From Oscillospiraceae bacterium (lineage in GTDB: Bacteria > Bacillota > Clostridia > Oscillospirales > CAG-272), in NCBI GenBank assembly GCA_015065295.1, contig SVQN01000007.1:1-58473 (forward strand): a DNA stretch of 58,473 bases, in the 5' to 3' direction. Shown here in pieces: positions 1-58,473 of this stretch. The notes below the pieces were generated by a model. The model was not told the DNA's origin. It did not search any database and was given only the letters and a program-made list of their open reading frames with translations. The stretch's first letter is position 1, and every line of letters starts with the position of its first letter. A program made the translations under genes and the position numbers.

Positions 1-166
1 ACGGGCCGAACACTCTTAAGCCGAACTCCACGGAGTTTTCCTCTTTTCCCCTCCCCACCATATAAACCAAAACAAACCGGCAACAACCGCCCAAAAAGGT
101 TTTGGAAGGGGTTTGGGGAAACCTTTTCCTCAAAAAGGTTTCCCCAAGAAATCCGCACATCCCCCA
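1..166 (+). repeat. Family B palindromic element, right end (copy B1)
   Basis: This is the right part of a family B element whose left part lies outside the window. It shows the family's conserved right-hand stretch (ACGGGCCGAACACTCTT, then the CCGAACTCCACGGA block). It ends in the inverted end, which pairs GGGGAAACC with GGTTTCCCC around a CCTC loop at about 115-163. The same end closes copies B3, B4 and B5. It stops about 50 bp before the promoter of the RNase Z gene, so it probably insulates that gene from upstream transcription. Confidence 0.85.
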
Positions 167-189
167 CCCAGAAAAATCGCCCGCCCCCC

Positions 190-218
190 TTTTCAAACGC
201 AAAATTTTCATGTATAAT
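190..218 (+). promoter_or_regulatory. Probable sigma-A promoter of rnz
   Basis: A perfect TATAAT (213-218) lies 17 bp after a weak TTTTCA (190-195). The -10 box is 31 bp before the start codon, and a GAAGAGG ribosome binding site follows. The -35 box is poor, so the assignment rests mainly on the -10 and the spacing. Confidence 0.55.
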
Positions 219-249
219 AGACGCATACAAAACCAAAGAAGAGGTATTT

Positions 250-1158
250 ATGTTAGACGTATCACTTCCCGGAACCGGCGGATCCGTGCCGAGACTGGAT
301 CGGTTCCTGTGCTGCTGCTATATGCGGTATAACGGAACCGGACTGCTCATCGACTGCGGCGAGGGAACGCAGCTTGCCGTCAAGAATGCAGGGTTTTCGC
401 TCGGGAAAATCGGGACGATTCTGATTACCCATTTTCATGCCGACCATGTCAGCGGACTGCCCGGACTGCTGCTGTCGATGGGGAACGAGGGACATACCGA
501 ACCCCTCACCATTGCCGGACCGCGCGGCATCGGCGAGATCGTCAAGGCTCTCACCGTCATCGCGCCCGATTTGCCGTTCCGGATCCGGACCGTCGAGATG
601 AGCGATTTTTCTACCCTCGAACGCCACGGATTCGGCATCACTTCGTTTGAAGTCCGTCATTCCTGCCCCTGCCTCGGGTACGATATCCGCATTGCACGCG
701 GCGGCAAGTTCGACCGTGCCAAAGCCGAAGCAAACGGCGTCCCGATCAAACTCTGGTCAAAGCTCCAGAAGGGCGAAACCGTCGACGGCTTTACCCCCGA
801 TATGGTTCTCGGCGAACGCCGCCGCGGTATCCATGTCACTTATTCCACCGATACCCGCCCCGTCGGAATCATCGGCATGATGGCCGCCGACGCCGATCTG
901 CTCATCTGTGAAGGAATGTTCGAGAGGGCAAAGAACGACCGCGCCAAGGAATCCAGCCACATGACCATGGCCGACGCCGCCAAACTTGCCCGCGATGCCG
1001 ACTGTAAAGAACTCTGGCTCACCCACTACAGCCCCGCGCTCACCGACCCCGACGAATTCGCAAACGAAGCAACCTCCGTCTTCGCCAATACCATCGTTTC
1101 CCACGATGCCCAGACCAAAACCATCCGGTTTGAAGACGAGATATTGGCTAATGGCTAA
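250..1158 (+). CDS. rnz: Ribonuclease Z (tRNA 3' endonuclease)
   Basis: This 302-aa cytoplasmic metallo-beta-lactamase-fold enzyme should cut precursor tRNAs just after the discriminator base. The zinc motif HFHADH is at residues 61-66, preceded by the family's DCGEGTQ (35-41). Further metal ligands are likely in VRHS (about 137), STDTRP (about 200) and LTHYSPA near the C-terminus. The length matches the bacterial RNase Z family (about 300 aa). The N-terminus contains an uncommon CCC run (21-23). A GAAGAGG site precedes the ATG. An RNase Z suits this genome because the one tRNA gene in the window does not encode CCA. It could be another member of the MBL RNase Z-like group, but the motifs fit well. 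Confidence 0.85.
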   Translation: MLDVSLPGTGGSVPRLDRFLCCCYMRYNGTGLLIDCGEGTQLAVKNAGFSLGKIGTILITHFHADHVSGLPGLLLSMGNEGHTEPLTIAGPRGIGEIVKALTVIAPDLPFRIRTVEMSDFSTLERHGFGITSFEVRHSCPCLGYDIRIARGGKFDRAKAEANGVPIKLWSKLQKGETVDGFTPDMVLGERRRGIHVTYSTDTRPVGIIGMMAADADLLICEGMFERAKNDRAKESSHMTMADAAKLARDADCKELWLTHYSPALTDPDEFANEATSVFANTIVSHDAQTKTIRFEDEILANG

Positions 1159-1199
1159 TAACTAATGGTGAATGACTGCCCAACTCCACCGCTGTTTCT

Positions 1200-1425
1200 A
1201 CTGAACGAACGTTTTGGACAGCTCTGCACCCAAACTTCGTCCCTTCCTAAAAATCTGAATGCGGGCAAACCGCTGTCTGTCCGAGCCCTTAAGGGCGAGT
1301 TCCCCGAACAATTTACAGGGCGGGGAGATTCATAAGAGGGCTTCGCCCCGGAAGTCCTCTTATGCGCCGTCCGCGCAGGACATAAAATCTGAAAAATGCC
1401 TTCAGGCATTTTTCTTCCATATAAT
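1200..1425 (+). repeat. Family A palindromic element, half copy (A1)
   Basis: This is the right half only of family A. It carries the core TGAATGCGGGCAAACCGCTG, then hairpin GCCC-TTAA-GGGC (1285-1296). Next is a variable hairpin pairing AAGAGGGC with GTCCTCTT around 1335-1372. It ends in a terminal hairpin AAAAATGCC-TTCA-GGCATTTTT (1392-1413). It fills the gap between rnz and metA and its final hairpin resembles an intrinsic terminator. The short sequence TAATGGCTAATAACTAATGG at about 1147-1166, just after the rnz stop, is a degenerate direct repeat also seen near 24580 and 34400. Confidence 0.85.
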
Positions 1426-1476
1426 CCAAACGAACGGTTTGGTATTCTATCCCTCTGTAAGGAGTCCATAAAAATT

Positions 1477-2403
1477 ATGCCCATAAAAATCCCCACCGGC
1501 CTTCCCGCTGCGGAAGTCCTTCAGTCCGAAAATATCTTCGTCATGGACGAACTCCGCGCCACCGCGCAGGATATCCGTCCCCTCAGAATCGCTATCCTCA
1601 ACCTCATGCCGACGAAGATCACCACCGAAAATCAGATCATCCGCCTCCTCTCCAATTCCCCCCTCCAGATTGAACTGACCCTCCTCCGCGTCGCGTCCCA
1701 CGTTTCCGCCAACGTCAGCCCCAAGCACATGGAAACCTTCTACCGTACCTACGACGAGGTCAAAAACGAAAAGTTCGACGGTCTCATCATCACCGGCGCG
1801 CCGGTCGAAAATCTTGAGTTCCGCGACGTCGATTACTGGGACGAACTCTGTGAGATCATGCGCTGGTCGAAAACCAACGTCTATTCCACCCTCCATATCT
1901 GCTGGGCGGCGCAGGCGGCTCTCAACTTCCATTACGGCATTCCGAAATATCCCCTCCCCGCAAAAATGTTCGGCGTGTTCGAGCATAAGAACCTCGAACC
2001 CAATCACCCCCTCCTCCGCGGCTTCGACGAACGCTTCAAGGCTCCCCATTCCCGCCATACGGAAGTGCGCCATGAAGACATCGCCAACTGCCCGAAGCTG
2101 GAAATCCTCGCCGAATCCGAAGAAGCGGGCGTGTATATCATCGCTTCCCGCAAACGCCGGATGTTCTATGTCACCGGTCACAGCGAATACGACAATACTA
2201 CCCTCGCCGCCGAATATTTCCGCGACGTCAACCGCGGTCTGGATATCGAAATTCCCAAGCATTACTTCCCGGACGACGACCCGAAGAATATTCCGCCGAA
2301 CGTATGGAGAGGGCACGCGCATCTGCTGTTCTCCAACTGGCTGAATTATTTCGTCTACCAGAATACCCCCTACGATATCGACAAAATCGAGTCGATTGAC
2401 TGA
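1477..2403 (+). CDS. metA: Homoserine O-acyltransferase, probably acetyl-CoA-using
   Basis: MetA acylates the hydroxyl of homoserine, the committed step of methionine synthesis. The 308-aa protein has the class I glutamine-amidotransferase-like fold. The catalytic residues fall exactly at the family positions: Cys142 (in HICWAAQ), and His235 and Glu237 (in GHSEYD). Residue 111 is Glu (GAPVE). In characterised members Glu111 goes with acetyl-CoA and Gly with succinyl-CoA, so homoserine transacetylase is the better call. The start was set at 1477 because AAGGAGT lies 12 bp upstream. An in-frame ATG at 1396 lies inside the family A repeat and has no ribosome binding site. No S-box (SAM) riboswitch is visible in the leader. 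Confidence 0.93.
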
Positions 2404-2423
2404 GAAAACATTTTGTATCTCGA

Positions 2424-2577
2424 AAGGTGACACCTCATCAGTCGCTGCGCGACAGCTTCCCCTCAAGGGGAAGCCAAAATAAGACAAAATTTTAGCGGCT
2501 GACGGTAAAAATAGCACTCCCCTGAGGCTTCCCCTTGAGGGGAAGCTGGCACCGAAGGTGACTGATGAGGTGAAAAA
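2424..2577. repeat. Palindromic intergenic repeat C
   Basis: A mirrored pair of segments: CACCTCATCAGTC and GCTTCCCCTCAAGGGGAAGC on the left, and GCTTCCCCTTGAGGGGAAGC then GACTGATGAGGTG on the right, around an AT-rich centre. Each arm holds its own hairpin (CTTCCCC/GGGGAAG). It occurs once here and fills the gap between metA and the RACo gene. The form is that of a small non-autonomous inverted-repeat element. Confidence 0.8.
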
Positions 2578-2647
2578 CTGACAATTTGGAGATACTAAAC
2601 AGACTCTGAGAAAATTCACCAATCTTTTCATCCATGGGAGGTCTTCC

Positions 2648-4549
2648 ATGCGAATCCATACATCATCCAAAACTTATGAGATTCCTTCCGTTTCCGGAAA
2701 ATCTCTCTTCTCGCTCGTCTCCGCTCTTTCCGGCGTGACGACCCATACCCCCTGCGGCGGTCACGGCAAATGCGGCAAGTGTGTCTGCGCGGTCGTCTAT
2801 TCCGGCGAACCTGCCCCCCTTACTGCCGCCGAAGCCGCCTTTCTGGACGGTGCGGATGCGGCATCCCTGCTCGAACACTGCCGTGTTCCTGCGGAACTTC
2901 ACGAAACCGCTGTCCTCCGCTACCTCTGCCTCTGTCCCGCCGACGATGTGACCGACGTGTATCTCCCCGATACCGCCGAACTGACCGGCGCGGTGTTCAG
3001 TGACGCACTGGCGGCAGGTACCCCCGTCGTCACGGCTGTCCCTGTGTCCCTGACCATGCCGACCCTGGATGCGCCGACCGATACCCTCACCAACCTCCGT
3101 TCCTCACTCGGTACGGATGCGGATATCCCCATGTCCGCGGTCTGCCGGGTATCTGCGGAACTGCGGAACGGCAAAACCGATTTTACCGCCCTCGTCAGCG
3201 GAAACCGTGTCATTGACGTGACAACGGAACCGGGCGCGTACGCCATGCTTGCCATTGACATCGGCACCACCACCGTCGCACTGTCCCTGCGTGACCTCAA
3301 AACCGGTGCGGAACTGGCGGGCGACGTGTTCGGCAATCCCCAGCGAAGCAGCGGCGGCGACGTCATTTCCCGGATGTCCCGTGCGGCGGCAGGAGAAGCG
3401 GAACTTCTGAAAACGTCCATCCGTACCGCCATCGCGGAGCATACGAAAACGCTCTGCGAACGCGCGGGAATTGACAGAAATCATCTGATTTATACCTCCA
3501 TCGCGGGTAACTCCGTTATGGAACACCTGTACGCGGGACTGGATACCGCGCCGATCGCCGTGTCGCCGTTCTTCATGCAGACGACGTTCGGCTGGGAAAT
3601 GCGCGCATCCGATAACCTGTGCGGCGCGGCGGACTTCATGAATCCGGACGGACTGGTGTACCTTGCTCCCCTTGCGGCATCGTATGTCGGCGGGGATATC
3701 ACGGTCGGTCTGGCGTATATTTTAGAAAAATACCCCGAAATTCAGGGGAAAAACGTCCTGTTCATGGACCTCGGCACGAACGGCGAGCTGTGCGTGATCG
3801 CGGACGGAACGTATTATTTCGCGGCAACGGCGGCCGGTCCGGCACTGGAAGGCGCGGAAATCGAAATGGGCATGAGCGCAACGCCGGGCGCAGTGTACAA
3901 AGTGAAAGCCAACGCGGAAAAAGGCGGCTTTGACGTAACCGTAGTCGGGGACGGCGAATCCACCGGCATCTGCGGCAGCGGCATCATCGACGCGGCGGCG
4001 GAAGCGGTTCGTGCGGGACTGATTGCCCCGACGGGTTCGATCTGCGAAGATTTCGATGAACTCGAAGACTACGCGGGAATGTTCGAGGATGCGGAAGACC
4101 GTGAATACGATCCCGACCTGTACGAAGCCCTGTCCGGCTGTGCGGACGCGGACGACGACTGCATCTGGTTCACGGAAAACGTGAAGCTGACCGGCAAGGA
4201 CATCCGCGCGGTGCAGACGGCGAAAGCGGCGATCGCGGCGGGGATCAAGGTTTTGCTGAAGACGGCAGGCATCACGGCGGACGATCTGGACGCGGTGTAT
4301 CTCGCAGGATCATTCGGCGGCGGCATCAACGTACAGTCTGCGGCGGAAATCGGGATCATTCCGCGGACGTGTGTGGAACGCGGCATCGTGAAGGCGGCAG
4401 GGAACACCTCGCTTGCCGGAGCGGCGGCGTATATGTTCGACCGCGCGGTACGGGATCGTCTGACGGAGATCATGGAACGCGGCCGCTACACGGAGCTGTC
4501 GTCGGACAAGGGATTCACCGACGCGTTCGTGGGTGGGATGATGTTCTGA
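2648..4549 (+). CDS. RACo-like ferredoxin-ASKHA protein (corrinoid reactivation ATPase)
   Basis: This 633-aa cytoplasmic protein has an N-terminal 2Fe-2S ferredoxin domain. The cluster cysteines are probably C36, C42 and C45 plus C94 or C96. It is followed by a middle region and a C-terminal actin-like ATPase domain starting at about residue 200 (AIDIGTTT). Further ATPase motifs are MDLGTNGE, GICGSGIID and YLAGSFGGG. This architecture is that of the reductive activators of corrinoid proteins (RACo/DUF4445), which reduce accidentally oxidised Co(II) back to Co(I) at ATP cost. It follows metA, which suggests service to a cobalamin-dependent methionine synthase rather than to acetogenesis. No corrinoid protein is encoded in the window, so the partner is an inference. 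GGGAGG precedes the ATG. Confidence 0.85.
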   Translation: MRIHTSSKTYEIPSVSGKSLFSLVSALSGVTTHTPCGGHGKCGKCVCAVVYSGEPAPLTAAEAAFLDGADAASLLEHCRVPAELHETAVLRYLCLCPADDVTDVYLPDTAELTGAVFSDALAAGTPVVTAVPVSLTMPTLDAPTDTLTNLRSSLGTDADIPMSAVCRVSAELRNGKTDFTALVSGNRVIDVTTEPGAYAMLAIDIGTTTVALSLRDLKTGAELAGDVFGNPQRSSGGDVISRMSRAAAGEAELLKTSIRTAIAEHTKTLCERAGIDRNHLIYTSIAGNSVMEHLYAGLDTAPIAVSPFFMQTTFGWEMRASDNLCGAADFMNPDGLVYLAPLAASYVGGDITVGLAYILEKYPEIQGKNVLFMDLGTNGELCVIADGTYYFAATAAGPALEGAEIEMGMSATPGAVYKVKANAEKGGFDVTVVGDGESTGICGSGIIDAAAEAVRAGLIAPTGSICEDFDELEDYAGMFEDAEDREYDPDLYEALSGCADADDDCIWFTENVKLTGKDIRAVQTAKAAIAAGIKVLLKTAGITADDLDAVYLAGSFGGGINVQSAAEIGIIPRTCVERGIVKAAGNTSLAGAAAYMFDRAVRDRLTEIMERGRYTELSSDKGFTDAFVGGMMF

Positions 4550-4556
4550 GAACACC

Positions 4557-5106
4557 AAACCGCTCGTTTGGAAAGGAAGAAAAAAGTACCCGTTGGGTAC
4601 TTTTTTCAATTTTATGTCCCTGCGCGGGACGGCGCATAAAGGGGCTCAGACGCCGCCCCTTTATGAATTCCCGGCTTGGCGTTCGGGGGACTCGCCCTTA
4701 AGGCCTCAGACAGACAGCGGTTTGCACTCAGCAGATTGCACGGAAGAACAGTGATTTTGTTCAACCAAAGGTGGAACTGACATTTTAGATATCCCTCACG
4801 GCTGTTTGTAGTGAACGAACGATTTGGACAAGTTTGCACCCAGACTTTGTCTCTTCCTAAAAATCTGAATGCGGGCAAACCGCTGTCTGTCTGAGTCCTC
4901 AAGGCCGAGTCCCACAAACGTTAAGCCGGGAATTCACAAAGGGGCGGCGACTGAGCCCCTTTGTGCGCCCGTCCCGCGTAGGGACATAAATTTAGAAAAA
5001 CGCCTTCAGGCGTTTTTCTACCTTCTGCCCCGAAGGGGCATTTTCCATCGCCGTCCGCGCAGGACATAAAAATTGAAAAATGACCGGAACGGTCATTTTT
5101 CTTCCT
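4557..5106 (+). repeat. Family A palindromic element, full copy (A2)
   Basis: This full family A element has a left terminal hairpin GTACCC-GTT-GGGTAC (about 4585-4600), hairpin GTCCC-TGCGC-GGGAC (4616-4630) and hairpin AAAGGGGC/GCCCCTTT (about 4637-4664). The same order is mirrored on the right. The right end is duplicated: hairpin ACGCC-TTCA-GGCGT, then GCCCCGAAGGGGC, then a second terminal module with hairpin TGACCG-GAA-CGGTCA (about 5078-5100). It begins about 8 bp after the RACo stop and ends about 10 bp before the tRNA promoter. Confidence 0.9.
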
Positions 5107-5115
5107 TCTAATTCC

Positions 5116-5144
5116 TTGACAAAGACCATACCTTATGGTATAAT
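5116..5144 (+). promoter_or_regulatory. Consensus sigma-A promoter of the tRNA gene
   Basis: TTGACA (5116-5121) and TATAAT (5139-5144) are both perfect and separated by exactly 17 bp. The mature tRNA begins 12 bp after the -10 box. Confidence 0.9.
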
Positions 5145-5155
5145 AATAAAACGAC

Positions 5156-5229
5156 GGACCATTAGCTCAGTTGGTTAGAGCTCCCGGCTCATAACCGGTC
5201 GGTCCTGGGTTCGAGTCCCCGATGGTCCA
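5156..5229 (+). tRNA. tRNA-Met (anticodon CAT)
   Basis: The acceptor arms GGACCAT (5156-5162) and ATGGTCC (5222-5228) pair perfectly. The anticodon loop CTCATAA gives CAT, and TTCGAGT forms the T loop. The GGACC acceptor, GCTC/GAGC D stem and CCGG anticodon stem resemble clostridial elongator tRNA-Met. A CAT tRNA could also be the lysidine-modified Ile tRNA. Two stem positions do not pair: the C/T at the top of the anticodon stem and one T/C in the T stem. CCA is not encoded. The gene has its own consensus promoter and terminator. Confidence 0.9.
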
Positions 5230-5236
5230 TTCTTGA

Positions 5237-5268
5237 GAACAGGATTTTCTTGATCCTGTTCTTTTTTT
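5237..5268 (+). terminator. Intrinsic terminator of the tRNA gene
   Basis: A 9-bp stem GAACAGGAT / ATCCTGTTC (5237-5245, 5253-5261) with a 7-nt loop is followed by seven T residues. Confidence 0.9.
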
Positions 5269-5400
5269 GTGTACAATTTATCCAAATTGACGTCGTTGAT
5301 TTTGTGAGATTCACTGATTTTCTCCATTGACTTTGCGGAAAAAATGCGTTATAATACCAATCGTGCGCGCGAAATGACGCATACGAAAGGTGCTTTTTCA

Positions 5401-6564
5401 ATGAACAAACTTACTCAACGCCGACGCCGTCCCGCCTCGTGGCTGAATCTGCATGAGCTGGCGGCTCTCACCTCCGCGTTTCTCCGGAAAAATACCGTCT
5501 TTGTAATCGCTCTGGCGGCGGCCGCGATTACGTCGATCATTGTTCCGCCGGACATGGAATACATTTCCTATTTCGACCCGCGCACGCTGACCTGTCTGTT
5601 CTGTACGCTCGCGGTGATCTGTGCGCTCCGCCGGATCCACTTCTTCAGCGCGGCGGCCGAAAAGATCATCAGCCTGACGAGCAACCTCCGCAACTCCGTG
5701 ATCGCGCTGGTGTACATCACCTTCATCGGCTCGATGCTGATTGCGAACGACATGGCACTGATTACGTTCCTTCCGCTCGGTTTCATCGTTCTGGAGCGGA
5801 CGAACAATCAGAAATACATGGCGTATGTGTTCATTCTGCAGAACATTGCGGCGAACCTCGGCGGCATGGTCACGCCGTTCGGGAACCCGCAGAACCTGTA
5901 TCTGTACTCCTACTTCAACATTCCCACGGGGGAATTCATGCTGACGATGCTTCCTCCGTTCGTTCTCGCGGTAACGCTGATTACGGCGTGCTGCTTTGCG
6001 GTACCGAAGGCCGCGCTGGTCTATGACGGCGAGACCCACGCGATGCCGAAGGCGCGTCTTGCGCTGTATCTGGCGTTGTTCGCTCTGGCGATCGTGGTGG
6101 TCTTCCGCGTGATCCCGTACCAGATCGGACTGATCCTGATTCCGCTGGTGATGATGTTTGCCGACCGCAAGTCCCTCGCGGACGTGGACTACGCCCTTCT
6201 CGGCACGTTCGTATGCTTCTTCATCTTCTCGGGCAACGTCTCCCGCATGGACGCGGTGCGTGTGGTCATGGAGACTCTTCTCGAAAAGTCCACGCTTCTG
6301 TTCTCCTCGCTCTCCTGCCAGTTCATCAGCAACGTCCCCTCGGCGGTTCTTCTCTCCAAGTTCACGGACAACTACCGCGAGCTTCTCTACGGCGTAAACG
6401 TCGGCGGCTGCGGCACGCTGATCGCCTCTCTGGCCAGTCTGATTACCTTCCGCGAATACCTCGCCCACAACCCCGGCTGCGCGAAGAAGTACATCGTTCT
6501 CTTCAGCGTCATGAACTTCGCGTTCTTCGGTATTCTGCTGGGATTCTGCTTCCTTATCAAGTGA
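5401..6564 (+). CDS. ArsB/SLC13-type membrane ion transporter
   Basis: A 387-aa integral membrane protein with about ten hydrophobic segments. The stretch at about residues 150-175 (NIAANLGGMVTPFGNPQNL) carries the GNPQN signature of the ion transporter superfamily that includes ArsB, NhaD and SLC13 dicarboxylate carriers. A second hairpin-like motif, QFISNVPSAVLLS, near residue 305 matches the repeated internal half of this fold. It probably exchanges an anion or sodium across the plasma membrane; the substrate cannot be read from the sequence. The start at 5401 follows GAAAGGTG; the ATG at 5344 would add a non-hydrophobic leader. Monocistronic: a tRNA terminator lies upstream and a family B repeat starts 3 bp after the stop. 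Confidence 0.8.
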   Translation: MNKLTQRRRRPASWLNLHELAALTSAFLRKNTVFVIALAAAAITSIIVPPDMEYISYFDPRTLTCLFCTLAVICALRRIHFFSAAAEKIISLTSNLRNSVIALVYITFIGSMLIANDMALITFLPLGFIVLERTNNQKYMAYVFILQNIAANLGGMVTPFGNPQNLYLYSYFNIPTGEFMLTMLPPFVLAVTLITACCFAVPKAALVYDGETHAMPKARLALYLALFALAIVVVFRVIPYQIGLILIPLVMMFADRKSLADVDYALLGTFVCFFIFSGNVSRMDAVRVVMETLLEKSTLLFSSLSCQFISNVPSAVLLSKFTDNYRELLYGVNVGGCGTLIASLASLITFREYLAHNPGCAKKYIVLFSVMNFAFFGILLGFCFLIK

Positions 6565-6566
6565 TG

Positions 6567-7172
6567 TTTTTTCTTGGGGGAACCTTTTTGAGGAAAAGGT
6601 TCCCCCAAACCCCTTCCCAAACCTTTTTGGACTGCGGTAGCCATTTGGTTACTGCGGATTTTTTGTTTTCTGGGGGATTTTCTTGGGTACCTGCGTAGCC
6701 ATATAGTTGATCCCATCCGCTGACATGATGTTGGTTTGAAATTCTACGAAAATTATAACGGGGAAGTCAGGCTCCGCCAAGACCCTGACTTCCGTTGCCG
6801 TATGGAGATACGTTGATGAGGTGCGTCACGTCAAAATTCAGCTACAATTTGTCATCCCCCGCACTCCTTGGCTGACGCCGTTCGTGCTTTTCGAAGAAAA
6901 CTGTATGTCAGCCGACCGAACAAACGCAAAGCGCGGACGGCGGGCGAGCCAAGCCGCGCGGAAAACCAATGAACCGTAGCTGAATTCAAAAGTGGCGTAT
7001 TGTATCGCGCAGTCGCAGCATGGCGAGGGAAGTCAGGGTCTTGGCGGAGCCTGACTTCCCCATAACGATTTTCGTAGAAATTCAAACCAACCCCACGTCA
7101 ACGGGCCGAACACTCTTCAGCCGAACTCCACGGAATTTTTTCCTTTTCCCCCTCCCCATCATATCAGCCAAA
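6567..7172 (+). repeat. Family B palindromic element with altered right end (B2)
   Basis: The left end is a hairpin pairing GGGGGAACC with GGTTCCCCC around GAGG (about 6575-6607), starting 3 bp after a stop codon. Internal hairpins have the same stem GGAAGTCAGG/CCTGACTTCC at 6762-6793 and 7028-7059. Their loops, ctccgccaagac and gtcttggcggag, are exact reverse complements. GAATTCAGCTA and TAGCTGAATTC (about 6834 and 6977) also mirror each other. The usual right terminal repeat is missing; after ACCGGCTACA a different sequence with hairpin GCTTTCTT/AAGAAAGC follows. Confidence 0.88.
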
Positions 7173-7247
7173 CAAACCGGCTACAGCAGTATAAAGTTCT
7201 TTGCACAGCTTTCTTTCAAGAAAGCGCGTTTCCCCCGCACATAACCC

Positions 7248-7276
7248 TTGCAATCTCCCCACCGCTGTAGTATAAT
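7248..7276 (+). promoter_or_regulatory. Sigma-A promoter of the antiporter-mgtC operon
   Basis: TTGCAA (7248-7253), a 17-bp spacer and TATAAT (7271-7276), 34 bp before the start codon. Confidence 0.8.
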
Positions 7277-7309
7277 AAACAGACCAATGAGAAACGGAGA
7301 AAACTACCC

Positions 7310-8740
7310 ATGCTGTCGACCCTGTATGATGCGATATCGCCCACCGCCGTGGTGATTACGTCGATATCGCTGATGTTGTTTCTCGGGTTTGCGATGACCC
7401 GCGTGACCAAAAAACTCAAACTGCCGAACGTGACCGCGTATATCCTTGTCGGGGTGCTCATCAGCCCGTATTGCTTTGATTTGGTGCCGCCGGGGATCAT
7501 TGAGGGGATGGATTTCCTGTCCGATATCGCGCTGGCGTTCATCGCGTTCGGAACCGGCGAATTCTTCCGCGTGTCCATCCTCAGGCGGAACGGCCCCCGC
7601 GTCATTCTGGTGTCGCTCATTGAGTCCGCCGTGACCGCGCTGTCCATTTTTGCCCTGATGTTTTTTGTCCTGCGTACCGGGCTGGCCATTGCCATTGTCC
7701 TGTCCGCGCTGGCGGTCGTCATTTCGCCCTCGTCCACCATGATGACCATCCGCCAGACCGGCTCCAAGGGGGATTTCGTCGATACGCTTCTGCAGGTTTC
7801 CGCGCTTGATGACGTTGTCGGGCTGCTGTTTTTCAGCGTTGCCGTGTCCATTGGTGCCGCCGCAGAGGGAACCGGTGTCGGTTTTCTCGATATTATCACC
7901 CCCGTCCTTGTCAACCTTGCTGTCATTCTCGTCGGATGCCTGTTTGGACTGTTCATGAAGCTCCTCATGTCCCACCGTTCGCAGGACAACCGCCTCATCG
8001 TGTCCGTCGCGCTTCTGTTCGCCTTCTGTGGGATCTGTGCCGTCTGCGATGTCTCGCCGCTTCTCGGGTGTATGTCGATGGGGACGGTCTACATCAATAT
8101 TTCCGATGATGATAAGCTGTTCAAACAGCTCAACTATTTCAGCCCGCCGCTGCTCCTTCTCTTTTTCGTCCGCTCCGGTGCCGGATTCAATCTCGACGCG
8201 CTCCTGCATTCCGGCGGTGCGGTCGGCGCGGTTCCGCTGATCGGCGTCAGCCTTGTCTATTTTGCCGTCCGCATTGCCGCCAAGTACGGCGGTGCGTTTG
8301 TCGGATGCGCTGCGGCGAAAAAGTCGAAAAATGTCCGCAATTATCTCGGGCTTGCCCTGATTCCGCAGGCCGGTGTGGCGATCGGTCTGTCCGCACTCGG
8401 CGCACGTTCGCTCGGCGGTACAGCCGGTGACGCGCTCCAGACCATCATTCTTGCGTCCAGTATTCTGTACGAATTCGTCGGTCCCGGCTGTGCGAAGCTC
8501 TCGCTCTACCTCTCCGGCGCGTATTCCGATAAGCTCGAAGACCTTACCACTGTGGAGGAACATACCGCGGACGGGGATCCCCGGCCGAGCGTTGAAATCC
8601 TCATCGAACGCATCCAGAAGATCCAGCAGGAGCTTCCCGGACACAACGCCATGTCCGAGGAGGAAGCCGCGTTCCTCGAAGGCGCGGAGGAACATCTCGC
8701 CGCGATGGGTGCCCGTCACCACAACGGCAAATTACGATAA
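7310..8740 (+). CDS. CPA2-family cation/proton antiporter
   Basis: A 476-aa membrane protein with about twelve hydrophobic segments over residues 10-400 and a hydrophilic C-terminal tail of about 70 residues. The two adjacent aspartates D167-D168 in ALDDVVGL mark the ion-binding site of CPA2 exchangers. Two acidic residues there usually mean electrogenic Na+(K+)/H+ exchange. The KLPNVTAYILVGVLISP segment near 37-53 is also typical of the Kef/NapA-like group. No RCK/TrkA-N domain is attached, so it is not a KefB/C-type regulated channel. It heads a two-gene operon with the MgtC-family gene 24 bp downstream, and both may serve ion homeostasis. The transported ion is unknown. Confidence 0.85.
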   Translation: MLSTLYDAISPTAVVITSISLMLFLGFAMTRVTKKLKLPNVTAYILVGVLISPYCFDLVPPGIIEGMDFLSDIALAFIAFGTGEFFRVSILRRNGPRVILVSLIESAVTALSIFALMFFVLRTGLAIAIVLSALAVVISPSSTMMTIRQTGSKGDFVDTLLQVSALDDVVGLLFFSVAVSIGAAAEGTGVGFLDIITPVLVNLAVILVGCLFGLFMKLLMSHRSQDNRLIVSVALLFAFCGICAVCDVSPLLGCMSMGTVYINISDDDKLFKQLNYFSPPLLLLFFVRSGAGFNLDALLHSGGAVGAVPLIGVSLVYFAVRIAAKYGGAFVGCAAAKKSKNVRNYLGLALIPQAGVAIGLSALGARSLGGTAGDALQTIILASSILYEFVGPGCAKLSLYLSGAYSDKLEDLTTVEEHTADGDPRPSVEILIERIQKIQQELPGHNAMSEEEAAFLEGAEEHLAAMGARHHNGKLR

Positions 8741-8764
8741 CGATAAAATAGGAGGAAATTCCTC

Positions 8765-9490
8765 ATGCTACTGCTCAACGACCCCATCGGCAATCTGCTC
8801 GGCGCGTGGTCTACCGCGCTGACGGATGCCGCGATTCTCTTACGCATTGCTTTGTCCGTGTTCTTTGCGGCGGTCATCGGCTGCGAACGTTCCAGCAAGC
8901 GGCATTCCGCCGGTCTGCGGACGTTCATTCTCATCGCGCTCGGCGGGACGATTGCCATGATCCTCGACCTGTTCCTCATCAGCACCTACCACATCGGCTT
9001 CCCGTTTCTTTCCGCGGCGTGCATTGTCAGCGCGGCGATGATCAGCGGAAACTCGATTCTGTTCAGCTCGCGCAACCAGATCAAGGGTCTGACGACGTCC
9101 GCCGGTCTGTGGGCGTCGGCGATTTTCGGGCTGACGATCGGTGCGGGGCTGTACACGGTTGCGCTGATCGTCTTTGTGGCACTGATGGCGTGTCTGTCTT
9201 TGTTCCCGGTATTGGAAAAGTACCTCAAAGACCGCTCGAACCATTTTGAAGTCCATCTCGAGCTGAAAAACCGCTCGAATTTACAGGATTTCGTAGCGAC
9301 CATCCGCCGTCTCGGTCTGCGGATCGACGACATCGAATACAATCACGCCTACCTGAACTCGGGCTTAAGTGTCTACTCGATCTCCATGACGATCCAGAGT
9401 CCCGAGCTGAAAAAGTACAAGGAGCACCGCGAGATCATCGAGGCTCTCCGTTCGCTGGACTATGTCTCGCATATTGAGGAGATGAGCTGA
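8765..9490 (+). CDS. MgtC/SapB family membrane protein
   Basis: A 241-aa protein with about five membrane segments in the first 150 residues and a soluble C-terminal domain (about 160-241) of ACT-like appearance. The stretch GCERSSKRHSAGLRTFILIA (39-58) followed by LGGT is the MgtC family signature. In pathogens MgtC regulates the F1Fo ATPase and Mg2+ adaptation, and other members have less certain roles. AGGAGGAAATTCCTC precedes the ATG. The gene is 24 bp behind the antiporter gene, with no promoter between, so the two are co-transcribed. Confidence 0.85.
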   Translation: MLLLNDPIGNLLGAWSTALTDAAILLRIALSVFFAAVIGCERSSKRHSAGLRTFILIALGGTIAMILDLFLISTYHIGFPFLSAACIVSAAMISGNSILFSSRNQIKGLTTSAGLWASAIFGLTIGAGLYTVALIVFVALMACLSLFPVLEKYLKDRSNHFEVHLELKNRSNLQDFVATIRRLGLRIDDIEYNHAYLNSGLSVYSISMTIQSPELKKYKEHREIIEALRSLDYVSHIEEMS

Positions 9491-9500
9491 CCGGGGATAT

Positions 9501-10188
9501 TTTTTCTTGGGGAAACCTTTTTGAGGAAAAGGTTTCCCCAACCCCCTTCCAAAACCTTTTTAGACTGTTGTAGCCGGTTTGGTTATTGCGGATTTTTTCT
9601 TTGTAGGGGGATTTTCTTGGGTGCCTGCGCTGACATATTGTTGATCCCATCCGCTGACATTTCGTTGGTTTGAAATTCTGAGAAAATTATAACGGGGAAG
9701 TCAGGCTCCGCCAAGACCCTGACTTCCCGCGCCGGAAAAGATACGTTGATATAGTGCGCCACTTTTGAATTCAGCTACATTTGGTCATCCCCCGCACTCC
9801 TTGGCTGACGCCGTTCGTGCTTTGTGTCAAACAACTGTATGTCAGCCGATCAAACTGACGAAAAGCGCGGACGGCGGGCGAGCCAAGACGCGCGGAAAAC
9901 CAACGAACCGTAGCTGAATTCAAAAGTGGCGTATTGTATTACGCAGTCGCAACATGGCGTGGGAAGTCAGGGTCTTGGCGGAGCCTGACTTCCCCAAAAC
10001 GATTTTCGTAGAGATTCAAACCAGCCCCATGTCAACGGGCCGAACACTCTTCAGCCGAACTCCACGGTATATTTCAAAAAATCCCCTCCCCATCCTATCA
10101 GCCAAACAAACCGGCTACAACCGCCCAAAAAGGTTTTGGAGAGGGGGTTGGGGAGAACCTTTTCCTCAAAAAGGTTCTCCCCAAGAAA
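9501..10188 (+). repeat. Family B palindromic element, complete copy (B3)
   Basis: A full element running from TTTCTTGGGG, just after the mgtC-family stop, to CCCCAAGAAA. The inverted terminal repeats span about 57 bp. The internal GGAAGTCAGG/CCTGACTTCC hairpins occur near 9695 and 9965 with mutually complementary loops. The centre contains CCCCCGCACTCCTTGGCTGA and the AAAGCGCGGACGGCGGGCGA block seen in the other copies. No target-site duplication is obvious in the flanks. Confidence 0.92.
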
Positions 10189-10287
10189 CCACCCCCACTC
10201 CGTTGTACAAAACCCCCATATCCCAAATTTCTGAACCCCCTGTAATTTCCATAACCGAAAAGGTTTCCGTCCGGCGGCTGTTTTTTC

Positions 10288-10316
10288 TTGACATCTGCCG
10301 GATTTTGTGCTATAGT
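10288..10316 (+). promoter_or_regulatory. Sigma-A promoter of the first solute-binding protein gene
   Basis: TTGACA (10288-10293), a 17-bp spacer and TATAGT (10311-10316), 55 bp before the start codon. Confidence 0.82.
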
Positions 10317-10371
10317 TCCAGTAGAAATCCAAAAAATCATTTATTTTACAAACGAATGAAGGGAATTTGTC

Positions 10372-11844
10372 ATGTCCAAGAAATTGCTTGCTCTCCTGAT
10401 CGCGGCACTTCTGACCGCGCCGGCATTCCTGTCCTGCTCTGACAGCGGCACCAATGAGGAATCCCCGGCGGAAACCACCGCGTCCACACCTTCTGCGGAG
10501 GAAGAAACCGTCGCGGAAGAAACCGAACCCAGCATTTACGACGACGTTCCGACCGGCAGCTACGACGGTCATAACTTCAATATGCTCAATGTCGTCAGCA
10601 ACTATGCGTACGTCCTTCTTACCGCCGAAGAACTCATCGGCGAAACCATCAACGACGCCGTGTTCAACCGCAACGCCCTCGTCGGCGATAACCTCAACGT
10701 CACCTTCTCCGAAGAAATCGTCGGCTGGGGCGACGTTGCCGGAGTCATCACCAATATGGTCGCTGCCGATGACCCTACCTACGATATCGTGTTCGACGAA
10801 GTTCAGGCAAGCATCAAGTATCCCGCAAACGGGCAGGTGCTCAACCTCTATTCCGTGGAAGGTCTTGACTTTTCCAAGCCGTGGTGGGACGCGGGTTCCG
10901 TGGAAACCCTGTCTGTCGGTGACAGCCTGTATATGGTCAACGGCGACCTCCACCTCATGTACGGCGAAAGCGCGTGGGTTCTGTTCTTCAACCAGAATAT
11001 GCTCTCCGAATACAACCTCGAATCCCCCTATACCGTCATCAAGGAAGGCCGCTGGACCTTCGACAAGATGCACGAAATGGTCTCTCAGGTCGCGCTTGAC
11101 CTCAACGGCGACGGCGTTCTCAACTCCGACGACCAGTTCGGTCTGGCAACCCACTCCGACTTCTCCCTCGTTCTGCTGACCTCCGCCGGGGAAGGCCTGC
11201 TCTATAAGAATGAAAACAACATCCCCGAATGGGCGGATCTTCCCGAAAAGGTTTTCGACATTTCCCAGAAGACGCATAACCAGTTCTTCGACCTGAACAT
11301 CGCGTTCCAGGCATACCTCTCCCCCAAGGGAACCGAAACCACGGACATCGTGCCGCACTTCATGGCGGGCAAGTCCCTGTTCCTCTGCGAAGTTCTCGGC
11401 CACGCGAAGACCCTCCGCGATATGGAAGACAACTTCGGTATTCTTCCCACCCCGAAGTATGACGAAGCTCAGGAAGACTACAACACCTTTATCGCCCGTT
11501 CCGCTCAGACGCTGATGATCCCCGTGACCAACCGCGAGCTTCCCAGAACAGCGGTTATTCTCGAAAACCTCGGCGCGGAATCCTTCAAGTCTCTCCGTCC
11601 GGCGTATTATGACGTACAGCTTTCCGGCAAGACGGCGCGCGACGCGGACTCCCTCGAAATGCTCGACATCATCTTTGAAGGCCGCCGTTACGAAATGGCG
11701 TACATCTTCGGCGCGAACAACGTCGGTTCCGCCTACATCAGCTCGACCGAAACCGGCAGCGAACTTGCGTCCGCTGTAACCAAGGTCAGCAAGGCAGTCA
11801 AGAAGGTAATGGAAAAGACCCTTGCAGGACTGATCGGAGAATAA
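10372..11844 (+). CDS. Extracellular solute-binding lipoprotein (family 1)
   Basis: A 490-aa exported lipoprotein. It has a basic start (MSKK), a hydrophobic stretch and lipobox FLSC with the lipidated Cys at 22, followed by an acidic Ser/Thr/Glu-rich linker to about residue 60. The mature part resembles family 1 carbohydrate-binding proteins of ABC importers. The segment DLNGDGVLNSDDQFG near 245-260 looks like a calcium-binding loop. PTPKYDEAQEDY near 360 is shared with the next gene. It should capture an oligosaccharide at the cell surface. No permease or ATPase gene of the sugar type is adjacent. The next gene is a paralogue 41 bp downstream. Confidence 0.8.
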   Translation: MSKKLLALLIAALLTAPAFLSCSDSGTNEESPAETTASTPSAEEETVAEETEPSIYDDVPTGSYDGHNFNMLNVVSNYAYVLLTAEELIGETINDAVFNRNALVGDNLNVTFSEEIVGWGDVAGVITNMVAADDPTYDIVFDEVQASIKYPANGQVLNLYSVEGLDFSKPWWDAGSVETLSVGDSLYMVNGDLHLMYGESAWVLFFNQNMLSEYNLESPYTVIKEGRWTFDKMHEMVSQVALDLNGDGVLNSDDQFGLATHSDFSLVLLTSAGEGLLYKNENNIPEWADLPEKVFDISQKTHNQFFDLNIAFQAYLSPKGTETTDIVPHFMAGKSLFLCEVLGHAKTLRDMEDNFGILPTPKYDEAQEDYNTFIARSAQTLMIPVTNRELPRTAVILENLGAESFKSLRPAYYDVQLSGKTARDADSLEMLDIIFEGRRYEMAYIFGANNVGSAYISSTETGSELASAVTKVSKAVKKVMEKTLAGLIGE

Positions 11845-11885
11845 TTCTTTGATTGATTAAAATTTTTAAAGAAAGAGGCATTCTC

Positions 11886-13397
11886 ATGAAAAAACAGCTT
11901 TTTGCACTTCTTCTTGCTCTGCTCATGACCGCGCCGGCGTTCCTCTCCTGCTCGGAAAGCGGTGCCAATGAAGAAACCGCAGCGGAAACGGATGCCGCCG
12001 CTCCTTCCGCCGACGGGGAAATCGCCGCAGAAGAAACCGTGGACGACAGCATCGACGAAAACGGCTACCTCAAGGACGACCTTCCGGACGAACTTGATTT
12101 CGAAGGTCAGGAAATCAAGCTCCTGTACTGGAGCGACGTGGAAAATCAGGAATTCACCGCCGAAGAATTCACCGGTGAGATCGTCAACGACGCGATCTAT
12201 CAGCGAAATCTCAACGTGGAAGACGACCTGAACGTCAAGTATACCTGGATCGGTACCCCCGGCAACGGCGGCAACATTGACGCTTACGTTGCGAAAGTCC
12301 GCGAGAGCCATACCGCCGGCGACAATGCCTACGATATTTACGCTTCCTACAGCCGTACGATCATGGCAAGCGTCATCAACGGTTTCACGACCAATCTGGA
12401 AGATGCGCCGTACCTCGACTTCGATAAGCCGTGGTGGCCGGATAACCTTCTCAAGGAATCCACCATCAACAACCACCTGTATCTCGTGTCCGGCGATATC
12501 TCTACCAACGTGCTGCACATGATGTACTGCGTGTACTACAACCGCCAGCTTCTGGAAGATTATCAGCTTGAAAACCCGACCGATCTGGTGTTTGAAAACC
12601 GCTGGACGCTCGATGCTCTCGTCAGCATGAGCACGGGGGCGTACCTCGACCTCAACGGCAACACGAAAAAGGACATTGACGACCAGTTCGGATTCACCAT
12701 TACCGACTTCCATAACGACGCGTTCTATACCGGTTCCGACCTCAAGCTCGTCGAACACGACGCGGAAAAGATTCTGATCGTCTCTCCCGATTTCTTCGGC
12801 GAAAAGTCGGTCAGCGTCATCGAAAAACTCGGCCCGTGGGAAACCTCCAACGACGTTTATGTCGGCGGCGATTACGAAATTCCCTTCACGGAAGGACGTT
12901 CCGTCTTCACCATCAACCGCGCACACTACGCATCCAAGGCTCTGCGTGACTCCGAGCTGAGTTACGGCATCGTACCGGTTCCGAAGTACGACGAAGCGCA
13001 GGCGGACTACCGTACGGTCATGGGCAACCCCGTCACGCTGTACTCGATTTCCGTCTCCACTCCGTACAAGGATATCTGCGCGGCGGTTCTCGAATGCATG
13101 GCATCCAACGGCTACCGTCTCACCACGCCGGCGATTTTTGAAAACAACATGAAGGCGAAGTATTCCACGGACAACATCAACGCGCAGATGTACGACATCG
13201 TGCGTGAGTCCGTCAGTTTCGAGCTGGGCCGCTTCATGAACAAGTACCTGTCCAACATTACGGACATCTTCTTTGCGGCTCTCGTGAAGAACGACGCAAA
13301 CTGGGGTTCCACCGCAGCAAAGTACTCCAAGCCTCTGGCAAAACAGATGGACAAAGTCGTCGAAAGCCTTCTCGAAAACGAAGCAAATCTCGGCTGA
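11886..13397 (+). CDS. Extracellular solute-binding lipoprotein, paralogue of the preceding gene
   Basis: A 503-aa lipoprotein with its signal peptide and lipobox Cys22 at the same positions as in the previous gene, and nearly the same residues around them (TAPAFLSCS). Shared blocks include DDLNV/DNLNV after the N-domain, DLNGN...DDQFG near 255-265 and VPKYDEAQADY near 365. The rest has diverged, so this is an old tandem duplication with possible ligand divergence. The start was placed at 11886, after AAAGAGG. The earlier ATG at 11853 would put charged residues ahead of the signal peptide. A strong terminator follows 7 bp after the stop, ending a two-gene operon without transport partners. 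Confidence 0.8.
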   Translation: MKKQLFALLLALLMTAPAFLSCSESGANEETAAETDAAAPSADGEIAAEETVDDSIDENGYLKDDLPDELDFEGQEIKLLYWSDVENQEFTAEEFTGEIVNDAIYQRNLNVEDDLNVKYTWIGTPGNGGNIDAYVAKVRESHTAGDNAYDIYASYSRTIMASVINGFTTNLEDAPYLDFDKPWWPDNLLKESTINNHLYLVSGDISTNVLHMMYCVYYNRQLLEDYQLENPTDLVFENRWTLDALVSMSTGAYLDLNGNTKKDIDDQFGFTITDFHNDAFYTGSDLKLVEHDAEKILIVSPDFFGEKSVSVIEKLGPWETSNDVYVGGDYEIPFTEGRSVFTINRAHYASKALRDSELSYGIVPVPKYDEAQADYRTVMGNPVTLYSISVSTPYKDICAAVLECMASNGYRLTTPAIFENNMKAKYSTDNINAQMYDIVRESVSFELGRFMNKYLSNITDIFFAALVKNDANWGSTAAKYSKPLAKQMDKVVESLLENEANLG

Positions 13398-13404
13398 ACG
13401 CCAT

Positions 13405-13443
13405 AAAAAAACAAACGGCAGACCGTCTGCCGTTTGTTTTTTT
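13405..13443 (+). terminator. Bidirectional intrinsic terminator
   Basis: A long stem pairs AAAAAAACAAACGGCAGA with TCTGCCGTTTGTTTTTTT around a CCG loop. The A and T runs allow it to work in both directions, separating the binding-protein operon from xpt. Confidence 0.92.
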
Positions 13444-13483
13444 GCAGATCCTCCCGAATTTCGATGGAATATTGAAAAAAGAC

Positions 13484-13512
13484 TTGCATTTTATTAAGAA
13501 ATTGTGTATAAT
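13484..13512 (+). promoter_or_regulatory. Sigma-A promoter of xpt
   Basis: TTGCAT (13484-13489), a 17-bp AT-rich spacer and TATAAT (13507-13512). The leader of about 60 nt is too short for, and shows none of the conserved loops of, a purine riboswitch. Confidence 0.85.
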
Positions 13513-13576
13513 TCAATCGTATATTCTCTTATTCTGCGTTCTTTGAACAGAGGAACGGAAAGTTGGTAACAAGATT

Positions 13577-14149
13577 ATGAAACTGCTTGAAGACAGAATC
13601 CGGAAAGACGGCAAGATCGGCGCAGGCAATGTCCTGAAAGTCGATTGTTTCCTGAACCATCAGATTGACGTTCCGTTTCTCTCGGAACTCGGAAAAGAAT
13701 TCTATCGTCTGTACAAGGACGAAGGGATTACCAAAATTCTGACGATTGAATCGTCCGGGATCGGGATCGCGTGCCTGACGGCAGCACATTTCGGTGTACC
13801 GGTTGTGTTTGCGAAAAAGACCACGACCAACAACATCGCGGGCGACGTGTACACGGCGGAGGTCTACAGCTATACGCACGAACGGACGTACAACATCCGT
13901 CTGTCGAAGGATTTCCTGACGGCGGACGACCGCGTACTGATTATTGACGACTTCCTTGCCAAGGGAAGCGCGATGCTTGCTCTCCTGAAGCTGGTGGAAG
14001 ACGCGGGCGCATCCGTGGCGGGTGCGGGAATCGTGATCGAAAAGGCGTACCAGCCCGGCGGAAAGCTGCTCCGTGACAGCGGGCTCCGGATTGAATCCCT
14101 CGCAAGAATCGCGGCGATGGACGAAAACGGTATAACCTTTGAGGAATAA
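13577..14149 (+). CDS. xpt: Xanthine phosphoribosyltransferase
   Basis: A 190-aa purine salvage enzyme converting xanthine and PRPP to XMP in the cytoplasm. The PRPP-binding motif VLIIDDFLAKGSA is at residues 120-132. ESSGIG (58-63) and the hood-region AKKTTTNN (79-86) are typical of Xpt. The length equals the family norm (about 190). In many Firmicutes xpt is controlled by a guanine riboswitch; none is visible here, so control is probably by other means. XMP is the substrate of GMP synthase (guaA at 52181), and the nucleoside importer just downstream could supply purines. The three form a plausible salvage set, though they are not in one operon. Confidence 0.92.
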   Translation: MKLLEDRIRKDGKIGAGNVLKVDCFLNHQIDVPFLSELGKEFYRLYKDEGITKILTIESSGIGIACLTAAHFGVPVVFAKKTTTNNIAGDVYTAEVYSYTHERTYNIRLSKDFLTADDRVLIIDDFLAKGSAMLALLKLVEDAGASVAGAGIVIEKAYQPGGKLLRDSGLRIESLARIAAMDENGITFEE

Positions 14150-14236
14150 GAAAATACTGTATCTGTTTCCGATTTCAGCGGAGACCTTCGGTTTCCGTGA
14201 AATATATTACAATTCAATTATCCGGAGGAACATCTC

Positions 14237-15526
14237 ATGTTCAAGAAACTTGCGGCAGTTGTTCTTGCAGTTCTTATGGTTATGTCCATCACCACTGCAT
14301 TTACGAGCTGCTCCGGCGGCGTTTCCGCCGATTTTAAAATTGGCGTCATCCTGATCGGTGACGAAACCGAAGGCTACTCCAAGGCTCACATCGACGGCAT
14401 CAAGGATGCTGCCAAGGGTCTCGGCGTTGCCGACAGCCAGATCATCTGGAAGTACAAGGTTGAAGAAAACTCCACCTGTCTCGACGCGGCAACCGACCTT
14501 GTCGGCCAGGGCTGCGACCTGATTATCTCCAACAGCTACGGCCACCAGACCTACATGGTACAGGCAGCCGAACAGTTCCCGGACGTTCTCTTTGCGTCCA
14601 TGACCGGTGACTTTGCCGCTCTGACGGGTCTTCCGAACTTCGTAAACGGCTTCACCAAGGTATTCCAGTCCCGTTATGTATCCGGTGTTGTTGCCGGTAT
14701 GAAGGTTGCCGAACTTCTCGCAAACGGCACCATCTCCGAATCCGCAACGCCCGAACACTTTGACAACGGCAACGTGAAGATCGGTTACGTCGGCGCGTTC
14801 GACTACGCGGAAGTTGTATCCGGCTACACGGCATTCTACCTCGGCATCAAGTCCGTCGTTGAAAATGTAACGATGGAAATCAACTACACCTCTTCCTGGT
14901 TCGACATCGACAAGGAAGCGGCAGCAGCGGAAGCTCTCATCGCCAACGGCTGTGTTATCATCGGCCAGCACGCAGACTCCACCGGTGCTCCCTCTGCAAC
15001 CCAGAAGAAGCTCGACGAAGGCAAGATCTGCTACTCCGTCGGCTACAACATTGATATGCTTGCAACCGCTCCGACCGCAGCACTGACCTCTCCGACGAAC
15101 AACTGGTCCGTCTTCTACACCGAGCTCATGAAGAGCGCGATTGACGGCAAGTCCTTCCCGGCAGACGTAGCATACGGTTACGAAAACAACGGCGTAGGCA
15201 TCACTCCTCTCGGCCCGTCCTGTGCGGAAGGCACTGCGGAAAAGGTAGCGGAAGTGGAAGCTGGTCTGAAGGACGGTTCCATCAAGGTCTTTGACGTATC
15301 CACCTTCACGGTAAGCGCGGAACAGGGTACCTGCACGGTAACGACGGACGGCGACGGTCATCTGACGAGCTGCACGGTAGACACGTCCTTCATGGACTGG
15401 AGCACGATGACTCCCATTTACCAGGGCAGCGTTGTGGAATGCATCAAGGACGGCGCGTTTGACGAATCCGTGATTCGTTCGGCACCGTACTTCTCCGTAC
15501 GCATTGACGGCATCATCGAAAAATAA
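14237..15526 (+). CDS. BMP-family nucleoside-binding lipoprotein
   Basis: A 429-aa lipoprotein with signal peptide and lipobox TSC (Cys25). The mature protein is of the BMP/PnrA-like (Med) family, which binds purine nucleosides for ABC import. Characteristic segments are IGVILIGDETEGYSKAHIDG near the start, a GDFAAL block, and RYVSGVVAGMKVAE near 145-158. CCGGAGG precedes the ATG. It is followed by an ATPase and two permeases in the BMP-transporter order. A family A repeat sits between this gene and the ATPase, which should make the binding protein more abundant than the membrane parts. Confidence 0.9.
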   Translation: MFKKLAAVVLAVLMVMSITTAFTSCSGGVSADFKIGVILIGDETEGYSKAHIDGIKDAAKGLGVADSQIIWKYKVEENSTCLDAATDLVGQGCDLIISNSYGHQTYMVQAAEQFPDVLFASMTGDFAALTGLPNFVNGFTKVFQSRYVSGVVAGMKVAELLANGTISESATPEHFDNGNVKIGYVGAFDYAEVVSGYTAFYLGIKSVVENVTMEINYTSSWFDIDKEAAAAEALIANGCVIIGQHADSTGAPSATQKKLDEGKICYSVGYNIDMLATAPTAALTSPTNNWSVFYTELMKSAIDGKSFPADVAYGYENNGVGITPLGPSCAEGTAEKVAEVEAGLKDGSIKVFDVSTFTVSAEQGTCTVTTDGDGHLTSCTVDTSFMDWSTMTPIYQGSVVECIKDGAFDESVIRSAPYFSVRIDGIIEK

Positions 15527-15605
15527 TTGAAACGGATCGTTTCAAACTTCATCCGGAAGGGAAGCTATTATCCTCGAAATAACGGCTTCCCTTCGCGCTT
15601 TATTA

Positions 15606-15880
15606 ACACCCCTTCGGGGTGAAAGGTAGAAAAACGCCTGAAGGCGTTTTTCAAAATTTTATGTCCTGCGCGGACGGCGCACAAATGGAGTTCACGAAGT
15701 GAACTCCGTCAATCGCCGCCCCTTTGTGAATTCCTGGCTTGACGTTCGGGGGACTCGGCCTTAAGGCCTCGAGTTACGAAGTAACTCGGACATACAGCGG
15801 TTTGCCCGCATTCAGATTGTTAGGAAGGGACAAAGTTGGGTGCAAATCTGTCCAAATCGTTCGTTCACTACAAACAGCCG
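15606..15880 (-). repeat. Family A palindromic element, half copy, inverted (A3)
   Basis: A reversed half element. It has hairpin CACCCC-TTC-GGGGTG (about 15606), then terminal hairpin AAAAACGCC-TGAA-GGCGTTTTT (about 15631-15652). Hairpin GTCC-TGCGC-GGAC follows, then a hairpin with an inserted GGAGTTCAC/GTGAACTCC arm, then GGCC-TTAA-GGCC. The core GCAAACCGC in reverse orientation and the tail toward TCCAAATCGTTCGTT complete it. It lies inside an operon, between binding-protein and ATPase genes, unlike most copies. Confidence 0.88.
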
Positions 15881-15953
15881 TGAGGAATAACTGAAATGTC
15901 CGTTTCACTTTCTGGAAGTTTGGAATCACGAAACTTTTTTCGGAGTTTTTTCA

Positions 15954-17513
15954 ATGGAAAATACACACACCAGCGACGCCATTACCCTTGTGGGGATTAC
16001 CAAAACCTTCGGGGAAGTCGTCGCCAATAAAAACGTCTCCCTGTCTATCCGCCGCGGCGAGGTTCTTTCCCTCCTCGGCGAAAACGGCAGCGGCAAGACG
16101 ACCCTTATGAATATCCTCTCCGGGATTTATTACCCGGATGAAGGACAGGTTTTCGTCGGCGGAAAGGAAGTTGCCATCCGCTCGCCCGGCGATTCCTTCG
16201 CTCTCGGTATCGGGATGATCCATCAGCACTTCAAGCTCGTGGATGTGTTCACCGCTGCCGAAAATATTGTTCTCGGGCTGGAAGGTCACGGAAAATTCGA
16301 CCTCAGGGCTGTAGGCGAAAAGGTTCGTGCGATCTGCGAACGCTACGGGTTTGACATTACGCCCGAACAGAAGGTCTACGACATGACCGTTTCCCAGAAG
16401 CAGACCCTCGAAATCGTCAAGGTACTGTATCGCGGTGCGGACATTCTCATCCTTGACGAACCGACCGCCGTGCTGACTCCGCAGGAAACCGAAAAGCTCT
16501 TCGGCGTTATCCGCGAGATGAAGAAGGACGGCAAGGCGATCGTTATTATTACGCACAAGCTGCATGAAGTGCTTTCCGTTTCCGACCGCGTGTCCATTCT
16601 CCGCAAGGGCGAATACATCGGCACGGTGGACACGAAGGACGCGACCGAGATTTCCCTGACCGAAATGATGGTCGGCAAGAAGGTCACGCTCGACATCGAA
16701 CGCAAGATGCCGGTTGATCCCGTGAAGCGGCTGTCGGTGAAGAATCTCTCTATCACCGGCGAGGACGGCATCAAGGTTCTCGACAATATCACGTTTGACG
16801 CGATGGGCGGCGAAATTCTCGGGATTGCGGGGATTTCCGGCTGCGGTCAGAAGGAACTGCTTGAGGCGATTGCCGGTCTGAAGATCGTGGACGAAGGGTC
16901 TGTCATCGAATTTATCGAACCCGACACGGGGAAGGCGGATTCCCTCATCGGCAAAACGCCGCGCCAGATCAAGAACATGGGCGTGACGCTGTCGTTCGTA
17001 CCGGAAGACCGTCTCGGCATGGGTCTGGTTGCGTCGATGGGCATGACCGACAACATGATGCTGAAGTCCTACGAACAGGGGCATTCCTTCTTCGTGGAAC
17101 GGAAGCAGCCGCACGATCTTGCGGAAGAAATCAAGGACGACCTCGCGGTAGTCACGCCGTCGATCAACACGCCGGTGCGCCGGCTGTCGGGCGGTAACGT
17201 ACAGAAGGTTCTCGTCGGCCGTGAAATTGCGGCGGCTCCGGCGGTTCTCATGACGGCGTACGCGGTGCGCGGTCTGGACATCGGCACATCGTATCAGATT
17301 TACAATCTGCTGTCCGAACAGAAGGACAAGGGCATTGCGGTCATGTACGTCGGGGAAGACCTGGACGTACTGATCGACCTGTGCGACCGGATTCTCGTCC
17401 TCTGTGCGGGCCGTCTGACCGGTATTGTGGACGGACGCACCGCCACGAAGGAGCAGCTCGGTCTGCTCATGACCAAGGCTGACAGCGGAGAAGGGAAGGC
17501 AGCGCATGAATAA
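15954..17513 (+). CDS. Nucleoside ABC importer, tandem ATP-binding protein
   Basis: A 519-aa protein with two ABC domains, as in the BMP-type nucleoside importers (YufO/NupA-like). The first domain (about 5-245) has an intact Walker A (GENGSGKTT, about 42-50) and Walker B ILILDEPT near 165. The second (about 255-505) has a degenerate loop, GISGCGQKE, and signature RRLSGGNVQK. Its Walker B region (TAYAVRGLDIG) lacks the usual acidic pair, so ATP is probably hydrolysed mainly in the first half. It couples to the two permeases downstream. Its stop overlaps the start of the next gene by 8 bp, showing translational coupling. No clear own promoter is seen. Confidence 0.9.
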   Translation: MENTHTSDAITLVGITKTFGEVVANKNVSLSIRRGEVLSLLGENGSGKTTLMNILSGIYYPDEGQVFVGGKEVAIRSPGDSFALGIGMIHQHFKLVDVFTAAENIVLGLEGHGKFDLRAVGEKVRAICERYGFDITPEQKVYDMTVSQKQTLEIVKVLYRGADILILDEPTAVLTPQETEKLFGVIREMKKDGKAIVIITHKLHEVLSVSDRVSILRKGEYIGTVDTKDATEISLTEMMVGKKVTLDIERKMPVDPVKRLSVKNLSITGEDGIKVLDNITFDAMGGEILGIAGISGCGQKELLEAIAGLKIVDEGSVIEFIEPDTGKADSLIGKTPRQIKNMGVTLSFVPEDRLGMGLVASMGMTDNMMLKSYEQGHSFFVERKQPHDLAEEIKDDLAVVTPSINTPVRRLSGGNVQKVLVGREIAAAPAVLMTAYAVRGLDIGTSYQIYNLLSEQKDKGIAVMYVGEDLDVLIDLCDRILVLCAGRLTGIVDGRTATKEQLGLLMTKADSGEGKAAHE

Positions 17514-18597
17514 AGCAGAATCCACGGCGGTCCGTGAACCGCTGATCCGTCTTGCGAAGCAGGACGGTGTTCCGATGAAGAAAAAGGTCGGCATCCGCGC
17601 GGCGGCGATTGTTCTCGCGCTGCTGATTGACGCGATTTTTATTGTTCTTGTCACGAAGCTGAACCCGATCCAGGTGTACGCGGAAATGTTCAAGGGGACG
17701 TTTGAAACGTCGCTGCGCTTCATGTGGGCGATGCGCGACATGGTATCGCTGCTGTGCATCGGCATTGCGCTGGCACCGGCGTTCAAGATGCGTTTCTGGA
17801 ACATCGGCGCGGAAGGACAGGTACTGATGGGCGGCTTTGCGACGGCACTGTGCATGATGTACTGTCAGAATCTGCCGACGCCGGTCCTGTTTCTGGTGAT
17901 GGTCATCACAAGCATTCTCTGCGGGGCGATCTGGGGCATGGTTCCGGCGATTTTCAAGGCACGCTGGAACACGAACGAGACGCTGTTCACGCTGATGATG
18001 AACTATGTGGCGATCCAGCTGGTTGCGTACGCGACGAACATCCTGCGCGGACAGGCATCGTCGCTGGGTACGATCAACATGGGCACGAAGATCGGCTGGT
18101 TCCCGAAGATTGCGGGACACGACTTCACCCTGAACATCATCATTGTCGCGGTGCTGACGGTGGTTATGTTCATCTACTTAAAGCACACGAAGCACGGCTA
18201 TGAAATTTCCGTTGTCGGCGAATCGGAAAACACGGCGCGCTACGCGGGGATTGACGTAGCGAAGGTAACGATCCGGACGATGCTGATTTCGGGCGCGATC
18301 TGCGGTCTGTGCGGGTTCATCATTGTTGCGGGGAACAAGCACACGATTGCGACGAACACGGCGGGCGGCAACGGCTTCACGGCGATCATCGTCGCATGGC
18401 TGGCGAAGTTCAACACGTTCTACATGGCGTTGATTTCGTTCATGCTGATTTTCCTTGAAAAAGGCGCGGGACAGATTGCGTCGAGCTTTGGTCTGAACGA
18501 CTTCATCACGGACATCATTTCGGGGATCATTCTGTTCTGCATCCTCGGAAGCGAGTTTTTCATCAACTACCGGCTGATCTTCCGGCACAAGAAATAA
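17506..18597 (+). CDS. Nucleoside ABC importer permease 1 (YufP-like)
   Basis: A 363-aa membrane protein with about eight to ten hydrophobic segments after a charged N-terminus of about 25 residues. FWNIGAEGQVLMGG (about 95-108) and ARYAGIDVAKV (about 245-255) are conserved in branched-chain/BMP-type permeases, and the latter contacts the ATPase. It overlaps the ATPase gene by 8 bp and is followed 14 bp later by the second permease. The pair forms the membrane pore. Confidence 0.9.
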   Translation: MNKAESTAVREPLIRLAKQDGVPMKKKVGIRAAAIVLALLIDAIFIVLVTKLNPIQVYAEMFKGTFETSLRFMWAMRDMVSLLCIGIALAPAFKMRFWNIGAEGQVLMGGFATALCMMYCQNLPTPVLFLVMVITSILCGAIWGMVPAIFKARWNTNETLFTLMMNYVAIQLVAYATNILRGQASSLGTINMGTKIGWFPKIAGHDFTLNIIIVAVLTVVMFIYLKHTKHGYEISVVGESENTARYAGIDVAKVTIRTMLISGAICGLCGFIIVAGNKHTIATNTAGGNGFTAIIVAWLAKFNTFYMALISFMLIFLEKGAGQIASSFGLNDFITDIISGIILFCILGSEFFINYRLIFRHKK

Positions 18598-18611
18598 GGA
18601 GGAGATAGAAA

Positions 18612-19607
18612 ATGATTCAAACAAGCATCATTGCATGGATTCTCCGCGCCGTTCAGTTCGGAACGATCATCATGTTCGGCTCGATGGGCGAAATCCTCAC
18701 CGAAAAGTCCGGGAACCTGAACCTCGGCGTTCCCGGCATCATGTACCTCGGCGCGTTTGCGGGGTTCGCGTCCGCGTACCTCTATGAAAACGGGACGCCG
18801 GCTCCGATCGGGATTGTATGCATTCTTCTCGCGCTGATTTCGGCGTTTCTGGCGGCGGCGTTCGGCGGTCTGATCTACAGCTTCCTGACGATCACGCTCC
18901 GTGCGAACCAGAACGTGACGGGTCTTGCGCTGACGACCTTCGGGATGGGCGTAGCGAACTTCTTCGGTGCGTATCTGCTTCAAGGCGAAGTATACACGGC
19001 GGCACCGGTGACGAACGCGGCGTTCACGGCGAAGATTCCGGGACTGTCGTCGATTCCGGTGGTGGGCGAAGCGGTCTTCTCCTACGGCTTCCTCGCGTAC
19101 GCGGCGATCATCTGCGCCATCATCCTGCACTGGTTCCTGAACAAGACCCGGACGGGTCTGAATCTGCGTGCGGTGGGTGAAAACCCGGGTACGGCCGACG
19201 CGGCAGGTATCGACGTAACGAAGTACAAGTACCTTGCGACGGTCATCGGCGCGGGCATCTCCGGCATCGGCGGTCTGTACTACGTTCTCGACTACAACAA
19301 CGGCATCTGGGCGACGACCGGTCAGATCGAAGCTCTCGGCTGGCTCGCGGTTGCTCTTGTCATCTTCACGACCTGGAAGCCCCTGAACGCGATCTGGGGC
19401 GCGTACCTGTTCGGTCTCCTCTACTGGCTCTACAACTTCCTCCCGAAGCTCCTCGGCGCAACGGACGTGGAACGCACCCAGAGCCTCTACCAGATGATCC
19501 CCTACCTCGTCACGATCCTCGTTCTGATCGTCGTCAGCATGCGCCGCAAGCGCGAATCCCAGCCCCCGGCTTCTCTCGGTCTGGCTTATTTCCGCGAAGA
19601 GCGGTGA
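18612..19607 (+). CDS. Nucleoside ABC importer permease 2 (YufQ-like)
   Basis: A 331-aa membrane protein of the same permease family, shorter at the N-terminus. It shows EKSGNLNLGVPGIM (near 26-39) and the coupling segment ENPGTADAAGIDVTKYK (near 192-208). AAGGAGGAGA precedes the ATG. It ends the importer operon. A family B repeat begins 18 bp after the stop and its end hairpin is the likely terminator. Confidence 0.9.
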   Translation: MIQTSIIAWILRAVQFGTIIMFGSMGEILTEKSGNLNLGVPGIMYLGAFAGFASAYLYENGTPAPIGIVCILLALISAFLAAAFGGLIYSFLTITLRANQNVTGLALTTFGMGVANFFGAYLLQGEVYTAAPVTNAAFTAKIPGLSSIPVVGEAVFSYGFLAYAAIICAIILHWFLNKTRTGLNLRAVGENPGTADAAGIDVTKYKYLATVIGAGISGIGGLYYVLDYNNGIWATTGQIEALGWLAVALVIFTTWKPLNAIWGAYLFGLLYWLYNFLPKLLGATDVERTQSLYQMIPYLVTILVLIVVSMRRKRESQPPASLGLAYFREER

Positions 19608-19622
19608 GTTTTACAAAATATC

Positions 19623-20306
19623 GTTTTTTCTTGGGGGAACCTTTTTGAGGAAAAGGTTCCCCCAAACCCCTTCCAAAACCTTTTTGGACTGCGGTAGCCA
19701 TTTGGTTACTGCGGATTTTTTCTTTGTAGGGGGATTTTCTTGGGTACCTGCGTAGCCATATAGTTGATCCCATCCGCTGACATGATGTTGGTTTGAAATT
19801 CCATGAAAATTATAACGGGGAAGTCAGGCTCCGCCAAGACCCTGACTTCCCACGCCGTATGGAGATACCTTGATATAGTGCGTAACTATAGAATTCAGCT
19901 ACATATCGTCATCCCCCGCACTCCTTGGCTGACGCCGTTCGTGCTTTTCGAAGAAAACTGTATGTCAGCCGACCGAACGAACGCAAAGCGCGGACGGCGG
20001 GCGAGCCAAGACGCGCGGAAAACCAACGAACCGTAGCTGAATTCAAAATTGACGTACTATATTGCGCAGTCGCAACATGGCGAGGGAAGTCAGGGTCTTG
20101 GCGGAGCCTGACTTCCCCAGAACGATTTTCGTAGAGATTAAAACCAGCCCCACGTCAACAGGTCTAACAAATTTCAGCCGAACTCCACGGAGTTTTTTCC
20201 TTTTCCCCTCCCCATCATATCAGCTACACAAACCGGCTACCACCGCCTAAAAAGGTTTTGGAAGGGGTTTGGGGAAACCTTTTCCTCAAAAAGGTTTCCC
20301 CAAGAA
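19623..20306 (+). repeat. Family B palindromic element, complete copy (B4)
   Basis: A complete element between the convergent ends of the importer operon and alr. It has inverted ends of about 57 bp and the internal GGAAGTCAGG/CCTGACTTCC hairpin in both halves (about 19823 and 20085). GAATTCAGCTACAT at about 19892 is mirrored by GTAGCTGAATTC at about 20033. The position suits a bidirectional terminator. Confidence 0.92.
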
Positions 20307-20371
20307 TCTGCACACACAAAATGTCTATACACAAAAAAACAGCGGCAAAAAACCGCTGTCAAATGCAAATA

Positions 20372-21520
20372 TTAAACGTCCATACGCTTGACGCGCCGGG
20401 AGACTTTGCAGATTACTTCATAATTGATCGTGCCCGCCGTCTTTGCAAGGGTTTCGAGCAGTTCGCCGTCGTCGCCGCCGAAGAGGGTGACTTCCTGACC
20501 GACACCGACTTCGTTTTCGTGGCCGGTGATGTCCAGCATGAACTGATCCATGCAGATCCGCCCGACCGACGGATACTTCCGACCGCCGATGACGGCCGGA
20601 CAGCCGTGATACGCGCGCTCATAGCCGTCCGCGTATCCTGCCGCGACAACCGCGACGGTTCGTTCGTCCGCCGCTTCGTATGTTCCGCCGTAGCTGATCT
20701 TGTCTCCGGCGGGGACTTTGTGGATGTGCGCTACCCTCGAACAGAACTTCATGACAGGCCTCAGACCCGCGCGTACCGCTTCGTTTTTGTCGCCGGAGGG
20801 GGACAGACCGTACAGGATGATCCCCGCGCGGACGGCGTCAAAATGCGCCTGCGGAAGGCCGAGGATCGCCGCGCTGTTGGAGGCATGGCGGATGCCGACG
20901 TGGATGCCGGACGATATGAGCGCATCGACCGTACGGTTATAGCGGTCGAGCTGGAGGGCGGTATAACCTGTGTCGCTGCCGGTCAGGTCGGTGTCCGCGC
21001 AGGAGAAGTGCGTGAAAATTCCGCCGATGCGGATGTTCTGGAATTCTGCGATTTCTTTGATCTGTTCGATGGTGGTTTCATAGCTTGCGTCATCCGTCGG
21101 GAAGCCGACGCGGTTCATGCCCGTGTCGAGCTTGATGTGGACGGTCAGCCTGTGCGGGGAGCCGGCCATCACGCGGTCCAGAAGCACCGCATTGTCGTAG
21201 GATACCGCCGTGCAGAGAATATCGTGCGCCGCCATCGTCCATGCGTTCTCCGGCAGGATGTGCCCGAGAATGATGATCGACGGGCGGCGGCCGTTTTCCG
21301 CTTCGATGCGGCGCAGTTCCACCGCTTCCTCTTCCGAGGATACGGCGAAAAACGTGCATCCCGCGCTGCCGAGAACCGTCGCGGCACAGGCGATCCCGTG
21401 ACCATAGGCATCCGCTTTCACAACGGCGATCACCTGTGCGCCGGAAGAGTGTTCACAGACGGTACGGTAGTTGTCCGCAAGCGCGGCTGTATCAATATAC
21501 GCAATGTTTTTGTACTTCAT
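20372..21520 (-). CDS. alr: Alanine racemase
   Basis: A 382-aa PLP enzyme that interconverts L- and D-alanine for peptidoglycan. The PLP lysine is K35 in VVKADAYGHG and the second catalytic base is Tyr277 in ISYGGTY. RICMDQFMLD near 315 and GRKYPSVGR before it complete the family pattern. The start at 21520 is supported by CAGGAG 12 bp upstream. A longer reading frame from 21709 would overlap the upstream lipoprotein gene and has no alr-like residues. A D-amino-acid transaminase (33545) is also in the window, so D-amino-acid supply is well represented. Confidence 0.93.
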   Translation of the reverse strand: MKYKNIAYIDTAALADNYRTVCEHSSGAQVIAVVKADAYGHGIACAATVLGSAGCTFFAVSSEEEAVELRRIEAENGRRPSIIILGHILPENAWTMAAHDILCTAVSYDNAVLLDRVMAGSPHRLTVHIKLDTGMNRVGFPTDDASYETTIEQIKEIAEFQNIRIGGIFTHFSCADTDLTGSDTGYTALQLDRYNRTVDALISSGIHVGIRHASNSAAILGLPQAHFDAVRAGIILYGLSPSGDKNEAVRAGLRPVMKFCSRVAHIHKVPAGDKISYGGTYEAADERTVAVVAAGYADGYERAYHGCPAVIGGRKYPSVGRICMDQFMLDITGHENEVGVGQEVTLFGGDDGELLETLAKTAGTINYEVICKVSRRVKRMDV

Positions 21521-21542
21521 AAATGGCAGGGCTCCTGAAAGA

Positions 21543-22073
21543 TTACTGAATCGTAAATCCGCCGATTCGGACGGTTCGTTCTCCGAAGGTGACTTCCACG
21601 GGAACGCCGGTTTCGCCGACCGTGACGCTGCCGGTGTCAAAGGGAATGACCGTCTGCGATCCGTCGGGGGATTTCGCGGGCATTCCGCCGTCTTCCGCGG
21701 GACGGGCAAGCAGGTCGAACAGTCCGGTCAGACCGGATGCCGTTTCCGGTGAGAGCAGGATCGTCATTTCTCCCGCCGAGAGCGCGCAGGAACCGGCGTT
21801 TGCGTCATAAGTGACGGTCATTCCGGCAATGCGGTCGGGGGAGGTAAGCTGCATCACGGTGACGCCTCCGGAACGGGTACAGCAGGCGGCTGTCGGCATG
21901 GCTGCCCCTTCGGGAAAATATTCGATCGTGTAGGAAACGTCCGCTGCGGCGTAGTCCGTGAGGCGGCTGCCCGGTGCCGGAGATTCGCCGGTACAGCCGG
22001 ACAGGAAGGCGGTCAAAGCAATACAGACCGCAAATCGGACTGCGGTCTGCATGATGGTTCGTGGAGTTTGCAT
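21543..22073 (-). CDS. Small putative lipoprotein, unknown function
   Basis: A 176-aa protein with a signal peptide and lipobox LSGC (lipidated Cys27), so it is probably anchored outside the membrane. The mature part is rich in beta-prone residues (DVSYTIEYFPEG, GVTVMQL, TVTYDANAGSC) and may form one compact domain. It resembles the small lipoproteins found ahead of alr in related clostridia, but I cannot name a function. TGAGGAAAT lies before the ATG. The stop is 23 bp before alr, so the two are probably one transcript. Confidence 0.7.
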   Translation of the reverse strand: MQTPRTIMQTAVRFAVCIALTAFLSGCTGESPAPGSRLTDYAAADVSYTIEYFPEGAAMPTAACCTRSGGVTVMQLTSPDRIAGMTVTYDANAGSCALSAGEMTILLSPETASGLTGLFDLLARPAEDGGMPAKSPDGSQTVIPFDTGSVTVGETGVPVEVTFGERTVRIGGFTIQ

Positions 22074-22152
22074 GGGATTTCCTCATTATTTGTTCCAGCA
22101 GTTCTGGAACAGTGTATGAGAAATTCCCGGTAAGTATGCGGAAAGCGGGCAA

Positions 22153-22689
22153 TCAATACCGCATCGTGGTAACAACGGTTGCCTTGGAGTTGTAGAACTT
22201 CATGACCTTGAGCATCTTGTTGATGGCTTCAAAGTAGACGACGGTGGACTTGCCGTCCTTTTCGAGGCGGGCGAAGTAGCCGTCGGTGGTCTTCTTGCTT
22301 CCGCGGTAGTCGAGAATGTTGTCGGCCTTTTCCCACTGTTCTTTGTATTCGTCGGTCATGGGAGCGATGAGGGAGAGTTCGCTGACGAAGCATTCAAAGA
22401 CGGTTTCCTGCTTTTTGCGGCCGTAGATTTCCGAAACACGGAACTTGGCGTTGGCGACTTCATACTTGTGTTCGAGTTCGGCGTAACGCCACGTCAGACC
22501 GTACAGAATGAACGTGAAGAAAGGCAGGATCGCGCCGACCGGCCAGAGCTTGAGCACGCCGACGAAGAGGATCATGCCGCCGAGACAGAAGATCACATAC
22601 AGCGAGATGAGCAGCATCCGCTTTTTTTTGTGTGAGCCTTCCGATTTCTGTTCCACGGTATATTCCGCGTAGTTTACAGAATCTTCCAT
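22153..22689 (-). CDS. Small membrane protein, unknown (DUF6106-like)
   Basis: A 178-aa protein with two adjacent hydrophobic segments (about 25-45 and 50-70). These are followed by a soluble, charged C-terminal domain of about 100 residues (YAELEHKYEVANAKFRVSE onward). The start is placed at 22689, after CGGAGG. It resembles a family of clostridial membrane proteins of unknown function. The hairpin upstream separates it from the PH-domain gene, with which it may share read-through transcription. Confidence 0.65.
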   Translation of the reverse strand: MEDSVNYAEYTVEQKSEGSHKKKRMLLISLYVIFCLGGMILFVGVLKLWPVGAILPFFTFILYGLTWRYAELEHKYEVANAKFRVSEIYGRKKQETVFECFVSELSLIAPMTDEYKEQWEKADNILDYRGSKKTTDGYFARLEKDGKSTVVYFEAINKMLKVMKFYNSKATVVTTMRY

Positions 22690-22735
22690 TGTAATTCCTC
22701 CGTTGAGACAAAATTCGGACATAAAACGAACAATT

Positions 22736-22775
22736 ACGCCCGTATGGACTATCCAATAGTTTACCATACGGGCGT
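22736..22775 (-). terminator. Hairpin between the PH-domain gene and the downstream membrane protein gene
   Basis: A perfect 12-bp stem ACGCCCGTATGG / CCATACGGGCGT with a 16-nt loop. Only a modest T-rich stretch follows on the minus strand, so it may attenuate rather than stop transcription. Confidence 0.7.
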
Positions 22776-22801
22776 GAAAATTTCAATAGGTTTTTTGAAA
22801 T

Positions 22802-23185
22802 TCAGTGGACTTCGCCGTCTTCGTCCTCGCCCATATACTCGCGCACACCGACATAGCGGGAGGAACGTTCTTCTTCGACCTTATCGGAGAGGAGGGTGCG
22901 TACCTCGCGGGGAGAGGGAATGTGCAGGATATCAATTTCGGGGGAGGATTTGTCGGCGGTGCAGAGGTGGAGCGTACCGAGACCGAAGAGGCGTTCCCAG
23001 AAGGAGCGTCGGAGGGTGATGTCGAGAATCCGGTAGAGGCGGATCTCATCCTCACTGGTGTTGAAGATACCGGTTTTGACGATGAGGCGGTCTTCCGTGA
23101 GAGTATAGACCGTGAACGTCCACGGCAGACCGAAGAAGATGCGTTTTCTGTCCCTCCAGAGGAACGTGGAGGAAGGATTGTTCAT
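22802..23185 (-). CDS. Bacterial PH-domain protein (bPH2/YdbS-like)
   Basis: A 127-aa protein with WRDRKRIFFGLPWTFTVYTL near the start and a run of short beta strands (DRLIVKTGIF, EIRLYRILDITLRR). This is the pattern of DUF304/bacterial pleckstrin-homology domains. No membrane segment is present, so this single-domain version probably works in the cytoplasm or at the inner membrane face. The ATG at 23185 lies 8 bp after AGAGG; a TTG two codons upstream is too close to that site. The C-terminus is acidic. Function is unknown. Confidence 0.75.
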   Translation of the reverse strand: MNNPSSTFLWRDRKRIFFGLPWTFTVYTLTEDRLIVKTGIFNTSEDEIRLYRILDITLRRSFWERLFGLGTLHLCTADKSSPEIDILHIPSPREVRTLLSDKVEEERSSRYVGVREYMGEDEDGEVH

Positions 23186-23199
23186 GGGCAATACCTCTT

Positions 23200-24561
23200 T
23201 TATCGAACAGTTTTGAAATACTTGGCGTACATCGCGTCGGACTTCTTCTTCATGAGTGCGAGTTCGCTTGCGTCCGCTTCCCCGACGTAGTATTCTCTCA
23301 TGATTTCACCGTCCATGGACGCGAGGCGGTCATGCAGCGGGAACCATTCGTTCATCAGGAAGCACGCATACTTCTGGAAGCGGAATTCGCCGACCAGACG
23401 GAATTCCTTCGAGATGCTGTCCACTGCGACGGAATACTTGTCCTTGATGGATGCGAGGATGTCCGCGCGTTCGTTTTCGTGTGCGAAGACGATGGTGGAG
23501 CAGATGTCGGAATTGCGGTTGTGTTCCGTGGAACCGTGGCTGTCGGTGGAACCGACGATCGGGAGAACGTTGCCGGTCTTGTATTCTTCATAGTATGCCG
23601 CGGTCTGGAAGCCGTTCTGTTCGTAGTAATTTTCGCCGCCGAGAACTTCGAATGCGTCGAAGGGATGGGTCTTCAGCATATACTGGTTGAACGCTTCCGG
23701 AACGTGCCACATATCGGCGATCCAGTACGGGTGCGCGTAGATGGCGAGACCGCCTGCGTCACGGATACGGTCGAACGCCCAGCAGCAGACGGCGTACCAG
23801 GTCTTGTCCACACCTTCCGGGCAGTCCTTGCAGAGGTCGGATGCCGCGAGTTCCGCGATCATCTGATCGTATGCTTCGCGGGACATGGTTTCGGGAGCGT
23901 TTCCGTCGAGGGAGCGGCCTTCGATGGAGCCGTTGGTTTCGGTGTAGTTCGGGGAGGTTTCGATCAGGCCGTTGACGGAGAAGGTACCGCCGGCGTTGAC
24001 GATATGCACGCTGGTCAGCGGAACGTGAACTTCTTCACCGGGAAGGATGTTGAGGGTGATGTCCGCATCCTTGTAGGTGTTCCGGGCTTCGAGGGACGGG
24101 TAGTAGCGGTTGTGGTCGGTGATTACGATGAAGTCGTAGCCGATCTTACGGTAGTTGGCGCAGACTGTGGAGGGGTCTTCGCGTCCGTCGGAGCGGCAGG
24201 TGTGCATGTGCAGGTCGCCGCGCAGAGGAATGCGGCACGCCATATCGTCCGCGAGAGCGTACACGGACATCTGGAGAATGCGGCGGTCGTCCTTATAGAT
24301 GCGGACGAAATGTTCGCATTCGACTTCGGCGGTATAGGTGAAGCGGAGTGCGCCGTCTTCACAGGGAGTGAGGTCGTAGTCGGTGTGGTTCCACTTGGCG
24401 AAGTCGTAGCCGAGGCTGCCCGCGTCGAGACGCTGAACGACGACGCGGTAGCTGCCGTCAAATTTGGTGTGCTGTCCGAGGGGCTTGACGGTGATTTCGG
24501 TTGCCGAGCCAACCGGGAATACCTTCGGGAAAATGTCGTAATTGTAGAGATCCTGTTTCAT
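23200..24561 (-). CDS. PHP-domain metal-dependent phosphoesterase
   Basis: A 453-aa protein with an N-terminal beta-rich domain of about 110 residues followed by a PHP domain. Metal-binding residues include H118 and H120 (GDLHMHT), D125, D149-H150 (ITDHN), E176/E177 with H179 (GEEVH), and a late DSHGS near 347. PHP enzymes hydrolyse phosphoesters such as 3',5'-bisphosphate nucleotides or histidinol phosphate. The added N-terminal domain and length exceed the simple nucleotide phosphatase (about 280 aa), so the substrate is uncertain, possibly a cell-surface or sugar phosphate. No signal peptide is present. It ends 14 bp before the PH-domain gene and is probably co-transcribed with it. Confidence 0.82.
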   Translation of the reverse strand: MKQDLYNYDIFPKVFPVGSATEITVKPLGQHTKFDGSYRVVVQRLDAGSLGYDFAKWNHTDYDLTPCEDGALRFTYTAEVECEHFVRIYKDDRRILQMSVYALADDMACRIPLRGDLHMHTCRSDGREDPSTVCANYRKIGYDFIVITDHNRYYPSLEARNTYKDADITLNILPGEEVHVPLTSVHIVNAGGTFSVNGLIETSPNYTETNGSIEGRSLDGNAPETMSREAYDQMIAELAASDLCKDCPEGVDKTWYAVCCWAFDRIRDAGGLAIYAHPYWIADMWHVPEAFNQYMLKTHPFDAFEVLGGENYYEQNGFQTAAYYEEYKTGNVLPIVGSTDSHGSTEHNRNSDICSTIVFAHENERADILASIKDKYSVAVDSISKEFRLVGEFRFQKYACFLMNEWFPLHDRLASMDGEIMREYYVGEADASELALMKKKSDAMYAKYFKTVR

Positions 24562-24654
24562 GTGAGTCCTCCAAATAATGGCTAATGGTGAATAGTGAAG
24601 AGTGAATAGCTATGTTAAACTGATGTGAGTTCGACGGAGAAACGATAAAGACAG

Positions 24655-24805
24655 TTACCCCGTAGGGAGCGGCGCCCTCGTCGCTCCGTTGAACGATTTG
24701 GATAAACAAATTGTCTGTAAATGGAAGTTTAAATTTGGATTTATCAAATTTTGTATAGTCAAAACGTTTGATGGAGCGACGAGGGCGCCGCTCCCTACGG
24801 GTGCA
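24655..24805. repeat. Palindromic intergenic repeat D
   Basis: Mirrored arms CGTAGGGAGCGGCGCCCTCG on the left and its reverse complement on the right, about 27 bp, flank an AT-rich centre of about 90 bp. It lies upstream of the PHP gene and downstream of the 423-aa gene. Short TAATGGTGAATAGTG-type direct repeats occupy 24576-24610. No gene is seen in this gap. Confidence 0.8.
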
Positions 24806-24893
24806 GTTTTCATTACAGCGATCCATCGAACTTACGTTAAATTGTATATCTGTCCGCTGACAAGGGATTTGGACAGTTATTCACCCTTAGTTC

Positions 24894-26165
24894 TTAGTTA
24901 ATCTTGATTGTTGTTCGTCCGGTCTTGCCGTCGCGTTTGACGGTGATTTCCGCGTAACCGTGGCCGCAGGCGCGGATGGTGCCGCAGTCTGCACAGCGGA
25001 TCGCGTTGCCGGTCAGTTCGGTGGATATGTCCGCGTCAAAGGGCTTGACGGTACGGGTTTTGCCCGAACGGTAGGTCAGCGTGAATACCGGCGCGATTTC
25101 TTCGCCGGATTTTACGGTCAGTTCGTCCGGCGCGGTAACGGATGTGACATAGTCGAGTTCCGAGAAATAGTCCCACCAGCTGTGGGAGTAGCCGTCCTCC
25201 GTTACGCCCGCGACGTGCGGCATACAGGAGAACCACCAGCGGTGATGAAGGCGGCAGGCATCCTTTTCGCCGATGCCGCGCGGGATGTAGGCATAGCAGT
25301 CCGTGGGTTCCGCTTCGCCGGTCAGGTTCGGGTAATTGTCGAGCCAGTCGCGCCAGGTGGAGAGGACGACGGTTTCGTTTTTCCAGTCGTAGTCGCAGAT
25401 GGAGTTGGGGGAGAAATGCACGTTTCCGCAGCCGGACGGGCCGTCCTTGTAGTTGCGGTCGCAGAGGACGAAGCGGTTCCAGAGATTCATTTTTTCCACC
25501 GGAATGCCGTTGTATTCGCCTTCACGGTAGCCGGATTCCTCCGTGGAATCGCAGAAGACGTGTCCCATAATCATTTCCATCATGTGGCCGAAGCATTCGA
25601 AATTGGCGTCGCGGCGGCTGACGGAGACGTTCATCACGGCGGTCATGGGGCAGTCGGCTTCGATCGGCTCGCCGTTGATCCAGTAGGCGTTCCGGCCGAT
25701 CATGCAGGCTTCGAACGTATAGACGGGGTCGATATTGACGAGCAGGATCATATCGAATTCGCCCTTATTGCGGCGGTTTACGATATCATGCTGTTCCATC
25801 ATGTACGCGTAGTCATAGGAGAAGCCGACATCTTCGGGGCAGACGGTTTTATTGAACCAGTCGTTGTTCCACCAGCCGTACCAGCCGTTTTCGAAGAGTT
25901 TCCTGACGGTGGCGGAGTCGAGGGCATTGGATTCGCCGGATTCGAGTTTAAACGTGCAGGTGTGGCGCGGGAACTCGTCCACGGTTTCCCAGCCGACGAT
26001 TTCGCAGTTTACGAGGCCGTGCGAGGAATGACGGATATCGTCGATGAGTTCGTCGACGGCGGGGCGGATTTTGCCGGTCATGGAGACCAGATCGGATGCG
26101 CGGCGGCCGTCGCCGAGGAGGGGATTATGTTCGATGATGAGAAGTTTGAGCGTGTAGTGGTTCAT
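24894..26165 (-). CDS. Unrecognised 423-aa protein with C-terminal Ig-like domain
   Basis: I do not recognise this family. There is no signal peptide or membrane segment. The N-terminal 330 residues are rich in Trp, Cys, Asp and His and include GWYGWWNNDWF (about 94-104). A GHMMEMIMGH segment (193-202) has an H-x-x-E plus a third His that could bind metal. DIRHSSHG lies at 43-50. The last 90 residues (TSVTAPDELTVKSGEEIAPV onward) look like a bacterial Ig-like fold with an unusual CADCGTIRAC cysteine cluster near 397-406. It lies upstream of the PHP gene in the same orientation, separated by repeat D. An enzyme acting on a surface glycan or peptide is possible, but that is speculation. Confidence 0.6.
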   Translation of the reverse strand: MNHYTLKLLIIEHNPLLGDGRRASDLVSMTGKIRPAVDELIDDIRHSSHGLVNCEIVGWETVDEFPRHTCTFKLESGESNALDSATVRKLFENGWYGWWNNDWFNKTVCPEDVGFSYDYAYMMEQHDIVNRRNKGEFDMILLVNIDPVYTFEACMIGRNAYWINGEPIEADCPMTAVMNVSVSRRDANFECFGHMMEMIMGHVFCDSTEESGYREGEYNGIPVEKMNLWNRFVLCDRNYKDGPSGCGNVHFSPNSICDYDWKNETVVLSTWRDWLDNYPNLTGEAEPTDCYAYIPRGIGEKDACRLHHRWWFSCMPHVAGVTEDGYSHSWWDYFSELDYVTSVTAPDELTVKSGEEIAPVFTLTYRSGKTRTVKPFDADISTELTGNAIRCADCGTIRACGHGYAEITVKRDGKTGRTTIKIN

Positions 26166-26214
26166 GTGTGGGTATCCTGAGAAGTTAGCTGATAAAATGT
26201 GAGAAAAAGCGTGG

Positions 26215-26400
26215 ATATAGCTCTACTTTTTCTCCTTTATCGAGGAGAAAAAGTAGCAAAAAGAGGAACTCCTTCGAAGTCCAGGGAGTTTCGACCTCTG
26301 CGGAGGTCGATGGGGGACGCTGTCCCCTCAACCCCTGCGACCTTTTGAAAAAGGTCGATCAAAACTTTTCGGCGGACAACGTGCAGTTTGGATTTTTTCA
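26215..26400. repeat. Hairpin-rich intergenic repeat G
   Basis: A run of short hairpins: CTACTTTTTCTCC/GGAGAAAAAGTAG (26222-26254), CGACCTC-TGCG-GAGGTCG, GGGGAC-GCT-GTCCCC and GACCTTTT-GA-AAAAGGTC. It precedes the solo family B end. A related series of hairpins occurs at 29530-29610. No gene is present. Confidence 0.7.
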
Positions 26401-26415
26401 ATCCCTTTCCCAGAT

Positions 26416-26475
26416 TGAAGTTTTTTGAAAGGGGTTCGGGGAAAACTTTTTTCCAAAAAAGTTTTCCCCGAGAAA
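26416..26475 (-). terminator. Solo family B end serving as pepC terminator
   Basis: A hairpin pairing GGGGAAAACTTTTTT with AAAAAAGTTTTCCCC, followed on the minus strand by ACCCCTTTCAAAAAACTT, is a diverged single copy of the family B end. It begins 10 bp after the pepC stop, in the same stop-then-left-end arrangement as full family B copies. Confidence 0.75.
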
Positions 26476-26485
26476 CTCTATTTAC

Positions 26486-27841
26486 TTAGTCCGCGAGGCT
26501 GCCCATCGGGTCCCAGGGTTCGAGTTCGATCTTGGGTTCGTCGAGGAGAGCGGCCTTGTCGCCGAGGTACTTCTTATGGACAACGGCCTGATAAACGTAG
26601 AGGTCGAACCATGCGTCGGACGCCATGTGATAGCCGGACTGTGCGCCGCCGGTGCCCCAGCTGTTTTCGATCTTCCAGCGGTTCGGCTTGCCGGTCGCTT
26701 CGTCGATGTTCACGCCGGTGATGCACATAGCGTGGTTCATCTGGCTGGTGTGGTAGTTCAGCATATTTTCCTTGGTCATGGCAGCGTCAAGGCCGGTCAG
26801 AGCCGCTTCGTCGTACTGGTCAACGTCCCAGCACGCCTTTTCGCGGTCGTTGTACTTGCCGCAGTCGGAGCCGAACCAAACGATTTCGCCCTTGTTGTCT
26901 TCGCCGTCGGTGAGCTGCTTGACAACGAGTGCCTTGAATTCGTCCATTTCGAGGTTCAGATAGCATACGTCCGCGCCGCCGACCACGTTGCCGAGGTACT
27001 TGACGGTATATGCTTTGTTGAAGGGCTTGTCTTCCGTCGGAGCATGGATGATGCTGACGTAATTGTCAAGGTAATCGCCGATGTAGGTTTCAAAGAACTT
27101 CAGAGGAGTCATATCACGGATGGTGATGATCTTGCCGTCCTTGTCCTTGTATTCGAAATCAAATTCCTGCGGGGGAACATCGTAGCAGGAGCAGAGGAAG
27201 GAGTAGGTCTTTTCGAGCATTTCCGCACGGAGAGCCGCGAGAGCGTCGGCTTCACCGGCAGCCGCGAGCTTACGGAGTTCGGGGGTCTTTGCGCGGAGGT
27301 AGTTGTTGATGTGCTTGTTGACGTTGCCGGTGTTGGAGGACTGGAAGGTTTCCGGATAGCATACCTTCGGCAGGATACCGTACTTCTTCACGATGTTGAC
27401 GAACATATCCCACTGACCGCCGTCGTGTACGCCGGTGCCGACGATGTGGTCAACCACGCGGGAATTGTGCGCTTCGTCTGCGGTGTCGATCACGCTTGCG
27501 ATGTAGTAGTTGATGCGTTCGAACTTATCGAAGAAGGCCAGATAGGACTGGGAAAGTTCAAAGGAATCCACGTTCAGCTTCTTTGCGATGATTTCGCGGA
27601 GAACATTGGTTGCCGCGAAGAGCCAGCAGCGGCCGCTGGAGAGCTGATTGGTCGCGGACATGGTCTTGATATCGGTGGAGAAGAAGAACTGGTTCTTCTT
27701 TGCGTTCTTGGTGGTGAACGCCATGTCGTTCATGTTGGTCTTTGCGAAGACGCCGGTGAGCGCGCGTCTTACGGTGTCATTTTCGTGATATCGTTCGTAG
27801 CGGTCGATATCATAACGGGTGATGGATACTGCGTTTTTCAT
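26486..27841 (-). CDS. pepC: Aminopeptidase C (bleomycin hydrolase family)
   Basis: A 451-aa papain-like (C1B) cysteine aminopeptidase of the cytoplasm that trims peptides. The catalytic triad is Cys72 in SSGRCWLFAATN, a His near 369 in MNHAMCITGV and an Asn near 391 in ENSWG. The length matches the family (about 440-450), which forms a hexameric barrel. The start at 27841 follows AAGGAG. No secretion signal is present, as expected. Confidence 0.93.
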   Translation of the reverse strand: MKNAVSITRYDIDRYERYHENDTVRRALTGVFAKTNMNDMAFTTKNAKKNQFFFSTDIKTMSATNQLSSGRCWLFAATNVLREIIAKKLNVDSFELSQSYLAFFDKFERINYYIASVIDTADEAHNSRVVDHIVGTGVHDGGQWDMFVNIVKKYGILPKVCYPETFQSSNTGNVNKHINNYLRAKTPELRKLAAAGEADALAALRAEMLEKTYSFLCSCYDVPPQEFDFEYKDKDGKIITIRDMTPLKFFETYIGDYLDNYVSIIHAPTEDKPFNKAYTVKYLGNVVGGADVCYLNLEMDEFKALVVKQLTDGEDNKGEIVWFGSDCGKYNDREKACWDVDQYDEAALTGLDAAMTKENMLNYHTSQMNHAMCITGVNIDEATGKPNRWKIENSWGTGGAQSGYHMASDAWFDLYVYQAVVHKKYLGDKAALLDEPKIELEPWDPMGSLAD

Positions 27842-27936
27842 TTGGGTTTCTCCTTGTGGATATAGAAAGGCTGTACAGCCTGAGGTACGATTCTTTAACA
27901 TTCGTTCGATGAAAAAATCAACAGGATGATGAACGC

Positions 27937-28018
27937 TTCGTAGGGCGGGGGTTTATCTCCCGCCGTTACGAACGGTTTGAATTTTTTCACGGCGGGAGAC
28001 AAGCCCCCGCCCTACGGT
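27937..28018. repeat. Palindromic intergenic repeat E
   Basis: CGTAGGGCGGGGGTTTATCT and CCCGCCGT on the left are mirrored by ACGGCGGGAGACAAGCCCCC and GCCCTACG on the right, with a centre of about 25 bp. It lies between pepC and ruvX and could fold into one long stem, acting as a terminator. Confidence 0.8.
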
Positions 28019-28030
28019 TATGTTTTTCGT

Positions 28031-28459
28031 TTATCCGTTCGCCTGTTCGCGTTTTCTTACCGTCAGGTAATCTTCGAGAATCAGTCTTGCGGAAAGGGTG
28101 TCTACGGTTGCCTTGCGCTTCTTGCCGCGGACGTTGTTTTCGTTCAGGATCTTGTGCGCCGCAACGGTCGTCAGGCGTTCGTCGTACATGACGGTCGGGA
28201 TTCCCGTCAGTTCCGAGAGTTCTCTGGCGAATGCCTTGCATTTTTCGCTGCGCGGACCCTGCGAGCCGTCCATGTTGATCGGATTTCCGACCACGATCAG
28301 CTCCGCTTTGAGTTCCTTTACGCGTTCGCCGACAGCGGCAAGGGCTTTTTTGTAGGAATCGGCCGCAACGCATCCTGCGTCGCTTGCCATCATTTCGTAT
28401 TTGTCACATACGGCGATCCCGGTACGGGCGTCGCCGAAGTCAATGCCGGCAATAATCAT
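28031..28459 (-). CDS. ruvX: Putative Holliday junction resolvase RuvX (YqgF)
   Basis: A 142-aa RNase H-fold nuclease, also linked to 16S rRNA 5' maturation in E. coli. The first catalytic Asp is D7 in AGIDFGDARTGIA. YDERLTT near 95 and a late Asp (about 118, in TVDTLSA) complete the site. The length equals the family norm. The start codon overlaps the ribokinase stop (ATGA), so translation is coupled. In many Firmicutes ruvX neighbours a DUF1292 gene; here that gene is at 35224. Confidence 0.9.
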   Translation of the reverse strand: MIIAGIDFGDARTGIAVCDKYEMMASDAGCVAADSYKKALAAVGERVKELKAELIVVGNPINMDGSQGPRSEKCKAFARELSELTGIPTVMYDERLTTVAAHKILNENNVRGKKRKATVDTLSARLILEDYLTVRKREQANG

Positions 28460-29472
28460 ATTTCGTTCATTTCCTCGTCGCCGGATGCCGGTTCTTCCGC
28501 TGAATTTTCGGGAACGGTTTCGCCGGATTCTTCCGCTTTCTTCTTTCTCGCGTACGCGATCACTTCCGCACGGGTCGGGATCGACGTGGACGCGCCCGCA
28601 CGAGTCACGGAAATCGCTGCCGCGCAGGTGGCGTATTTGACGGCGGACACGATGCTGCCGTTCTGGAGATAGACATAAACCATTGCGGCGGTGAAAACGT
28701 CGCCTGCGGCCGTGGTGTCAACGGCTTCGACCTTTTCCGCGGGGACGACAAAGTATTCCTTGCCGCCGACATCGTAGATGAACGCACCGCGTTCGCCGAG
28801 CTTGATGACGATATATTTTGCGTCCACGAGGTTCGAGAGACGGATCGCCGCACGGAGGCAGGTTTCGTCGTTGGTGGGCGCGATGCCGGTGAAGATGCGG
28901 GTTTCGCTTTCGTTCGGGGAGAAGATTTCGACCCGTCCGAGTTCCTTCAGCGGGAAGTCAATGCGTGCGGGACCGGCATCGATGAAGACGGGAATGTTCG
29001 CTTCATGAGCGCGGCGGGCGGCTTCGAGAATGGCTTCGTCCGGGATTTCGAGCTGCATATAGACCGCTTCGGGATAGCAGGTGAAGGGTTCTTCGATATC
29101 GGCGGCGGTCATGGTCATGTTTGCACCGGGATAGACGATGATGCGGTTCTTGCCGTTTTCCTCGACGAGGATGGACGCAAGACCGGTGGGAACTTCGGGG
29201 TCTTCGAGGATGTAGCGGATGTCGATGCCCTCGTTCCGGTAGATGGAGGTCAGGCGTTTGGCGTTGGAGTCGCGGCCGAGCTTGCAGGTGAAGACGCAGT
29301 CCGCGCCGAGACGGGCGAACGTGACGGCACTGTTGGCACCCTTGCCGCCGGGAACGTAGGAATAGCCGATGTCGTTTTCGACGACGGTTTCGCCTGCGTA
29401 AGGAATGCGGCGCATCCGCTGGACGAAGTCAATATTCGCACTGCTGATAACTAAGATTCTCTGGTTTTTCAT
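28456..29472 (-). CDS. rbsK: Ribokinase (PfkB family sugar kinase)
   Basis: A 338-aa PfkB-family kinase expected to phosphorylate ribose at O5. Sugar-binding GGKGANSAV is at about 42-50, and the ATP-site signature DTTAAGDVF near 255 contains the catalytic Asp. The family norm is about 300 aa. The extra 25-30 residues are an acidic tail (EESGETVPENSAEEPASGDE) whose last codon overlaps ruvX. GGAGGAATTACAT precedes the ATG. It could use another pentose or nucleoside. The nucleoside importer elsewhere in the window would supply ribose. Confidence 0.85.
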   Translation of the reverse strand: MKNQRILVISSANIDFVQRMRRIPYAGETVVENDIGYSYVPGGKGANSAVTFARLGADCVFTCKLGRDSNAKRLTSIYRNEGIDIRYILEDPEVPTGLASILVEENGKNRIIVYPGANMTMTAADIEEPFTCYPEAVYMQLEIPDEAILEAARRAHEANIPVFIDAGPARIDFPLKELGRVEIFSPNESETRIFTGIAPTNDETCLRAAIRLSNLVDAKYIVIKLGERGAFIYDVGGKEYFVVPAEKVEAVDTTAAGDVFTAAMVYVYLQNGSIVSAVKYATCAAAISVTRAGASTSIPTRAEVIAYARKKKAEESGETVPENSAEEPASGDEEMNEI

Positions 29473-29527
29473 CTATGTAATTCCTCCGGTAGTATAAATC
29501 TGCACAAAACGCTGTCCACATAAAAGT

Positions 29528-29741
29528 TTCGCTCAAGCCTTTTTAAAGGCTTGCAGGTTCCAAGGGCAGAGCCCTTGGTCGCGGACCGCAGTCCGCGAAA
29601 TACTCTGGACATAAACAGGGGATCGCTCTCCCCTCCAGCTGCATGAGGATAAAGGAGGTATTCTTCCAATTCCGCGCGAGCGTTCTTTTATGCCCGCTGT
29701 GTTCCCTTCAGGACCACCTGTGTTCCTGTCAGGACCACTTG
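29528..29741. repeat. Hairpin cluster and short tandem repeat between nrdG and rbsK
   Basis: Hairpins AAGCCTTT/AAAGGCTT, CCAAGGGC-AGA-GCCCTTGG and CGCGGACC-GCA-GTCCGCG lie in succession from 29533. A direct repeat of about 21 bp (CTGTGTTCCCTTCAGGACCA and CTGTGTTCCTGTCAGGACCA) covers about 29699-29741, and its second copy contains the nrdG stop codon. Confidence 0.75.
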
Positions 29742-30289
29742 GTACATACGGCATTCTTGGAATTCGGGTAGCAGGTGATATCCAGAATCCGCTGATTGGA
29801 GCTTCCGCGGTACTTCAGGGATAAATCCCGCAGCTCCTCCTCAAACCGTCCGTCCACCAGATAGTTCGTCACGGTGAGAAGCCGCCGTACAGCAGCATCC
29901 CGTTCCGCCATTTCCAGCACCTGTTCGTAGGTGTAGCCAGTGTACGTCATCACATCCAGACCCTTGTCGGCGGCAGCCTTCCCGATTTCGGCGAGTTCGT
30001 CCGCCCAGAGGAACGGCTCCCCGCCGGAGAAGGTAACGCCGGTGAGAAGGGGATCGCGGCGGATCTCGTTCCACAGCTCAAGGGTGGAGGACATGGTTCC
30101 TCCGCGGAGGTCGTGGCTGCCGGGATTGTGACAGCCGGGGCAGTGGTGGGGACATCCCTGCACGAAGATCACGAATCGCACGCCCGGTCCGTCCACGATG
30201 GATTCGGAAGCGGTTCCGAACAGCCGGATGGGCTTGTCTTCAATCAGATTGTAGGTACGTCGTCTCGTGGGAACATGGAGTTTTGTCAT
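29729..30289 (-). CDS. nrdG: Anaerobic ribonucleotide reductase activase NrdG
   Basis: A 186-aa radical SAM activase that makes the glycyl radical on NrdD so that ribonucleotides can be reduced without oxygen. The 4Fe-4S cysteines are C46, C50 and C53 (CPHHCPGC). GGEPFL near 93-98 contacts SAM. The N-terminus is about 20 residues longer than in short NrdG proteins. No nrdD is nearby; in most genomes it is upstream. The possibility that it activates another glycyl radical enzyme is small given the DGPGVRFVIFVQG lead-in. No strong ribosome binding site is seen before the ATG. Confidence 0.88.
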   Translation of the reverse strand: MTKLHVPTRRRTYNLIEDKPIRLFGTASESIVDGPGVRFVIFVQGCPHHCPGCHNPGSHDLRGGTMSSTLELWNEIRRDPLLTGVTFSGGEPFLWADELAEIGKAAADKGLDVMTYTGYTYEQVLEMAERDAAVRRLLTVTNYLVDGRFEEELRDLSLKYRGSSNQRILDITCYPNSKNAVCTKWS

Positions 30290-30342
30290 GATGAGCTGCG
30301 CTTCGCTTTCTTCGGTATTGTTGTTTTTTATTGATTATTCAA

Positions 30343-31386
30343 TTATTCAATCACACCCGCACAGACAACCGTATTCCCGTCGTAGATAACGGCAAACTGT
30401 CCCGGGGTGGGGGCACGCTGGGGTTCGGTGAAGGTCAGGACAGCACCGGTTCCGGTGAGGGTGACGGTCGTTTCCGCCGGACGGTGCGCGTAGCGCAGTT
30501 TGGCGGTGTACGGTTTTCCGGTGACGAGTCTGTCTTCGCCGGAAATGAAGCTGAGACCGGTGACGGCGACTTCCGTCCGGAAGAGTTTGTCTTCATCACC
30601 GAGGGTCACGCGGTTCTGTTCCGCATCCTTTCCGAGGACAAAGACGTGTTTCCCCATGGAAATGCCGAGGCCCTTCCGCTGGCCGATGGTATACTGCCAC
30701 TGGCCTTTGTGTCTGCCGAGGATTTTCCCGGTTTCGTCAATATAATCGCCCGGCTGGTCGGAGATTCCGCAGCGGGTTTTGAGAAAGGCGGCGTAATCCC
30801 CGTCGGGGATGAAGCAGATGTCCTGACTGTCGCTCCGGCTCGCCGATGCAAAGCCGTGGGATGCGGCGAGAGCGCGTACGTCCGGTTTGGTCATTCCTCC
30901 GAGGAGAAAATCGGCGGCGGCGAGCTGTTCCTGCGACAGCATGGCGAGGACGTAGGACTGATCCTTTTTCGGATCGGCGGCACGTTTCAGGAACGCGGTT
31001 CCGCCGACGGTTTCGGTGACGGCGTAATGGCCGGTGACGATCCGGTCAAAGCCGTTTTCCTTTGCGTAACCGTACAGAAGACCGAATTTGATTTCGCGGT
31101 TGCAGATGACGCAGGGATTCGGCGTGCGGCCGAGAAAATATTCGCGGGTGAAGTAGTCGATGACGGTCTGTTCGAATTCCTTCCGCGCATCGACGGAACG
31201 GTGCGGCACGCCGAGAACATCGCAGACGGCTTTGGCGTCCGCGCAGTTTTTTTCGTCGGTGGCAGGGTCGGCGGACAGACAGAGCGTCACGCCGCAGACA
31301 TTGTCCCGACCGTATTTTTCCATAGCAAGGAGCATCGCGGCACTGGAATCCACGCCGCCGCTCATGGCAACGAGTGTTTTTATCAA
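30343..31386 (-). CDS. mnmA: tRNA-uridine 2-sulfurtransferase MnmA (TTG start)
   Basis: MnmA thiolates U34 of Lys, Glu and Gln tRNAs. The 347-aa protein has the PP-loop SGGVDSS (9-15), catalytic Cys95 in PCVICN, Cys191 in DSQDICF, and a C-terminal beta barrel. The start is placed at TTG 31386, because it gives the usual MIKTLVAMSGG beginning. The first ATG (31365) would cut into the PP-loop strand. No Shine-Dalgarno is visible before the TTG. A solo family B end abuts the gene 8 bp upstream and may have displaced the original 5' region. MnmG, its partner in wobble modification, is at 36475. Confidence 0.9.
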   Translation of the reverse strand: MIKTLVAMSGGVDSSAAMLLAMEKYGRDNVCGVTLCLSADPATDEKNCADAKAVCDVLGVPHRSVDARKEFEQTVIDYFTREYFLGRTPNPCVICNREIKFGLLYGYAKENGFDRIVTGHYAVTETVGGTAFLKRAADPKKDQSYVLAMLSQEQLAAADFLLGGMTKPDVRALAASHGFASASRSDSQDICFIPDGDYAAFLKTRCGISDQPGDYIDETGKILGRHKGQWQYTIGQRKGLGISMGKHVFVLGKDAEQNRVTLGDEDKLFRTEVAVTGLSFISGEDRLVTGKPYTAKLRYAHRPAETTVTLTGTGAVLTFTEPQRAPTPGQFAVIYDGNTVVCAGVIE

Positions 31387-31393
31387 TTTATGG

Positions 31394-31462
31394 TTTCTTG
31401 GGGAAAAACTTTTTACAAAAAGTTTTTCCCCAAACCCCTTTTCAAAAACTTTTATACAAAAA
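31394..31462 (+). repeat. Solo family B end between mnmA and the deacetylase gene
   Basis: A hairpin pairing GGGGAAAAACTTTTT with AAAAAGTTTTTCCCC, followed by AAACCCCTTTTCAAAAACTT, copies the layout of the family B terminal repeat with different stem bases. It spans nearly the whole gap and lies 8 bp before the mnmA start. Confidence 0.78.
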
Positions 31463-31484
31463 GGATGGGTATTGTTTGTGCAGA

Positions 31485-32612
31485 TTATCCGTTGTTCTGC
31501 GCCTGTGCTTCGCTGATGTCGATGTCGCAGAGCGGGAGGATTTCGTAGCCCTGTGCCTTGATCCAGTCGATCAGATCGCCGAGAACGGCGGCATTGGTGC
31601 TGGATACGGCGTGGAGCAGGTAGACGCAGCCGGGATGCAGACCGCCCTTGAGGTTCTGGAGCGCGGTGGAATGGTCGAGCTGATTGTTCGGGTCGTAGTC
31701 CTTGTAGGTGTATGACCAGAGCGTGGTGCGGACACCGAGTTTGTCCGCCATTTTGAGTGCCCATTCGCTTGTCGCACCTTCCGGCGGACGGTAATACCGG
31801 ATCGGCGGGGAATCCGGATAGATGTCCTTCACCATCTTCTCAAGCCCGGTGATCTCGTCAATGAACGTCTGCGTATCCGTCAGAGCCATATTGATATGGT
31901 TTACCGTGTGGTTTCCGATAATATGCCCCTCGTCGAGCATACGTCCGATGATCCCGGGAGCCTGTTCCACATAGTCCCCGGTAATGAAGAACGTACCGGA
32001 AACGCCTTTGGCATTGAGCGTGTCGATAATCTTTTCGGTATAGCCGTTTTCATAACCGCAGTCAAACGTGAGATAGCAGACCTTACGGGAGGTATCGCCG
32101 CGGTAGATGCCGCCGTAATTCGCAAGTGCTGCGAGTGTGGATTCGGAGCGATCCTTTCCCCAGGTGAAAACGATTTCGCCGGTGGCCGGATCCACGGAGG
32201 TCGGCGCGAAATACCATGTTCCGCCGGGATCGTTGGGGTTAATGTCGTCAAAAAAGGCACGGGAGGTATTATTGACATCGGTGAGGTCGGAGAGGGTACT
32301 GCGGTCGGGTTCGGGGAAGGTATAGGAATAGGTTCCGTTCCTGAACGACCACGAGACCGTACCGTTTCCGGAAGAGGGCGTGTCATTGCCTGTCAGCGGC
32401 GGCTGTTCATCCACCACGGGAAGAACCCCGTCCGGCGTGACCTCGACCCGCTCCGGTTCCGAGACGATATTTTCCGCCGCGCGTCCCACGCCGACGGTTT
32501 TTGACGGTTCGGCGACGATGGTTTTGAGGGTACATCCGGTAAACGTCAGCAGGGCGAGACACAGGGCAGCCACCCGTTTTACACTATATCTTAAAGAAAA
32601 TTTATTGTTCAT
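31485..32612 (-). CDS. PdaA-like polysaccharide deacetylase lipoprotein
   Basis: A 375-aa exported NodB-domain protein. It has an N-terminal signal with lipobox FTGC (Cys27), a Pro/Thr/Glu-rich linker to about 85, a region with SWSFRNGTYSYTF, then the deacetylase domain. The metal/catalytic motifs are TFDCGYENG (D184; Cys where many NodB enzymes have a second Asp) and GNHTVNH (H235, H239). A YYRPPEG motif near 275 follows. TFDxGYENGYT is typical of PdaA, which deacetylates N-acetylmuramic acid to form spore-cortex muramic lactam. SpoIIE in the window agrees with sporulation. A vegetative peptidoglycan role cannot be excluded. Confidence 0.82.
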   Translation of the reverse strand: MNNKFSLRYSVKRVAALCLALLTFTGCTLKTIVAEPSKTVGVGRAAENIVSEPERVEVTPDGVLPVVDEQPPLTGNDTPSSGNGTVSWSFRNGTYSYTFPEPDRSTLSDLTDVNNTSRAFFDDINPNDPGGTWYFAPTSVDPATGEIVFTWGKDRSESTLAALANYGGIYRGDTSRKVCYLTFDCGYENGYTEKIIDTLNAKGVSGTFFITGDYVEQAPGIIGRMLDEGHIIGNHTVNHINMALTDTQTFIDEITGLEKMVKDIYPDSPPIRYYRPPEGATSEWALKMADKLGVRTTLWSYTYKDYDPNNQLDHSTALQNLKGGLHPGCVYLLHAVSSTNAAVLGDLIDWIKAQGYEILPLCDIDISEAQAQNNG

Positions 32613-32680
32613 TTATCATACATCCGTAATGGTTCCATCGAATTTTCTCATCAAATCTTGACGTATTTCCAAGTAAAATA

Positions 32681-32709
32681 ATTGTACCACACCGGGAAGG
32701 GATTGTCAA
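32681..32709 (-). promoter_or_regulatory. Sigma-A promoter of the deacetylase gene
   Basis: On the minus strand TTGACA (32709-32704), a 17-bp spacer and TACAAT (32686-32681) lie about 70 bp upstream of the start codon. Confidence 0.85.
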
Positions 32710-32751
32710 TGGAATGGGGCGGTTCCGGAAAAACCTTTTTTCGGCGGGGGA

Positions 32752-33436
32752 TTTTTTTCTTGGGGAAACCTTTTTGAGGAAAAGGTTTCCCCAAACCCCT
32801 TCCAAAACCTTTTTCATCTGCTATCAAATGTAGGATGTGCAGATTTTTTCTTTTTATAGGGGATTTTCTTGGGTGCCTGCGCTGACATATTGTTGATCCC
32901 ATCCGCTGACATTTGGTTGGTTTGAAATTCTACGAAAATTATAACGGGGAAGTCAGGCTCCGCCAAGACCCTGACTTCCCACGCCGTATGGAGATACGGT
33001 GATGGGGTGCGTCACGTCAAAATTCAGCTACATTTGGTCATCCCCCGCACTCCTTGGCTGACGCCGTTCGTGCTTTTCGAAGAAAACTGTATGTCAGCCA
33101 ATCGAACTATCGCAAAGCGCGGACGGCGGGATAGCCAAGACGCGCGGAAACCCAACGAACCGTAGCTGAATTCAAAAGTGGCGTACTGTATCATGCAGTC
33201 GCAACATGGCGCGGGAAGTCAGGGTCTTGGCGGAGCCTGACTTCCCCAGAACGATTTTCGTAGAGATTCAAACCAGCCTCACGTCAACAGGTCTAACAAA
33301 TTTCAGCCGAACTCCACGGAATATTTTAAAAATCCCCTCCCCATCCTATCAGCTACACAAACCGGCAACAACCGCCTAAAAAGGTTTTGGAGAGGGGTTT
33401 GGGGAGAACCTTTTCCTCAAAAAGGTTCTCCCCAAC
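32752..33436 (+). repeat. Family B palindromic element, complete copy (B5)
   Basis: A complete element between divergent genes. Its left end is a GGGGAAACC/GGTTTCCCC hairpin and its right end a GGGGAGAACC/GGTTCTCCCC hairpin, so the two end stems of this copy differ yet each stays paired. Internal GGAAGTCAGG/CCTGACTTCC hairpins lie near 32950 and 33212 with complementary loops. The element sits between the leftward deacetylase promoter and the rightward transaminase promoter. Confidence 0.92.
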
Positions 33437-33477
33437 GTTCCCCCTGCACCTTGTACATTTTGTAGTGAAAATATCCC

Positions 33478-33506
33478 TTTACATTTACGCCGGTTCGCGG
33501 TATAAT
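33478..33506 (+). promoter_or_regulatory. Sigma-A promoter of the transaminase gene
   Basis: TTTACA (33478-33483), a 17-bp spacer and TATAAT (33501-33506), 39 bp before the ATG. Confidence 0.8.
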
Positions 33507-33544
33507 AATCCCCGGAAAGAAACCCCATCAACGGAGGAAACCCT

Positions 33545-34408
33545 ATGAAGAATCTCGGGTACTATAACGGGACCGTCGACCTCATCGAAAAGATTACCGT
33601 TCCGATGAACGACCGTGCCACCTGCTTCGGCGACGGCTGCTACGACGCGCTGTACTGCCGCAATTATATCATCTATTGCCTCGACGCCCACCTCGACCGG
33701 CTGTATAACTCCGCCGCGCTGCTCGGCATCCATGCGCCCTGTACGAAGAACGAACTCGGCGCGCTGCTGTGCGATCTCGTCAAAAAGGTGGACAGCCATG
33801 AACAGTTCATTTACATCCAGTTTTCCCGCGGGACGGCTCCGCGCAATCATGCCCACGGCGGACACATGACCGCGAATCTCTGGATCACGCTGACTCCCGA
33901 ACACGTTCAGGATACCTATAAACCCACGACCTGCATCACCGTTCCGGATACGCGCTTCTATCACTGCAATATCAAAACGCTGAACCTTCTCCCGAATGTC
34001 ATGGCGTCGGAAAAGGCGCATCAGGCGGGCTGCCACGAAGCGATTTTCTTCCGCCCCGCTTACGAAGGCGCGGACAACGGCATCGTCACCGAATGCGCGC
34101 ACAGCAACGTCCATGCCATCATCGACGGCGTTCTGCGGACGCACGCGACGGACAATCTCATCCTCCCCGGCATCGCAAGAATGAATATGCTGGCCATGTG
34201 CCGCAAGCTCGGCATCCCCTACGCGGAAATTCCGTTCACCAAGGCAGACCTGTTCACGGCTGAGGAAGTCATGATCTCGTCCAGCGGCTCGTTCTGCATC
34301 CCGGTGAAGGAAATCGACGGAAAACCGGTCGGCGGACGGAACGGGGAAATGCTGAAAGCCCTTCAGGATGCCCTCGTCGAAGACTGGCTGGAAAAGACTA
34401 AGAACTAA
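33545..34408 (+). CDS. dat: D-amino-acid transaminase (class IV aminotransferase)
   Basis: A 287-aa fold-type IV PLP enzyme. The PLP lysine is K144 (CNIKTLNLLPNV) and the phosphate-side Glu is E183 in VTECAHSN. FSRGTAPRNHAHG (93-105) matches D-alanine transaminases, which make D-glutamate from 2-oxoglutarate with D-alanine as donor. Branched-chain and 4-amino-4-deoxychorismate enzymes of the same class lack this segment. ACGGAGG precedes the ATG. With alr it would provide D-Glu for peptidoglycan. Confidence 0.88.
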   Translation: MKNLGYYNGTVDLIEKITVPMNDRATCFGDGCYDALYCRNYIIYCLDAHLDRLYNSAALLGIHAPCTKNELGALLCDLVKKVDSHEQFIYIQFSRGTAPRNHAHGGHMTANLWITLTPEHVQDTYKPTTCITVPDTRFYHCNIKTLNLLPNVMASEKAHQAGCHEAIFFRPAYEGADNGIVTECAHSNVHAIIDGVLRTHATDNLILPGIARMNMLAMCRKLGIPYAEIPFTKADLFTAEEVMISSSGSFCIPVKEIDGKPVGGRNGEMLKALQDALVEDWLEKTKN

Positions 34409-34501
34409 GAGTGAATGACTAAGGACTGGGGCAAAATTGACCGTCTGCCGGAAAAACGGACGATCCGGCTCAGTCATTCACCATTAGCCCTTAGTTCTTA
34501 G
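34397..34501 (+). terminator. Inverted repeat after dat
   Basis: CTAAGAACTAAG plus GTGAATGACT on the left is mirrored by AGTCATTCAC and CTTAGTTCTTAG on the right, around an inner CCGTCTGCCGGA...CGGACG segment. It overlaps the last codons of dat and ends 20 bp before the next start codon. The same CTAAG/GTGAATGAC words recur as degraded direct repeats near 1150 and 24590. Confidence 0.65.
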
Positions 34502-34520
34502 CCAAAATGAGGTATTTTTT

Positions 34521-35048
34521 ATGGCACAGATTATCGGACAGATTCTCGGAATCCTTGCGCTGGTGGTGACGATCATCTGCTACCAGCTGAACTCGCAGAA
34601 AAAAATGCTCGCGGCCCAGATGCTCGCGGCGACGCTGTTTACAATCAATCTGGCACTGCTCGGCGGGATGTCGGGCGCACTTCTGAACATCCACGGCATC
34701 TGCCGCTGCCTGACGTTCTATCAGCGCGGCCGTTACAAATGGGCGGATCATACGGCGTTCTGGGTATGGTTCTACAGCATCGCGGCGGTGGTCTGCGTTG
34801 CGGTGACCTATCAGTCGCCTCTGGATATCTTCCCGCTGGTCGGTCAGATTTTCACGACGATCTCGTTCGCGCAGAAGGACGCATCGAAGGTTCGCCTGTT
34901 CACGCTGCCGTCCCCGCCGTGCTGGTTCATCTATCACCTGTCCACGGGCAATATCGGCGGTACGCTGAACGAACTCTTTGTCATTTCGTCCATCGTCGTA
35001 GGGATGCTCCGTCTCGACCGTAAGAAGGACGGCAAGCCGAAGGCGTAA
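34521..35048 (+). CDS. YgjV-family inner membrane protein
   Basis: A 175-aa membrane protein with about five hydrophobic segments. QNSQKKML-like polar turns after the first segment (CYQLNSQKKMLAAQMLA, 21-37) and RCLTFYQRGRYKW in the middle are typical of YgjV (Pfam Imp-YgjV). The role is unknown in all members. It may depend on read-through from dat, since no separate promoter is obvious. Confidence 0.78.
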   Translation: MAQIIGQILGILALVVTIICYQLNSQKKMLAAQMLAATLFTINLALLGGMSGALLNIHGICRCLTFYQRGRYKWADHTAFWVWFYSIAAVVCVAVTYQSPLDIFPLVGQIFTTISFAQKDASKVRLFTLPSPPCWFIYHLSTGNIGGTLNELFVISSIVVGMLRLDRKKDGKPKA

Positions 35049-35125
35049 AAAGCGTTTTTCGGATCCTTATTCCCGCCGGTTCCGGGAAATATCCAAACAC
35101 CCGTCCGGCGGAACGAATTACCCCC

Positions 35126-35154
35126 TTGACAAAACGCCTCTTTCGCGGTACAAT
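35126..35154 (+). promoter_or_regulatory. Sigma-A promoter of the DUF1292 gene
   Basis: TTGACA (35126-35131), a 17-bp spacer and TACAAT (35149-35154), 70 bp before the start codon. Confidence 0.85.
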
Positions 35155-35223
35155 AATAACGCAGACGGTTGAACGTGAAAACGACCGCATAGAATGATTA
35201 ACTGCTGAAAGGTAAGAAGAACA

Positions 35224-35562
35224 ATGGATAAGAAAGACGGACTCTTTAACGCGGACAAGGAACCGATCGAATCTGTCGAAGAGTACGATCCGGAAATCTA
35301 CACGCTGACCGACGAAGACGGCAACGAACTGCACTTTGCACTGCTCGGTACGCTGGAACACGAAGGCGCGGTTTATAAGGCACTGATCCCCGTAAACGAA
35401 GACGGCGAAGAAGAAAGCGAAGAATACGTTATCCTCAAGTGCGGCGTCGATGAAGACGGCGAAGACATTCTCGAAACGATCGAGGACGACGAAGAATTCG
35501 ACCGCATCGCGGACATTTTCGACGACGAATTCTCGGATATTTTCTACGACGACGAAAACTGA
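35224..35562 (+). CDS. DUF1292 (YrzB-like) acidic protein
   Basis: A 112-aa very acidic cytoplasmic protein with the DUF1292 pattern: YTLTDEDGNELHFALLGTLE, then YKALIPVNEDGEEE and EYVILKC. Its C-terminal 40 residues are mostly Asp and Glu. In Bacillus and Clostridia the gene often accompanies ruvX and alaS. Here it stands alone with a consensus promoter. Molecular function is unknown. Confidence 0.85.
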   Translation: MDKKDGLFNADKEPIESVEEYDPEIYTLTDEDGNELHFALLGTLEHEGAVYKALIPVNEDGEEESEEYVILKCGVDEDGEDILETIEDDEEFDRIADIFDDEFSDIFYDDEN

Positions 35563-35861
35563 GCAGAAGCCCAACAAAAGCAAACTGTCTCCTGCTGTAA
35601 GCGAGATAGTAATGAGCGTAAAAACCCACGAAGAGTAAAAAGGAGCCCGGACTCCGGCCGCGAGGTATGCAGACCTCCCTCCGCTGCCGTGCGCGCATTC
35701 TGCGCCGCCGCAGCGACAGGACGCTGGGAGCACGAACCGGTCGGGAGGGCACCGTCCTTGCGTAAGCAGGGTTTCTATACGCTTGTTATGAAACGCCACA
35801 GCGGGGGATTTTTTCTTTCTTTGGCTTACAGCCGGTGTGGGGGTGTGCAAACCGTTCGTTT
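35563..35861. other. Gap with GC-rich unexplained sequence
   Basis: The stretch after the DUF1292 stop has no supportable ORF. It holds small inverted repeats (AGGT-ATGCAG-ACCT near 35664 and a GCGCC/GGCGC-rich block near 35690-35720) and the segment GCTTGTTATGAAACGCC near 35780. It leads directly into family A copy A4. I see no gene. Confidence 0.6.
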
Positions 35862-36420
35862 GCATTGGAAGGAAGAAAAAAGTACCGTTCCGGTACTTTT
35901 TTCAATTTTATGTCCCTGCGCGGGACGGCGCATAAATGGAGTTCACGGAGTGAACTCCGTCAGACGCCGCCCCTTTATGAATTCCCGGCTTGGCGTTCGG
36001 GGGACTCGGCCTTGAGGCCTCAGACATACAGCAGTGTTCACTCAGCAGATCGCACGGAAGAACAGAGATTTCGTTCAACCAAAGGTGGAACTGACATTTA
36101 AGATATCCCTCACGGCTATTTCTACTGAACGAACAATTTGGACAGATTTGTACTGCACCTTGTCTCTTCCTGAAAATCTGAATGCGGGCAAACCGCTGTC
36201 TGTCCGAGGCCTTAAGGCCGAGTCCCCCGAACGATAAGCCGGGAATTCACAAAGGGGCGGCGATTGAGCCCCTTTGTGCGCCGTCCGCGTAGGACATAAA
36301 TTTTGAAAAACGCCTTCAGGCGTTTTTCTACCTTCTGCCCCGAAGGGGCATTTTCCATCGCCCCCGCGCAGGGACATAAAAATTGAAAAAAGTACCGTCA
36401 GGTACTTTTTTCTTCCTTCT
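35862..36420 (+). repeat. Family A palindromic element, full copy (A4)
   Basis: The left terminal hairpin is GTACCG-TTC-CGGTAC (about 35880-35900). The third hairpin is AAATGGAGTTCAC...GTGAACTCC with GCCCCTTT, an enlarged form. The right end is duplicated, with hairpins ACGCC-TTCA-GGCGT, GCCCCGAAGGGGC and GTACC-GTCA-GGTAC. It ends a few bases before the mnmG -10 box (TATAAT at 36429-36434), so the -35 region of that promoter falls in the element's edge. Confidence 0.9.
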
Positions 36421-36474
36421 ATTTGTGGTATAATTAAAAATTATGATATATGTTATTTCCGGAGGTTTTCTTCC

Positions 36475-38361
36475 ATGATGAATACCGATTCGTTTGATGT
36501 CGCCGTCATCGGCGCGGGTCATGCCGGCGTGGAAGCCGCTCTCGCCTGTGCGCGTATCGGACTGAATACCGCGCTCTTTACCCTGTCCCTCGATGCCGTC
36601 GCCAATATGCCCTGTAATCCGTCCATCGGCGGTACCGGCAAGGGGCATCTCGTCTTCGAAATCGACGCCATGGGCGGGGAAATGGGCTATGCCGCCGACC
36701 GCGTGACCATGCAGTCCCGTACGCTCAATACCAGCAAGGGGGCCGCTGTTCGCTCCAAGCGTGTGCAGGCCGACCGTAGAAAATATTCCGATCTCATGAA
36801 GGAGATCCTCGAACATACCGACAACCTCCGTATCCTTCAGGCGGAAGTCACCGAGGTATTCACGGAGGAAGCCGAAAACGGCCGCCGACGCGTCACCGGC
36901 ATCCGTACCGAACCCTGCGGCGATTTTGCCTGCCGTGCCGCGATTGTCTGCACCGGGACATACCTCGGCGGCGTGACCCATGTCGGCGATGTGCGCCGTT
37001 CGTCCGGTCCCGACAATTCGCTTCCGTCCAGCGGACTGACCCCCTGTCTGGAATCGCTCGGCGTTGAACTGATGCGCTTCAAAACGGGAACACCGCCCCG
37101 TATTCACCGCCGTTCCATTGATTTTTCCGTTCTCGAACGGCAGGACGGCGAGGAATATATCACGCCGTATTCCACCCGCACCGATCCCGACGCGCTCAAC
37201 GGCATCCGTCAGGTACCGTGCCATGTGGTCTACACCAACGAGGAAACGCACAACATCATCAAAAACAATATCCACCGTTCGCCGCTCTATTCCGGCAAAA
37301 TCCACGGTACCGGCCCGCGCTACTGCCCATCCATTGAGGACAAGGTCATCCGCTTCGCCGATAAGGAACGGCATCAGCTTTTTGTGGAGCCGATGGGCGA
37401 CAATACGGACGAAATTTATTTACAGGGCTTCTCGTCGTCCCTTCCGGCGGACGTGCAGGTGCAGATGCTGCATTCCCTGAAGGGGTTTGAACACGCGGAA
37501 ATCATGCGCTATGCCTATGCCATCGAATACGACTGCATCAATCCGCTCGAACTTTACGGGACGCTGGAACTGAAAAAAGTTGCCGGACTTTTCGGCGCGG
37601 GACAGTTCAACGGGACGTCCGGCTACGAGGAAGCGGCGGCACAGGGACTTCTTGCGGGCATGAACGCATCGCTGTACGTCCGCGGGATGGAGCAGATCAT
37701 TCTGCCGCGCCATTCGTCCTACCTCGGTACGCTGATCGACGACCTTGTCACCAAGGGGACGAACGAGCCGTACCGCATCATGACGGGGCGGAGCGAATAC
37801 CGTCTGCTGATCCGTCAGGACAACGCGGAGGAACGTCTGTCGAAGTACGCGCATTACGCGGGACTTTTCTCGGACGAACGCTACGCGGAAACGCTCGCAC
37901 GGACGCAGGCTGTCACGGACGAAATCGAACGTCTGCGCCACGTCAACGTCGGCCCCACTTCGGGCATCAACGAACTTCTGGAAGAACGCGGCACCACGCC
38001 GATTTCCTCCGGTGCGAACCTCTGCGATATCATCCGCCGCCCGGGACTGGATTACGCCGCAACCGCGAAATTCGACCCGCACCGTCCGGCACTTCCGAGA
38101 AATCTGGCAGAACGCGTGGAAACGGAAATCAAGTATGAAGGCTATATCAAACACCAGCTTGAGGAAGTCGCGCGTCAGCAGAAGTCGGAGGATACCCGCC
38201 TGTCGCAGGATATCGACTATTCGCAGATCAAGGGACTCCGTCTGGAGGCCGCACAGAAACTTGATAAGGTCAAGCCCGCAACGATCGGACAGGCTGCACG
38301 GATTTCGGGGGTCAATCCCGCGGATATCACGGTACTGCTGATCTGGCTGCAGGGAAAGTAA
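36475..38361 (+). CDS. mnmG: tRNA U34 carboxymethylaminomethyl synthesis enzyme MnmG (GidA)
   Basis: A 628-aa FAD enzyme that with MnmE installs cmnm5 on U34 of tRNAs. The FAD-binding VIGAGHAGVEAALA is at about 9-22, MPCNPSIGG near 44-52, and the C-terminal GidA-associated helical domain ends with IDYSQIKGL and NPADITVLLIWL. The length is normal. GGAGG lies upstream of tandem ATG codons (36475, 36478). mnmE and rsmG, its frequent neighbours, are absent. The next gene begins 42 bp downstream. Confidence 0.95.
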   Translation: MMNTDSFDVAVIGAGHAGVEAALACARIGLNTALFTLSLDAVANMPCNPSIGGTGKGHLVFEIDAMGGEMGYAADRVTMQSRTLNTSKGAAVRSKRVQADRRKYSDLMKEILEHTDNLRILQAEVTEVFTEEAENGRRRVTGIRTEPCGDFACRAAIVCTGTYLGGVTHVGDVRRSSGPDNSLPSSGLTPCLESLGVELMRFKTGTPPRIHRRSIDFSVLERQDGEEYITPYSTRTDPDALNGIRQVPCHVVYTNEETHNIIKNNIHRSPLYSGKIHGTGPRYCPSIEDKVIRFADKERHQLFVEPMGDNTDEIYLQGFSSSLPADVQVQMLHSLKGFEHAEIMRYAYAIEYDCINPLELYGTLELKKVAGLFGAGQFNGTSGYEEAAAQGLLAGMNASLYVRGMEQIILPRHSSYLGTLIDDLVTKGTNEPYRIMTGRSEYRLLIRQDNAEERLSKYAHYAGLFSDERYAETLARTQAVTDEIERLRHVNVGPTSGINELLEERGTTPISSGANLCDIIRRPGLDYAATAKFDPHRPALPRNLAERVETEIKYEGYIKHQLEEVARQQKSEDTRLSQDIDYSQIKGLRLEAAQKLDKVKPATIGQAARISGVNPADITVLLIWLQGK

Positions 38362-38402
38362 ACCAACCATCACAGAATCACTTATATAGAAAGAGAACCA
38401 TC

Positions 38403-39737
38403 ATGAACATTTCCCAGAATATCCGCGCACTTGCGGATCGGGCGGAATCTGCCATGTCCGCCATTTACAACGATATCGACGCAATCTCGCGTTTCAATAC
38501 CGAACACGTCCTCGACTGCTTCCGTCAGTGCGAAGTGTCCGAATCCCTGTTCGCTCCGTCCACCGGCTACGGCTACGGCGACCGCGGCCGTGATATGATC
38601 GACGTTCTCGCGGCAAAAATTTTCCGTGCGGAAGCCGGTTTCATGCGGACATCCCTCCTTTCCGGAACGCATACCCTCACCGTTGCCCTGTTCGGCATCC
38701 TCCGTCCGGGTGACATCATGCTTTCCATCTCCGGTACCCCCTACGATACTCTCCTCGACGTTATCGGCATCGACGGAAACGCACAGCCGAACGGAAAAAC
38801 CGGCGACGGCTCCCTCGCGGATTTCGGCGTGACTTTCATGAAAACCGATCTTCAGCCCCGCGACGAAGAAGGTCTGCCGTTCGATTTCGACGGAATGCGC
38901 GCGATCTTCGCCGAATACGGCGACCGCGTGAAAATGGTTTACGTCCAGCGTTCCAAAGGCTATGCCGACCGTCCGACGCTGACCGTGCGCGAAATCCGCC
39001 GTGCGGCCTACGAGGTTGCGGAATATGCAAAAAAGACCGGTATGAAGAAGCCGGTGTTCATGGTCGATAACTGCTACGGCGAGTTCACCGAAATCGAAGA
39101 ACCGTGCGGCAAGCCCCTTGGCGGTGCAGAAAACGAATGCGCCGTTGACCTGATGGCGGGTTCTCTCATCAAGAATCCGGGCGGCGGCATGGCGGATATC
39201 GGCGGGTATATCGTCGGTACACAGGAAGCGGTTGATCTCTGCGGCTACCGTCTGACCTCGCCGGGCGTCGGTCTGGAAGTGGGCGCATCTCTCGGTCAGA
39301 ACCGCAATCTCATCAAAGGGCTGTTCTACGCACCGCATACGGTCGCGCAGGCGATGAAAACGGCGCATCTTGCGGCATATATGTTCGGCGAAATGGGCTA
39401 CCGCGTGAATCCGGCGTGGAATGTCCGCCGGAGCGATATCGTGCAGGCAGTGGACTGTGACGCACCGGAAAAGCTGGTGGCGTTCTGCCAGGGCATCCAG
39501 TCGGCATCCCCGATTGACGCGCACGTTACGCCGTACCCGTGGGAAATGCCGGGCTACGCCGATCCGGTCATCATGGCGGCGGGAGCCTTTGTCGGCGGCG
39601 CGTCGATCGAGCTGTCGGCGGACGGACCGATGCGCGCGCCGTACACGGCGTTCATGCAGGGCGGCCTGACGTACGAAAGTGCGCGGCTTGGGATTATGTC
39701 CGCCGCGGACAAGGTGAATTCTGCTGCACAGGGCTGA
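38403..39737 (+). CDS. Methionine gamma-lyase-like PLP protein (aluminium-resistance family)
   Basis: A 444-aa fold-type I PLP protein of the family annotated as aluminium resistance or methionine gamma-lyase-like (PF06838). GYGYGDRGRD near 56-65 and LLSGTHTLTVALFG near 89-102 are conserved. The PLP lysine is about K257 in GSLIKNPGGG. The true reaction is not settled; a C-S lyase role is suggested by the fold. It follows mnmG by 42 bp and probably shares its transcript. A family A repeat begins about 8 bp after the stop. Confidence 0.85.
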   Translation: MNISQNIRALADRAESAMSAIYNDIDAISRFNTEHVLDCFRQCEVSESLFAPSTGYGYGDRGRDMIDVLAAKIFRAEAGFMRTSLLSGTHTLTVALFGILRPGDIMLSISGTPYDTLLDVIGIDGNAQPNGKTGDGSLADFGVTFMKTDLQPRDEEGLPFDFDGMRAIFAEYGDRVKMVYVQRSKGYADRPTLTVREIRRAAYEVAEYAKKTGMKKPVFMVDNCYGEFTEIEEPCGKPLGGAENECAVDLMAGSLIKNPGGGMADIGGYIVGTQEAVDLCGYRLTSPGVGLEVGASLGQNRNLIKGLFYAPHTVAQAMKTAHLAAYMFGEMGYRVNPAWNVRRSDIVQAVDCDAPEKLVAFCQGIQSASPIDAHVTPYPWEMPGYADPVIMAAGAFVGGASIELSADGPMRAPYTAFMQGGLTYESARLGIMSAADKVNSAAQG

Positions 39738-39744
39738 GGAATAC

Positions 39745-40223
39745 CAAACCGTTCGTTTGATTGAAAGGAAGAAAAAAGTACCTGACGGTACTTTTTTCAA
39801 AATTAATGTCCCTGCGCGGGACGGCGCATAAAGGGGCTCAGACGCCGCCCCTTTATGAATTTCCGGCTTAGCGTTCGTGGGACTCGCCCTTGAGGGCTCA
39901 AACAAACAGCAGTTTGCACTCAGCAGATCGCACGGAAGAACAGGGATTTCGTTTTGCTGAAAAGTGGAACTGATATTTCAGTATCCCTTCACGGCTGTTT
40001 GTAGTGAACGAACGATTTGGACAGCTTTGCACCCAAACCTTGTCCCTTCCGAACGATCTGAATGCGGGCAAACCGCTGTTTGTCCGAGGTCTCAAGACCG
40101 AGTCCCCCGAACGATTTCCAAGCCAGCAATTCATAAAGGGGCGGCGTCTGAGCCCCTTTATGCGCCGTCCGCGCAGGACATAAAAATTGAAAAATGACCG
40201 GAACGGTCATTTTTCTTCCTTTT
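39745..40223 (+). repeat. Family A palindromic element, full copy (A5)
   Basis: Left terminal hairpin GTACC-TGAC-GGTAC (about 39778-39791), hairpin GTCCC-TGCGC-GGGAC, hairpin AAAGGGGC/GCCCCTTT, and mirrored copies on the right. The fourth hairpin of the right half is GGTC-TCAA-GACC (40088-40099), where other copies have GCCC/GGGC or GGCC/GGCC. The right terminal hairpin is TGACCG-GAA-CGGTCA. It lies between convergent genes. Confidence 0.9.
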
Positions 40224-40243
40224 AAATTTCGAGAAATTTCCCC

Positions 40244-41332
40244 TCACTCCACCGCGGCTTCCGCAAGCCGTTTAATAAAATTAAACACTTGCTCCCTCGT
40301 CTCGCGGTCGAGATTTCCGAACGTCCGCAGAATCGTCCCGATGCTGTTCAGGCGGCCTTCCGTAAGGTCGGACACCGTCTTCGCTCCCGTCGATTCGAGG
40401 ACGCCGAACAGCGTCTCCGTGAATCTCCGGCGTTCTTCGCTGTCCAGCTTCGACAGCCACGAACGCAGTACCTGATCGTGCCGCTGTCCCTGCTTCGATA
40501 ACCCCTCCCGATGGAGAAATTTCGGCCCCGATACGCTCCACGAAAACGGATCGTGCTGGAACAGGCCGTTGTGAATCGTACTGTCGATCACCCGGTACTC
40601 CCCGTCGTGTTCCAGAAGCATCCCGATCACCGACGACTGCGGCACAAACGTGATTACGCGATCCGCAATCGCGCGGTATTCCGCCGTTTCCAGAACGTGC
40701 GGCAGAAATCCCGGGCCGTCGTTGCTGTACGCCGTCACAATCCGCTGCTGAACGTGCGGCGGAACAAACGCCGCTGCGTAAACCGACAGATTGCCTCCCT
40801 TGGAATGCCCGCCGATGCGGATGTCTCCGCGGTACACCGACGCAACGTCCGCGACGTAGGCCGCCGCAAGCTCCTGCGAACGGATCGGGCAGGTGAAGCT
40901 CAGGTTGAAGTCCTCCCGCCACCCCACAAGACTGTCGTCCGTCCCGCGGAATGCGATGAAAACGGAATTGTCCGGCAGGATGTAGGTGATCGCGGCGAAC
41001 TGCAGCGGATCACCGCTGCCGTCACTGGTTTTGTTTATGTAGTATGCGGCGTAAATTTCGGAAAAACGCGCGGACAGTGCCGCCTGCCGGAACAGATCGG
41101 TCGTCTCGGCGGGCACAATAACGCCGAAATCCTCGCCGGTCGGGAAGTTTTTCTCGTAGCGGCGCAGACATTCGGACAGCCGGACAGGCGTTCCGAGCAG
41201 TTTTCCGGGAACAATGTCCCGGTATTCGATGAACGACAGCATCGACAGAATGAGGTTGTCTACCTCGTTGAACGGTGCGGCGGAAAACGACAGATCGCCG
41301 CGCCAGAGAAGATAATCGAAAATATTGGACAT
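40244..41332 (-). CDS. Mbeg1-like alpha/beta hydrolase (DUF2974)
   Basis: A 362-aa cytoplasmic lipase-like protein. The nucleophile elbow GGHSKGG (174-180) contains Ser177, and AFRGTDDS (127-134) forms the oxyanion region. DGPGF near 210 and a late His should complete the triad. The first 30 residues (NIFDYLLWRGDLSF, NEVDNLILSMLSF) are the usual start of DUF2974 proteins. The start at 41332 was chosen because this motif begins there; an ATG 28 codons earlier adds an unrelated low-complexity stretch. The substrate is unknown. Confidence 0.85.
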   Translation of the reverse strand: MSNIFDYLLWRGDLSFSAAPFNEVDNLILSMLSFIEYRDIVPGKLLGTPVRLSECLRRYEKNFPTGEDFGVIVPAETTDLFRQAALSARFSEIYAAYYINKTSDGSGDPLQFAAITYILPDNSVFIAFRGTDDSLVGWREDFNLSFTCPIRSQELAAAYVADVASVYRGDIRIGGHSKGGNLSVYAAAFVPPHVQQRIVTAYSNDGPGFLPHVLETAEYRAIADRVITFVPQSSVIGMLLEHDGEYRVIDSTIHNGLFQHDPFSWSVSGPKFLHREGLSKQGQRHDQVLRSWLSKLDSEERRRFTETLFGVLESTGAKTVSDLTEGRLNSIGTILRTFGNLDRETREQVFNFIKRLAEAAVE

Positions 41333-41386
41333 GGGAAACTCCGTTGAGTGAAGAGAGAAAAGAGAAGAGTGAAAAGAATCGGAAAA

Positions 41387-41415
41387 TATTTCACTCCGCG
41401 GGAGTGAAATATTCA
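41387..41415. promoter_or_regulatory. Perfect inverted repeat between divergent genes
   Basis: AATATTTCACTCC-GCG-GGAGTGAAATATT is a 13-bp perfect inverted repeat between the lipase and holA genes. It lacks a T run, so it may be an operator or a boundary element. Upstream of it is the purine-rich GAAGAGAGAAAAGAGAAGAG stretch. Confidence 0.55.
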
Positions 41416-41536
41416 TTTATTTTACAGTTCTTCTGTGTTATAATTTTATTGTAGCAGAGCTTTGTGAAAAAATATACGAGTCCTTTATGAATATACCATT
41501 AATTTCCATATATTGCCATGCAGAGGAGGAAAGAGA

Positions 41537-42604
41537 ATGACCGAGAGCGAACTTCGCAGCGACATCAAATCGCCGAAAGGGATGTATTTTTTCTACGGCG
41601 ATGAGGATTACATGAAGAATCACTATGCGGCGCAGATCAAAGCGGCGGTTGTGACCGATCCGGGATTTGCGGCGTTCAATTACGTCCGGTTTTCGGACGA
41701 TTCGTTTGACGCGGACGCGGTGCGGGAAGCGATTCTTGCGCCGCCGGTGATGGCGGAAAAGAAGCTGGTGGACATTTCCACGGCAAATCTGGAAAAGCTG
41801 ATGAACGAAAAGGAACGGACGGCGTTTCTGGAGATGCTCGAGGAAATTGCGTCGGGCGAAGATGCGGGCGGCGCGGTGTCTCTGTTCGGGGACGGCGGCG
41901 GTGCGGATTCGGCGGTCGTGATCCTGCGGATTGCGGCGGACGGATTTGACGCGGGAAACCCGAAACGTCCGTCGGCATTTCTGAAAAAAGCGGAAACGTT
42001 CATGAAAACGGTGGCGTTTGACGTTCAGTCGGACGCACGTCTGATCCGGTGGATCGAGCGGCACTTTGCGGAGTACGGACTGACAGTTTCGCAGCAGGCG
42101 GCGATGCGTATCCTGACGCTGTGCGGACGGTCGATGTACCGTCTGTCGGGCGAACTGGCGAAAGCGGCGGCGTACACAGCGGAAAGCGGCCGGACGGAAG
42201 TGACCGTTGCGGACGTGGAAGCCGCTGTCACGCGTACGGACGAAGACGACGCGTTCAAGCTGGCGAACTGCGTTCTGGAAGGGAACATACCGGCGGCACT
42301 GGACGCTCTGGCGATCAAGATCCGGAAGCGGGAGGAACCGATTATGGTACTCTCGCAGATCACGCGGGTTTTCTGCGACCTTGCGGCGGCGGCGCACTCT
42401 CTGGAAGAGGGGATGAACAGCGCGGAATTTGCGAAGCGGATGAAGATGCACAGCTACAAAGCGGGGCTGTACATGAACGCGGCGCGGAGCCATCCGGTGG
42501 AATATTTCGACCGCGCGGTCGTACGCTGCGCGGAAGCGGACCGGAAGATGAAGTCCACCCCGCTGGGGTATGCGGTGATCGAGAGACTGATCTGCGGGCA
42601 GTGA
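41537..42604 (+). CDS. holA: DNA polymerase III subunit delta
   Basis: A 355-aa clamp-loader subunit that opens the beta clamp. The AAA-like N-terminal part begins with GMYFFYGDEDYMKNHY (15-30), the usual HolA opening. The middle has LCGRSMYRLSGELAKAAAY near 197-215 and the C-terminal collar region follows. An insertion of about 20 residues rich in Gly, Ala and Asp (GEDAGGAVSLFGDGGGADSA, near 107-126) separates two strands of the first domain. GAGGAGG precedes the ATG. A family A copy follows 8 bp after the stop. Confidence 0.9.
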   Translation: MTESELRSDIKSPKGMYFFYGDEDYMKNHYAAQIKAAVVTDPGFAAFNYVRFSDDSFDADAVREAILAPPVMAEKKLVDISTANLEKLMNEKERTAFLEMLEEIASGEDAGGAVSLFGDGGGADSAVVILRIAADGFDAGNPKRPSAFLKKAETFMKTVAFDVQSDARLIRWIERHFAEYGLTVSQQAAMRILTLCGRSMYRLSGELAKAAAYTAESGRTEVTVADVEAAVTRTDEDDAFKLANCVLEGNIPAALDALAIKIRKREEPIMVLSQITRVFCDLAAAAHSLEEGMNSAEFAKRMKMHSYKAGLYMNAARSHPVEYFDRAVVRCAEADRKMKSTPLGYAVIERLICGQ

Positions 42605-42611
42605 AGGATTG

Positions 42612-43113
42612 TCCAAACCGTTCGTTTGGATTGAAAGGAAGAAAAAAGTACCTGACGGTACTTTTTTCAAAATTAATGCCACTGCGCGTGGCGGCGCAAG
42701 AGAGACCCGATTGCGGGCCTCTCTTGACTCTCCGCAACCAGAGGAAGTATCCTCTGGACTCCTCTCAAAGTTCAACCGAAAGCTGCGGACTGTCCTGCCA
42801 GTTTAAGTCCGGCGCAAGCCGGCAGTTAAAATAGGCTAACCGCGTGGCAAACAGCCATTTCGTCACGGCTGTTTCTACTGAACGAACAATTTGGACAGAT
42901 TTGCACCCAAACCTTGTCCCTTCCGAACAATCTGAATGCGGGCAAACCGCTGTCTGTCTGAGCCCTCAAGGGCGAGTCCCCCGAACGTCAAGCCGGGAAT
43001 TCACAAAGGGGCGGCGATTGACGGAGTTCACTTCGTGAACTCCATTTGTGCGCCGTCCCGCGCAGGGACATAAAATTGAAAAATGACCGGAACGGTCATT
43101 TTTCTACCTTCAA
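42612..43113 (+). repeat. Family A palindromic element, full copy (A6)
   Basis: Left terminal hairpin GTACC-TGAC-GGTAC (about 42649-42662). The second hairpin is GCCAC-TGCGC-GTGGC (42678-42692), a compensated variant of GTCCC-TGCGC-GGGAC. The third pairs AAGAGAG with CTCTCTT (42698-42725). The right half has GCCC-TCAA-GGGC, an enlarged GGAGTTCAC/GTGAACTCC arm and terminal hairpin TGACCG-GAA-CGGTCA. An extra 100-bp segment (about 42735-42835) between the halves is specific to this copy. Confidence 0.9.
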
Positions 43114-43128
43114 AAAAGGACGAACGAT

Positions 43129-43755
43129 ATGATTACACTCAACATCCCTGTCATCGTAGAGGGAAAATACGACAAAATCAAAATAAAATCCATCGTCAAC
43201 GCGGTGGTCATCGCAACCGATGGATTCGGGGTCTTCAACAATGCCGAAAAGCGTGCGCTGATCCGGCGGCTCGGAGCAAACGGGGTCGTGATCCTTTCCG
43301 ACAGCGACGGCGGCGGACGGGTGATCCGCTCCCATCTGCGCGGGATGCTCGGCGGGATTCCGGTATACGATCTGTATACCCCCCGGATTGAAGGGAAAGA
43401 ACGCCGGAAGGCTGCGCCGTCGAAAGCGGGCTACCTCGGCGTCGAAGGGGTTTCCGCCGATATCCTGCGCGGGATTTTCGAAAAATTTGCCGCCGCGCAC
43501 CCTGAATTTGTAATTCAGGAGCCGGACTTCTGCGGTTCGGAAAACACGGCGGCAGCAGAACGTTCCGGTATCACGAGCGCGCAGATGTACGAACTCGGCC
43601 TGACCGGTCACGACAATTCCGCATCCCTGCGGGACGACGTCTGCCGGCGGCTCGGACTCCCTCCGGGAATGTCCGCGAAGGCGTTCGCCGAAGCCGTCGG
43701 ACTGGTGTCGGGGTATGAGGAAGTGCGCGCGATTATCGAAGGGGACGGTAGATGA
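43129..43755 (+). CDS. rnmV: Ribonuclease M5-like Toprim protein
   Basis: A 208-aa Toprim-domain protein. The catalytic Glu is E11 in VIVEGKYDK, and the metal-binding aspartates are D58 and D60 in LSDSDGGG. The C-terminal half (GVEGVSADILRGIFEK onward) matches RNase M5, which matures 5S rRNA in Firmicutes. The length is slightly above the norm (about 185). It is preceded by family A copy A6, whose terminal hairpin is 20 bp upstream. The 3' end overlaps the convergent GH43 gene by 23 bp. Confidence 0.85.
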   Translation: MITLNIPVIVEGKYDKIKIKSIVNAVVIATDGFGVFNNAEKRALIRRLGANGVVILSDSDGGGRVIRSHLRGMLGGIPVYDLYTPRIEGKERRKAAPSKAGYLGVEGVSADILRGIFEKFAAAHPEFVIQEPDFCGSENTAAAERSGITSAQMYELGLTGHDNSASLRDDVCRRLGLPPGMSAKAFAEAVGLVSGYEEVRAIIEGDGR

Positions 43756-45271
43756 AATCGCGGAATTCCGCCGTGCCGCCTGTCTGAATCGTCGAATATA
43801 CGAACAGGCCGAAACGGTAGCCCGTGAAATGATCGAGACGATAGTGCATTTTGTGAACGGGGCCGAGCGGTGTCCAGCCGCTGCCGTCATGGTATGCGAA
43901 AGAAACTTCGTCCTTCATTTCTGTAAATTCCGCCGTTGCGCGGAGACGGAATACGTCTCCCGTCCCCGGAATGACCGCTTCTTCCGTGATCGTCCGGACG
44001 TTGTTCCGGTCGAATTCCGCGTGCTGCATGACCAGACAGGGCTGTCCGCCGCGGATAGTGACCGCGATGAAGCCGAACGCACTCTGCAAAGCGCAGATTC
44101 CGGCATAGTCGCCTTCGTTCAGTCCGCGGATGTCCACGGTGATTTCGCCGGTACAGCCGGGGTAGATCATCCGCTGGGTCAATGTATTCCTTGCCTGCGT
44201 CAGATCGCCGCACAGCTTGTCCGTCGTGATGCGGACGCAGCCGTTTTTCCTGTCATGCTCAAACAGCGCGAGGTTCGGTTCGTGATTGAACTGCCACGCG
44301 CTTTTTAATCCGAAGCTGCCGTACCGCCGCGCGTCGGGTTCCGGTACGCGGAAGTCGTCGCTGCCCACCAGCGGGGTGTATTCGTGGCCGGGACGGGTGG
44401 AGGTGACGGGGAAGGTATGCGGCACCTTTCCGTCAACGCCGAAGACGGGGCGGTCGCCATTCCATGTCACGGGAACCAGCACGGGAATCCGTCCGACCGC
44501 GCCCGAATCCTGGAACAGGACGGCATACCAGCGTCCGTCGGGGGTATCGACAATACCGCCCTGCGCGACGCCCTGTCCGCAGTAGCCCATGTCGTCTTCC
44601 AGAATTTCGCCGCCGGTGAATTCGCCGTCAATGGAGTCCGCGACGTAGCAGGCTTCCGTCCGCATCCAGCGCGTTTCGAGCGAATGGATGAAGAACAGGT
44701 AGTATTTTCCGTTGATTTTATAGAAATGCGTGCCTTCGTAGCCGAGGTTGTGCTTCCACGGATCGACCACGGCCACACGGTTCAGTCCGCCTTCCAGCGG
44801 ACCGCTGAGATCGGGCTTCAGCTCGATGATCCGGATCACGCGGTTGCCGAACGCAAGGTAGACGCGGCCGTCATCGTCAAACAGAAGGGAAGAGTCGTGG
44901 TAGAAGCCGTCGATGAGGTGCTTTTCCCATGGTCCCTCGACGGATTTGGCAGTGTAGAGGTAGGTTTTGTGCGTATCGTTCGCTGCGAAGCAGATGTAGA
45001 AGGTGCCGTTGTGCCAGCGGAAGCTCGGTGCCCACATTCCGTTGCCGTAGATGTGCTTGTCTCCGCAGAGCCGCTGACGGTCGGTGCCGTCGAGGGTATC
45101 GTAGACATAGGCGGCGTGTTCCCAGTTCACGAGGTCGTAGGAGCGCAGGATCTCGCATCCCGGCATGAAATACATGGTGGTGCTGACCATGTAATAGGTA
45201 TCGCCGACACGGATGATATCGGGGTCGGGGTAGTCCAGCTTTGTCAGCGGATTTTTCCATGATTCGGACAT
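43733..45271 (-). CDS. Glycoside hydrolase family 43 (beta-xylosidase/arabinofuranosidase-like)
   Basis: A 512-aa enzyme with a five-bladed propeller domain (about 1-310). The catalytic base is D16 in DYPDPD, the pKa-modulating Asp is D126 in YHDSSLL, and the acid Glu is E179 in GYEGTHF. A C-terminal beta-sandwich (about 320-512) has the RMIYPG/FGFIAVTIRG pattern of GH43-associated C2 domains. It should cleave xylo- or arabino-oligosaccharides. No signal peptide is present, so it acts in the cytoplasm on imported sugars. The two orphan binding proteins at 10372-13397 could deliver such sugars. It is followed on the same strand by nothing and is preceded by the ABC-F gene with a short gap. Confidence 0.9.
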   Translation of the reverse strand: MSESWKNPLTKLDYPDPDIIRVGDTYYMVSTTMYFMPGCEILRSYDLVNWEHAAYVYDTLDGTDRQRLCGDKHIYGNGMWAPSFRWHNGTFYICFAANDTHKTYLYTAKSVEGPWEKHLIDGFYHDSSLLFDDDGRVYLAFGNRVIRIIELKPDLSGPLEGGLNRVAVVDPWKHNLGYEGTHFYKINGKYYLFFIHSLETRWMRTEACYVADSIDGEFTGGEILEDDMGYCGQGVAQGGIVDTPDGRWYAVLFQDSGAVGRIPVLVPVTWNGDRPVFGVDGKVPHTFPVTSTRPGHEYTPLVGSDDFRVPEPDARRYGSFGLKSAWQFNHEPNLALFEHDRKNGCVRITTDKLCGDLTQARNTLTQRMIYPGCTGEITVDIRGLNEGDYAGICALQSAFGFIAVTIRGGQPCLVMQHAEFDRNNVRTITEEAVIPGTGDVFRLRATAEFTEMKDEVSFAYHDGSGWTPLGPVHKMHYRLDHFTGYRFGLFVYSTIQTGGTAEFRDFIYRPLR

Positions 45272-45310
45272 AAGGGGAATCCTCCTTGTGTGGATTGATA
45301 ACTGTATTGT

Positions 45311-46855
45311 TTACGTCATTTCGCCCATTTCGTATTCCATCTCCGCGACCTCGTCGATGAATTTGCGGTCGTGGGAGACGGCAATGATTGTGCCGCCGTA
45401 ATTCTGTAAAATCCGCCGGATGACCGGGTTCGACATCGGCGACAGGTTTCTGGTTGGTTCGTCGAGCAGGAGCGTGTCCGCGCCGGACAGGATCATCTTC
45501 AGGAAATACAGCTTCGCGCGCTGTCCGCCCGACAGTGCCGCGATCGGATGTTCCATTTCCGCCGCCGTGAATTTGATGCTCCCGAGATACGTCCGGTGTT
45601 TGATGTCCTCGCTGCGGTCGCCCGTCTGCGACAGGTATTCGACCGGCGTCTGTTCCTGCGGCATTTCGTCTTCGTAATGCTGCGGCATATAGACCGTGTG
45701 CAGATCAGTTCGCGGCAGAAGACGCCGCGCGATTTCCCGCATCAGGGTCGTTTTTCCGCATCCGTTTTTTCCGGTGATGACCAGTTTGTCCCCACCGTAC
45801 AGCGTGAACCGGATGTTTTCCGCCAGAACTGCCGCGTTTTCTGCGGGGGATTCGTTTCCTCCGGCTCCTCCGGCGTACAAAACGGGCAAGTCAAGGTCGA
45901 GAATTACCTTGCCGTGAGGAACATTGATTTCCGGAAAGTCGATCATGATCGCTTCCTCCGTGTCGATCTTTTTGGCGAGGTTTTCCTTTTCCTTCTCAAA
46001 CCGCTTGCCCATCGACTTGACAGAGTGCATTTTCTTCTTCAGCAGACGGCCGGTTCCGGGAGTCTGACGGGAGACATCCCGCTGAGCGATGCGGACGCGG
46101 TCGTAGATTTTGCGGTAGCGTTCCATTTTTTTGTCGAACTCCGCCTTTTCCTTCCCGGCGATGATCTCCGATTTTTCGATCATCCCCGCGCGGCGTTCGA
46201 TGTAATCCGTATATCCCGTCCGGCTGACGGTGACTTTCGGCTCCGTCCGGCGCATGATCTGCTCGATGTGGACGATGCACTCGGCGGTATTTTCGAGAAG
46301 TACCTCGTCGTGCGAGATATACAGGACGGTTTTCGGGGTAGTTCGGATGAAATCCTCCAGCCAGACGAGCGTGTCGAGGTCGAGATCGTTCGACGGTTCG
46401 TCGAGGAGGAGAATGTCCGGTTCCCGCGTGAGAATACGCAGGAGCTGGACTTTTATTTTTTCCCCGCCGGACATCCGTCCGAGAGGAATCTCATCGTTCG
46501 TGATCCGTTCGGACAGAGCAAAATCGGCGGCAAGCCGGTTGACCAGCGCGAAGGGCAGGTCATCGGGGGCATCTGTATAGAGAAATTCCCAGAAAGTCAT
46601 GTCCGCGAATCCGGCGGGAAGCTGTTGGGGAAGGTATCCGGTGACGCAGCCGCCTTTCGAGACGGTTCCGGTGAAGGAGGCGTAGGATTCGATGAGTGAG
46701 GGATCATGAATCAGTGCGAGGACGGTGGACTTGCCGTTGCCCTCCTCGCCGATGAACGCGACCTTTTCGCCCTCGCGCGGGGTAAAGGAAAAATCGCGTA
46801 CGAGCGTGCGGTCGTCTTTTTTGTGGTGTATGGTAATGTGATTGATCTGAAGCAT
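45311..46855 (-). CDS. ABC-F family ATPase (possible antibiotic-resistance type)
   Basis: A 514-aa soluble protein with two ABC domains and no membrane part. Domain 1 has Walker A GEEGNGKST (about 37-45), signature LGRMSGGEK and LLLDEPSNDLD. A charged linker of about 100 residues (EKAEFDKKMERYRKIYDRVR onward) would reach into the ribosome. Domain 2 has GKNGCGKTT, ALSGGQRAK and LLLDEPTRNLSP. The DEPTRNLSP variant is found in ABC-F proteins related to ribosome-protecting Lsa/Vga types, though housekeeping roles are possible. The start at 46855 follows GGAGGT. A long leader with a small ORF and a palindromic repeat precedes it. Confidence 0.85.
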   Translation of the reverse strand: MLQINHITIHHKKDDRTLVRDFSFTPREGEKVAFIGEEGNGKSTVLALIHDPSLIESYASFTGTVSKGGCVTGYLPQQLPAGFADMTFWEFLYTDAPDDLPFALVNRLAADFALSERITNDEIPLGRMSGGEKIKVQLLRILTREPDILLLDEPSNDLDLDTLVWLEDFIRTTPKTVLYISHDEVLLENTAECIVHIEQIMRRTEPKVTVSRTGYTDYIERRAGMIEKSEIIAGKEKAEFDKKMERYRKIYDRVRIAQRDVSRQTPGTGRLLKKKMHSVKSMGKRFEKEKENLAKKIDTEEAIMIDFPEINVPHGKVILDLDLPVLYAGGAGGNESPAENAAVLAENIRFTLYGGDKLVITGKNGCGKTTLMREIARRLLPRTDLHTVYMPQHYEDEMPQEQTPVEYLSQTGDRSEDIKHRTYLGSIKFTAAEMEHPIAALSGGQRAKLYFLKMILSGADTLLLDEPTRNLSPMSNPVIRRILQNYGGTIIAVSHDRKFIDEVAEMEYEMGEMT

Positions 46856-46887
46856 AAAAAAGTACCTCCGTGAATAAAAGGTATTTG

Positions 46888-47099
46888 CCTCCCTCTTTGA
46901 GGGAGGTGGCAGCGTTATACAAACGTCACTTTTAGATGAGCTAAGGAACGCTGACGGAAGGAGTTGAAAAAGTTTGCACCCAGCGCAGGAGATACAGAGA
47001 GTGCGGAGTGCTTGTTTGAGACTCCTTCCGTCGGCGAGTTCCATGCACGGAAGAGTGACGAATGCTAATCGCCGCCACCTCCCTCACAGAGGGAGGCAA
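46888..47099. repeat. Palindromic intergenic repeat F
   Basis: The outer arms GCCTCCCTCTTTGAGGGAGG and CCTCCCTCACAGAGGGAGGC are themselves hairpins. Inner mirrored words are GACGGAAGGAGTT / GACTCCTTCCGTC and AAACGTCACTTTT / AGAGTGACGAATG. It lies in the leader of the ABC-F gene, between the likely promoter and the start codon. Confidence 0.8.
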
Positions 47100-47297
47100 T
47101 ATCTCTCGTTCGATTGGTACTATAAACCGGAGGTACATACGTTCTGTTTATATGAAATTTAAAAATGCGCGCAAAAAAGGCGGAAGCGTATATAACTCCC
47201 GTTCGCAAACCACCGCATCGTCACACAAATATGGCCATCTCAAATCATGGCAACGCATCTTCAAAGCGCGTGTGCATGGGTTCTTCGCAAACGATTG

Positions 47298-47309
47298 TTA
47301 TCTGTACAT
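47298..47309 (-). promoter_or_regulatory. Possible three-codon leader ORF of the ABC-F gene
   Basis: On the minus strand, AAGGTGG (47319-47313) is followed after 3 bases by ATG-TAC-AGA-TAA (Met-Tyr-Arg). A second, overlapping 27-codon frame (47328-47245) starts upstream but has no ribosome binding site. Tiny leader ORFs are known in attenuated ABC-F genes; here the assignment rests on position only. Confidence 0.35.
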
Positions 47310-47350
47310 ATTCCACCTTGATTTTCATGTATTTTGTTATTTGTGATTAC

Positions 47351-47379
47351 ATTATACCACGGGGTCTGCGGTTTGTCAA
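47351..47379 (-). promoter_or_regulatory. Consensus promoter reading toward the ABC-F gene
   Basis: On the minus strand TTGACA (47379-47374), a 17-bp spacer and TATAAT (47356-47351). The start codon of the ABC-F gene is about 490 nt away, so the leader would be unusually long. Confidence 0.85.
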
Positions 47380-47436
47380 GGGAAAATATACGATTTCTAC
47401 AAAAAAGTTTGAGAAAATGCAAACGGTTTGTAAGGA

Positions 47437-47941
47437 AGGAAGAAAAAAGTACCGTTCCGGTACTTTTTTCAATTTTATATCCCTGCGCGGGACGGCGCAT
47501 AAGAGGACCGGTCGCGGTCCTCTTATGAATCTCCACGACCAGAGGGAGAACCCTCTGGACACCCCGCGTTTGTGGGACTCGGCCTTAGGGGCTCAGACAG
47601 ACAGCAGTGTTCACTCAGCAGATCGCACGGAAGAACAGAAATTTCGTTCAACCAAAGGTAGAACCTAAATTTTCAGGTATACCTCATGGCTATTTCTACT
47701 GAACAAACGATTTGGACAGATTTGCACCCAACTTTGTCTCTTCCTAACAATCTGAATGCGGGCAAACCGCTGTCTGTCTGAGCCCTCGAGGGCGAGTCCC
47801 CCGAACGCCAAGCCGGGAATTCACAAAGGGGCGGCGTCTGAGCCCCTTTGTGCGCCCGTCCCGCGTAGGGACATAAAATTTGAAAAAATGTCCAACGGAC
47901 ATTTTTTCTACCTTCCACCCCGAAGGGGTGCCCCCACGTTT
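47437..47941 (+). repeat. Family A palindromic element, full copy (A7)
   Basis: Left terminal hairpin GTACCG-TTC-CGGTAC (about 47448-47466). The third hairpin is AAGAGGACC...GGTCCTCTT (47501-47524), unlike the AAAGGGGC form of other copies. The right half has GCCC-TCGA-GGGC and AAAGGGGC/GCCCCTTT. The right terminal hairpin is ATGTCC-AAC-GGACAT flanked by A and T runs (47883-47907), then CACCCC-GAA-GGGGTG. It lies between the ABC-F promoter and spoIIE. Confidence 0.9.
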
Positions 47942-48088
47942 CCCGCGCGATATCCCGACACAGTCCGTCCCGCTCCGGCAGGGAAGAATCATGAAATCGG
48001 TGCGTTTTCCGGATCTTCATAATTTCCCACGCTTTCCGTGTCCCGGACGACCTCCGCCATGCGACCGTTTTCCGCCTGCCCGATGCGC

Positions 48089-48094
48089 TATAAT
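48089..48094 (+). promoter_or_regulatory. Probable -10 box of spoIIE
   Basis: TATAAT lies 40 bp before the spoIIE start. No TTGACA is at 17 bp. spoIIE of Bacillus is activated by Spo0A from a promoter with unusual spacing, which would agree, but no clear Spo0A box is visible here. Confidence 0.45.
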
Positions 48095-48134
48095 CGGCTC
48101 ACAGAGCAAATCCTGTACATATTCGGAGGTATTT

Positions 48135-50870
48135 ATGAAAGAAAAAATCAAATCGGATGTCCGTGCGCTCGTCCCGGCGGGAACCTCATGGAAAACCATG
48201 CTGTCCACTGCCGCCGCCAGACGTATTCTCGCCGCGCTCCTGTGCTTCGCCGTGAGCTTCCTTGCTGCGGGAGCCGAAGCGTTTCCCGGAACGTACCCGT
48301 TCGGGATCGCCGCCGTTGCCGCTGTAACAGGCGTGTCCGCACTTCTTCCCGCGCTTGCCGGAAGTCTGTTCGGATCGGCGCGGATTCCGGCGGTCGGCGG
48401 TGCGTACGCGCTTGTTCTCACGCTCCTTGCCGTTGTCCGGATGGTCACGTCGGTCTGGCTTCTGTCGGATCGTCTGCCGGACTGGATGAAGTCGCGCGGC
48501 CGCCGCCGGAAAATGTGGCGGAAGCTGGATGCCATCGACGGTTCCCGCTCGCCGGACAACGAACGTCCGCAGCCAAGAGACGCTCTCCGCCGTGCGATGT
48601 TCCTCGCCGGGAATGCCGACGGGACCATGCTCCGGGAATCCATCAGCGTCCGGATGACACTGGCCGCCTGTGCAGCACTGTTCGCCGGAGCATGGTCGGT
48701 GGTCAGGGGTGGGTTTGCGTATTACGACCTGTTCGGTGCTGTCTTTTCGCTTCTGTTCGCTCCGCTGCTTACTTACATATTCTATGCGGTGTCGGATCGC
48801 ACCATGCGTGCCTCCCCTTTCCGGGAAGCGGGACTTTACGCCGTGTGCGCCGTGCTGACCCATGCTTTGCAGACTCTGTTCGTGTCACGAGGGGCACATC
48901 TGACGGCGGGGGCGGGAGGGATTCTGAACACCCCGTTCGGGTTCGGGATTCTGTTCGCCTTTGCCGCGGCGGTGGTGATCGCCGGACAGTTCGGCGTACA
49001 TCGGGGTGCGCTCGCCGGAATCTGCTGCGGAATGATGCTCGATCTGCGCTATCTGCCGCTGTTTGCTCTGTCAGCGGTGATTGTGTCGGTTTTCGGGCGG
49101 TATTCGCAGACGTTCGGGCTGCTCTCCGCGGGAATTGCGTCCGTGGCATGGGCGATTTATCAGAACGGCTTTGACGGACTGGTCGCGGTTCTGCCGCCGG
49201 TGACGGTTGCGTGCGCGGTTCTGATCCCGCTGTACCGGGGCGGGATGGTGCGGCTTCCGGCAAATCTGTTCGGCGGCGCAGTGCGGACACAGTCGGCGGA
49301 AACCGGAATGGCACTGCGCGCGAAGGACGAAATGGGGACGCGCATCTCGAAGCTGTCGGACAGTCTCGGGTCGGTTTCGGCAATTCTGTACGGGATGTCG
49401 GAGCGGCTGTCCAAACCGGGAAAGACGGAAATGCGGGAAATCTGCGAGGAGGCGTTCGGAACGTACTGCCGTGGGTGCGCTGTCCGGGCGAAGTGTCACG
49501 AAGCGCACAATTCGAAAACCGCGCCGGTGATTGCCGCCATGACCGGCGAACTGATGCGGGACGGCGTGGTTTCGGCGGGAACCGTTCCGTCCGCGCTGGC
49601 ATCGCACTGTTTCAACATCGGGCGGATTCTGGACGAAATCAACCGGAGCGCGGGAGAAAAAATTGCAAAAAGGAGGGAAAACGACAAGCTGTCGGTGACG
49701 GCGGCGGATCTCGGACTGGCGGGAGAACTGATGAAAACCGCGTACACCGAGGGAGAACGCGTGACACAGATTGACGGGGAACTGTCGAAAAAGCTGCGCC
49801 GTCTGCTGACGTATCAGGATTTTCAGGCGGGAACGGTGACGGTATACGGCGGACGGGTGAAGCAGATTCTGGTACGGGATGTGGATCTTGCGGCGACCCG
49901 TCTGGGCGGGGACGACATCCGGAAGCTGTTTGAGAAGGCGGCGGGGGTACGTCTGTCCTCGCCGGAATTCCAGCTTGACGGGTCGGTGTTGTCGATGACG
50001 ATGCATTCGGTGGCATCGTATGCGTGTCTTGCGGGGCAGGCGGGCTGTGCGGCATCGGGCGGAAGGATCACATCGGAGGGTGACGAGCGGGACGAAGCCG
50101 CGTTCTGCCGGGAAAAATATGCGGAACTGAGGGAGGATCATGCTGGTACTGGTGAAAACGTGGAGGCGGGCGGTACGCCGTACGTGGACTATGAAGAATA
50201 CGAAATGGAGGGAGGTATGTCGGAGGAAGAGGACGAAATCCGTGTAGACGTGACGGACGTACCGCCGGACAATCCTGCGGAGCCCTGCGGGGACGCGATT
50301 CTGTCGTTTGAGGCGGGGGAGAAATTCTATATGCTGATTTCGGACGGGATGGGCAGCGGACGGGAGGCGGCGTTGACCTCGGGGGTCTGCGCGACGCTTC
50401 TGCGGCGGCTGCTCGAATCGGGTGCGGGGCTGGAGACGGCGTTGAAGATGCTGAACAACATTCTCCGCGCGGGGGAGCGGGAATGCTCGGCGACCATCGA
50501 CATTGCGGAGATCGACCGGATCACGGGGGAGGCGAAATTCGTGAAAAGCGGGGCTGCCCCGTCGTTCGTTCTGCGCGGCGGGAGCATTTTCCGGCTTCAG
50601 TCGAAGACGGTTCCGATCGGGATTCTCCGTGCGCTGGACGCGGAAATGATCCGGTTCGACGTTCAGCCGGGCGACCGCGTGGTGATGGTCTCGGACGGTG
50701 CGGCGCGTTCCTACGAAGAAGTACCGTGGCTTCTGGACATGATGACGACGGACGAGGTTCTCCTGCGCGGCAGTCCGAAGGAAGCGGCGGCGAAGATTGT
50801 CCGGGAGGCGCAGCGGCGCGGTTCGGCGGACGACATTACGGCGGGGGTGATCTGTGTGATGGGTGCGTGA
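48135..50870 (+). CDS. spoIIE: Stage II sporulation protein E (SpoIIE phosphatase)
   Basis: A 911-aa membrane phosphatase that dephosphorylates SpoIIAA and so triggers sigma-F in the forespore. The N-terminal 350 residues contain about ten hydrophobic segments, broken by a basic loop (KSRGRRRKMWRK). A central cytoplasmic region carries CRGCAVRAKCHE near 437-448, and the PP2C domain is about 700-911. Metal-binding Asp residues are in LISDGMGSG (about 732-740), VMVSDGA and SADDITAG. The length (B. subtilis 827) is extended by a loop with acidic stretches. The start at 48135 follows CGGAGG; a frame open from 47880 runs through repeat A7. It is the best evidence that the organism sporulates. Confidence 0.93.
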   Translation: MKEKIKSDVRALVPAGTSWKTMLSTAAARRILAALLCFAVSFLAAGAEAFPGTYPFGIAAVAAVTGVSALLPALAGSLFGSARIPAVGGAYALVLTLLAVVRMVTSVWLLSDRLPDWMKSRGRRRKMWRKLDAIDGSRSPDNERPQPRDALRRAMFLAGNADGTMLRESISVRMTLAACAALFAGAWSVVRGGFAYYDLFGAVFSLLFAPLLTYIFYAVSDRTMRASPFREAGLYAVCAVLTHALQTLFVSRGAHLTAGAGGILNTPFGFGILFAFAAAVVIAGQFGVHRGALAGICCGMMLDLRYLPLFALSAVIVSVFGRYSQTFGLLSAGIASVAWAIYQNGFDGLVAVLPPVTVACAVLIPLYRGGMVRLPANLFGGAVRTQSAETGMALRAKDEMGTRISKLSDSLGSVSAILYGMSERLSKPGKTEMREICEEAFGTYCRGCAVRAKCHEAHNSKTAPVIAAMTGELMRDGVVSAGTVPSALASHCFNIGRILDEINRSAGEKIAKRRENDKLSVTAADLGLAGELMKTAYTEGERVTQIDGELSKKLRRLLTYQDFQAGTVTVYGGRVKQILVRDVDLAATRLGGDDIRKLFEKAAGVRLSSPEFQLDGSVLSMTMHSVASYACLAGQAGCAASGGRITSEGDERDEAAFCREKYAELREDHAGTGENVEAGGTPYVDYEEYEMEGGMSEEEDEIRVDVTDVPPDNPAEPCGDAILSFEAGEKFYMLISDGMGSGREAALTSGVCATLLRRLLESGAGLETALKMLNNILRAGERECSATIDIAEIDRITGEAKFVKSGAAPSFVLRGGSIFRLQSKTVPIGILRALDAEMIRFDVQPGDRVVMVSDGAARSYEEVPWLLDMMTTDEVLLRGSPKEAAAKIVREAQRRGSADDITAGVICVMGA

Positions 50871-50880
50871 GGGGGACGTT

Positions 50881-51218
50881 TCTTGGGGGATGTTTTTTTG
50901 GGGAAACCTTTTTGAGGAAAAGGTTTCCCCAAACCCCTTCCAAAACCTTTTTCATCTGCTATCAAATTTAGGATGTGCAGATTTTTTCTTTTTATAGGGG
51001 ATTTTCTTGGGTCTGTGCGTAGCCATTTCGTTGATCCCATCCGCTGACATGATGTTGGTTTGAAATTCTACGAAAATTATAACGGGGAAGTCAGGCTCCG
51101 CCAAGACCCTGACTTCCCTCGCCGGAAGGGATTCGTTGATATAGTGAGTAACTACTGAATTCAGCTACATATCGTCATCCCCCGCACTCCTTGGCTATCG
51201 CCGTTCGTGCTTTTTGGT
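50881..51218 (+). repeat. Family B palindromic element, left half only (B6)
   Basis: The left inverted end GGGGAAACC/GGTTTCCCC begins about 30 bp after the spoIIE stop, and the left GGAAGTCAGG/CCTGACTTCC hairpin is near 51087-51118. The centre block ends at about 51215 (CCGTTCGTGC). The right half is missing: the 3' end of the lipoprotein gene (51230) abuts directly. A deletion or an incomplete insertion would explain this. Confidence 0.88.
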
Positions 51219-51229
51219 ATCGAACACAT

Positions 51230-51934
51230 TTATTGGATAAAATCCGCAAGAGTCGTGAACGTAAGATTGGAAACCGCTTCATCTGCTGCGGCTTTGTCTG
51301 CGGTTTTCGTCCAGATGAAAATGTAGCTGCCGCCGAGGAATCCTTCATATTGATAATGAGTCGGATGGGTTGGATTTGTGAAGCAATAGATTTCGTCGGA
51401 GGCATCGGTGGGCAGTCTCGTTTTATTGACCGGGTCAACGGAAACAGGAGTTTCATTCAGGGGAATCCGGACGAAATAGATTTCGTCTGCGGGCGTTTGC
51501 TGAACAATGGTGCAGAGACCGGTTTCCATGGCAACGGTGATATTGACGGCTTCTGCCTGTTCGATCACTGGAACGGTGATGGAATCCAGTTTTGCGAGGA
51601 GTGCGGCGGCATCTTCCTTCGTACGGATACCGTTCATGTGATAATTGTTTTCACGGACATACCGGTCGAATTCTTCATCCGGTAATCCGGTCGAGTCTGC
51701 AAAGGCGATGTATTCGGCAATTTCACGGAAATAGAGAGTCGGCGGCGGGTCTTCGGAAATTTCATCGGATATCTCCGACAGTTCTGTTTCCGGCAGAGGG
51801 GCAGGAATGGATAGAATCGTTTCCGCAGAGTATACCGGAGGTGCGGGTGTTTCCGACGGCTCTTCTGCGGCGGCACATCCGCTGAACAGGAGCAGCAGAA
51901 CGGCGGGAAGGTACGGGAAGAGGGCTGATTTCAT
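51230..51934 (-). CDS. Putative lipoprotein, unknown function
   Basis: A 234-aa lipoprotein with signal peptide and lipobox FSGC (lipidated Cys20), then a Pro/Glu/Ser-rich linker to about residue 65. The mature domain contains YIAFADSTGLPDEEFDRYV and two beta-rich stretches (EIYFVRIPLNETPVSVD, SYIFIWTKTADKAA). I do not recognise the family. GGAGG lies 8 bp before the ATG at 51934. The stop lies next to the truncated family B copy, so the original C-terminus could have been altered, although the frame ends cleanly. Confidence 0.7.
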   Translation of the reverse strand: MKSALFPYLPAVLLLLFSGCAAAEEPSETPAPPVYSAETILSIPAPLPETELSEISDEISEDPPPTLYFREIAEYIAFADSTGLPDEEFDRYVRENNYHMNGIRTKEDAAALLAKLDSITVPVIEQAEAVNITVAMETGLCTIVQQTPADEIYFVRIPLNETPVSVDPVNKTRLPTDASDEIYCFTNPTHPTHYQYEGFLGGSYIFIWTKTADKAAADEAVSNLTFTTLADFIQ

Positions 51935-52083
51935 GAGAAAATCCTCCATACGGAAAAATAAGAAGCGGATATATTCTTTAAGACGTTCGGAACAGCAGAA
52001 AAGTTCTGCATTTTTTGCGAAATTTTACAGAAAAATCCCCCGGAACGTACCAGAATTTCTGCATATCCCGAAGAAGGTTTTCA

Positions 52084-52112
52084 TTGAAAAATGGGCGGAA
52101 GTGTGCTACAAT
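52084..52112 (+). promoter_or_regulatory. Sigma-A promoter of guaA
   Basis: TTGAAA (52084-52089), a 17-bp spacer and TACAAT (52107-52112). The leader is about 60 nt, with no purine riboswitch. Confidence 0.82.
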
Positions 52113-52180
52113 AATTCTATCCGGTTATACTATATTTGTTTTGAAATGGCGAAAAGCCAGAATATGTTTGGAGGAATATT

Positions 52181-53179
52181 ATGTCTAACGTTCGTCCCGA
52201 AACGATGGAACGCATCACCACGCCCGAACTTGCCGCTGCTTTTATTGAAGAGCAGGTGAAGGAAGTACGCGCGCAGGTCGGCGATAAGAAGGTACTGCTT
52301 GCCCTGTCCGGCGGGGTTGACTCGTCTGTAGTTGCGGCTCTGCTTATCAAGGCGATCGGCCGCCAGCTCGTCTGCGTTCATGTAAACCACGGTCTTATGA
52401 GAAAAGGGGAATCCGAGCAGGTAATTGAGATTTTCCGGAACCAGCTCGACGCGAACCTCATCTATGTTGACGCAACGGATCGCTTCCTCGACCTTCTCGC
52501 GGGGGTATCCGATCCCGAAAGCAAGAGAAAGATCATCGGCAAGGAATTCATCGAAGTGTTCGCCGACGAAGCGCGCAAGCTGGACGGCGTTGAATTCCTC
52601 GCACAGGGAACGATCTATCCGGACATTCTGGAAAGCATCAAGCAGGCGGAAGGCAAGAAGGCCGTCAAGTCCCACCACAACGTCGGCGGTCTGCCGGAAG
52701 ACCTGAAGTTTGAACTGGTCGAACCCCTCAAGCTCCTGTTCAAGGACGAAGTCCGCGTTGTCGGCGAAGCTCTCGGTCTGCCGCACGCGATGGTATACCG
52801 TCAGCCGTTCCCGGGCCCGGGTCTGGGCGTACGCTGCCTCGGTGCGATCACCCGCGACCGTCTCCATGCACTCCGTGAAGCAGACGCGATTCTGCGCGAA
52901 GAATTTGCAGTCTGCGGCCTTGCTGAAAAGGTATGGCAGTATTTTGTCGTAATTCCGGACATCAAGAGCGTTGGCGTGAAGGATGACAGCCGTTACGAAG
53001 GCTGGCCGGCGATCCTGCGTGCAGTGAACACGAAGGACGCGATGACCGCGACGATTGAAGAGATTCCGTATGCGGTACTGCACAAGATTACGGCGAGAAT
53101 CACAAGCGAGGTTGAAGGAATCAACCGCGTACTGATGGATCTAACGCCGAAGCCGACCGGTACGATTGAGTGGGAATAA
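52181..53179 (+). CDS. guaA: GMP synthase, ATP-pyrophosphatase subunit only
   Basis: A 332-aa protein equal to the C-terminal two-thirds of normal bacterial GuaA. The PP-loop LSGGVDSS is at 43-50 and HVNHGLMRKGE follows. The C-terminal dimerisation domain carries RQPFPGPGLGVRCLG and ends in GTIEWE. It converts XMP to GMP. The N-terminal glutamine amidotransferase domain (about 190 aa) is missing, and no such gene lies upstream, so ammonia must come from a separate glutaminase subunit, as in archaea, or directly. The gene starts cleanly after GGAGGAATATT. Its 3' end is the insertion site of the mobile element that follows. Confidence 0.9.
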   Translation: MSNVRPETMERITTPELAAAFIEEQVKEVRAQVGDKKVLLALSGGVDSSVVAALLIKAIGRQLVCVHVNHGLMRKGESEQVIEIFRNQLDANLIYVDATDRFLDLLAGVSDPESKRKIIGKEFIEVFADEARKLDGVEFLAQGTIYPDILESIKQAEGKKAVKSHHNVGGLPEDLKFELVEPLKLLFKDEVRVVGEALGLPHAMVYRQPFPGPGLGVRCLGAITRDRLHALREADAILREEFAVCGLAEKVWQYFVVIPDIKSVGVKDDSRYEGWPAILRAVNTKDAMTATIEEIPYAVLHKITARITSEVEGINRVLMDLTPKPTGTIEWE

Positions 53180-53250
53180 TCCCCTAAGTTTCAAATAACC
53201 CCGAAAAACGCAGAAAAACCACGATTTCATGCGATTTTTCGGGGTTTCGC
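53160..53250 (+). other. Probable attachment site and terminator at the guaA 3' end
   Basis: The last codons of guaA (ATTGAGTGGGAATAA) are a documented integration target of tyrosine recombinases. The stop is followed by a stem AACCCCGAAAAA / TTTTTCGGGGTT with a 26-nt loop (53197-53246) and a T run. No second copy of the guaA end is found in the window, so the other attachment site must lie beyond 58473. Confidence 0.65.
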
Positions 53251-53256
53251 TTTTTA

Positions 53257-53301
53257 ACCGGCTACAAAATGGCTACATTTCAGCCGTTTTTTGTAGCCGG
53301 T
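53257..53301. repeat. Inverted repeat at the integrase end
   Basis: ACCGGCTACAAAA (53257-53269) pairs perfectly with TTTTGTAGCCGGT (53289-53301), and GGCTACA repeats in the loop. It lies 8 bp after the integrase stop. It may terminate the integrase transcript or hold arm-type binding sites. Confidence 0.65.
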
Positions 53302-53308
53302 ACATCTT

Positions 53309-54379
53309 TTACATCAGCTGATCGAGCTGTCTGGCTACCTCTGTCTGCTTGTTCGGGTACAGATGGCTGTAGGTTTCCATCGTGGTTTGTACCCGCTCAT
53401 GTCCGAGACGTTCGGCAATCAGCAGAGGGGAAAAGCCCATCTCCACCAGCAGACTGGCGTGGCTGTGACGGATATCGTGCACCCGGATCTTTTTGACACC
53501 GGATTTTTCGCATCCATATTCCAGTTCGTGATAGAGATAACTTTTCGTGTGGGGAAACAGGCGGTCATCCGGCTGAAGCTCGAACATTTTCTCCATGTAC
53601 GCTTTCAGACAGGTCTGCAGGGTATCCGGAATCGTGACCACACGGTTGCTTTTCGGCGTTTTCGGTGTGGTGACTACATCTTTGCCGTCGATCCTCTGAA
53701 AACTTTTATTGATCCGGAGAGTTCCTTTTTCAAAGTCGATATCTGCCGGGGTCAGCGCAAGCAGTTCCCCTTCCCGGATGCCGGTGTAGTACATGGTCAT
53801 GAATACCGTATAACTGACGGGACGATCTTTCATTGCTTCAATGAAGGACTGAAATTCATCCTTTGTCCAGAACAGCATTTCATCGGCGTTCTTTTTGCCC
53901 ATGCTGCCCGCCTTGTGACAGGGATTTTCGTTCAGTCCGTAGTATTTCACCGCGTAATTGAAAATTGCCGTGATCTGATTGTTGATGGTTTTCAAATACG
54001 TCTGTGAATACGGCTTGTCGGTTTCGTCGCGGTAACTGCTCAGTTCGTTCTGCCACCGGCGAATATCCGTGGGTTTGATCTCGTTCAGCGGGATTTTCTC
54101 GAAATACGGCAGAATTTTCAAGTCGATCAGAAATCGCTTGTTGGCGACCGTGGAAGGCTTCAGACGTTTTTCCATATCCTCCAGATACAGCCGGATGAAA
54201 TCCCCGAAGGTCATTCCCAGACTGCCTGCCGCCTGCCGGATATATTCCTGTTCCCATTGTATGGCTTCTTTTTTTGTGGAGAAGCCTCTTTTCTTTTTGT
54301 GGATGGTTTTTCCCGTCCAGTCTTTCACCCGAATCTGGGACATCCATTTGCCGGTTGTACTGTCCTTTGTTACTGACAT
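53309..54379 (-). CDS. int: Tyrosine-type site-specific integrase
   Basis: A 356-aa recombinase with an N-terminal arm-binding domain (KWMSQIRVKDWTGKTIHKKK), a SAM-like core-binding domain (GDFIRLYLEDMEKRLKPSTV) and a catalytic domain. Active-site residues are the Arg in YYTGIREGEL, His and Arg in HDIRHSHAS, His in ERLGHERVQTT and Tyr in TMETYSHLY. It should insert and excise the element at guaA. The start is placed at ATG 54379; a GTG four codons upstream (54391) is an alternative. It is the first gene inside the element, oriented toward guaA as is common. Confidence 0.92.
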   Translation of the reverse strand: MSVTKDSTTGKWMSQIRVKDWTGKTIHKKKRGFSTKKEAIQWEQEYIRQAAGSLGMTFGDFIRLYLEDMEKRLKPSTVANKRFLIDLKILPYFEKIPLNEIKPTDIRRWQNELSSYRDETDKPYSQTYLKTINNQITAIFNYAVKYYGLNENPCHKAGSMGKKNADEMLFWTKDEFQSFIEAMKDRPVSYTVFMTMYYTGIREGELLALTPADIDFEKGTLRINKSFQRIDGKDVVTTPKTPKSNRVVTIPDTLQTCLKAYMEKMFELQPDDRLFPHTKSYLYHELEYGCEKSGVKKIRVHDIRHSHASLLVEMGFSPLLIAERLGHERVQTTMETYSHLYPNKQTEVARQLDQLM

Positions 54380-54494
54380 TGATTCACGCACCTTTCCTCA
54401 ATAAATATAGAATCTCAAGGGGACATATTGGGGTGTGGTGCATTGAAGAATTCGGAAAATAATTGATTTTTCACGCTCCTTTCTATGTCGGGGC

Positions 54495-55103
54495 TTACGT
54501 TTCTCCTTTCTTATCCGCGTACAGGCTTTCCATGTACGCTATACGTCTTTTGCGTCGTTCTTCTTCACTGATGTCTTCCGGCTCCGTACAGTCAACGGAT
54601 GTGGCGGCATAATACGCAAGGGTCTGTTCCTGCCATTTCCGATAGGATGCGGGAGAACTGTTGTAGGTACGAAGATCGTCCCGCTGTTCTTCCCATTGTT
54701 CGAGGAACAGGCACATATCGGCATTGTAGTCCGCGTCCGTGTTTTTTCCGTCGAAGGAAACGGAGCATTCCCACCGGTCGTTGCGCGGTGGTTTTTTGAC
54801 CTCGATCCTGAAATCCAGTCCCTGCACCTTTTCCAGTTGGAACAGGAGATTCATGATGTCGGCAAGATTTGTGATCGGATCGTTCTTCACTTCGTAACCG
54901 AGGATGTAGGTGGGGGTACTTTCGAGAATCTCCGCCAGTTGGTTGACGATGGCGATAGAGACTTCAATCTCACCTGTTTCGTATTTCTGCACGGTGCGGA
55001 GTGATTTTCCGAGCCGTTCCGCCAGCTCCTGCTGATTGAGTCCCTTCCGTTTGCGGAGAGCTTTCAGCCGCCGGCCGATTTCGGAATAATTGAAATTGTC
55101 CAT
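54495..55103 (-). CDS. XRE-family repressor of the mobile element
   Basis: A 202-aa regulator with a helix-turn-helix at about 9-63 (EIGRRLKALRKRKGLNQQEL) and a C-terminal domain of about 130 residues, probably for dimerisation or signal sensing. It is divergent from the excisionase-like gene, with overlapping control regions, the usual arrangement of an element's immunity repressor. The end is highly charged (ISEEERRKRR). Confidence 0.88.
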   Translation of the reverse strand: MDNFNYSEIGRRLKALRKRKGLNQQELAERLGKSLRTVQKYETGEIEVSIAIVNQLAEILESTPTYILGYEVKNDPITNLADIMNLLFQLEKVQGLDFRIEVKKPPRNDRWECSVSFDGKNTDADYNADMCLFLEQWEEQRDDLRTYNSSPASYRKWQEQTLAYYAATSVDCTEPEDISEEERRKRRIAYMESLYADKKGET

Positions 55104-55123
55104 GATTCATTCACCTCATACAG

Positions 55124-55205
55124 ATTATATCACAAAAGAAAACGAATTGCAAGTGCATATTTATATTCCATGGGACTTGACAAACGAATTTTTAAGGTGT
55201 ATAAT
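55124..55205. promoter_or_regulatory. Divergent promoters of the repressor and excisionase-like genes
   Basis: Minus strand: TTGCAA (55152-55147), 17 bp, TATAAT (55129-55124). Plus strand: TTGACA (55177-55182), 17 bp, TATAAT (55200-55205). The region is AT-rich. AAGTGC occurs at 55151 and again near 55219, which may mark operator half-sites of the XRE repressor. Confidence 0.85.
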
Positions 55206-55292
55206 AAAAGCGTATTAAAAGTGCGTGTTTTGCTAATCTGGGAAACAACAGCGCACCGATAATACAGAAATTCAAATCAATCAGGAGGTAGA

Positions 55293-55487
55293 ATGAGAGC
55301 ACAGTTTGTCACAGCCAGTGAAGTGGCAGAGATCATGGGGATCAGCCGCAGCAAAGCGTACCAGATCGTGCGGGAAATGAACAAGGAACTGAAAGCCATG
55401 GGATACATCACCGTGGCGGGAAAGTGTCCGGTACAGTTCTTCAAGCAGAAATTCTTCGGTCTGGAAATCGGAGGAACAGCAAAATGA
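55293..55487 (+). CDS. Small HTH excisionase-like protein
   Basis: A 64-aa protein with a winged-helix opening (FVTASEVAEIMGISRSKAYQ, 5-24) typical of excisionases and small regulators of conjugative elements. AGGAGGT precedes the ATG. Its stop overlaps the next start (ATGA), so the two are translationally coupled. Confidence 0.82.
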   Translation: MRAQFVTASEVAEIMGISRSKAYQIVREMNKELKAMGYITVAGKCPVQFFKQKFFGLEIGGTAK

Positions 55488-56758
55488 TGGATGAAAAAGA
55501 AAAAACGACCGTCCCGGGATCACTTGTTGGCGCAAGTGGGGGACAGTCGAATGTTGAACACGAGAATAGTATACCAGATTGCATCCGGGAAATCAATGAA
55601 GAAGACGAAATTTCTCTGGAAAATCTTTCGATGGAAGAACTGGAGGCGGTATATCAGAAAGCCTTACGGATGTCTGATCCCTCCTATCTGCCGACAATCA
55701 CTATGAACGAGTTGTATGAGAATGTGTATGCAAGCCGACCGCCGGTGATTGACGGACTGCTTTACTCGGGCACTTACCTTTTCGTAGGTGCCCCAAAGGT
55801 GGGTAAATCCTTCTTCATGGCACAGCTTGCCTATCATGTCAGCACGGGACAGATGCTCTGGAACTATCCGGTACATCAGGGGACGGTATTATATCTGGCA
55901 TTAGAGGATGATTACCAGCGTTTGCAGGAGCGTTTATTCCGGATGTTCGGCACGGAAAGTACGGAAAATCTGCACTTTTCCATCAGTGCCAAGCACATGA
56001 ATGACGGACTGGACGAACAGCTCCGGAACTTCATGAAGGAACATCCCGACACGAAACTGATTATCGTCGATACTTTGCAGAAAGTCCGTGAATCCGGTGG
56101 TGAGAGCTACAGCTACGCCAATGATTATGAAATTGTAGGTAAGATGAAGCAGTTTGCAGACTCCCACGGAATCTGTATGCTGCTGGTTCACCACACGAGA
56201 AAACAGTCAGCGGAAGACCGGTTCGATATGATCTCCGGTACCAACGGACTGCTCGGTGCGGCGGACGGTGCGTTCCTGCTGCAGAAGGAAAAGCGCACGG
56301 ACAATACTGCAACCCTTGAAGTGACCGGACGGGATCAGCAGGATCAGAAACTCCATCTGGTACGGGATATGGACAGGCTGACATGGGAACTGGAACGGAC
56401 GGAAACGGAACTGTGGAAGGCTCCGCCGGACAAAATTCTGGATGCTGTCGCCGCTCTGCTGACTGCTGAAACACCGGAATGGATGGGCAGTCCCACCGAG
56501 CTGGCAGAGGTTCTGCGAACGGATATGAAGCCGAATTTTCTGAGCAAACACCTGAATGTCAATGCGGGACGGTTACAGCAGGAATACAAAATCACTTACG
56601 AATCCACCCGTACCCACGGCGGCAGAAAGATCAGATTGACGCTGAAAATTCCGCCGCGTGACGATGGTGACGGTCGTGACGGTGATTTTGACACCGCATC
56701 CGCTACCGAAAACATCGTCACCATCGACACGACCGTCACGGGGGACGAAAAATCGTAA
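55484..56758 (+). CDS. RepA-like AAA ATPase of the mobile element
   Basis: A 424-aa RecA-fold ATPase. Walker A is GAPKVGKS (about 102-109), Walker B LIIVDTL (about 192-198), with YLALEDDYQRL between. This is the hexameric replicative helicase type (RSF1010 RepA-like) carried by integrative elements for their replication. The C-terminal 90 residues (TPEWMGSPTELAEVLR) resemble a winged helix. The N-terminus up to about 75 is element-specific. The last 35 residues are rich in Asp, Gly, Val and Thr (DDGDGRDGDFDT). A partial paralogue follows at about 57170. Confidence 0.88.
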   Translation: MMDEKEKTTVPGSLVGASGGQSNVEHENSIPDCIREINEEDEISLENLSMEELEAVYQKALRMSDPSYLPTITMNELYENVYASRPPVIDGLLYSGTYLFVGAPKVGKSFFMAQLAYHVSTGQMLWNYPVHQGTVLYLALEDDYQRLQERLFRMFGTESTENLHFSISAKHMNDGLDEQLRNFMKEHPDTKLIIVDTLQKVRESGGESYSYANDYEIVGKMKQFADSHGICMLLVHHTRKQSAEDRFDMISGTNGLLGAADGAFLLQKEKRTDNTATLEVTGRDQQDQKLHLVRDMDRLTWELERTETELWKAPPDKILDAVAALLTAETPEWMGSPTELAEVLRTDMKPNFLSKHLNVNAGRLQQEYKITYESTRTHGGRKIRLTLKIPPRDDGDGRDGDFDTASATENIVTIDTTVTGDEKS

Positions 56759-57058
56759 TCCAAACCAATCCCCGCCGCGGCGGTCAGGCAGGATGGAATA
56801 CAGGCTTCCGTCCTGCCTCTGGTCGGGGAGACTCCGCAGAGGAACACCGACCATGACGGGTGAAATGTGGGACACAGGGCAGCCGTCAGAGGATTCCGCA
56901 GAATCCGCATACCTGCCCCCTGTCCGCAGACAGCCCACGGCACTTTGCAGATGCTCCAAAGAGCAGATGAAAGTGTTATAGTAGGTTATTACACTTCCGC
57001 AGAAGTGCTTCCCCGGTACCGAACGTAATCTTACAGACCCACGAAAAGGAGGGATTCT
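56759..57058 (+). other. Gap after the RepA-like gene, no supported gene
   Basis: A 107-aa frame (56658-56981) overlaps the RepA-like gene end and has Pro/Arg-rich, non-family content, so I do not call it. The region contains GGCAGGA near 56785 mirrored by TCCTGCC near 56812. A good ribosome binding site, AAAAGGAGGG, leads to the chimeric ORF. Confidence 0.5.
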
Positions 57059-57550
57059 ATGGCAAGAAACGACGGAGTCGACCGCACCACGGTGCGAAAT
57101 GTCAACCTGTCAGAAACAAAAATTGCACACACACAAAGACACAATGAACGCGAAAAAGATGTGGCAATGTTCTTCCGAATGTCTCATCCGTACTATCTGC
57201 ACACGATCTCCATGACTGAACTGTATCAGACTCCTTACAAGAGCAGACCGCCGATCATCGACGGTTTGCTCTACGGAGGGGCGTATATCCTCGCTGGTGC
57301 GCCGAAGATCGGCAAATCGTTCTTGGTGGCGCAGATCGCATATCACATCAGCACAGGCAAAAAACTGTGGGACTACGACGTCCACCAAGGGACGGTGTTA
57401 TATCTCGCATTGGAGGACGATTATCAGAGAATCCAAAGCCGAATGTTTATGATGTACGGTGTGGAGGACAGCAGCAATCTCTATTTTGCAACAGCGGCGA
57501 ACAAAATCGGAAATGGGCTTGATGAACAGCTTGTTTGTCGTCGATGTTGA
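57059..57550 (+). pseudogene. Chimeric ORF: relaxase-like start fused to a RepA-like fragment
   Basis: A 163-aa frame. Residues 1-36 (MARNDGVDRTTVRN and RHNEREKD) resemble the start of Mob/Pre-type relaxases of conjugative elements. From about residue 40 the sequence switches to a paralogue of the preceding RepA-like ATPase: RMSHPYYLHTISMTELYQ against RMSDPSYLPTITMNELYE, then GAPKIGKS and YLALEDDYQRI. It stops abruptly after NGLDEQL, where foreign sequence adds only VCRRC. Neither parent gene is complete, so no function is likely. The junctions are near 57168 and 57530. Confidence 0.75.
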
Positions 57551-57833
57551 TGTTTTGATCGTACCATTCCTTGAGTCCGGCAAAGCGGGCGTTGTCACCG
57601 GGGAATTTGAATACTTTATTTTCTCTGACCTGGTAGTAAGTTTGGTCATGAGGTGTCCCGGAGAAGGACATGGATACGAATTTCATCGCGTTTTCCGCCA
57701 TGTTGAGCGTGATTTTGAGTGCCTTTGTCTCCAGCTTCCGGCTGCTGTCTACTTCGGCAAGCTGATTTTTGATATTGCTGACAACAGTATTTGCGATTTC
57801 GGTCATTGCCTGTTCGGTATGGATTCCTGTCAT
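57535..57833 (-). pseudogene. Truncated gene of unknown function, antisense to the chimeric ORF end
   Basis: A frame starting at ATG 57833 after AAAGGAG encodes MTGIHTEQAMTEIANTVVSN and continues to about residue 98 (WYDQNINIDDKQ). Beyond about 57535 it runs into the antisense strand of the RepA-like fragment (HQAHFRFCSPLLQNRD), so the natural C-terminus is lost. Features are an amphipathic N-terminal region and LKITLNMAENAMKFVSMSF. I do not recognise it; it could be a small cargo or transfer gene. Confidence 0.6.
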
Positions 57834-57899
57834 TGTGGGTGCTCCTTTGGTGATTGCATTGGTTCACGTACGCTGAACTTGGGCATATTTTAGCATAAA

Positions 57900-58348
57900 A
57901 AAAGAGGCGAGTCAATAGTGTTTAGATGTGAATCTAATTAATTTATTTGGTTTCTATCTAATCAACGAAACTACTGGATAGAATTGCTATATATTTTGGA
58001 TAAAACAACGGAAATTATTTAGATACATATCGAATTACTCTGAGACAAAAACTACTTAGTTACAGAGTATATTATATTGATCTCTATGCAACTATGCAGA
58101 ATTCATAATATCGACGGGGATGTATATGTATAATTTTTAAACCGACACAAAGAAATGTCCAAATAATACCATAAATATGTACAAAATGATATATTGAATT
58201 ATCACGTAAAATATGGTACAATTAATAAATTAATGTTATCATGGTGTTAGTGTTTTTTTGCTTGAGTAATTTAAGAAGAAATACAATTTTTGTCCTGATG
58301 AATATGAGTGTTTCGATTAAACAAATAATATGTCTATAAATTCAATTT
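57900..58348. other. AT-rich segment without genes
   Basis: Base composition drops sharply from the GC-rich surroundings to mostly A and T, with stop codons in all frames and no conserved site I can name. It lies between the truncated antisense gene and an insertion sequence, and is probably a remnant of transferred DNA. Confidence 0.75.
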
Positions 58349-58473
58349 GGACTGGTATACTAAAAGTGCAGTCGCCAAAGACCCAAAAAGTATGGTAAAA
58401 TAAAGACAAACCAAAACGGGAGGCGAAAGCATGAAGTACACAAAGGAATTCAAAGAAGAAGCGTTGAAACTGT
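58349..58473 (+). mobile_element. IS3-family insertion sequence, left end
   Basis: A sequence with GGTATACTAAAAGTGCAGTC near 58354, which resembles an IS3-type terminal repeat. It is followed by ribosome binding site GGGAGG and the start of orfA. The element continues past the window. The exact left boundary is uncertain. Confidence 0.65.
58431..58473 (+). CDS. IS3-family transposase orfA (partial, 5' end)
   Basis: The first 14 codons read MKYTKEFKEEALKL, the usual start of IS3-type OrfA helix-turn-helix proteins. The gene is cut by the window edge. GGGAGGCGAAAGC precedes the ATG. Confidence 0.78.
   Translation, partial: MKYTKEFKEEALKL

Follow-up and report, generated by a model that had tools for sequence, protein, structure and literature searches.

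Intergenic palindromic elements with ends kept in shape rather than in sequence in an uncultured Clostridia genus

The 58,473-nt stretch of DNA analysed here (the window) is contig C62 of the draft genome G000, which comprises 2,901,216 bases in 135 contigs. At positions 4557-5106 it carries a string of hairpins mirrored around a centre, and similar strings recur elsewhere in the window with other stem sequences. What is this element, and why is its shape kept while its letters change? A preliminary description had listed the hairpins, in the same order and with named stem variants, at seven places of the window. The seven places and the variants are present in the sequence, but the copies at 1200 and 15606 are one-armed, so that there the hairpin order holds for one arm. 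The list of stems was right. An extra unit (H2 and H1) adjoins the right end at 4557-5106 and is also found at 35862.

The element is an imperfect, mirror-symmetric palindrome of ~480-550 nt, non-coding and intergenic. In copy 4557-5106 inverted arms of 100 nt, 88% complementary, flank a centre of 139 nt, and self-folding sections of the arms lie further out. The strand 4557-5024 (468 nt) had a predicted folding energy of -287.3 kcal/mol (z = -23.9 relative to 100 dinucleotide shuffles), and its predicted fold is chiefly one long arm-to-arm hairpin. The features of this copy and the positions of the others are listed below; 'inside-out' denotes the strand running from the centre outwards.

4555..4571, + strand: left outer hairpin CCAAAC..GTTTGG; outer hairpins are missing where the orthologous site of copy 47436 is empty
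4579..4607, no strand assigned: left H1, A-run, stem GTACCC/GGGTAC and T-run; terminator-like on both strands
4616..4630, - strand: left H2, reading GTCCC-TGCGC-GGGAC on +; inside-out on -
4635..4665, - strand: left H3, reading CATAAAGGGGC..GCCCCTTTATG on +; inside-out on -
4631..4730, + strand: left arm, inner part, 88% complementary to 4870-4969
4731..4869, + strand: element centre, within the species-specific core; no gene called
4870..4969, + strand: right arm, inner part, pairing with the left arm
4935..4965, + strand: right H3, CACAAAGGGGC..GCCCCTTTGTG
4971..4985, + strand: right H2, GTCCC-GCGTA-GGGAC
4993..5020, no strand assigned: right H1, stem CGCC/GGCG between A- and T-runs; scanned as a terminator on the - strand only
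5026..5040, + strand: right outer hairpin TGCCCCGAAGGGGCA, itself terminator-like on +
5053..5101, no strand assigned: extra terminal unit, with H2 GTCC-GCGCA-GGAC at 5053-5065 and H1 at 5075-5101, terminator-like on both strands
1187..1440, + strand: one-armed copy, ends approximate, right core half and arm; arm match 1303-1418
15608..15905, - strand: one-armed copy with approximate ends; arm match 15623-15752; in G008 the orthologous site is filled, in G015 empty
35849..36418, + strand: two-armed copy that has the extra terminal unit and lies upstream of mnmG, at the breakpoint of an inversion
39746..40221, + strand: two-armed copy flanked by convergent genes; a copy is also at the orthologous site in G008 and G015
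42612..43110, + strand: two-armed copy, ends approximate, AAGAGAG-type H3; orthologous site filled in G015
47415..47931, + strand: two-armed copy with approximate ends, flanked by divergent genes; no copy at the orthologous site in G008 or G015

Read from outside in, an arm consists of the outer hairpin, GGAAGGAAG, H1, CAATTTTAT, H2, the joint GGCGC, H3 and the stretch that pairs with the other arm. The outer hairpin is CCAAAC..GTTTGG or of a highly variable xxCC-TTCG-GGxx type, and is absent from some arms. H1 is composed of an A-run, a GC stem and a T-run and is terminator-like, H2 of a 4-5 bp stem with the loop T(A/G)CGC. The fixed parts of the arm are loops and joints; the letters of the stems are free. 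Both GGAAG and GGTAG occur before H1, and the loops TTC and GAA are both seen on one stem. In G000, G008 and G015 the terminator stem took the form of 21 parsed strings in 119 arms (some shortened by the parse), H2 of seven fully paired stems in 142 arms, and H3 of 28 stems in 139 arms; the 142-arm set includes one false hit and 11 rows repeated through overlapping loci. The stem variants named in the preliminary description are real, and stems vary more widely than was noted there. It also left unmentioned that part of the H3 variants carry an A.C mismatch. At some ends the T-run terminator is missing and another hairpin, or none that can be named, takes its place (14/87 arms of G000, 8/55 arms of G008 and G015 together). 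Pairing of the H2 loop TGCGC with the adjoining GCGCA, as in a pseudoknot or switch, is not claimed; the loop variant TACGC is uncompensated.

A covariance model built from 61 arm sequences matched 88 arms in G000. Clustering by sequence anchors in the sequenced stretches of G000 that were examined yielded 35 two-armed and 16 one-armed copies. The clustering had given 17 one-armed places, of which L004 is false and two more lie at contig ends; at L047, counted as one-armed, an altered second arm was missed by the anchor. Several one-armed copies stop near the element centre, and some comprise half a core and an arm. Arms behave as modules that are shuffled between copies.

In the 61 arms 92.0% of the cells pair, compared with 82.9% after shuffling. 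In a larger alignment (A2) the values were 96.2% and 68.6%, both sides changed in 26 of 26 pairs, and the covariation score was 0.577 versus 0.160 for shuffled alignments, none of 500 shuffles scoring as high. When the partner column was slid by 1-3 columns, the score was at most 0.143. A2 contains 79 matches (74 distinct) from 19 genomes: that of the window, those of 17 congeners and one from a different genus of the family. At least four of these matches overlap a match on the opposite strand and three places occur twice; all were kept. A MAFFT alignment (A1) misplaces the terminator stem. Because A2 was fitted to the covariance model, H2 and H3 were also cut out by sequence anchors alone. 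In this pairing-blind alignment 5 of 15 structure pairs had E<0.05 against a null of 200 alignments simulated along the tree, as did 1 of 580 non-structure pairs (neighbouring H3 columns). Five of the ten structure pairs above the threshold have at most 9/76 rows that depart from the commonest pair. The anchor alignment holds 76 distinct rows from 13 genomes, without G004, G007, G018, G020, G021 and G022, and 39 of 221 sequences failed the anchor parse.

Pairing that is kept while bases change had been taken, on the copies of the window, as strong evidence of selected structure. With more copies and genomes the covariation persists, also against the tree null, and local inversion or gene conversion alone does not account for the stem variants. 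Inversion cannot create new stems, because inverting a stem-loop leaves the stem as it is and only turns the loop. Replacement or conversion within a species spreads stems, but the stems that distinguish one genome from another do not arise in this way. Because arms move as modules from one copy to another, differences among copies do not count as independent events. We hold with high confidence that the structure of the arms is under selection.

The mismatches of H3 revealed a strand polarity. In 72 genome-stem combinations read outside-in there were 45 mismatches: 31 A.C, 1 C.A, 1 G.T and 12 others. Three of the 31 A.C are G008 stems under two labels; 28 remain without them. Read inside-out, the A.C sites are G.U pairs. 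They lie three to eight pairs from the top in 28 of 31 cases and at ten pairs in the other three, and they occur in nine genomes (G000, G007, G008, G009, G015, G016, G018, G021 and G022) in stems that share little sequence. Left and right arms contributed six each among the 12 of 33 A.C arms whose side the regular expression could tell. In a second taxonomic family of the order, 18 H3 stems had 13 A.C (nine of them at pair 2), 3 G.T and 16 other mismatches. H2 showed three A.C and two others in 142 arms, and H1 two A.C and two others in 119 parsed arms, both without G.T. Because G.U cells do occur in A2 when read outside-in, mostly in H1 (19, compared with 3 in H2 and 2 in H3), the claim of polarity is confined to H3. 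In either arm it is the inside-out strand on which H3 remains paired, a point that the preliminary description had not seen. A mirrored polarity of this kind would follow if each end were read as an outward-running single strand, whether RNA or DNA. In minimum-energy folds the inside-out strand formed H2 in 3 of 4 arms, the other strand in 1 of 4.

Copies sit downstream of stop codons or upstream of gene starts, and none of 43 clusters lies inside a gene (genes called by our own script). By hand tally, the neighbours of the 42 copies that could be scored are tandem in 32 cases, divergent in 7 and convergent in 3; for all neighbours in the window the figures are 31, 5 and 5 of 41. Since the orientation of the copies is close to the window background, with no convergent excess, they are not concentrated where a two-way terminator would be needed. 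Terminator arms facing a gene 3′ end (n = 56) have a median distance of 70 nt from gene edge to H2, which places H1 ~30 nt past the stop codon; for arms facing a 5′ end (n = 62) the median is 145.5 nt. Ends without a terminator face gene starts in 18/22 cases versus 62/118 for terminator ends (p = 0.017), and in G000 alone in 12/14 versus 38/72 (p = 0.036); the rows behind the distance and facing counts include 11 repeats and one false arm.

H1 has the form of an intrinsic terminator, a GC stem followed by a T-run (119 arms parsed). In copy 4557-5106 the scan called two of the three H1 terminators for both strands and the third for a single strand. Judged by this form, H1 is likely to terminate transcription. 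The promoter scan found no site wholly within 4557-5106; one weak site (9/12) overlaps the right end and points inwards. Directly past the right end, at 5116-5144, lies a perfect TTGACA-17-TATAAT promoter-like site of a tRNA-Met gene.

G008 and G015 are close relatives of G000 (MnmG 96% and 94% identical, respectively) and are colinear with much of the window except for one inversion. Copy 47436 is present in G000; in G008 and G015 the site is empty between colinear flanks and the outer hairpins are absent too. The site after mnmG is filled in G008 and G015 and empty in G000, and that after g13577 holds a one-armed copy in G008 only, among the three species compared. At 15623 both G000 and G008 have a copy, placed past an older terminator-like hairpin, and the site in G015 is empty. 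Seven sites could be followed in a syntenic stretch: one is filled in all three species, three in two and three in one, with no G008 sequence on that contig for one of the single-species sites. Beyond the syntenic stretch the number of shared sites is inflated, because most loci of G008 and G015 had been chosen for holding a copy. The empty sites may also reflect precise loss. No target-site duplication was seen at the filled/empty pairs, whose flanks have diverged and whose exact ends are only approximate.

At shared sites cores and stems differ between species, and the orientation of the core may be reversed. Median identity within a genome was 0.79 in G000 (35 elements), 0.83 in G008 (7) and 0.78 in G015 (8); between these genomes it was 0.56-0.63. 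Six same-site pairs had identities of 0.60-0.67, about the same as other cross-species pairs. High identity within and low identity between species, even at the same sites, indicates that copies are replaced or converted within species. The same-site pair L038/L031 has the same core and an identity of 0.76, and at several sites two or three species share a copy; copies can thus stay put for a long time.

Within the genus arms were found in 18 of 25 genomes, 1 to 100 in each. With stricter filters, a sample of the family gave arms in 5 of 196 genomes, including G122 of another genus. A sample of the order gave them in 10 of 345, of which G000 and six others look real. Inspection by eye of the nine order-sample genomes other than our own found the anchors at L169-L171, L173, L175 and L176, and not at L172, L174 and L177. 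In the second taxonomic family of the order the anchor pattern occurs in 22 of 87 genomes, 19 of them within one genus (25 genomes) and three outside it; the reversed pattern occurs in none of the 87. L190, from this family, is a full two-armed element. In genus g157 of the same family, L170, L185, L187, L190, L191 and others have the same H2-GGCGCACAAGA-H3 arms with GC-rich stems, and the outer hairpin, where seen, is without a T-run. The class sample contained the pattern in 2 of 391 genomes, one being G000. The other match (G773, L179) has no hairpins beside the pattern and was taken as chance. A contig binned as Methanocorpusculum (L060, JAGARL010000319.1) also carries the element; as 350 nt of its flank match a flank of G000 at 99.7% identity, it is probably misbinned.

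The preliminary description knew of no account of such an element, and we found none in open papers. Excerpts of several papers on known repeats allow a comparison. REPINs and BIMEs are doublets of REP sequences in inverted arrangement, whose movement is ascribed to RAYT transposases and in whose spacer compensatory changes are reported (PMC3116915, excerpt). Like the present element they are mirror-image, strand-polar hairpin pairs, intergenic, multicopy and geneless. In that excerpt, however, REP sequences are conserved in letters, whereas the present element has free stems, no GTAG tag and arms of three to four hairpins plus a terminator, and no Y1 transposase tracks it. CGTC-tagged REPs, as excerpted from PMC3733652, are likewise short palindromes with 4-5 nt loops, often inverted dimers and with no dedicated transposase known. 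Their tag is unpaired and fixed, whereas the GTC of H2 sits in the paired stem and is replaced in 37/142 arms. No REP-type unpaired GTAG or CGTC tag was found at the foot of the present hairpins.

MITEs, including Correia, BOX and RUP, resemble the element as non-coding, folded intergenic sequences of <600 bp with terminal inverted repeats, and BOX also in its modularity (excerpts of PMC10969869 and PMC3049150). The element has the MITE features of terminal inverted repeats, lack of coding sequence, shortness, many copies and presence/absence at orthologous sites. It departs from the MITEs of these excerpts in that its ends are kept as shape and not as sequence, and no target-site duplication or parent transposon was found. 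The pneumococcal repeat SPRITE also places a terminator-like hairpin near gene 3′ ends, but in the excerpted text it is one hairpin with an 18 bp stem and is enriched between convergent genes (PMC3049150); the present element is not so enriched and has a terminator-like hairpin at two ends, together with H2, H3 and a core. An excerpt of a survey of structured RNAs in the human microbiome counts 250 palindromic candidates and predicts 230 of these to be terminators (PMC8040213); the present element may be among the candidates. With the closest published kinds the element has in common its mirror-image polar hairpins, intergenic position, modularity and species-specific forms. Because the tests for a tag and a transposase failed and neither a duplication nor a parent was found, we file the element under none of REP, REPIN, BIME, MITE and SPRITE.

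Two candidate families of mobilising enzyme were rejected. An IS200/REP transposase (PF01797) occurs in 8 of 25 genus genomes (the drafts scored are 73-94% complete) and in none of G007, G008 and G022, which have 45, 100 and 33 arms. A reverse transcriptase (PF00078) occurs in 12 of 25 and is absent from G008, G010 and G015, with 100, 71 and 74 arms. No transposon that could be an autonomous partner was seen by eye in seven stretches with lone or weak arms. The list of the 88 arms of G000 contained no inward-facing pair 700-5000 nt apart that would indicate a parent transposon; arm clusters were formed only up to 700 nt. A scan of the window with Rfam 15 at gathering thresholds matched only tRNA, and group II introns, riboswitches and other known RNAs were set aside. 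In a lax search of nine loci two matches appeared, both at L107 (E 0.049 and 0.29) and below gathering; they were taken as chance. An origin from phages or plasmids was also rejected: 50,697 phage and 72,556 plasmid records contained no similar DNA, and one exact element pattern was absent from viral contigs.

The best reading of these results is a new, structure-defined family of elements. From the sequence comparisons the family is probably mobile, and we consider it somewhat probable that these are mobile palindromic elements with shape-kept ends and built-in terminators, which spread within the genome like MITEs and REPINs. What is kept at each end would be the folded shape and not the stem letters: the loop T(A/G)CGC, the joint GGCGC, the sequence after H3 and often the G.U wobble in H3, all read on the strand running from the centre outwards. 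A protein acting in trans would recognise the folded single strand at each end; that the folded single strand is the recognised form is a bold inference from the wobble bias. Where an end faces a gene 3′ end, H1 lies near the stop codon and would close the transcript of that neighbour, and a copy would do little harm. Modules pass between copies, which become homogenised within each species. More specifically, an enzyme might read the folded inside-out strand, which would bear the 3′ end at each terminus, while the stems drift and loop, joint and a G.U wobble stay. This we put forward as doubtful; if true, it would be a transposition system distinct both from IS200/RAYT, which uses tagged hairpins, and from inverted repeats read as sequence.

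The mobile reading has to be weighed against three others. The elements might be two-way insulators maintained by the host, old terminator blocks under selection whose letters turn over by conversion and which are not actively mobile. H1 is terminator-like, mostly in both directions, the terminator arms facing gene 3′ ends lie at the 70-nt median, one site has a copy in three species whose letters differ between them, and ends without a terminator more often face gene starts (18/22 vs 62/118). However, the orientation of the copies is near the window background with no convergent excess; presence and absence are species-specific, and a terminator leaves the conserved H2 loop, the joint and the H3 wobble unexplained. 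We regard insulators as rather unlikely. The inside-out wobbles kept in both arms would also suit a structured RNA made from the centre outwards and ended by H1, the arms being the 3′ parts of two divergent RNAs. One-armed copies of half a core and an arm, and H2 folding on the inside-out strand in 3/4 tested arms, agree with such RNAs, yet copy 4557-5106 contains no promoter-like site wholly inside it, Rfam matched nothing besides the window tRNA except for the two sub-gathering hits in nine loci, and the cores differ between species. Divergent RNAs of this kind appear improbable.

About equally improbable is that selection plays no part and template switching at quasi-palindromes restores the stems. 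Among the 61 arms, pairs alternate as CG/UA (39/22), AU/GC (43/17) and GC/AU (44/17); G.U intermediates are lacking and A.C occurs only once, as palindrome correction would have it. But correction should erase A.C mismatches, which persist in different stems of nine genomes; it favours neither strand and leaves the fixed loops and joints unexplained. The kept mismatch and the strand bias are also seen in the second taxonomic family.

The element keeps its shape, its polarity and a few bases, and its stems change almost completely between species at partly shared sites. Its many naturally occurring compensatory variants could serve to test the requirements of a structure-reading recombinase or of a terminator. 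One element family makes up much of the repetitive DNA between genes in an uncultured Clostridia genus.

Three further places of G000 have AAGGAAGAAAA on both strands, closely spaced and without an arm match (C18:9961-9997, C74:9765-9798 and C113:16977-17017); they are perhaps solitary H1 units. A different repeated palindromic family, GGGGAACCTTTTT..AAAAAGGTTCCCC, occupies intergenic positions 6566-7195, 9500-10130, 19623-20251, 32752-33380 and 50890-51189 of the window. In G008 similar sequence lies upstream of mnmG, and at L121 and L124 it adjoins half-copies of the main element. The segment ~7200-35800 of the window is inverted relative to G008 and G015, and its breakpoints hold the GGGGAACCTTTTT..AAAAAGGTTCCCC repeat at 6566-7195 and the copy at 35849.
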